A stretch of 23,994 nt of DNA from a virus: positions 1-23,994 of the IMG/VR virus record IMGVR_UViG_3300048838_000002; one strand, given 5' to 3'. A program made the position numbers and the translations under genes. A model generated the notes under the pieces. The model was not told where the DNA came from. It ran no database searches and saw only the letters and a list, made by a program, of their open reading frames with translations. The first letter of the stretch is position 1, and each line of letters opens with the position of its first letter. Below, piece by piece: positions 1-23,994 of this stretch.

Positions 1-950
1 CGGTTCAAATCGTTCGCATCGATGTTGTCGATGAACACGCCCAACGTGGTGTAGAGCGTGTCACCAACGAAGTAGGCCAGCTGATCGGCGGTCTTCCCTG
101 CCACCGTGCCGGCCCCTGTATCGATGTCACCCGTTTGTCGAAGCAGATATTGGAGCTTGGTGTAGATGTCCTCAAGCGAGGCGCCATTGCCATCCACGAT
201 GCGCCGGAAGGGGTAGCTGCTACCGCCCACCGCCTCGCTTTGATCGGTGCCGAAATACTCCACATCGATGCCGGTATATGGCGCGTTGGCCGCTACATTG
301 GCATCGATGTCCTGCACGCGGATGTCGGTGTTGACCGAGATCGGCAACTGCAACTTGTACGGCCCGGTTGCTGTTTCGCCCACATCGCCAAGCACCGCTT
401 GGTCGTAGGTGTAGCCCTCGGCGCGGCAGAAGATGCGGAAGTAGGTGCGCGTATCGAAGTTGCCGTTGCTCGCGTCGCCATACACCTGAACGCCCTGGTT
501 TGGCGCGTCATCAAAAGCGAAGTCGATGGCACTGCCGCCGCTGGCGCGCTGGAAATAGAACTGTGTGCCAGAGGGGAAGCCCGAAGCCAGCGCTACGATG
601 CCAACGTACTCTCGCTGAAGGTCGCCGTTGGCCGCGAACTCAGCCCACCCGGCATCACGAATCATCTCGCGCGTGTCGTCACTGTCAAAGGTCCAGCCGT
701 TCGGCGTGGCGCCGTCCGTTCCGACCTGGAACTGGCCTGAGCGCACGTCGATGGTGTACATCGGGAACGGGTATTTGTTGTAGGTCGCAGTCGTCCAAAG
801 CTCCACCAGCTTGGAATACAGCGCCTGCATCGTCACGCCGTCCTTCGCCACCAGCGACCCGGCGACGGTCAGCGTGATTTCGAGCGTGCTGGTGTCAACC
901 GTCAGGTTCGTGCCGATCACAAGATCATCAGGGTCAACAATTTTGCTCAT
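1..950 (-). CDS. Tail fibre-type structural protein, 3' end cut by window edge
   Basis: The frame is open from the ATG at 950 to the window edge (316 codons) with no stop, so the C-terminus is missing. It begins MSKIVDPDDLVIGTNLTVDT. It includes QALYSKLVELWTTATYNKYP, SGTQFYFQRASGGSAIDFAF, VQVYGDASNGNFDTRTYF and TKLQYLLRQTGDIDTGAGTV. The beta-rich make-up and position next to the fibre gene suggest a virion appendage protein; a specific family is not claimed. AGGA about 8 nt upstream supports the start. It lies 9 nt after the stop of the preceding fibre gene. Confidence 0.8.
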   Translation of the reverse strand, partial: MSKIVDPDDLVIGTNLTVDTSTLEITLTVAGSLVAKDGVTMQALYSKLVELWTTATYNKYPFPMYTIDVRSGQFQVGTDGATPNGWTFDSDDTREMIRDAGWAEFAANGDLQREYVGIVALASGFPSGTQFYFQRASGGSAIDFAFDDAPNQGVQVYGDASNGNFDTRTYFRIFCRAEGYTYDQAVLGDVGETATGPYKLQLPISVNTDIRVQDIDANVAANAPYTGIDVEYFGTDQSEAVGGSSYPFRRIVDGNGASLEDIYTKLQYLLRQTGDIDTGAGTVAGKTADQLAYFVGDTLYTTLGVFIDNIDANDLN

Positions 951-959
951 GGATACGTC

Positions 960-3263
960 CTATGGGTTTGAATACGCAGGGTCGGCGACCTGTTGAATTG
1001 GCAGGCTTGCGTCCGCGCCGGACAGCGTGTAGCCGCGAATGTAGAAGGGCTTGTACCCGACCTTGAAAACGCCAATGTCCACATCGCCGCTGGCGGTGTA
1101 GGCGTAGGCGTAGGTCGTGCCGGCGTTGGCATCTACGTTGACGCGCTCGGTGGTGGTCCCCGCGTCGAGTACCACAACATCGGACCCGGCCTTGAGCCCG
1201 GTCAACGTAAGCGTCGCACCCGAGACAACCGTGGTGCTTGCGCTCACGCCGTTGCGCACGGTCGGGGTACCGCCGCCGCCGCTGATGTTCAGCGTGACCG
1301 CGCCGCCGCTGTTGTTGTAGATCGCCGCGTCGGTCGATCCGTCCGTCCCGTAGCCGGTGAAGGTGTTGCCGGTGAAGGTGTAGGTGCCCGGCGTGGTGAT
1401 CTCGATGGCGTGGCCGGCGTTGCCCTGCGTGAACGCGCAGTTGCTGATCTCGCCCGGGTCGGTCGTCGTGACGGCCGGCGTTACTACCGATCCGCCGATC
1501 GCGCAATCCGCCATCGCACCGCCATCGAGGGTGATGCCGCGGCAGGCGGAGAAAGTCGCTCCGTTGAGCGTGATCCCGCTGACGCTGTTCTCGACCACCC
1601 ATCCGACCAGTGCCAGTCCGGCGAAGTCGTAGCTCGCGCTCGCGCTCGATGCAGGGTCGATGATGAAGCGCTGCGATGTCGCCGTCGCGGCAACGGATGC
1701 GGCCATCCTGATGGTGTCGGTCGCGCTGGCCTTGATGCGCAGGTCAAGCGTGCCTTCCTCAACCTGCCAGAAGCGGCGCCTATAGCTCGCGTCGTATGGG
1801 CGCGGGAACTCGAAGCTGCTCGCGGTTGTATCGACATAGGTCTGCACCGATCCATCGCCGAACTGCACTGCCGCGCGCGGCAGGCCCTGTCCAGACCCCT
1901 GCTGGGTGAAGATCGGCTCGTCCGACCAGCCTTGAAGCATGCGCTCAAGGTTGGTGACGTTCACCGGCGCCGGCTCCGAGCCGCCGACCAGCACCGCGCG
2001 GGGAAGCAGGAATGTATCCTTCGGGGCGAATATGCGGCTGGATGCCAAACCGGCGACACGATGGATGCCGAAGCCGATACGCCGGATCGCGGTCCAGTCC
2101 ATCGTCCCACTGGATGCCAGCGGCGTCCAGTTTTCGTGATCTATGACAACCGCCTCGCTGCTGTTCGCCAATCCCGGCACGCCGACGTTCGTCGTGATCC
2201 TGAAGGCCGCCCAGTCGCCGCCCGTGTCCTCGAAGACGACGATCAGGCCTTTCGAGCCGGATGGGCTGGACCAGAAGTTCAGCGCGACCCGGCAGAAGAA
2301 AAGCCGGTCACTCATGTCCAGGCTCGCCGGCAGAAGATAGGCCCCGCCGACCCACTTGTCGCCTGCTCCCAGGTTGACGGTGAACAGCAGGTTCGACAGT
2401 GCCTTGACGCTTGTGCTCTCGTTCTGGTTCCACTCGTTGCCGAGCGTCGTGGTGATGGCGGCGGCCGTGGTCGGCGCGGTGGTGTCCACGCCGATGCCGT
2501 CGATGGTGGCGCTGGTCAGGCCTGATATAGAGGTCAGTGCGGACCACGTAATGCCGGTGTCCTGCGTCCCGGCAAACTCTCCGTGGTAGCGGATCACCTC
2601 ATAGGTCGTGCGCGAGTCAGGCCCCATGTGGCCGTTGCCGTCGTCGGCGATGGCCAGCGTCCAGAACGTGCCACCGTCCGTCCTGTTGACCTGCACCGCC
2701 ACCGTGGCGGTCGTGCCGGCACTGATCTGGTTGCGGTAGCCGACCAACATGCAACCGTTGTTGTCGCCCGCGCTCTTGGCGAGGTAAACCCAGTCTCCAG
2801 GGTTCGACGGAGCCAGCCGCACACCAGGCCCGTCCACGCCGGCCGCATAGATGATTAGGCAGTTGTCGTCGGTCGTCGTGATCGCACCCGAGGTATGCGA
2901 GGTGGCATCGGTCAGCGACTTGCGCACCGGCGTGGCCTGGAACGGTGTCGTCGTGTCGGCACCGCGGATGACGATGATCGAAACCACCCATTCGTCGGAC
3001 GCGCCGGTGACGGTGAAGTCGGCCTCGCTGCTGGATGCTGCGGCCTTCCACGCGACATGCGTCCTCTGCGAGTTCTGCTGCGCCTGGGACGGGCTGGACA
3101 CCAGCGCCCAGCCGCTGGCCAGGCCGGCGAACGTGGTGCCGCCACCATCCTGATAGATGATCGCAAGCAGCAGGTCGCCGGACTGGTGCCCTGACGGTAT
3201 CGCCTGCGAGTAGCTGGACGATGCCGCCGAGTACCCGGCTTCAGCGACGACCGTGTAGGCCAT
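960..3263 (-). CDS. Tail fibre / receptor-binding protein with beta-helix-like region
   Basis: The 767-residue protein is beta-rich throughout. The N-terminal 210 residues (MAYTVVAEAGYSAASSSYSQ at the start, RTDGGTFWTLAIADDGNGH at the end) look like a globular beta domain. Residues about 545-668 have the short repeating turns of a right-handed beta-helix (GITLNGATFSACRGITLDGG, NCAFTQGNAGHAIEITTPG, YTFTGNTFTGYG). The last 99 residues form a beta-sandwich-type end (LTLTGLKAGSDVVVLDAGTT, VDIGVFKVGYKPFYIRGYTL). Such proteins bind, and sometimes degrade, surface polysaccharides; no catalytic residues can be assigned by eye. It overlaps the previous stop by 1 nt. Confidence 0.8.
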   Translation of the reverse strand: MAYTVVAEAGYSAASSSYSQAIPSGHQSGDLLLAIIYQDGGGTTFAGLASGWALVSSPSQAQQNSQRTHVAWKAAASSSEADFTVTGASDEWVVSIIVIRGADTTTPFQATPVRKSLTDATSHTSGAITTTDDNCLIIYAAGVDGPGVRLAPSNPGDWVYLAKSAGDNNGCMLVGYRNQISAGTTATVAVQVNRTDGGTFWTLAIADDGNGHMGPDSRTTYEVIRYHGEFAGTQDTGITWSALTSISGLTSATIDGIGVDTTAPTTAAAITTTLGNEWNQNESTSVKALSNLLFTVNLGAGDKWVGGAYLLPASLDMSDRLFFCRVALNFWSSPSGSKGLIVVFEDTGGDWAAFRITTNVGVPGLANSSEAVVIDHENWTPLASSGTMDWTAIRRIGFGIHRVAGLASSRIFAPKDTFLLPRAVLVGGSEPAPVNVTNLERMLQGWSDEPIFTQQGSGQGLPRAAVQFGDGSVQTYVDTTASSFEFPRPYDASYRRRFWQVEEGTLDLRIKASATDTIRMAASVAATATSQRFIIDPASSASASYDFAGLALVGWVVENSVSGITLNGATFSACRGITLDGGAMADCAIGGSVVTPAVTTTDPGEISNCAFTQGNAGHAIEITTPGTYTFTGNTFTGYGTDGSTDAAIYNNSGGAVTLNISGGGGTPTVRNGVSASTTVVSGATLTLTGLKAGSDVVVLDAGTTTERVNVDANAGTTYAYAYTASGDVDIGVFKVGYKPFYIRGYTLSGADASLPIQQVADPAYSNP

Positions 3264-3592
3264 CAGACCACCGTGGCGTTGCCGTAGTCCCCGGTCTGCT
3301 GGATCAGAGAGGCCACCGCCGCCTCGATCGCACCGAGCGCCTGCGCCAGCGCGAAGTTCCCTTGCTCCGCGTTGGCAGCAGCTTCGGTGTAGGCGTCATC
3401 GATCAGCAGCACCCCCTGCTCTGGCGCGAAGTGCTTGATGCCCTCGGCGTCGTGCCCGTACAGCTTGGTGACGATGCGGACGCGGGCCTTCGGGTCTTGT
3501 TCTTCGGTGATGTTGATCCGCAGCTCGACGCAATGAACGCGGTTCAACGCCACGGCCGGCTTGTTCTGGAAGGTGGAGACTTGGATTGGCAT
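3263..3592 (-). CDS. Tail-region protein of unknown function
   Basis: The 109-residue protein (MPIQVSTFQNKPAVALNRVH at its start) has a beta-type first half with ELRINITEEQDP and VRIVTKLYGHD, and a helical second half (YTEAAANAEQGNFALAQALG, then AVASLIQQTGDYGNA). No family is recognised. GGAG lies about 7 nt before the ATG, and the stop overlaps the next gene (TGATG). Its fixed place between fibre genes suggests a tail component or chaperone. Confidence 0.7.
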   Translation of the reverse strand: MPIQVSTFQNKPAVALNRVHCVELRINITEEQDPKARVRIVTKLYGHDAEGIKHFAPEQGVLLIDDAYTEAAANAEQGNFALAQALGAIEAAVASLIQQTGDYGNATVV

Positions 3593-3594
3593 GA

Positions 3595-3795
3595 TTACTC
3601 TCCTACTGCGGAACGTACTTCGTCGTCAGCAGCGTTCGGCGCATCGAGCTTGGTCTGCACGGCAGCGGTTGCTGAGTTCGCCGCTGCCAGATCGGCCTGC
3701 AACTGCGCAACGAGCGCCGATTGATCGCCTGGCGGGTCGCCGTCGATGACGGTCAGTTGAATGTCGGCTGGTTTGTAGATCGTGATGTCGGCCAT
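3595..3795 (-). CDS. Small Ala-rich phage protein of unknown function
   Basis: The 66-residue protein starts MADITIYKPADIQLTVIDGD, followed by a helical Ala/Gln-rich stretch (SALVAQLQADLAAANSATAA) that could form a coiled coil, and ends SAVGE. GGAG 6-7 nt upstream supports the ATG at 3795 rather than the in-frame start at 3813. It is separated by 2 nt from the next gene. The position among fibre genes suggests a tail accessory or fibre chaperone, without direct evidence. Confidence 0.65.
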   Translation of the reverse strand: MADITIYKPADIQLTVIDGDPPGDQSALVAQLQADLAAANSATAAVQTKLDAPNAADDEVRSAVGE

Positions 3796-3809
3796 GTTGG
3801 TTGCTCCCG

Positions 3810-4049
3810 TCAAAGCGCGAAGATGCCGGCCGCGTCCCAGGTCACATCGACCTCGGTTCAGGCCGGCGCTGCTTCCATCGGCACGATGTCAGCGGATGAG
3901 ATGAACCCGCGCGCATCGCGGGTGACGTTCATGCGCCACGGCAGGCGCGGTTGATGGCGTTCGTCCACTGTTTTTTCGACGGCTGCGAGTGTCCAGCCGA
4001 TGCTATCACATCGACCATCTCGATAGTGTGTTTCTATCGCTCGGTCACG
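3810..4049 (-). pseudogene. Probable broken small tail-region gene with an in-frame TGA
   Basis: This otherwise empty stretch holds a frame that reads like protein: THYRDGRCDSIGWTLAAVEK, then QPRLPWRMNVTRDARGFISS and VPMEAAPA, then a TGA at 3858-3860. In the same frame it continues TEVDVTWDAAGIFAL to a second TGA at 3810-3812, right before the next gene's ribosome-binding site. Replacing the first TGA by TGG would give one continuous product. No ATG, GTG or TTG starts the frame near its beginning. A GTG that overlaps the previous stop (4046-4048) is one base out of frame, which hints at a second lesion. An internal GTG at 3968 or ATG at 3932 could still make a 36- or 24-residue peptide. The function is unknown; sequencing error or TGA readthrough are alternatives. 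Confidence 0.55.
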
Positions 4050-4743
4050 TCAGGCCAGTGCCGCTGATGATCCATTCGGTCGCAGCGACCTTGCGTAGCG
4101 TCGCTATGCCGTTGGCCGCGAGCGTTCGGCTTCCCGTGGTGCCCGCACCAGCCAGGCGCATGGTGTCGCTCGTGATTGCGATGGTGATCACGCCGCCTGC
4201 GTTCTGGTTGACGATCTCCAACTCAGTGCCAAGGCGATAAGCCACGCTCGCATTTGCGGGAATCGTGAACACGCGCGCCGTGGTGTCGGCGCTTGGATGT
4301 AGGACGGTGGACCAGCAATCGGTGCCCACCAAGGTGTAGGCGGCGCTCTGACTGTTGACCGCGCGAACGCTCGGCGCCGAACCATGCACGCCATACGGTC
4401 CAGCGCGATGATCCTGCGTCGCCGTCACTGCACTTCCTGCGGTGGTGAGTTGGTAGACCCGCGCGTACAGGCTCGGGTTGTTCCAATTGGTCACGGCGGT
4501 GCTGACGCTGATCGCCCCAGTGCTTCTGTCAACGACGATGTAGTTTGTGGCCGCGTTGGTGAGCGTGACCGTGCCCGCGGTGATGGCTATTCCGCCCCAG
4601 CGCCCGCCGTTGTAACCCCAGGTCAGTCCGGTCGTGGTGGCGTGGGCCTTGCCGAATACGCCGACATGATCCACGCCCTCGAAGTTCTCGTTGATGATTG
4701 CTTCGGGATTCGCCTGGCTGGCGCTCAGTTTCTGCAGGCTCAT
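4045..4743 (-). CDS. Putative tail fibre or tip accessory protein
   Basis: The 232-residue protein (MSLQKLSASQANPEAIINEN at its start) is not firmly recognised. The N-terminal helix with N-E-N-F and the following G-Y-x-G-G-R-W segment resemble short phage tail appendage proteins that attach to the tip. The rest is beta-rich. Its C-terminal domain (RVFTIPANASVAYRLGTEL, then IAITSDTMRLAGAG and a final WIISGTGLT) is a motif set often seen at the ends of phage fibre proteins. The ATG at 4743 overlaps the tip protein stop (ATGA). The same frame extends far upstream, but only as a shadow of the tip gene. Confidence 0.65.
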   Translation of the reverse strand: MSLQKLSASQANPEAIINENFEGVDHVGVFGKAHATTTGLTWGYNGGRWGGIAITAGTVTLTNAATNYIVVDRSTGAISVSTAVTNWNNPSLYARVYQLTTAGSAVTATQDHRAGPYGVHGSAPSVRAVNSQSAAYTLVGTDCWSTVLHPSADTTARVFTIPANASVAYRLGTELEIVNQNAGGVITIAITSDTMRLAGAGTTGSRTLAANGIATLRKVAATEWIISGTGLT

Positions 4744-7700
4744 GCGGCCTCCTGTGTGGTTGCGGCCGTCAGAGTGACCGTGCTGGCGATGACCGTCGCC
4801 GAGTAGGTGAACGGCACGTTGTTGCTGGCGTGCGTGATGGTGATGACCGCGCCGACCGCGCTGGCGATGTAGTCGCCGTGGGCGTCGATGACTCCGGCCA
4901 GGCCTGTAGCAACCAGCGCCATCGTGGTGTCGCCGCCGGTCGCGGTGTAGTCCAGATTCACGCCGCCCAGCGTGGCGCGGTAGATGCGGCCCGTGACTGG
5001 TGTGCCTGCAAGGGTCAGGGTGACGATCTGCGGGCGCAGCGTGGCAGGGGTGACGCCGGTCGCCGCGTTCGCGGACAAGCCACTGACGGCCGGAACGCTG
5101 GTGCTGACCTGAAGCGTCCAGTTGTAGGGCTCGCTGGCTGGCGTCGTGAGCGTGCTTGTTCCGTTCGGCAGGTCGTTCGTCGTGAGCGAAAACCCATACG
5201 TGACATCGTCGCCGGTTGACCTCACCGCGTAGCCAATGGCGCCGATCAAGCCGGGCAGGATGCGGTAGTCCGTGAAGCCGCCAGCATCGGCATTGGTGAC
5301 GCTGTAGAGCAGATTCAGCGGCGGGTCTATCCGTTGCACCAGCAGGTTGAAGTGCATCCCGAACGGATAGGCATTGGCGCCGCCTGGGTCGCCCAAGTTT
5401 TTCCACCCGAAATAGATCCGGTTGCCAATGCCGGCCACTGTGTCGCTGGCCGTCTGCGTGAGCGACCATGTGGTTGTGTTGTCGCCCGCCGATACCCCGG
5501 CCACCACCGGGAACGGCACCGACACTGCCCCGGTCACGGTGATGACCGAACCCACCGCAGCAGCGCTGTAGGCCGCCGCCGCGTCGATGATGGCCGCGAA
5601 GCTGCTGGCGATGCCGTCGAGGTTCGTATCCCCGCCGACGCTGGTGTAGTTGTACGTGACCCCGCCCAGCGTGGCGTACAGCGCGGCACCAGTGGCGAAG
5701 CTGCCGCCCACGGTCAGCGTGGTGATCTGCGGCAGCGGGGTGACGGCGCCGGCCGTGGTCAGGCTCGCCACATACCCGCGGCCGACCACGGCGCTCATCT
5801 GGTACACGTCGAAGCGGATCGGCGTGCTGGCCCCTATGCCGTCTGCCGTCTGCATGGCGGCGGTGTAGATCGCGCTGGCACTGGTGGCCGTGATCGTGCG
5901 CTTGAGCACTGATCCAGCAATCAGCACAACGTCTACTTCGTAGGCTTCGGTCAACTCGCCCAGCGGCACCGAGACACCAGCAGCCCCGGTGAAGGTGGTT
6001 GCAAGCCGCGTGCGGCGATCCCACGTCACGGTGATCTGGTTTCCCGTCCCTATGGTTCTGCGTAGATTCACGGGCGCCAGCGGCTTCAGGCTCACCCCTT
6101 CACAGGTAAACGATTCCCCGCTTACGCTGGCCAGGCTCTTGCCAAGAGTCACGCCCTTGTAAAAGCGTTCCGACGACAGGCTGGGCAGGTCGATTGCGAC
6201 GTACCGGATTCCTGCGGTCTGGATCAGCACCACCACATCCGCCGACGTGTGCCCGGCCATGGCCCATTCCGTGCCCTTCTGGCCGCGCAGCAGGCCCGAC
6301 AGGGTATAGACGCCAGCGGATACGAACGTCGCCGTCCTGAAGCGCACCAGCTCCGCGCCGATCATCATGTTGTTGATCGACGCATCGGCCAGAAGCCCAG
6401 CCCGCGTGCTGCTGCTCAGGGTGCCATAGCTCAGGCTCACGGTCACGGTGTTGCGCTCATCGAAGCCGACGCCGGTGAAGGCCGCAAGCGTCGTCGTCGT
6501 CACGCCAAGAATCGCGCGCTCGCTCACGCGGGCCGCTTCGGCGTATTCCACATCATCCAGGCTGCGGCTGATGCTGGCGCCGGGCCAGGTGGTGCCCGAA
6601 CTGGACGCGGCAACGTAGTGCCCGAGCGTGTTCTCGGCATCGCGCATCAGCGGGATGTCCAGAAGCTCCATGATGGTGTCGCCGGGCAGCGCAACATCAA
6701 CGGTCGGCGTGTAGTCGTCGCTGGTGATCCCGGCCGATTCGATGGCCGTTGCGTCGTCCAGTACCCACTCGAATTTCAGCAGCGGCCCCTCGTCCGTGCG
6801 GCGCACGATGCGGACCAGGTACACGTTGCCGTCGGCGTCGGGCACCGCCACCACATCGGTGGGCACCAGCTTGGCATAGGACAGCGGCACGCTGAAGGAA
6901 CCAGACACCCGACTCGCGTAGCCGTCGATGACGATGGCATCCGCGACGCCCTTCGCCTCCGCAGCAGTGAATGCCATCGGCAACTGCAGCGTGCTGGTGC
7001 TGACCTGCCCAGACAGCAGACGGTCGCTATGCTCCGTGGCCGTGGTGTAGTCTGCGTCAACGTTGGAATATGAAACCGATACTTGCGCCGGTATCTCCAA
7101 GTCGCTGCCAACTTGCGTCGGCAATGTTTCATCATCCGGCGCCTCAAGCCCTGCCCCCATGTCGTCCGCATTGATGGTGTCGAGAACACTTCCGGCGCGC
7201 GGCACGAAATAGAGTTTGTCGGTGACGTAGGCTTCAAAGAAGTAGGCCGACATCAGTTGTTCGATGGCGCTGCGCGATGTGGCGACTTGCGACAGAACGA
7301 AGGCGCGCACTGGCTTGGTAATGGATGCCAGTGCCGCGGCATCGTAAGTGTCGACAGGCATGCTGGCCCCGGCGCATAGTTCCTCTACTGTCCTGCGCAA
7401 TGTGGCTTCGTTTGGCGCCACATACATCGGCGCATACCACGTCTCGTATTTGTAAGGAGGCGAAGGTCTTCCTAGCCCTCCTATGACGACATTCCCAATC
7501 GCGCAAGTCGTCGCGCCACGATCAGATGCCTGCACGACGCTTGAGTTCAAGTTCCCGATCTTCAACCAGGCATATCCCTGAAGCGAATAGACTGCATAAT
7601 ATCCATCAACAACAGAACTTGAAACAAGTACAACGCCACCGCGCAAGACAAATAGATATGGCCAACTGTCTGTCTGCAAGCTTGAGTAGGACGGCAGGTT

Positions 7701-8894
7701 GATGGTCTGCTGCAATGTAAGCGTGGAAATGTCAAGCACATACATCTGCTTAGTGCTTTTCGTAACCGCATAGACAACATTTCCGACAATCAAAATGCTG
7801 TTGACGAAGTCGCCTAGTACAGCACTTGACACGGCCGGAGAGCCGCCCGCCGTGCTGCAGCGGTGCAGCCTGCGCTGACCGAACGTGGTGCTGCCGAATA
7901 CGATATCCGCACCTGCCCTGGCAAACCTGACTTGTGCCCCACCCAGAAAGTGAGGCATGGTGTAAATGGCCACGCCACCACCAACCACATAGCTTCTTAC
8001 CTCTGTCCAGTCCGCGATCACCATCATCGGGACATCGCTCGTCCCGGTGGCTGTGGAACTGGCGACGCTCACATTGAAGGAACTCTGCAACTGCACGGTT
8101 TCGCGGAATATGTCGAAGCTATAGACGTTAACCAGCGTCGTCGCATAGTTGGCGTCCCACTGCCCAATGGGGACGACGAAAACAGAGGAATCAGACGCCG
8201 GAGTGCCGTTGTTGAAGAACACAGGCGTTGACTGCTCTGGGCCAAAAGAAGGCGTTGCCAGGTACTCCAGCCCATCCACAACCACCTCGAAAGTTAGGTT
8301 GGGAATGACGCCGCTATTGCCGAGTTGCAGTGACTCGATGAATACTGATCCGCGCCCACGATAGGCTGGCGCATATGTAACTGCCGCTTCATAGGTCGGG
8401 TCAGGCAATTGTGCGGCACTACCAGTGTAGACAGTCATCCGGCTCCAGGGCGCATGTTGCTCCCCATCGGAAAGACTGGCCGCGGATGCATCAATGTGCG
8501 CCGTCCATGCCAATTTGCCGTTGAGCCATATACGGCGCACTGCGGAAATCTCGCGGTTAAGCAGCCCATAGAGGATGTCAACCTCATAGGTGTAGGTCGT
8601 GGCCTCGGAGCCGCCTCCACCTTTGCCGGTTCTGGTGGTGGTGCTAATCTCTCGGCGATTGCTTGCCCACCAGACTTGACCCGCGATGCGCGGATGCCCG
8701 GCAGCCCAAGGGATCGTCTGCCCGTACTCGCTGCCCGTGACGCGCAGATCCTCAAGCCTCGGGCCGTGGCTCTTTTGCTTCGGGCCGAACTGCGCGCCGA
8801 CAAGCGAGCCCACGGCCCAACCTATTTGCGTCCCGAGCGGGCCAAATACTGACCCTATCGCCGCGCCCGTCGCGGCAATCGCAAGCTGCGCCAT
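4740..8894 (-). CDS. Large tail tip / host-specificity protein (lambda gpJ or GTA gp15 type)
   Basis: The 1384-residue protein caps the tail and contacts the host. It begins with a glycine-rich hydrophobic stretch (AIAATGAAIGSVFGPLGTQI), followed by the hub-type domain ending GNSGVIPNLTFEVV (about 192-205). Residues about 206-490 are an apparent insertion of beta-rich, Ser/Val/Tyr-rich sequence. From about 495 the family sequence resumes (RRTVEELCAGA, AYFFEAYVTDKLYFVPRAG), with the putative phage tail protein domain near 600-715. A fibronectin-III-like segment lies near 935-1045. A domain of about 92 residues is then present twice (1056-1149 and 1289-1380). The ATG at 8894 overlaps the peptidase stop (TGATG); the frame extending to 9125 lies in the peptidase gene. 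The stop overlaps the next ATG. Confidence 0.92.
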   Translation of the reverse strand: MAQLAIAATGAAIGSVFGPLGTQIGWAVGSLVGAQFGPKQKSHGPRLEDLRVTGSEYGQTIPWAAGHPRIAGQVWWASNRREISTTTRTGKGGGGSEATTYTYEVDILYGLLNREISAVRRIWLNGKLAWTAHIDASAASLSDGEQHAPWSRMTVYTGSAAQLPDPTYEAAVTYAPAYRGRGSVFIESLQLGNSGVIPNLTFEVVVDGLEYLATPSFGPEQSTPVFFNNGTPASDSSVFVVPIGQWDANYATTLVNVYSFDIFRETVQLQSSFNVSVASSTATGTSDVPMMVIADWTEVRSYVVGGGVAIYTMPHFLGGAQVRFARAGADIVFGSTTFGQRRLHRCSTAGGSPAVSSAVLGDFVNSILIVGNVVYAVTKSTKQMYVLDISTLTLQQTINLPSYSSLQTDSWPYLFVLRGGVVLVSSSVVDGYYAVYSLQGYAWLKIGNLNSSVVQASDRGATTCAIGNVVIGGLGRPSPPYKYETWYAPMYVAPNEATLRRTVEELCAGASMPVDTYDAAALASITKPVRAFVLSQVATSRSAIEQLMSAYFFEAYVTDKLYFVPRAGSVLDTINADDMGAGLEAPDDETLPTQVGSDLEIPAQVSVSYSNVDADYTTATEHSDRLLSGQVSTSTLQLPMAFTAAEAKGVADAIVIDGYASRVSGSFSVPLSYAKLVPTDVVAVPDADGNVYLVRIVRRTDEGPLLKFEWVLDDATAIESAGITSDDYTPTVDVALPGDTIMELLDIPLMRDAENTLGHYVAASSSGTTWPGASISRSLDDVEYAEAARVSERAILGVTTTTLAAFTGVGFDERNTVTVSLSYGTLSSSTRAGLLADASINNMMIGAELVRFRTATFVSAGVYTLSGLLRGQKGTEWAMAGHTSADVVVLIQTAGIRYVAIDLPSLSSERFYKGVTLGKSLASVSGESFTCEGVSLKPLAPVNLRRTIGTGNQITVTWDRRTRLATTFTGAAGVSVPLGELTEAYEVDVVLIAGSVLKRTITATSASAIYTAAMQTADGIGASTPIRFDVYQMSAVVGRGYVASLTTAGAVTPLPQITTLTVGGSFATGAALYATLGGVTYNYTSVGGDTNLDGIASSFAAIIDAAAAYSAAAVGSVITVTGAVSVPFPVVAGVSAGDNTTTWSLTQTASDTVAGIGNRIYFGWKNLGDPGGANAYPFGMHFNLLVQRIDPPLNLLYSVTNADAGGFTDYRILPGLIGAIGYAVRSTGDDVTYGFSLTTNDLPNGTSTLTTPASEPYNWTLQVSTSVPAVSGLSANAATGVTPATLRPQIVTLTLAGTPVTGRIYRATLGGVNLDYTATGGDTTMALVATGLAGVIDAHGDYIASAVGAVITITHASNNVPFTYSATVIASTVTLTAATTQEAA
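4755..5030 (-). repeat. Duplicated domain in tip protein, copy 2
   Basis: It encodes residues about 1289-1380, starting QIVTLTLAG and containing ATLGGVNLDYTATGGDT, then VATGLAGVIDAHGDYIASAVG and AVITITHASNNVPF. The order of strand, loop, helix and strand matches copy 1. It forms the extreme C-terminus of the tip protein. Confidence 0.8.
5448..5729 (-). repeat. Duplicated domain in tip protein, copy 1
   Basis: It encodes residues about 1056-1149, starting QITTLTVGG and containing ATLGGVTYNYTSVGGDT, then a helix (IASSFAAIIDAAAAYSA) and AVGSVITVTGAVSVPF. It aligns by eye with copy 2 over its whole length. A shared DNA run (CGCCACGCTGGGCGGC on the coding strand) remains. Confidence 0.8.
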
Positions 8895-9316
8895 CAGGCC
8901 ACCCCGCGCAGCGCGTAGGCGCCGCGAAACTGTTGATTGCTGGCGAACATCAGCCGGGTTTCGATGACCCGCCCGGCCTTGCTGGCGGCGTGGATCAGGC
9001 TCAGACCGCCGTGTCTGTAGTCGCCAAGGAATCCCATGTGCTGCGGGTCGTGTTCGGTCGCCACCACAAGCACGTCGCCGGGCTGCATCGCACTCCGGTC
9101 TATGCGATCCATATGTTGATCGCACACCGCAAGCAAGGTGCCGTCAGGGCGGCGGCTGTAGCCGTTCAGATCGAAGTCAGCCGGCAGCAGTCCAAGGTCG
9201 CGCGCCACGCAGATGATGAGCCCGGCGCAGTCAACACCCTGACGCGAGCGGTGTTGATGAACCCAAGGCGCGCCCAGCCAAGTGCGAGCCTCGGCCACCA
9301 CATCGGCGCGGGTCAT
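8894..9316 (-). CDS. NlpC/P60 tail-associated peptidase
   Basis: The 140-residue enzyme is predicted to cleave peptidoglycan peptide bonds at the tail tip during entry. It starts with a family-typical AEARTWLGAPWVHQ, followed by the nucleophile motif GVDCAGLI (Cys30). His93 in QHMGFLGD and His109 in LIHAA complete the usual Cys-His-His triad. The gene order DUF2460, DUF2163, NlpC/P60, large tip protein is the same as in gene transfer agents. It overlaps both neighbours (ATGA upstream, TGATG downstream). Two further cysteines (36 and 65) are not part of the triad. Confidence 0.93.
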   Translation of the reverse strand: MTRADVVAEARTWLGAPWVHQHRSRQGVDCAGLIICVARDLGLLPADFDLNGYSRRPDGTLLAVCDQHMDRIDRSAMQPGDVLVVATEHDPQHMGFLGDYRHGGLSLIHAASKAGRVIETRLMFASNQQFRGAYALRGVA

Positions 9317-10161
9317 ACGTTGACCTCCGGCGATGAAGTCAACTCGTCAACGGTCGGCCGATGCGGCTCGCCCTGGAAATTCAGCGCGTTGCTGAACTTG
9401 GCGAAGCAGTCTTCATCCAGCCGCTTGCGACAGCCGGCAATGACGCTGTAGGTGTCGCCCACCTGAACGTTAAAGATCATCGGCAGCGACAACGTGAACG
9501 TGTCGCTCGCGTAGGTCTTGACCTTCTGCGACAGGCCGGTGTTCAGCCCGCCGGTCCATGTGAGGATGCCTTCGCCGAAGTAGTCGTCTGCCTCTGCCCG
9601 AGAAGAGTCGGCAAAGACCTGTTTGCTGGTGACGCTGGTTATGGTGCCCGTCTCGGTCCAGTCGCCCAGGTCCACCATGCACATGGAGTCACCAAGTCGA
9701 GCCCGGCACGTCTTGGTGCTGGCCGCGCCGACAGGCTGTTGCAGGTACTGCTGTAGCGCCCGCATCTCAGCGACATACGCGCCCGCTCTTGGATTCAGTT
9801 CGCCAAGCGTTCCTGCGCTGATGACTTCTTCGCCATCGGCAACGTCTGCCCAGTTGTACCGGAACAGAAGATATGACGCATTGTTCCAGCGTCCAGCAAG
9901 GATGTCTGCGCGGGTAATGATGGTGTCGTCAGCAAGAACCGTCAGTTCGCTGTTGTCAACCGCAAGCCCAGCAGACGAAGAAAACGAGGCGACGTTCAGG
10001 CCGGGCGCGCTTTTGTAGAGCACCGCGTCAATCGTCGCGTCCTTGTCGGAGCTGGTCCATCCGAACACCGCATTATCTGATCGAGTGATCTTTATAGCCC
10101 ACGCAACGGTGGTGGCGCCTTCTTGGTAGTTGGCAAGAAGGCCTGCAGGAATAGACTTCAC
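9313..10161 (-). CDS. Tail hub protein, DUF2163 / BR0599-type, with four conserved cysteines
   Basis: The 282-residue protein opens with the family's IPAGLLANYQEGATTVAWAI and has a C-terminal part with GCRKRLDEDCFAKFSNALNF and GEPHRP. Cysteines 152, 161, 244 and 252 fall where DUF2163 hub proteins of gene-transfer-agent-type tails, and lambda gpL, coordinate an iron-sulfur cluster. Cluster binding here is inferred. The protein is expected to form the hub ring under the distal tail protein. The start is GTG at 10161, overlapping the previous stop (GTGA), with GAGG about 10 nt upstream. The stop overlaps the peptidase ATG. Confidence 0.9.
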   Translation of the reverse strand: MKSIPAGLLANYQEGATTVAWAIKITRSDNAVFGWTSSDKDATIDAVLYKSAPGLNVASFSSSAGLAVDNSELTVLADDTIITRADILAGRWNNASYLLFRYNWADVADGEEVISAGTLGELNPRAGAYVAEMRALQQYLQQPVGAASTKTCRARLGDSMCMVDLGDWTETGTITSVTSKQVFADSSRAEADDYFGEGILTWTGGLNTGLSQKVKTYASDTFTLSLPMIFNVQVGDTYSVIAGCRKRLDEDCFAKFSNALNFQGEPHRPTVDELTSSPEVNV

Positions 10162-10754
10162 AACCGGATTTCCTCAATGATGATCGGCTCCGAAACCAGC
10201 AGAAGATTCGCCGTCGTGCCATCCAGCCGCATCATCAGGTCGTTGTCTTTGAAGGTGACTGGTATGTCGAAGCTACCAACCCAATAGGATGGCGTGCCCG
10301 ATGTCACTGTCGCAACACCCGTCGCCGTGTTGATTGACGCGGTACACGCCACATCGGAGGCGTCATAGACGACAACGCCGGCATTCGGCTTGTAGATGTT
10401 CCGCTTGTAGGTGATCGATGCGAAGGTGTGCTTGCGCTGCAGCTGCCAGGTGTTGCCTGTGATGTTGGTTAGCGTGGCGTTCGCCTTTACGGCCTGATAG
10501 TCGGCCCAGTTGCGGAACCTGAAGCCCTCATACGGAGTGAAGTGGACAACGTGCCACATCGCTTCGATCTCCGAATAGCCATCAGGCAAGAGAATGCCGT
10601 GCGAGATGTCGAATTCAGAGATTGGCGCAGACCACTCAAATACCTGATTCATCCGCCCGCTGGTGCTGTAGACCTTGCGCCTACCTCTGTTTGTCGGGCC
10701 GCCCTTGGCCCCGCGCTCGATACGGGAAGACATGCGCGCTTCAAGGAATGCCAT
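10158..10754 (-). CDS. Distal tail protein, DUF2460 family
   Basis: The 198-residue protein begins MAFLEARMSSRIERGAKGGP, close to the standard DUF2460 opening in which the mature tail protein starts around a conserved G-G-P. It has RMNQVFEWSAPISEFDISHG, a WHVVHFTPYEGFRFRNWADY segment (family F-x-D-x-x-D/W-A-D-Y pattern), and ends EPIIIEEIRL. Family members form the distal tail ring that connects tube and hub, as in the gene transfer agent tail. It is coupled to the tape measure stop (1-nt overlap) and to the following GTG (GTGA). Confidence 0.9.
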   Translation of the reverse strand: MAFLEARMSSRIERGAKGGPTNRGRRKVYSTSGRMNQVFEWSAPISEFDISHGILLPDGYSEIEAMWHVVHFTPYEGFRFRNWADYQAVKANATLTNITGNTWQLQRKHTFASITYKRNIYKPNAGVVVYDASDVACTASINTATGVATVTSGTPSYWVGSFDIPVTFKDNDLMMRLDGTTANLLLVSEPIIIEEIRL

Positions 10755-13700
10755 TACCCGTTCCTCGCCAGTGCACGCTGCACGCCCATGCCTGCCGTCT
10801 TGGCAATTTGGGCCTGTGTGCTGCTGTCATGACGCGACGACAGCATGAAGTTGTTGATGACCGTCAGCGCCTGTTCTTTTGGCGAAGACGAAGCTTTCTG
10901 AGGCTCAATCCGACCCGACTGAGACGCCAGCAGATACTGCCTGTTGCCGACGTTGAACAGCTCGCCGGGGCCGTCTGTTTCGTTGACCTCGACAAGCCGG
11001 CCGCGCTCGACTTGGCCGCCCATGGCGAAGCCGGATACACCGATACCGAAGGCGCCTGAAGACATGCCGCCTCCACTACCCATCAATGCGCCGAACAGCG
11101 TGCCCAAGATGTCCGACCCGCCGCTTGACCCCGCACCCATCTTCCCGGCCAGAGCATTCGCAATCTGCTGGCGGATGATGATGCGGTTCACATCGGCAAC
11201 GATGGACGTTGCGAATTCCTTGTACTTGAACTTGCCGGTCGTCAGGAAGTCGGTCAAACCGTCTTCAAGCCCGCGAAGGGAATTCGATACGAACGTGTCG
11301 GTTGTTTGCGCGACGTTAGCCACTTCATCGATGTAGGTCTTCACGGCCCGCGATGCGCCCATGAACGCATTGCCCTGAAGATCAATCAGTCTGTCGTAAT
11401 ACTGGGTGAACGACTGGATCGACCTCGCCTGGAATTCGCGGATGATGGCGAGGCGCGCGTCGTATTCCTCCTGCGTCAGCTTGCCCAGCACCTTCAGGTT
11501 CTGAAGCTCGCGCTCCTGCTGGGCGAAGTTGTCGTCTATCTGATTGACGCCCTGCGTGAATATCTGTTCGCGCGGGCCTTGACCGAAGGCTTCTAGCGTG
11601 CGGTTCTGCTGGCGGTTCTGCGACCCGAAGTAGGCTTCCGCGGCTTGTCTTGCGGACAGCAGCGCATCGGTCTTTTCCTTTGCGACCCTCGTTTCTTCGA
11701 TGTCAAGGATCACGGCCCGCGATGAATTGCGGGCGCGCAGGATGGCAAGCTGCGATTCAGCCTCTGCGATCTTGCGCGTGTTGTCGATGGAGTCGCGGGC
11801 CTTCTGCGCCGTGTCGGTCGGGTCTTTGGCCTTGCGCGCGTCGATCAACCCCTGCTCCTGCTGAAGCCGGGCGATTTCCTTCTGCAGCGCAGCGTCCTTG
11901 GCCTGCGTTTCCAGTTCGAGGAACTGCCTGCGCGATTCGTAGTAGTCCTTGTCCTTCACCAGCCCGCTAGAACGCAGCGCTTCGATGATGCGCTCGGCGT
12001 CGGCGTAGACACGCACCAGTTCATCAGCCTCGGACTTGATCTGCGACAGGTCGAAGGCCAGGTCGGAACGGTCGATGCCGCGCTGTGTGTCGCGCGGTCC
12101 TTTGGCTGCGGTTGACTTGAAGCGCTCGCGGGCTCCGGCAATGGCCTTGTCGATTTCCGCTTGAGAAGCACCCGCCGCCTTGCCGGCGTTCTTGATGAGT
12201 TCGATTTCCTTGGTCAACAGGGCTGTCTTGTCCTGCTGGTTGCGCCTGGCGATTTCATCGAAGCCGATGCGGGCCTTGGTTTGACGCACGCCATCGGCCT
12301 GCAACGCTGACGCCTTGGCTTCAAGCCGCGTGCTTTCAGTCAGGCCATAGATCAACTGCCGCTGCTGCTCAAGCCGCGCCTGAAACGCCTCTGTCGGCGT
12401 GCCGCCACGCGTTCGCGCCGCTTGGTTCGCGGCTTCTAGGGTTTGCAGATCCGAGCGCGCCTGCTCAAGCCGCTCGTCAAGCGTTCCTGCCCTGCCGACA
12501 TTCAGCATGGCCGACCACGCTTCGGCCGCGCTGTCCTTCACCGCCCGCCAAGCACGCTCAATCGAACCGAGCCGCGCTTCGAGTTGCCCGGTGCGTGACT
12601 CCATCGCATCAGCGAATCCGCGCTGCGCTGCCGCAGCCGCTTCGGCCGTGCGGCCCTGATCTTCGAGCGCCTTGATCTGCTGGTACAGCGAAGTCGTCAG
12701 GAATCGCGTCGTCTCGTTCAGCTTGATCGACGCCTGCAGCGGCTCCTTGCCCAGCTCGGAGAACTGCTTGACCGTCTCGCCGACCGCCTGACCCGCAGTG
12801 CGCTCCAATTGCACCGCCACGCGGGCGAAGCGCTCAATGCTGGTCGCGGCAATGTTGCCGTTGGCCGCGAACTGGGCAACGGCATCTGCGGCCTGCGACT
12901 GCGTGCCGGTCACTTCGGCGATGGCCCGCGACATGGCCGTCAGCTGGTTGACGTTTGACCCTGCTGCATTGCCCGTCAGGATCAGCGCCTTGGCATAGGC
13001 GTCGGCTTCCTTGCTGCCCTGGTTGTAAGCGACAGCCAATGCAGCCGCCGCAGCCGCCGCCAGCGTGAACGGGTTGATGAGCCCGACCACGTATCCACCA
13101 AGCGCACGCGCCGCCGGGCCGATGCCGCCGAACACGTCTTTCAACTGCCCGCCCTGTTGCAGCAGGACCGTCAACGGGGCTTGCCCGCCTTGCAGGCTGA
13201 CAAAGATGTCCGTCATCTGCGCCGGCACCTGACGCAGTGCGGCAGTCGTCTGCTTGGCCGTCAGCCCGGCCGCGCCGAATGTGCGGTTGAAGTCGGAGAC
13301 GGCCGCCGCCGCCTTGCCCGCCGCCGCAGGAATTGCGCCGAACGCCGTCGCCCCAAGGGATGTGCCCAGGTCGGCCGGCAGCGGCTTGCTGAATCCAGTT
13401 GCGCCTAGCGACGTTGTCAGCGCCGGCCCGCGTTGCAGAAGTTGCGAGTTCTGGCCGAGCGCGATCTTCTGCTTGGCAATGGCTTGATCGAGCTGCTGGA
13501 TGTACGGCTTCAGGACGTTTAGGTCCGCGCCGCGCTGCCGGCCGAGCGATTCGATGAAGCGCCCGCTCATGCGCCCGTTCGCCTCGACGCCGGCTTCTAT
13601 CGCAGCGAGGTTGCGCTGCGCGTTGGCAATCAGGTTCTTGGTGGCCTGGTCGAGCTTCTTGCTCGTCTGGTCCCCGGCGGCGCCGAGCTTGTCCAGCCCC

Positions 13701-13831
13701 GCCGCGCCCTGCTTGCCGGCCGCTTCGGCAGCCCCGCCAAGCGAGCCGATGGACTGCTTGATCTTGTTGACGCCCGCCTCGACGGACGAGCCATCAACGC
13801 CAATCTCAAGCTGTGTCTTCAGATCGGCCAT
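10754..13831 (-). CDS. Tail length tape measure protein (lambda gpH-like)
   Basis: The 1025-residue protein sets tail length and probably helps DNA cross the cell envelope. The N-terminal 130 residues are coiled-coil-like. Residues about 200-240 carry the TMP_2 signature (QVPAQMTDIFVSLQGGQAPL then VLLQQGGQLKDVFGG). A hydrophobic segment at about 243-270 (YVVGLINPFTLAAAAAAALA) could insert in a membrane. A long helical middle follows, rich in Ala, Gln, Glu and Arg. Residues about 750-895 match the lambda tape-measure C-terminal domain (FTQYYDRLIDLQGNAFMGA, then GLEDGLTDFLTTGKFKYKEF). The end is Gly/Ser-rich. The ATG at 13831 has AAGGA 7 nt upstream and is preferred over 13849. The stop overlaps the next ATG (TAATG). 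Confidence 0.95.
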   Translation of the reverse strand: MADLKTQLEIGVDGSSVEAGVNKIKQSIGSLGGAAEAAGKQGAAGLDKLGAAGDQTSKKLDQATKNLIANAQRNLAAIEAGVEANGRMSGRFIESLGRQRGADLNVLKPYIQQLDQAIAKQKIALGQNSQLLQRGPALTTSLGATGFSKPLPADLGTSLGATAFGAIPAAAGKAAAAVSDFNRTFGAAGLTAKQTTAALRQVPAQMTDIFVSLQGGQAPLTVLLQQGGQLKDVFGGIGPAARALGGYVVGLINPFTLAAAAAAALAVAYNQGSKEADAYAKALILTGNAAGSNVNQLTAMSRAIAEVTGTQSQAADAVAQFAANGNIAATSIERFARVAVQLERTAGQAVGETVKQFSELGKEPLQASIKLNETTRFLTTSLYQQIKALEDQGRTAEAAAAAQRGFADAMESRTGQLEARLGSIERAWRAVKDSAAEAWSAMLNVGRAGTLDERLEQARSDLQTLEAANQAARTRGGTPTEAFQARLEQQRQLIYGLTESTRLEAKASALQADGVRQTKARIGFDEIARRNQQDKTALLTKEIELIKNAGKAAGASQAEIDKAIAGARERFKSTAAKGPRDTQRGIDRSDLAFDLSQIKSEADELVRVYADAERIIEALRSSGLVKDKDYYESRRQFLELETQAKDAALQKEIARLQQEQGLIDARKAKDPTDTAQKARDSIDNTRKIAEAESQLAILRARNSSRAVILDIEETRVAKEKTDALLSARQAAEAYFGSQNRQQNRTLEAFGQGPREQIFTQGVNQIDDNFAQQERELQNLKVLGKLTQEEYDARLAIIREFQARSIQSFTQYYDRLIDLQGNAFMGASRAVKTYIDEVANVAQTTDTFVSNSLRGLEDGLTDFLTTGKFKYKEFATSIVADVNRIIIRQQIANALAGKMGAGSSGGSDILGTLFGALMGSGGGMSSGAFGIGVSGFAMGGQVERGRLVEVNETDGPGELFNVGNRQYLLASQSGRIEPQKASSSPKEQALTVINNFMLSSRHDSSTQAQIAKTAGMGVQRALARNG

Positions 13832-14459
13832 CAGTCTTTCCTTTTCCACAGGACGCTCAAAGCCTCGTCCTCCATGATCCGAACCGAGCGCTCCATGCGC
13901 TCGTATTCGGCGGGGTCCAATTTCATGCGGTCGAGCTTGTGGAACAGGACGTTGTAGTCCAGCCCGACAGGCCCGCTAGAGCCCATGCGCCACTGCGTAC
14001 ACAGATCCATGAAGACCGTGCAGGGCGCCATGTTCGGCGGCCAGAGTTCGACAGGAGGGCCGCTCGCTTCTTCTACCGTCAACCCCAGCGACATCGCTTC
14101 TTCCTCTGTCGGCGGGGTGGTGTAGATGGCGCGGGCGGCCTCCCTCAGTTTTTTTCCAGCGCCTTCGTGTGTTCTTCCCAATAGCCCTCGACCAACCGCC
14201 CCAACGCGCCGATGTACGTGCGGTCGAGCAACCGCATGTTCTCTTCGTTGAAGGGGTCGGTCAGTTCCCACCCGGACACCATCTCCATCGCCGTCTTGAC
14301 GATGTCCTGCTCCTTGGCGCGCTCCAACAGGGACGCCAGTTCGTCGCGGTCGCGGAAGCGGAACGTGAATTCCACCTCCGGCTCCTTGGACTCGCCGGGC
14401 ACGGGAATCTTCACCTTCGCTTTGAAGGTGGGGTCTGGTTGAAGCTTGAACTTTGCCAC
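13831..14459 (-). CDS. Tail assembly chaperone, frameshifted long form (lambda gpGT analogue)
   Basis: A -1 slip at 14148-14154 joins the 104-residue chaperone to a 105-residue extension that starts LREAARAIYTTPPTEEEA and ends VLWKRKD, about 209 residues in all. The extension has no ribosome-binding site of its own and its open frame depends on the slip. It includes PPVELWPPNMAPC and a helical end (LDRMKLDPAEYERMERSVRI). In lambda the T part binds the tape measure protein while the G part recruits tube subunits. The TGA overlaps the tape measure ATG (TGATG), which couples translation. The coordinates cover both frames; the real product requires the shift. Confidence 0.85.
14145..14459 (-). 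CDS. Tail assembly chaperone, short form (lambda gpG analogue)
   Basis: The 104-residue protein (MAKFKLQPDPTFKAKVKIPV at its start) has a beta-rich N-terminal part, then a helical acidic region with RDELASLLERAKEQD and a TYIGALGRLVEGYWEEHTKA ending. Its place between tail tube and tape measure genes, and the slippery site at its last codons, identify it as the gpG-type chaperone. This binds the tape measure protein and recruits tail tube subunits. The start is the GTG at 14459, with AGGAG about 7 nt upstream; an upstream frame to 14600 falls inside the endonuclease gene and is rejected. The stop TGA directly follows the frameshift heptamer. Confidence 0.85.
   Translation of the reverse strand: MAKFKLQPDPTFKAKVKIPVPGESKEPEVEFTFRFRDRDELASLLERAKEQDIVKTAMEMVSGWELTDPFNEENMRLLDRTYIGALGRLVEGYWEEHTKALEKN
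14148..14154 (-). other. Programmed -1 ribosomal frameshift site A AAA AAC
   Basis: In the chaperone frame the codons read GAA AAA AAC TGA, which gives the canonical heptamer A AAA AAC at the very end of the short protein. A -1 slip continues CTG AGG GAG into an open frame of 105 codons ending at 13831. This is the strongest known class of bacterial -1 slippery sequence and the normal mechanism for G/GT chaperones. Confidence 0.9.
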
Positions 14460-14476
14460 TGGGCCTCTCCTGATGT

Positions 14477-14977
14477 TTAGATGGTGCAGCCAGCGTGCAG
14501 GCGGCGCTTTGCCGCCACATAAGCAGCGGATGCTTCTTCCGGTGTATCGAACAACCCGACGCGATGTTCGACACCTTGCTGAGTGATCCTTGCGCGCCAT
14601 TTGCGGCTATGGATGTGCCACGACACGCCGGCAAGTCCAGACGACTTATTGGCGCCGCGAACACGCTTGCGGTTTTCGTTGTTGACGTGCCGCTCTACGT
14701 CACGCAGATTCGCCAGGCGGTTGTCTGTGCGAATCCAATTGATGTGATCTATGTCGTTCGACGGCCACACTCCATGCGTATAAAACCAAGCCAGACGATG
14801 CGCAAGATACTTCTTGCAATCTACGCTGATGTAGACGTACCAGGCGCCGCTGACACATCCCGCTAGCGATCCGATGCCAACCCCGCGCCTACCCCTAATC
14901 CAGCGAAATTCGCCGGTTTCGGAGTCGTAGGAGAGCACCTCGCGTAAGCGCGCGGCGGTAAGATTGGCAGTAGCCAT
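14477..14977 (-). CDS. HNH homing-type endonuclease with C-terminal AP2-like DNA-binding domain
   Basis: The 166-residue protein shows the HNH_3 core: AHRLAWFYTHGVWP (59-72), IDHINWIRTDNRLANLR (76-92; D77, H78, N80, N86) and HVNNENR (97-103). An AP2-like segment follows: SSGLAGVSWHIHSRKWRAR (112-130), then GLFDTPEEASAAYVAAKRRLH. This pairing is typical of free-standing phage HNH endonucleases, which nick or cut DNA at intron-less sites and spread by homing. The ATG has GAGGTGC 4 nt upstream. The gene lies between the intact tail tube and tail assembly chaperone genes, so it interrupts no gene. The C-terminal ten residues (KRRLHAGCTI) resemble those of the other nuclease, although the two proteins are otherwise unrelated. 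Confidence 0.9.
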   Translation of the reverse strand: MATANLTAARLREVLSYDSETGEFRWIRGRRGVGIGSLAGCVSGAWYVYISVDCKKYLAHRLAWFYTHGVWPSNDIDHINWIRTDNRLANLRDVERHVNNENRKRVRGANKSSGLAGVSWHIHSRKWRARITQQGVEHRVGLFDTPEEASAAYVAAKRRLHAGCTI

Positions 14978-15053
14978 GAAGCACCTCTATTGCTGATTGG
15001 TCAGAGGCCGGCAACGATTCACAGTCGTTTGCCGGCCTCGCTATTTTGCGCCG
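14978..15053 (-). promoter_or_regulatory. Structured leader A of the HNH_3/AP2-type gene
   Basis: On the transcribed strand: GCGGCGC, AAAATAG, a stem-loop at 15039-15004 (GAGGCCGGC/GCCGGCCTC, one bulged A, then AACGA/TCGTT; 14 bp in total, loop CTGTGAA), and 26 nt to the ATG containing GAGGTGC. Spacer and ribosome-binding site match leader B at 20 of 26 positions. In this copy CCTCT at the stem's 3' foot could instead pair with AGAGG of the ribosome-binding site, giving a possible on/off switch. That alternative pairing is much weaker in leader B. Confidence 0.7.
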
Positions 15054-15071
15054 CCCGATAGTTTTTGTCTA

Positions 15072-15719
15072 TCAAGCACTGTACCGAACCGGCTCGTTCA
15101 GGAACCGCACCGATCCGGCCAAGCGCATCAGCGTGTTCACCTCCATGGTCGGCGTCTTGTTGATGGACACATACCCAACGTAGTAAAGCTTGGAGTTGTT
15201 CGCCAGCGTCACGCGAAGGCATCGCGCAACACGGTCGTCGTTGGCTGCGACGACAGCGGTATAGCCAGGCAGCGACGGGTCATCGCCCAACTCGAAGTTG
15301 AAGCCACCGCCGGACTTGATCGTCGGGATTTCAACCTCGTTGTCGGCCTCAAGGAACTGGTACGTCAGGAACCGCTGTTCGCCGCCCGTCGAAGACGTGG
15401 ACAGTACTTGCGCCATCTGCGTGAACGTGGTGACTTCCTGCACCGTACCCAAGCCACTGCCGGGCGGGTAAATAGTGGTGCTGGTCGTGTCCAGACCTTC
15501 CAGCTCAAAGGTGTTGTCGGTCTTGTTATCGACGCGGAACGCCTTGCCGTTGATGCGCGACCAGCCGGAAACGACGATGACGATGTCGCCATCCGCGTAA
15601 CCGTGGGCCGTGCAGGTGACAACGCAAACGCTTGCGTTGGTGAGAACAGTCGTGGCTTGAGCCGAGCCAACTGCCGAACCGATTGAAATGATGGAACCAT
15701 TGGGTAAGCTAACTGCCAC
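15072..15719 (-). CDS. Tail tube (major tail) protein
   Basis: The 215-residue protein forms the stacked rings of the tail tube. It opens MAVSLPNGSIISIGSAVGSA and then has a small beta domain (VVTCTAHGYADGDIVIVVSGW). The core carries TTFTQMAQVLSTSSTGGEQ and the EQRFLTYQFLEAD segment, a glycine-rich turn KSGGGFNFEL, and an ending with TPTMEVNTLMRLAGSVRF. This resembles siphophage tail tube proteins of the Phage_tail_3 type. The GTG start at 15719 has GAGG 7-8 nt upstream. The gene stands alone: terminators lie immediately before it and an endonuclease leader immediately after it, unlike its tightly coupled neighbours. Confidence 0.85.
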   Translation of the reverse strand: MAVSLPNGSIISIGSAVGSAQATTVLTNASVCVVTCTAHGYADGDIVIVVSGWSRINGKAFRVDNKTDNTFELEGLDTTSTTIYPPGSGLGTVQEVTTFTQMAQVLSTSSTGGEQRFLTYQFLEADNEVEIPTIKSGGGFNFELGDDPSLPGYTAVVAANDDRVARCLRVTLANNSKLYYVGYVSINKTPTMEVNTLMRLAGSVRFLNEPVRYSA

Positions 15720-15747
15720 TTTGACACCTCGTTAAGAGCGACGGAAC

Positions 15748-15777
15748 AAAAAAAGCCGCCCGTGTTGCCAGGGCGGC
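15748..15777 (-). terminator. Intrinsic terminator just upstream of the tail tube gene
   Basis: The transcribed strand has a 7-bp stem GCCGCCC/GGGCGGC with a 9-nt loop and seven T residues. Only 28 nt separate the T-run from the tail tube GTG. The layout mirrors the hairpin before the capsid gene (GGGCGGCTTTTTT followed by about 27 nt and the start). Confidence 0.82.
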
Positions 15778-15786
15778 CATGAAAAC

Positions 15787-15803
15787 GCCGCCTTGCGGGC
15801 GGC
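15787..15803 (-). terminator. Weak terminator-like hairpin
   Basis: The transcribed strand has a 6-bp stem GCCGCC/GGCGGC with loop CGCAA, followed by GTTTTC. The short, interrupted T-run makes termination doubtful. It lies between two better terminators. Confidence 0.45.
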
Positions 15804-15825
15804 TCAGGAGACTCGGTTCAGACGT

Positions 15826-15850
15826 AAAAAAGCCCGCACTAGGCGGGCTT
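15826..15850 (-). terminator. Intrinsic terminator after the NinX-like gene
   Basis: The transcribed strand has a 7-bp stem AGCCCGC/GCGGGCT (8 bp if the outer A-T closes) with loop CTAGT, followed directly by six T residues. It begins 22 nt after the stop of the NinX-like gene. Confidence 0.85.
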
Positions 15851-15871
15851 GCTGGGGGTTGACCTTCGCGG

Positions 15872-16303
15872 TCAGATGTCTATCTCTTTGCCAATCTTGC
15901 GCGCCACGTAGCAGCGCATGGCCGCCACCAGCGGCGTCGGGCCAATCGCGTGCGGCTTGTACCCAGGAAGCGGCTCATCGATGTAGTGTCCAAAAACCTC
16001 GTAGTACGCATGCCATTGCGGCGTCGTATCGCGACCGTCGTATCCAGTGAATGCGACGATGCCAATCCGCTCGCGCTCAATGATCGGCCCGCCTTCATGC
16101 CACTCTCTCGACGGATGAAACTGCTGGCAAATCATGCGGTGCCCCCACGAGGTGTCGCTAGGGCTGTAGGTTGGCGGCATTGCGGTGCTTTCGGCCGGGT
16201 ATAGCCATACCTCGTCGCCCTCGATCTTGGGCGTGTATCCCTCGGCCATCGCCACCGCCGCATCCAGCAGCGCGCCTTCCAACTCGGCAACCTTGCGCTT
16301 CAT
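15872..16303 (-). CDS. DUF2591 / NinX-like phage protein of unknown function
   Basis: The 143-residue protein has the hallmark ends of the DUF2591 (P22 NinX-like) family: KVAELEGALLDAAVAMAEG (4-22), a mid-protein GGPIIERERI (71-80), and a final GPTPLVAAMRCYVARKIGK (121-139). The function is unknown. Such genes normally sit among early or nin-type genes, so the location inside the tail operon is odd. It starts in an ATGA overlap with the endonuclease stop and is closed off by three consecutive hairpins, two of them good terminators. It was probably brought in together with the nuclease. Confidence 0.75.
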   Translation of the reverse strand: MKRKVAELEGALLDAAVAMAEGYTPKIEGDEVWLYPAESTAMPPTYSPSDTSWGHRMICQQFHPSREWHEGGPIIERERIGIVAFTGYDGRDTTPQWHAYYEVFGHYIDEPLPGYKPHAIGPTPLVAAMRCYVARKIGKEIDI

Positions 16304-16764
16304 ATCGTGCAGCCTTCGTGATGCTTGCGTTTTAGGTATTCGATGTAGCGCATGACGCTATCAAGTGAGTCGCCCATTCGACCGAGATTTACGTTGCACG
16401 CATGGCACAGAATGCCTCGCACAGCGCCAGTCTCGTGGCAATGGTCGACATGAAACGTGTCCCATCTGCCGCCCGGTTTAGAAGTTCCACAAATTGCACA
16501 ACCCCCGCCCTGCGTTTCCAGAAGGGTCGAGAAGCTTTCGTCAGTCATTCCGTACCGCTGCTTCAACTTGCTGCGTCGCGAGTGTTCTTTTGTCGGCTTC
16601 GGCTTCGGACGTCCGACCATGTAGGCCGCGTGGTGCTTTACCCGACAGGGCGTGCACTGGCCTCGACGGCCATCTCGGTACGCCGCTGATAGGCCGAACT
16701 TCTCGACGGGCAAAGAATGCCCGCAAGAGGAGCACGTTTTCTGTGGAAAAATGTCTGAAGCCAT
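16300..16764 (-). CDS. HNH endonuclease, endonuclease VII-like, with N-terminal zinc ribbon
   Basis: The 154-residue protein carries an N-terminal four-cysteine motif (C11-x2-C14 and C37-x2-C40). A basic linker follows, then a recombination-endonuclease-VII-type core: GGGCAICG (C89, C92), HVDHCHETGAVRG (D107, H108, H110) and LCHACN (C120, C123, N124). These residues form the zinc-stabilised beta-beta-alpha metal finger that cleaves DNA. Small phage copies are usually free-standing mobile (homing) nucleases, whereas T4 endonuclease VII resolves branched DNA. The ATG at 16764 is chosen because the GAGGTGC site lies 4 nt upstream. The stop overlaps the next gene's ATG. The protein ends GCTI, as does the unrelated HNH protein at 14477-14977. 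Confidence 0.88.
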   Translation of the reverse strand: MASDIFPQKTCSSCGHSLPVEKFGLSAAYRDGRRGQCTPCRVKHHAAYMVGRPKPKPTKEHSRRSKLKQRYGMTDESFSTLLETQGGGCAICGTSKPGGRWDTFHVDHCHETGAVRGILCHACNVNLGRMGDSLDSVMRYIEYLKRKHHEGCTI

Positions 16765-16838
16765 GATGCACCTCGAATGCAGACTGGTTAGAGCCCGCAA
16801 GGTGTTGCTAGCACTTCGCGGGCTCGTCTATTTTGCCG
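16765..16838 (-). promoter_or_regulatory. Structured leader B of the endonuclease VII-like gene
   Basis: On the transcribed strand it reads, in order: GCGGC, AAAATAG, a stem-loop at 16825-16791 (8 bp GAGCCCGC/GCGGGCTC, then six more positions with one A-C mismatch; 7-nt loop CTAGCAA), and exactly 26 nt to the ATG including the ribosome-binding site GAGGTGC. Leader A at 14978-15053 has the same elements in the same order, with a different stem sequence and a loop CTGTGAA. Twenty of the 26 spacer positions match. The stem is not followed by a T-run, so termination of upstream transcripts is unlikely to be its only role. Confidence 0.7.
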
Positions 16839-16840
16839 CA

Positions 16841-17194
16841 TTAACTCCAAAAACTGAAATCTTGGTGCGTGCCGTACAGCGGCGGCGCCGTGTCGTCTTC
16901 GTAGGCGGCAATGAACGCCCCAAGCACGTAGGCTTTGAGTGCGCTTGTCACCAGCGCGCCTTCGGCGGATCGCGCAAGGTTGTTCGCCGATTGGCGCGTC
17001 GTCGTCCAGCAACTGATCTGAATGCGCGCGTTCTTCTTGCCGACGACAGTCGCTTCTAGGAAGTTCTCTGCCGCGCCGCCGACCTGCTGGTACACGATGA
17101 AAGGCTTTGCGGTGCCGTAGGGCGCGAACTCAGGGAACACTCGTCCAGACACCAGCGATGTCAGCGCGGCAACGATGTCTGATTCGAGACTCAT
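16841..17194 (-). CDS. Tail completion/terminator protein, DUF3168 family
   Basis: The 117-residue protein opens MSLESDIVAALTSLVSGRVF and continues FAPYGTAKPFIVYQQVGG. It has a central strand ARIQISCWTTTRQSANNLA and a C-terminal AAYEDDTAPPLYGTHQDFSFWS. This is the order seen in DUF3168, whose members cap the tail tube or join it to the head. It follows the gp10-like gene with an ATGA overlap. The next gene downstream in most relatives is the tail tube gene; here an endonuclease cassette and a NinX-like gene intervene. Confidence 0.82.
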   Translation of the reverse strand: MSLESDIVAALTSLVSGRVFPEFAPYGTAKPFIVYQQVGGAAENFLEATVVGKKNARIQISCWTTTRQSANNLARSAEGALVTSALKAYVLGAFIAAYEDDTAPPLYGTHQDFSFWS

Positions 17195-17661
17195 AGGGCC
17201 TTCGATGTCTCTGCGATCCAGCGCGCCTCAGCGGCTTGCAAGGCAATGAATCGCTTCGCGTCCCAGGCGGGGCGCAGGAACGGCCGCGCGGCGACGTGTT
17301 TCGGCTCGATCTTCACGTTCGACGTGTACCACTTGCCGTCTGAGCCGATGTACGCCTTGCGCGTCATCAGGTGTCCATACTCGACAAGGTGCCCGTGCGG
17401 CGCCTTGCGGGCGTTCCAACTGATGTGATACGTCGCCTTGGCATGCGTGCTGTTGTCTGTGCTGTAGACCTGATAGATCGATGCGTCAAGGTTGCCGGTC
17501 TTCTTCTTGATCCGGCCGACGTTCAGCTTGACCTCGTCGTACAGCACCTGTGCGCCAGCCTGCGCCGCAGGACGAACCGCAGCCAGCGCCGCACCGCCGA
17601 TGTTGTCGAGTTGCTGATTCAGCAGCGACGGGTCGAACTTGATCGACAGCGACTTACCCAC
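17191..17661 (-). CDS. HK97 gp10-like head-tail / tail completion protein
   Basis: The 156-residue protein matches the HK97 gp10-like pattern. It opens with SIKFDPSLLNQQLDNIG, has a helix AALAAVRPAAQAGAQVLYDE, a basic segment with KKKTGNLDASI (the family's typical R/K-TG-x-L-x-x-S/A-I), a central GHLVEYGH signature, and AARPFLRPAWD near the end. Family members act at the head-tail junction or in tail completion. The GTG at 17661 is chosen as start because GAGG lies 6 nt upstream and it overlaps the previous stop (GTGGGTAA). The next upstream in-frame start, a TTG at 17712, has no such support. The stop overlaps the next gene as ATGA. Confidence 0.85.
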   Translation of the reverse strand: MGKSLSIKFDPSLLNQQLDNIGGAALAAVRPAAQAGAQVLYDEVKLNVGRIKKKTGNLDASIYQVYSTDNSTHAKATYHISWNARKAPHGHLVEYGHLMTRKAYIGSDGKWYTSNVKIEPKHVAARPFLRPAWDAKRFIALQAAEARWIAETSKAL

Positions 17662-17782
17662 GGTCAACCTCACACCTGATGCACAGCCAGTCTGCCAACC
17701 GCTTAAGGCCAAGCCATTGCACCGCGCACCAAAGATACGGCCATCTGACTTTCACTATGACGTTAATGCTGCTGCTAGCCAT
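17654..17782 (-). CDS. Small Trp-rich hydrophobic protein of unknown function
   Basis: The 42-residue product (MASSSINVIVKVRWPYLWCA at its start) is rich in Trp, Leu and Arg and ends CEVDRG. The ATG at 17782 is supported by GCGAGG 7 nt upstream and by an 8-nt overlap with the preceding stop (ATGGCTAG). The longer same-frame reading to 17899 would lie inside the joining-protein gene and is rejected. Its end overlaps the GTG start of the gp10-like gene, so it is coupled on both sides. Small peptides at this position occur in related siphophages, but no role is known. The pattern could be amphipathic or membrane-associated. Confidence 0.65.
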   Translation of the reverse strand: MASSSINVIVKVRWPYLWCAVQWLGLKRLADWLCIRCEVDRG

Positions 17783-18095
17783 GCACAACCTCGCAAACAA
17801 GGTCGATCTTGTCGCGGTCAATCTCATCAGGCACCACCGCGCGAATCTGGTAGTTGGTGGCGCCGTGGACGACGCGCATCGACGCATCAACCGCAACACC
17901 GCGACGAATCCGGATCGACGCCTTCACGGTTGACGACTCGGCATCGGCCTTGATGCTTTCCACCCCGCTCAGATGACGGATGTTTGCCCATACCGTCGCC
18001 AGCGTGGCCCACGTAGGGATCGGTTGCCCCGCCGCGTCCTGGGTTGCGGTCGGCGTCTGAATGACGACAACACGATTCAATCCTCGGCTGTCCAT
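17775..18095 (-). CDS. Head-tail joining protein (Phage_H_T_join / SPP1 gp16-like stopper)
   Basis: The 106-residue protein has the layout of the head-closure/head-tail joining family: VVVIQTPTATQDAAGQPIPTW near the start, then a WANIRHLSG segment, and a C-terminal half with a tract like IRIRRGVAVDASMRVVHGATNYQIRAV. Members plug the connector after DNA packaging and form the interface to the tail. The position directly after the gp6-like connector supports this. It is separated by one nucleotide from the previous stop, and its own stop lies 8 nt inside the following small gene. Confidence 0.85.
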   Translation of the reverse strand: MDSRGLNRVVVIQTPTATQDAAGQPIPTWATLATVWANIRHLSGVESIKADAESSTVKASIRIRRGVAVDASMRVVHGATNYQIRAVVPDEIDRDKIDLVCEVVHG

Positions 18096-18096
18096 G

Positions 18097-18807
18097 TCAG
18101 AAGGTGCTTATCCGGTAGCTGGTCAGCAGCGAGTCGCGCGCCTTCTCGATGGCCGTTCGTTCGGCTGGCGTCAGCTTGTCGAATTCGAGTTGCACGCCAA
18201 GAAGGATCGCCTGCTTGATGCTGGCCGGGACGTTCGCCACATAGTCAAGTTCTTCTTCTATCGGCGGGTCTTCTTCAGGATCGGCCTCGACAACCACAAC
18301 AGGGGCATAGCCGGCCATGTAATCGATCTGGATTGCATCGTCCCGGAGGTAAACGCTCGGGTGCGTGAAGTCGTCCGTGAAGCACAGCTTGGAAACCAGA
18401 CCCGAACTCACGTAGTACAGCGTCGGACCTTCTTCAACGTCCTGATTGACGGTCTGCAGGACATTGTCATCATCGTAGTAACGCACCGCGACCATTTCGA
18501 CGAATGGCGGGCGCAGCAATTCGACAGACCCCCACGTATCAGCGCCGCCGTTCATGTACCACTGCAGTCCGCGCCGCTGGCCTGAACGCATAGGTCCAAT
18601 GGTCATGCGCAGGGTCTGCTGTACGAACGCTCGGCGCGTGATCTGTTCGCACTGCTCGCGGGACGTGGTTATGCAGCGCGACACTTCCGCAAACTGGGCC
18701 TGCGCTGACACATCGGCATCAGGGTCGGCGGTCAGCTTCAGATGAAAGAACGCTTCTGCGGCCGTGACTGGCTCGACAGTTGGAGCCGTGATGACATCGA
18801 TGTTCAT
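18097..18807 (-). CDS. Head-tail connector protein, gp6-like (phiE125 gp8-type)
   Basis: The 236-residue protein begins MNIDVITAPTVEPVTAAEAF, the typical opening of the phiE125 gp8/HK97 gp6-like connector family, which forms a ring below the portal. A helical acid-rich segment follows, then LRPPFVEMVAVRYYDDDN, matching the family pattern of hydrophobic strand, Pro-x-x-x-V and Tyr-Tyr-Asp. The C-terminal half has IQIDYMAGY and a final helix (ASIKQAILLGVQLEF). The start at 18807 is preferred over 18843 because AAAAGG lies 7 nt upstream and it overlaps the previous stop as ATGA. The stop is one nucleotide before the next ATG. An acidic, Pro-rich insertion (ADPEEDPPIEEELD) is slightly unusual. 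Confidence 0.82.
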   Translation of the reverse strand: MNIDVITAPTVEPVTAAEAFFHLKLTADPDADVSAQAQFAEVSRCITTSREQCEQITRRAFVQQTLRMTIGPMRSGQRRGLQWYMNGGADTWGSVELLRPPFVEMVAVRYYDDDNVLQTVNQDVEEGPTLYYVSSGLVSKLCFTDDFTHPSVYLRDDAIQIDYMAGYAPVVVVEADPEEDPPIEEELDYVANVPASIKQAILLGVQLEFDKLTPAERTAIEKARDSLLTSYRISTF

Positions 18808-19385
18808 GCAATGGCCTTTTCTAGCGTCATCATCGGAAAGCACTCAAGCGCAGATCCCGGCGTGCAGTTCAGCACTTCGACTCGCCCCTCAAGAGCCACG
18901 GCAAGGGTCTTGAACCTGCGGCGCCATTCGGCGTACTGCGATTCAGCGGCTTCCCGGTCAACGTCGTGCCAGTGTCCCGGCCGCATGTCGAATCCGCACA
19001 GCAGGATTCGCCTTGCCCCTGCCTGGGCGGCGATGTGAACGGCGGTGTAGCCGGTATTCCCGCCGCTTCGTACACACGCCGGGTCTTCATCGAATCCAAC
19101 TTTCCCGGTGTGCCGGAGCGAAAAGACCTCGGGGCGCAACAGCGAATCGTCGGCGCAGACCTTCAGCCCTCGGAAGTCCAGCGCTTCCGGGTTCGCCCAC
19201 CACCACTCGGCGTCGTTCGCGCACAGCAGTTCGGCCCACGGCGCCAGGCGGTAGGTGCTATTTGCGACCGCGACCGGCAGGCTTCGCAGCGACTGCGCCA
19301 GGCTCGGCGACATCGACGGGCCGCTCGCCAGCACCGCCACTGTCTGCCCCTGCCACATCGGCGGGACTTTCCACGGGCTTGTCAT
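18804..19385 (-). CDS. Rossmann-like protein related to DUF115/MAF or GT42-type glycosyltransferases
   Basis: The 193-residue protein opens with TVAVLASGPSM (15-25), a glycine/serine nucleotide-binding-type loop. It later has SGGNTGYTAVHIAAQAGA (107-124) followed by RRILLCGFDM and, near the end, VLNCTPGSAL. This combination, with G-x-GPS near the start and a mid-protein SG helix leading to a hydrophobic strand and G-[FI]-D, is seen in DUF115/MAF proteins and bacterial GT42 sialyltransferases. It could transfer a sugar to virion or host surface components, but the donor and acceptor are unknown. AGAGG about 7 nt upstream supports the ATG at 19385, despite a 128-bp overlap with the preceding gene. 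The stop overlaps the next start (ATGA). It is an unusual cargo between head and connector genes. Confidence 0.6.
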   Translation of the reverse strand: MTSPWKVPPMWQGQTVAVLASGPSMSPSLAQSLRSLPVAVANSTYRLAPWAELLCANDAEWWWANPEALDFRGLKVCADDSLLRPEVFSLRHTGKVGFDEDPACVRSGGNTGYTAVHIAAQAGARRILLCGFDMRPGHWHDVDREAAESQYAEWRRRFKTLAVALEGRVEVLNCTPGSALECFPMMTLEKAIA

Positions 19386-19572
19386 GGGCCACCTCTGCTG
19401 CGCCGCGCGTCAGCCAGCGCTCTGCCTTGTCCCTGCGGATCGACACCAACCGCTCACCGGACATGACGGCGTTCGCGCCGCCTTCGTGGACATCCACAGA
19501 GTCGCCGGCCTTGTGCATGACAGCACCAGGTCCGTAGTCGAACTCTCGGTTCTGGGTAAAGGTGATCTTCAT
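19258..19572 (-). CDS. Phage protein of unknown function with disordered C-terminal tail
   Basis: The 104-residue protein is not recognised. Its N-terminal 55-60 residues look folded (MKITFTQNREFDYGPGAVMH, then VSIRRDKAERWLTRGAAE). From about residue 62 it becomes Ala/Gly/Pro/Asp-rich and probably disordered, ending in GRGRK. AAGGGA sits about 6 nt upstream of the ATG. The last 42 codons overlap the start of the next gene in another frame (128 bp), so the low-complexity tail is largely overprinted DNA. The position between decoration and connector genes suggests a virion or assembly role, which the sequence does not specify. Confidence 0.65.
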   Translation of the reverse strand: MKITFTQNREFDYGPGAVMHKAGDSVDVHEGGANAVMSGERLVSIRRDKAERWLTRGAAEVAHDKPVESPADVAGADSGGAGERPVDVAEPGAVAAKPAGRGRK

Positions 19573-19594
19573 GGGTTCCCTTGTTCAGACAAAC

Positions 19595-19610
19595 GGCCCC
19601 CGAAGGGGCC
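19595..19610 (-). promoter_or_regulatory. Second identical UUCG stem-loop, 7 nt after the decoration-gene stop
   Basis: This is a 16-nt exact copy of the stem-loop at 20093-20108 (GGCCCC-TTCG-GGGGCC on the transcribed strand). As there, 7 nt separate it from the upstream stop codon and 22 nt from the next ATG (19572), and no U-tract follows. The surrounding bases are not copied, so this is not a simple recent duplication of the whole intergenic region. Confidence 0.75.
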
Positions 19611-19617
19611 GCCTGCG

Positions 19618-20070
19618 TTACGCCGTGACGATCTCGTCAACGGTGGTAGCGTCGTTGTCCGATGCCGGGCCGTAGCGCGGGTCGAGCCCGAGCACAACCG
19701 CGCTCAGGTCAGCACCAGCAGTGCCCATCGTCACCGACAACTTGAAGTGCGTCATCGCCCCGCCCGCCAACTTGGACGGGTCGAAGTTGATGACCACTTG
19801 CTTGTTGCTGTCCGTACCGGCCTGGGTCAGTTGGGTGATGGCCGAACCAGTCACGTCCGCAGCACCGTTGCCGCTGCCATCGGTATAGGTGATGAGCTTG
19901 GCATCGACGGTGCCAGTCGCAACGATGTCACCCGCTTGGATGATCGCCATGAAACGGCGAAAGTTCTTCAGCGGGATGTATTCGCCCGTGGTCACGGTGG
20001 ACTGGGCGTAGGCGTCAGGGTCGATGTTGCCGACCACGGCCACCATTTCAGAAGGAGTCTTGTTCATCAT
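19618..20070 (-). CDS. Small structural protein, probable head decoration or stabilisation protein
   Basis: This protein of 150 residues (149 if the second ATG at 20067 is used) lies directly after the major capsid gene. It is rich in small, polar and beta-branched residues. It contains NFRRFMAIIQAGDIVATGTVDAK in pieces and ends in a DPRYGPASDNDATTVDEIV tail. Proteins of this look and position are common in siphophages and are usually unnamed virion components. The position suggests decoration of the capsid surface or head stabilisation, but no catalytic or binding motif is visible. AAAGG precedes the tandem ATGATG; its spacing fits the second ATG better. A stable stem-loop lies between it and each neighbouring gene. 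Confidence 0.6.
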   Translation of the reverse strand: MMNKTPSEMVAVVGNIDPDAYAQSTVTTGEYIPLKNFRRFMAIIQAGDIVATGTVDAKLITYTDGSGNGAADVTGSAITQLTQAGTDSNKQVVINFDPSKLAGGAMTHFKLSVTMGTAGADLSAVVLGLDPRYGPASDNDATTVDEIVTA

Positions 20071-20092
20071 GAACCTTTCAGGAATTGGAAGC

Positions 20093-20108
20093 GGCCCCCG
20101 AAGGGGCC
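20093..20108 (-). promoter_or_regulatory. UUCG stem-loop 7 nt after the capsid stop
   Basis: The transcribed strand reads GGCCCC-TTCG-GGGGCC, a perfect 6-bp stem closed by the extra-stable C(UUCG)G tetraloop. No T-run follows, so it is not a standard terminator. The same 16 nt occur at 19595-19610 with the same distances to stop and start codons. A role in stabilising mRNA 3' ends or stalling exonucleases is plausible for highly expressed structural genes. Confidence 0.75.
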
Positions 20109-20115
20109 ATCAAGA

Positions 20116-21570
20116 TCAGCGGGCCGCGAGGGCCACGAACGGCGAACGGCTCAGGCCGTTCTGGCGCGTGATGGCGCTGTTCCACCACGGCTGCCCACCG
20201 ACACGAAGCACGAACCGGAAGGCCGTGATGTCGTAGTCGAAGAACAGGTGAATGGACACGTCCTGACGCACGCCACCGGACTTGACCACGCTCATGTACT
20301 GAGACAGATCAACGAAGCTGATGTCGCCCACGTCGCCCAGAGCCGAAGCGGCCTCGACCGGGACCACCGGACGGCCCAGCAGCGTGCCGTAAGGCGCCAC
20401 CGACAGACCACCAGGCGGCAGGTAGGCCGGGACCGCCGTGCCGGTGCCGGGGAACTGCATCGTCATCAGTTGCGCTTCCACGTCGCCGTTGACGATCCAC
20501 ACCGCGCGACGCTTGCCCTCGTCGGTCATGCGGGTGTACATCGACACGATGTTGTTGAAGTTCACCGTGTCGGCCGTCTGCGACGACGTGGCAGCCACCG
20601 TGATGAGCGAACCCGAATTCAGGTAGCCCAGCGGTTGCCCCACACCCGTCCCGCGAAGGATCGCGGTGTTCACGCGCGAGTCGATCTTCTCCGGCGCCTT
20701 GGAGTTGACGTAGGCCGCCATCGAAGGCGCGTCCTGCAGCAACTCGTCGGTCATCGGGACCAGGGCGATGATCTTGTTCGCCTTGACGGTCTTCTCGGTC
20801 AGCGCCGGCTTCGATTGAGTCTTCTGACCCGCTTCCGACTCCCAGTAGGCTTGAATGCCACCAGTCGTCTGCCACGGGGTCGTTTCGTCGGTCGGAACCG
20901 TGATGCTGTTCGAGCTGGTCGTCATCTGGTCGGTACGCGACAGCAGGCTGTCCTCGCCCATGACGCGCTTGACGATTTCCGTGCGGAAGTCCGGCGGAAC
21001 AGCGAAGCCACCGTCAGCGCCAACACCTTCTTGCCCGTAGGTCGAAGGCGCATTGGCAATCAGGCGCGGGTCGGCAACAGCACCCTTACCGCTGGACTTG
21101 ACCACGGCCGCGAAGTAGTCGCCTTGGGAGCGGAAGCCCCACTTGCCAGTCTCGCGGTGGTCCTTGGCCTGGGCCGGCAGGGAAGCACGGGTACGGGTTG
21201 CGTCAGCCTGAGCGCGGGTCGCGTTCTTACTGGGTTCACCGGCGTTGTCCGGCTCAGTGCGGCGACCTGACGGCGCGCTCATCTTGGCGTTCATCGCTTC
21301 CACTTGTTCGTGGCGCTCGATGTCGGCCGACAGTTCTTCAAAGGCCGCGAAGATCTGGTCGAGATCCTTGCGTTCGTCGTCGGTCAGGTCACGCTTTTCA
21401 GCAGTGGCGCGGGCCTTGATGTTGTTCGCGTTCTGACCCAGTTCGGTCAGGCGGTTCTGCATCGCCTCCAGTTCGGCCGCGTCGGCGCGAACATGGGCGG
21501 TGGCGGGGAGGCCGAATGCGGCAGCGACAGCGGCAGCAGTGACGGCCAGCATTTGATTGCGGGTCTTCAT
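20116..21570 (-). CDS. Major capsid protein, HK97 fold, with N-terminal delta-type scaffold domain
   Basis: The 484-residue protein forms the capsid shell. Residues about 30-100 are heptad-like and charged (ELEAMQNRLTELGQN, DERKDLDQIFAAFEEL), as expected of the coiled-coil delta scaffold domain. A Ser/Thr/Arg-rich linker follows, then an HK97-fold core from about 130 onward (GADGGFAVPPDF, SSNSITVPT, LVPMTDELLQD, LLGRPVVPVE, near-terminal FRFVLRVGG). The ATG at 21570 is chosen because AAAGG lies 9 nt upstream; a longer frame from 21663 would run through the terminator. An internal ATG at 21462 has GGAGG, but only 3 nt away. Oddly, residues 1-27 resemble a signal peptide: basic start, hydrophobic Ala-rich core, then LPATA. 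The neighbouring protease probably removes the whole N-terminal domain. Confidence 0.92.
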   Translation of the reverse strand: MKTRNQMLAVTAAAVAAAFGLPATAHVRADAAELEAMQNRLTELGQNANNIKARATAEKRDLTDDERKDLDQIFAAFEELSADIERHEQVEAMNAKMSAPSGRRTEPDNAGEPSKNATRAQADATRTRASLPAQAKDHRETGKWGFRSQGDYFAAVVKSSGKGAVADPRLIANAPSTYGQEGVGADGGFAVPPDFRTEIVKRVMGEDSLLSRTDQMTTSSNSITVPTDETTPWQTTGGIQAYWESEAGQKTQSKPALTEKTVKANKIIALVPMTDELLQDAPSMAAYVNSKAPEKIDSRVNTAILRGTGVGQPLGYLNSGSLITVAATSSQTADTVNFNNIVSMYTRMTDEGKRRAVWIVNGDVEAQLMTMQFPGTGTAVPAYLPPGGLSVAPYGTLLGRPVVPVEAASALGDVGDISFVDLSQYMSVVKSGGVRQDVSIHLFFDYDITAFRFVLRVGGQPWWNSAITRQNGLSRSPFVALAAR

Positions 21571-21596
21571 GGGGATTACCTTTCGGTTCAGGAATG

Positions 21597-21620
21597 AAAA
21601 AAGCCGCCCGGAGGCGGCTT
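21597..21620 (-). terminator. Intrinsic terminator between protease and major capsid gene
   Basis: On the transcribed strand an 8-bp stem AAGCCGCC/GGCGGCTT with loop TCCG runs into six consecutive T residues. It lies 26 nt after the protease stop and ends only 26 nt before the capsid ATG. The form is that of a textbook rho-independent terminator. Its place inside a structural operon implies partial termination, antitermination, or a role as a 5' end for capsid mRNA. Confidence 0.8.
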
Positions 21621-21646
21621 GGTTGATGTGCGTACGGTGCTGCCCG

Positions 21647-22330
21647 CTACGCCTTTGCGGCACTTGCGCCGCGATTCAGTTGTGTCAGTCGCATGTCCAT
21701 TCGAGCGAACCGCGCTTCGGTACTCGCGGCTTCGCGCCGGAGGGAATCCGGCACCTTGGCGAACTTTTCAAGCATGGCGAAGGACGCCTTGACGGCCTTC
21801 TCAGTGGTCTTCTTCGTTGCGAACCCGCGTGACACCGACTCGTCGGCCGTCATCCACGTTTCGTCGGTCATCCACTGGCTGATCTGCTTCGCATCGCCAC
21901 CCGTCCGGGCGACGTAGGTGTCAAGCAGGGTGCCCCTGATCTTGTCCAGTGCATCGGCTTGCTTGCGCATCTCGCCGGCCGTGCCGATGCTCACGCCCCA
22001 CGGGTCGTGGATCATGAACATGCCGTTGTCGGCGATGCGAATCTCTGTGCCGGCCATAGCAATGATCGAAGCAATCGACGCCGCGATTCCATCGACGTGC
22101 ATGGTCTTCTCGGTGGCAGGGTGGCGCTTGATCTGGTTGTAGATGGCGATGCCATCGAACACCGACCCTCCGGGGCTGTTGATGTAGATATCCAGCGCCG
22201 TCACTGACCCGAGTTCGCGCATGGAGTCGCTGAATGACTTGGCCGTGATCCCGCCAAACCAGCCTTCTCCGATGGCTTCGTACAGGTAGATTTCCCCCCG
22301 CTTGCCGTTGGCTTTAGCAAAGAACTTCAT
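21647..22330 (-). CDS. ClpP-family prohead (head maturation) protease
   Basis: The 227-residue protein is a serine protease of the ClpP/crotonase fold, as used by many HK97-like phages to remove the capsid scaffold (delta) domain during prohead maturation. Visible motifs are INSPGGSVFDG (50-60), the nucleophile region DGIAASIAS with Ser85, HDPWG with His108, and Asp156 in QWMTDETW. The Ser-His-Asp spacing is close to that of bacterial ClpP. The C-terminal 50 residues are charged and probably helical. The start overlaps the portal stop (ATGA), so the two are translationally coupled. The gene lies directly upstream of the capsid gene, the usual place for this enzyme. A strong terminator hairpin follows the stop. 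Confidence 0.93.
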   Translation of the reverse strand: MKFFAKANGKRGEIYLYEAIGEGWFGGITAKSFSDSMRELGSVTALDIYINSPGGSVFDGIAIYNQIKRHPATEKTMHVDGIAASIASIIAMAGTEIRIADNGMFMIHDPWGVSIGTAGEMRKQADALDKIRGTLLDTYVARTGGDAKQISQWMTDETWMTADESVSRGFATKKTTEKAVKASFAMLEKFAKVPDSLRREAASTEARFARMDMRLTQLNRGASAAKA

Positions 22331-23994
22331 TCGTTGTCCTCAAGAGGCGGCGTGGTTGTGATGTGCTCGACTTCAACGATCTGGCCGGCACGGTTGCGCT
22401 CGACCACGCTGCGGGTATGCCTGTCAGGCAGTTGCACGGCCACTTCGACCGGCGTGGGGTTCACTTCGTTGACGATCTTCACTTGAGCCGGGGAAGCCTG
22501 CGCCGACACATTCACCACCGGGGCAGCCCCTTGCGGGACGTTGACCACCGGGGCGGCGACGTTGACTTCGTTATTCACCGGCGCCGGCTCAATGGTGATG
22601 CTGCGTTCCGGCACGGTGACATGCGTATCGCCGGCCTGCACGTTGACCACCGTGGCCGGGATGTTCACCTCGTTCCTCGGTGATTCCACGTTCACATTCA
22701 CATGGCTTTCCGGGACGTTGACGGTGATCGGCTGTTCCAGCTTCATCGCCGGCTGCTCGACGTTGACATTGACAGCCCGCTCAGGAATGGTCACGTTGAC
22801 GTTCTGCTCAGGCACGTTCACTGTCGTTCCGGTCACATGCACATCAGGCGTCTTCACGTCGTTAGTGATGTGAAAGTCGTTCTTCACGGTCATGGACCGC
22901 GCGGCCATCGCCTCGGCCATCCGGTCGAACTTTCCACTCAGCGCGGTCAGGTTCGACGCGACCGACTTGTTTGCTTCGGCCACGATGTCGGACACCGTTG
23001 TCTCTGCTGTCATGGCTGCTGCTGCCGCAACTTCAGGATCACATCCGTTGACCACCTGAAGCGCCCACTTGTTCGCCGTCGTGAAGCGATCCCCCAGGAC
23101 ATCGGCCATGTCCGACATCAGTTCCAGCGCGAAGGTGCTGGTTGAACTACGGGCTTCGGCAAGCCAGTCGGGGCGGCCGGCTTTCTGCAAGTGTTCAGCC
23201 CGGTTCTCCACCCTGCGTTGAATGCGTGCATAGATCGACGCCAGCCAGGCGCCTTCGACCGGCTTGGCAGACGCTTGCGGTTCAGGCTCGACAGGCTCTG
23301 CCGGCGCATTCGCTGCCGTGTAGGCTTCTCCGATGCGATCAAGGGGGATGGCCGCCCCGTTGACGAAACGCATGTCGCCATCAGGCCCAATGGTGTTCTC
23401 GCCCAACTTCTGCAGCACCACGTTAGGGCTGAAGACACCGCAGCCGATCAGCGTAGAGAAAGCTTCAGCGCGAGACTTGTAATCGCCCTGTTCCGCCCAA
23501 TCGGTGTCTATCTCAACGAACTTCTTTGGCCCACGGTACGGGATCAGCTTGTAGTCGGCCTCTTGCTCGATTTCCTTGACCCACGGGCGAAGGGTGTCGC
23601 GCGTGAACTCCAGGCCCTGATGCTCGATGTTGTTGTTCGTGGCACGCAGTAGGTGGGCGACCTTGTGCGGCGGAACGCGGAACCACCGACAGATTTCCTC
23701 GATGGATAGGTGCTTGACGTTGACCAGTTGCGCCTTCTCGGCGTCAATGCCCATCTGGTTGACGTTCCACTCCCCAGCGCCCTCGAAGAACCCCGAACGA
23801 AAGGCGTTCTTCACACCAGAATGTCGCTGTTCGATCTGCGTCTTGACGCGCTCATAGTGCGAATCGTCCAGCTTTCCTTTGTAGGTAAAGATGGTCCCGA
23901 GCTGGGCGCCGTTGCCAAAGAACCCGCCCGCGTACTGGTCCAGCGCCATGGCCGTGGAGATGGTCTGAATGGACCTTGCAACAGGGTCGTCACC
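22327..23994 (-). CDS. HK97-family portal protein, 5' end cut by window edge, with long repeat-rich C-terminal extension
   Basis: The frame is open from the window edge, with 15 codons visible before the first ATG at 23949, so the N-terminal part of the gene lies outside. The portal forms the dodecameric ring at the capsid vertex through which DNA enters. Residues 1-210 (counted from 23949) look like the C-terminal half of an HK97/lambda-type portal: a GFFEGAGEWN stretch, then LSIEEICRWFRVPPHKVAHL, then an EQEADYKLIPY segment. A complete portal of this family is usually about 400 residues. Here the protein continues for about 330 more: a Pro/Glu linker, a helical region (about 235-350), then V-N-V-P beta repeats (about 356-500). 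The stop overlaps the protease start as ATGA. The portal assignment is secure; the function of the extension is unknown. Confidence 0.9.
   Translation of the reverse strand, partial: GDDPVARSIQTISTAMALDQYAGGFFGNGAQLGTIFTYKGKLDDSHYERVKTQIEQRHSGVKNAFRSGFFEGAGEWNVNQMGIDAEKAQLVNVKHLSIEEICRWFRVPPHKVAHLLRATNNNIEHQGLEFTRDTLRPWVKEIEQEADYKLIPYRGPKKFVEIDTDWAEQGDYKSRAEAFSTLIGCGVFSPNVVLQKLGENTIGPDGDMRFVNGAAIPLDRIGEAYTAANAPAEPVEPEPQASAKPVEGAWLASIYARIQRRVENRAEHLQKAGRPDWLAEARSSTSTFALELMSDMADVLGDRFTTANKWALQVVNGCDPEVAAAAAMTAETTVSDIVAEANKSVASNLTALSGKFDRMAEAMAARSMTVKNDFHITNDVKTPDVHVTGTTVNVPEQNVNVTIPERAVNVNVEQPAMKLEQPITVNVPESHVNVNVESPRNEVNIPATVVNVQAGDTHVTVPERSITIEPAPVNNEVNVAAPVVNVPQGAAPVVNVSAQASPAQVKIVNEVNPTPVEVAVQLPDRHTRSVVERNRAGQIVEVEHITTTPPLEDNE
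22450..22884 (-). repeat. Degenerate VNVPE-type amino-acid repeat region in the portal C-terminus
   Basis: The encoded protein alternates short units such as NVTIPERAVNVNV, TVNVPESHVNVNV, HVTVPERSITIE and APVVNVPQGAAPVVNV. The units are degenerate in both DNA and protein and about 10-16 residues long. Alternating Val and Asn with regular Pro suggests stacked beta strands, such as a small beta-solenoid or a trimeric beta-prism, but this is inference from pattern only. Confidence 0.75.

Follow-up and report, generated by a model that had tools for sequence, protein, structure and literature searches.

A common structured leader precedes unrelated nuclease genes of phages and probably forms a portable expression module

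The window, i.e. the whole stretch of DNA analysed, is a virus record of 23,994 bases (IMGVR_UViG_3300048838_000002) with a siphophage-like head and tail module encoded on the minus strand. Two endonuclease genes are interspersed among the structural genes of this module, which comprises, in transcription order:

Minus strand, first in transcription order of the module: HK97-gp10-like protein.
16841-17194, minus strand: tail terminator, after the HK97-gp10-like protein.
15817-16840 (approximate), minus strand: insert at the junction of tail terminator and tail tube, across which L172-L175 are contiguous.
16300-16764, minus strand: endonuclease VII-like gene (154 aa, start MASDIFP), after the tail terminator.
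15872-16303, minus strand: NinX-like gene, after the endonuclease VII-like gene.
15830-15850: intrinsic-terminator-like hairpin within the endonuclease VII insert, from a terminator scan.
15072-15719, minus strand: major tail protein, after the NinX-like gene.
14477-14977, minus strand: HNH_3/AP2 endonuclease gene (166 aa, MATANLT...KRRLHAGCTI).
14145-14453, minus strand: tail assembly chaperone, after the HNH_3/AP2 gene.

The stop of the endonuclease VII-like gene overlaps the NinX start, and the insert at 15817-16840 contains a leader, the endonuclease VII gene, the NinX-like gene and the terminator-like hairpin. An earlier note had assigned the two nucleases to different protein families, and Pfam agrees, reporting HNH_3 plus AP2 for one and Endonuclease_7 for the other. 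The product of the first gene, termed here AP2-HNH, carries an HNH catalytic domain, as judged from its matches to HNH_3 (1.5e-10) and to the phrog_99 HNH endonuclease (1.3e-56); its AP2 match (1.1e-6) lies below the curated cut-off. The endonuclease VII-like product matches Endonuclease_7 over residues 66-145 (7e-24) and phrog_2633 (4.3e-38), and its translation retains the zinc and DH residues in the motifs CAIC, HVDH and CHACN.

Direct reading of the minus strand bears out the claim that one structured leader is common to these two unrelated genes. It consists of a -10-like box, a hairpin of about 14 pairs (P1), a conserved linker, a hairpin around the ribosome-binding site (P2) and ATGGCT. 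The order before the AP2-HNH gene is CAAAATAG, P1 (15039-15004), a 26-nt spacer (15003-14978) and ATGGCT; before the endonuclease VII gene it is CAAAATAGA, P1 (16825-16791), a 26-nt spacer (16790-16765) and ATGGCT. The individual elements are as follows:

15043-15048, minus strand: -10-like box CAAAAT of the AP2-HNH leader, from the -10 logo across leaders.
15004-15039, minus strand: P1 of the AP2-HNH leader, loop CUGUGAA, from the RNA fold; the base of P1 covaries across leaders.
14978-15003, minus strand: 26-nt linker and ribosome-binding region of the AP2-HNH leader, UGACCAAUCAGCAAUAGAGGUGCUUC, read directly, with conserved alignment columns.
14980-14994, minus strand: P2 of the AP2-HNH leader, AGCA/UGCU around GAGGUG (14987-14982), from the RNA fold and covariation.
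16830-16835, minus strand: -10-like box CAAAAT of the endonuclease VII leader, placed relative to P1 as in the -10 logo.
16791-16825, minus strand: P1 of the endonuclease VII leader, loop CUAGCAA, from the RNA fold and covariation.
16765-16790, minus strand: 26-nt linker and ribosome-binding region of the endonuclease VII leader, UAACCAGUCUGCAUUCGAGGUGCAUC, read directly.
16767-16781, minus strand: P2 of the endonuclease VII leader, UGCAUU/GGUGCA with the Shine-Dalgarno site at 16774-16769, from the RNA fold and covariation.

As described previously, the spacers are identical at 20 of 26 positions, both contain a GAGGTGC site, and both loops have 7 nt (CTGTGAA and CTAGCAA). Neither stem is a perfect 14 bp, with one bulged A in the AP2-HNH leader and one A.C mismatch and one G.T pair in the endonuclease VII leader. 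GCGGC had been counted as part of the leader and has to be removed from it, being absent as a conserved element from the other leaders. AAAATAG is indeed present in both window leaders but varies elsewhere (TATAAT in L003, L006 and L170), and is best read as one version of a promoter -10 box. A consensus scan (9/12 matches) placed TAGACA at 15066-15071, 17 nt upstream of CAAAAT in the AP2-HNH leader; no -35 match was obtained for the endonuclease VII leader, whose promoter was not called by a strict -35/-10 scan.

Further genomes do carry this leader before endonuclease genes: pattern scans and covariance-model searches yielded about 60 copies, from viral contigs as well as from named phages. 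A strict pattern with the 26-nt spacer matched 11 loci in IMG/VR viral contigs, of which ten have the full leader and stand before HNH genes, the eleventh being a chance match. A second version of the leader was seen upstream of HNH relatives, and a scan for it (CTCTAACCAAGCC...GAGGT) gave 43 loci, in almost all of which the -10-like box, the hairpin and ATGGCT were correctly placed. The covariance model R1, trained on 50 leaders from the pattern scans, returned 62 matches from 59 sources; the window copies, both in the training set, scored E 4e-15 and 1e-11. Matches outside the training set were extra copies in L259, L265, L272 and L258, as well as L215, L117 and Rhizobium phage RHph_N3_2, and two further leaders were located in named phages, one in phiGT1 and one before a second RHph_N3_2 gene. 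Leaders outside the training set, those of named phages included, reached E 3e-15, 2.8e-11 and 2.7e-8.

The window leader gave no blastn match in GenBank phages. Looser patterns returned only chance matches without the hairpin architecture from viral contigs and GTDB genomes, two exact patterns had zero matches in 754 genomes of two bacterial classes, and a covariance-model search of two genomes was empty but uninformative. Among other endonuclease VII relatives the leader was not found, apart from one weak match in L063 (E 0.57), and related HNH genes lack it in Xanthomonas phage Valrath, Sinorhizobium AP-16-3, Rhizobium 16-3, RHph_X2_25, RHph_Y25, RHph_N2 and MW202483. Since many family relatives do without it, the leader is optional and non-essential for these nuclease families.

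Immediately downstream of each of the 60 leaders examined lies an ORF of nuclease or integrase type, in one case truncated by the end of the contig. These ORFs form nine BLAST clusters: zinc-ribbon HNH (32), HNH_3/AP2 (20), phrog_374 HNH (2) and singletons of the HNH, HNH_5, NUMOD4, Endonuclease_7, LAGLIDADG_3 and Phage_integrase types, so that one leader stands before a tyrosine integrase. As both large clusters have HNH_3-type cores, the nine clusters do not amount to nine unrelated folds. The LAGLIDADG_3 match is weak (E 0.0016, below cut-off), and AAYIAGLIDADGTVTV in this singleton probably reads as a LAGLIDADG motif. The search patterns were derived from HNH genes, which may overstate the nuclease linkage; the leader is thus exclusive to mobile-type genes within what was searched. 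Many units lie antisense to both neighbours according to crude ORF calling, and clearly so by annotation in RHph_N3_2, an arrangement in which a portable promoter of their own makes sense.

The two window stems had been reported to diverge in sequence while keeping their pairing, and P1 and P2 do the same across the whole set of leaders. RNAalifold predicted two helices from 50 leaders, with two-sided changes at 10 of 10 pairs. Testing for covariation likewise gave support: the score across 59 distinct leaders was 0.722, compared with 0.204 (sd 0.019) for shuffled and at most 0.103 for slid alignments. The alignment behind the value of 0.722 had been fitted to the covariance model, and a plain, unfitted MAFFT alignment scored 0.657. 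Both helices include G-U pairs. The Shine-Dalgarno site is located within an RNA helix, as P2 pairs around it with covarying arms (ACCU/AGGU, CGAAC/GUUCG, ACAC/GUGU, UCGUU/AACGA, CGAUC/GAUCG). P2 is a short helix. Predicted accessibility of the Shine-Dalgarno site was 0.29 for leader genes, below the 0.42 of other genes of the same loci (p 4e-4); a reduction relative to shuffled controls (0.33) is not clear (p 0.14). Because the effect of P2 on accessibility does not clearly exceed that of composition, translation control by P2 is the weakest step of the mechanism proposed below.

Upstream of both hairpins, the leaders share an extended -10 logo (T 0.54, G 0.73, n, T 0.90, A 0.98, n, A 0.90, A 0.97), in which the last base of the hexamer is mostly A rather than T. 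TGnTAnnA occurs in 26 of 59 leaders, against 1.9 in shuffles, and the end of the hexamer is separated from the first P1 pair by 7 nt in 40/59, a position from which transcription would start at the base of P1. Two further structural readings were discarded. Pairing of the linker AGCC with GGCU at the start is attractive in some leaders but cannot form in L215 and L272; P1 plus ACCA was not retained as a tRNA-like or RNase P element, the ACCA lying two bases beyond the stem.

Comparison with related phages revealed occupied and empty versions of several sites. The AP2-HNH site is occupied in the window and in L172/L173, empty in the close relative L174, and holds a remnant in L175, in which the -10 region is fused to the last 30 codons. 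The endonuclease VII site is empty in L172-L175; in L176 the same junction bears a remnant reading KRKLHQGCTL-stop, an AP2-HNH tail, and at the equivalent junction L260 contains a whole AP2-HNH unit, with L186, L190 and L192 empty. L274 and L275 are each empty at the site of the other's unit, and in Sulfitobacter phage phiGT1 a 669-bp unit separates, exactly at their junction, two genes that are directly adjacent in pCB2047-C. Hairpins at sites without the endonucleases would have spoken against a cassette, but the empty sites in L174, in L186/L190/L192, reciprocally in L274/L275, and in pCB2047-C relative to phiGT1 are without leader, which is therefore part of the inserted unit. Where borders can be read, approximately 10-35 nt separate the start of the unit from the -10 box downstream, and its end coincides with the stop codon or lies within about 20 nt of it. 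No terminal repeats or target-site duplications were seen by eye at five mapped borders. The endonuclease VII insert of the window is larger than the other units, since it also includes the NinX-like gene and the terminator.

Replacement of the ORF behind the leader can be observed at one site. L253 and L257 have flanks that are 88.6% and 84.3% identical and an identical leader. Their divergence sets in directly behind ATGGCTAA and extends roughly to the stop codon, one having an AP2-HNH nuclease and the other a zinc-ribbon HNH nuclease. At different sites, leaders of different gene families reach up to 94% identity, and the nearest leader comes from the same gene family in only 35/60. Together with the roughly 60 leaders, the nine clusters, the covariation and the empty sites, the L253/L257 pair strongly supports the central proposal of the earlier note, namely that an exchangeable nuclease stands behind one structured leader in a mobile unit.

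The GCTI tail common to the two window proteins has a different standing. Both proteins do end in GCTI, but the tail is a feature of AP2-HNH proteins rather than a general cassette end, as it is also found in L094 and L099, AP2-HNH proteins without leader, whereas an HxGC-type tail is present in 0 of 80 other endonuclease VII relatives:

16303-16332, minus strand: C-terminal tail KRKHHEGCTI of endonuclease VII; compare KRKLHEGCTI in the AP2-HNH protein of L099.

The GCTI codons vary at silent positions among relatives, which suggests that conservation operates at the protein and not at the DNA level. The endonuclease VII tail was probably grafted from an AP2-HNH gene; this tail and the L176 remnant suggest that endonuclease VII replaced the inside of an AP2-HNH unit.

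Considering the conserved leader, its covarying hairpins, its linkage to nuclease genes, its absence from empty sites and the ORF swap, we regard it as likely that the two genes each supply the nuclease of a small mobile unit composed of promoter, structured leader RNA and ORF, the leader being a portable element that serves expression at the RNA level and has been exchanged among unrelated nucleases. Transcription would start from the extended -10 box, so that the mRNA would begin with P1 and be protected by it; the conserved single-stranded linker would lead to P2 around the Shine-Dalgarno site and to AUG GCU, and P2 would limit or time translation. Such a module would allow nuclease expression at any landing place and in either orientation, and its retention during ORF replacement would make it common to unrelated nucleases, which may home actively. 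The earlier suggestion that mobility may depend on recognition of the leader sequence found no support, the evidence favouring expression at the RNA level.

Other explanations of the leader were weighed against this one. A leader that is mainly a homology handle at which recombination swaps nuclease ORFs, with expression secondary, would fit the exchange breakpoints observed at ATGGCTAA and near the stop codon and the leader similarity largely decoupled from gene family; a handle, however, needs sequence identity, whereas the P1 and P2 arms diverge with pairing kept and the -10 logo and Shine-Dalgarno site sit at fixed places, and we consider this explanation unlikely. It is quite improbable that the leader acts as DNA, with a hairpin end recognised by a recombinase or nucleases as in hairpin-ended insertion sequences. 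Its position at the 5' end of the inserted unit, with which it travels, and the leader before a tyrosine integrase would fit, but a single recognition site would have to serve unrelated nucleases, the mapped borders lack a matching 3' hairpin, terminal repeats or target duplication, and the position of P2 around the Shine-Dalgarno site and the G-U pairs in both helices speak against it.

A role of P1 as terminator or insulator against transcription into or out of the unit is suggested by its strength, GC-richness and border position, and by a short T-rich stretch that follows the hairpin on the other strand. On the coding strand the U tract after P1 is absent, the terminator scan called neither window P1 in either direction, and the conserved linker and Shine-Dalgarno hairpin would be left unexplained, making this role very improbable. 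Phages frequently have GC-rich hairpins, GAGG sites and ATGGCT starts, yet the chance that these merely coincide here is negligible, given that searches made independently retrieve the complete architecture upstream of nuclease-type genes and that leaders outside the training set score as listed above. Returning to the portable expression module, a bolder version that we view as doubtful would make the leader RNA a dedicated chassis, whose invariant UNACC linker and CUNNNAA-type loop are recognised by a host or phage factor; captured by mobile nucleases and even an integrase, the leader would be the lasting unit of spread and the nuclease its replaceable cargo.

Individual aspects of this module have counterparts in known systems. 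Stem-loops of the ompA type, situated at the extreme 5' end of an mRNA, stabilise the transcript; P1, whose protective role is putative, differs from them in being mobile, in covarying before many genes and in being followed by a Shine-Dalgarno hairpin. HEARO/OMEGA RNAs of IscB-type nucleases are long guide RNAs that belong to one nuclease family and are represented in Rfam. The leader resembles them in being a folded RNA associated with mobile HNH nuclease genes; unlike them, it is about 70 nt long, is shared by unrelated families and has no Rfam match, Rfam 15 giving only sub-threshold matches in the window at 14400-17000 and none at 11 leader loci.

Control of T4-type homing endonucleases has been reviewed for I-TevI, I-TevII, I-TevIII, segB and Aeh1 mobE (PMC2988022), whose genes resemble those described here in that promoters lie close to them and the ribosome-binding site takes part in an RNA hairpin. 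In those systems the structures are gene-specific, and the position of the promoter keeps the hairpin out of late transcripts (PMC2988022), whereas here one leader is common to unrelated nucleases and the predicted promoter lies upstream of both hairpins, the -10 logo preceding P1 and P2. That unrelated nucleases have the leader in common speaks against autoregulation specific to one nuclease, as described for I-TevI (PMC2988022). In the same review, seven free-standing T4 endonucleases are called promoter-less cassettes, and seg43(25) of Aeromonas phage 25 is reported to have a stable hairpin just upstream of the ribosome-binding site that does not sequester it, similar to P1; this is a single gene of another nuclease family, for which a second Shine-Dalgarno hairpin or sharing is not described (PMC2988022). 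Domain swapping among homing endonucleases (PMC10448857) likewise involves nuclease genes that recombine and exchange parts, but there protein domains are swapped, and here whole ORFs behind a non-coding leader; promoters and hairpins are unmentioned in that survey of phage nuclease genes. No description of the leader was found in the open-licence papers searched, and as a common control element of swapped phage nucleases it is apparently undescribed.

Nuclease genes of the free-standing kind rank among the most frequent mobile genes in phages, yet it is poorly understood how one that has newly landed comes to be expressed when no promoter is at hand. An answer is offered by a portable module of promoter and RNA that unrelated nucleases share. 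The leader moreover indicates that whole-ORF replacement behind it is possible, provides a sequence tag for finding and bounding nuclease units, and occurs in the named phages phiGT1 and RHph_N3_2, which make the module testable at the bench.

The leader is not confined to nucleases, since a full copy of it (E value of 1.3e-12 with the covariance model) precedes an ORF at positions 237-1231 of viral contig L269 that encodes a tyrosine integrase rather than an endonuclease (Phage_integrase match, 1.7e-19).

In the window, the endonuclease VII insert is accompanied by a further gene:

15830-16303, minus strand: NinX-like gene with a terminator-like hairpin

This gene overlaps the endonuclease VII stop codon, carries the terminator-like hairpin at its end, and is absent from the window relatives L172-L175; together, these features indicate that it arrived with the endonuclease VII insert. 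The two junctions occupied by the window units also harbor decayed remnants of an AP2-HNH unit in two of the contigs compared, at L175:3689-3778 and just after position 1680 of L176.

Units consisting of a leader and a nuclease ORF can be tightly clustered, with three located within 2.5 kb (L259:294-2818) and four within 7.3 kb (L265:1343-8595). The unit at L265:5985-6260 (minus strand), which begins with a NUMOD4-type sequence and continues in a different frame into a zinc-ribbon-HNH-like end, is frameshifted and apparently a chimera of these two parts, and it has retained its leader.

The leader also bears on the annotation of phiGT1_12 (L304:1201-1767) in Sulfitobacter phage phiGT1. Its position places the start codon at 1201, yielding a 188-aa protein, and the annotated start at 1318 is probably 117 nt too late.

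Among the 7-nt loops of P1, the first hairpin of the leader, 14 of 28 read CUNNNAA, at many loci including both window copies (15004-15039 and 16791-16825), and this loop resembles a tRNA anticodon loop.
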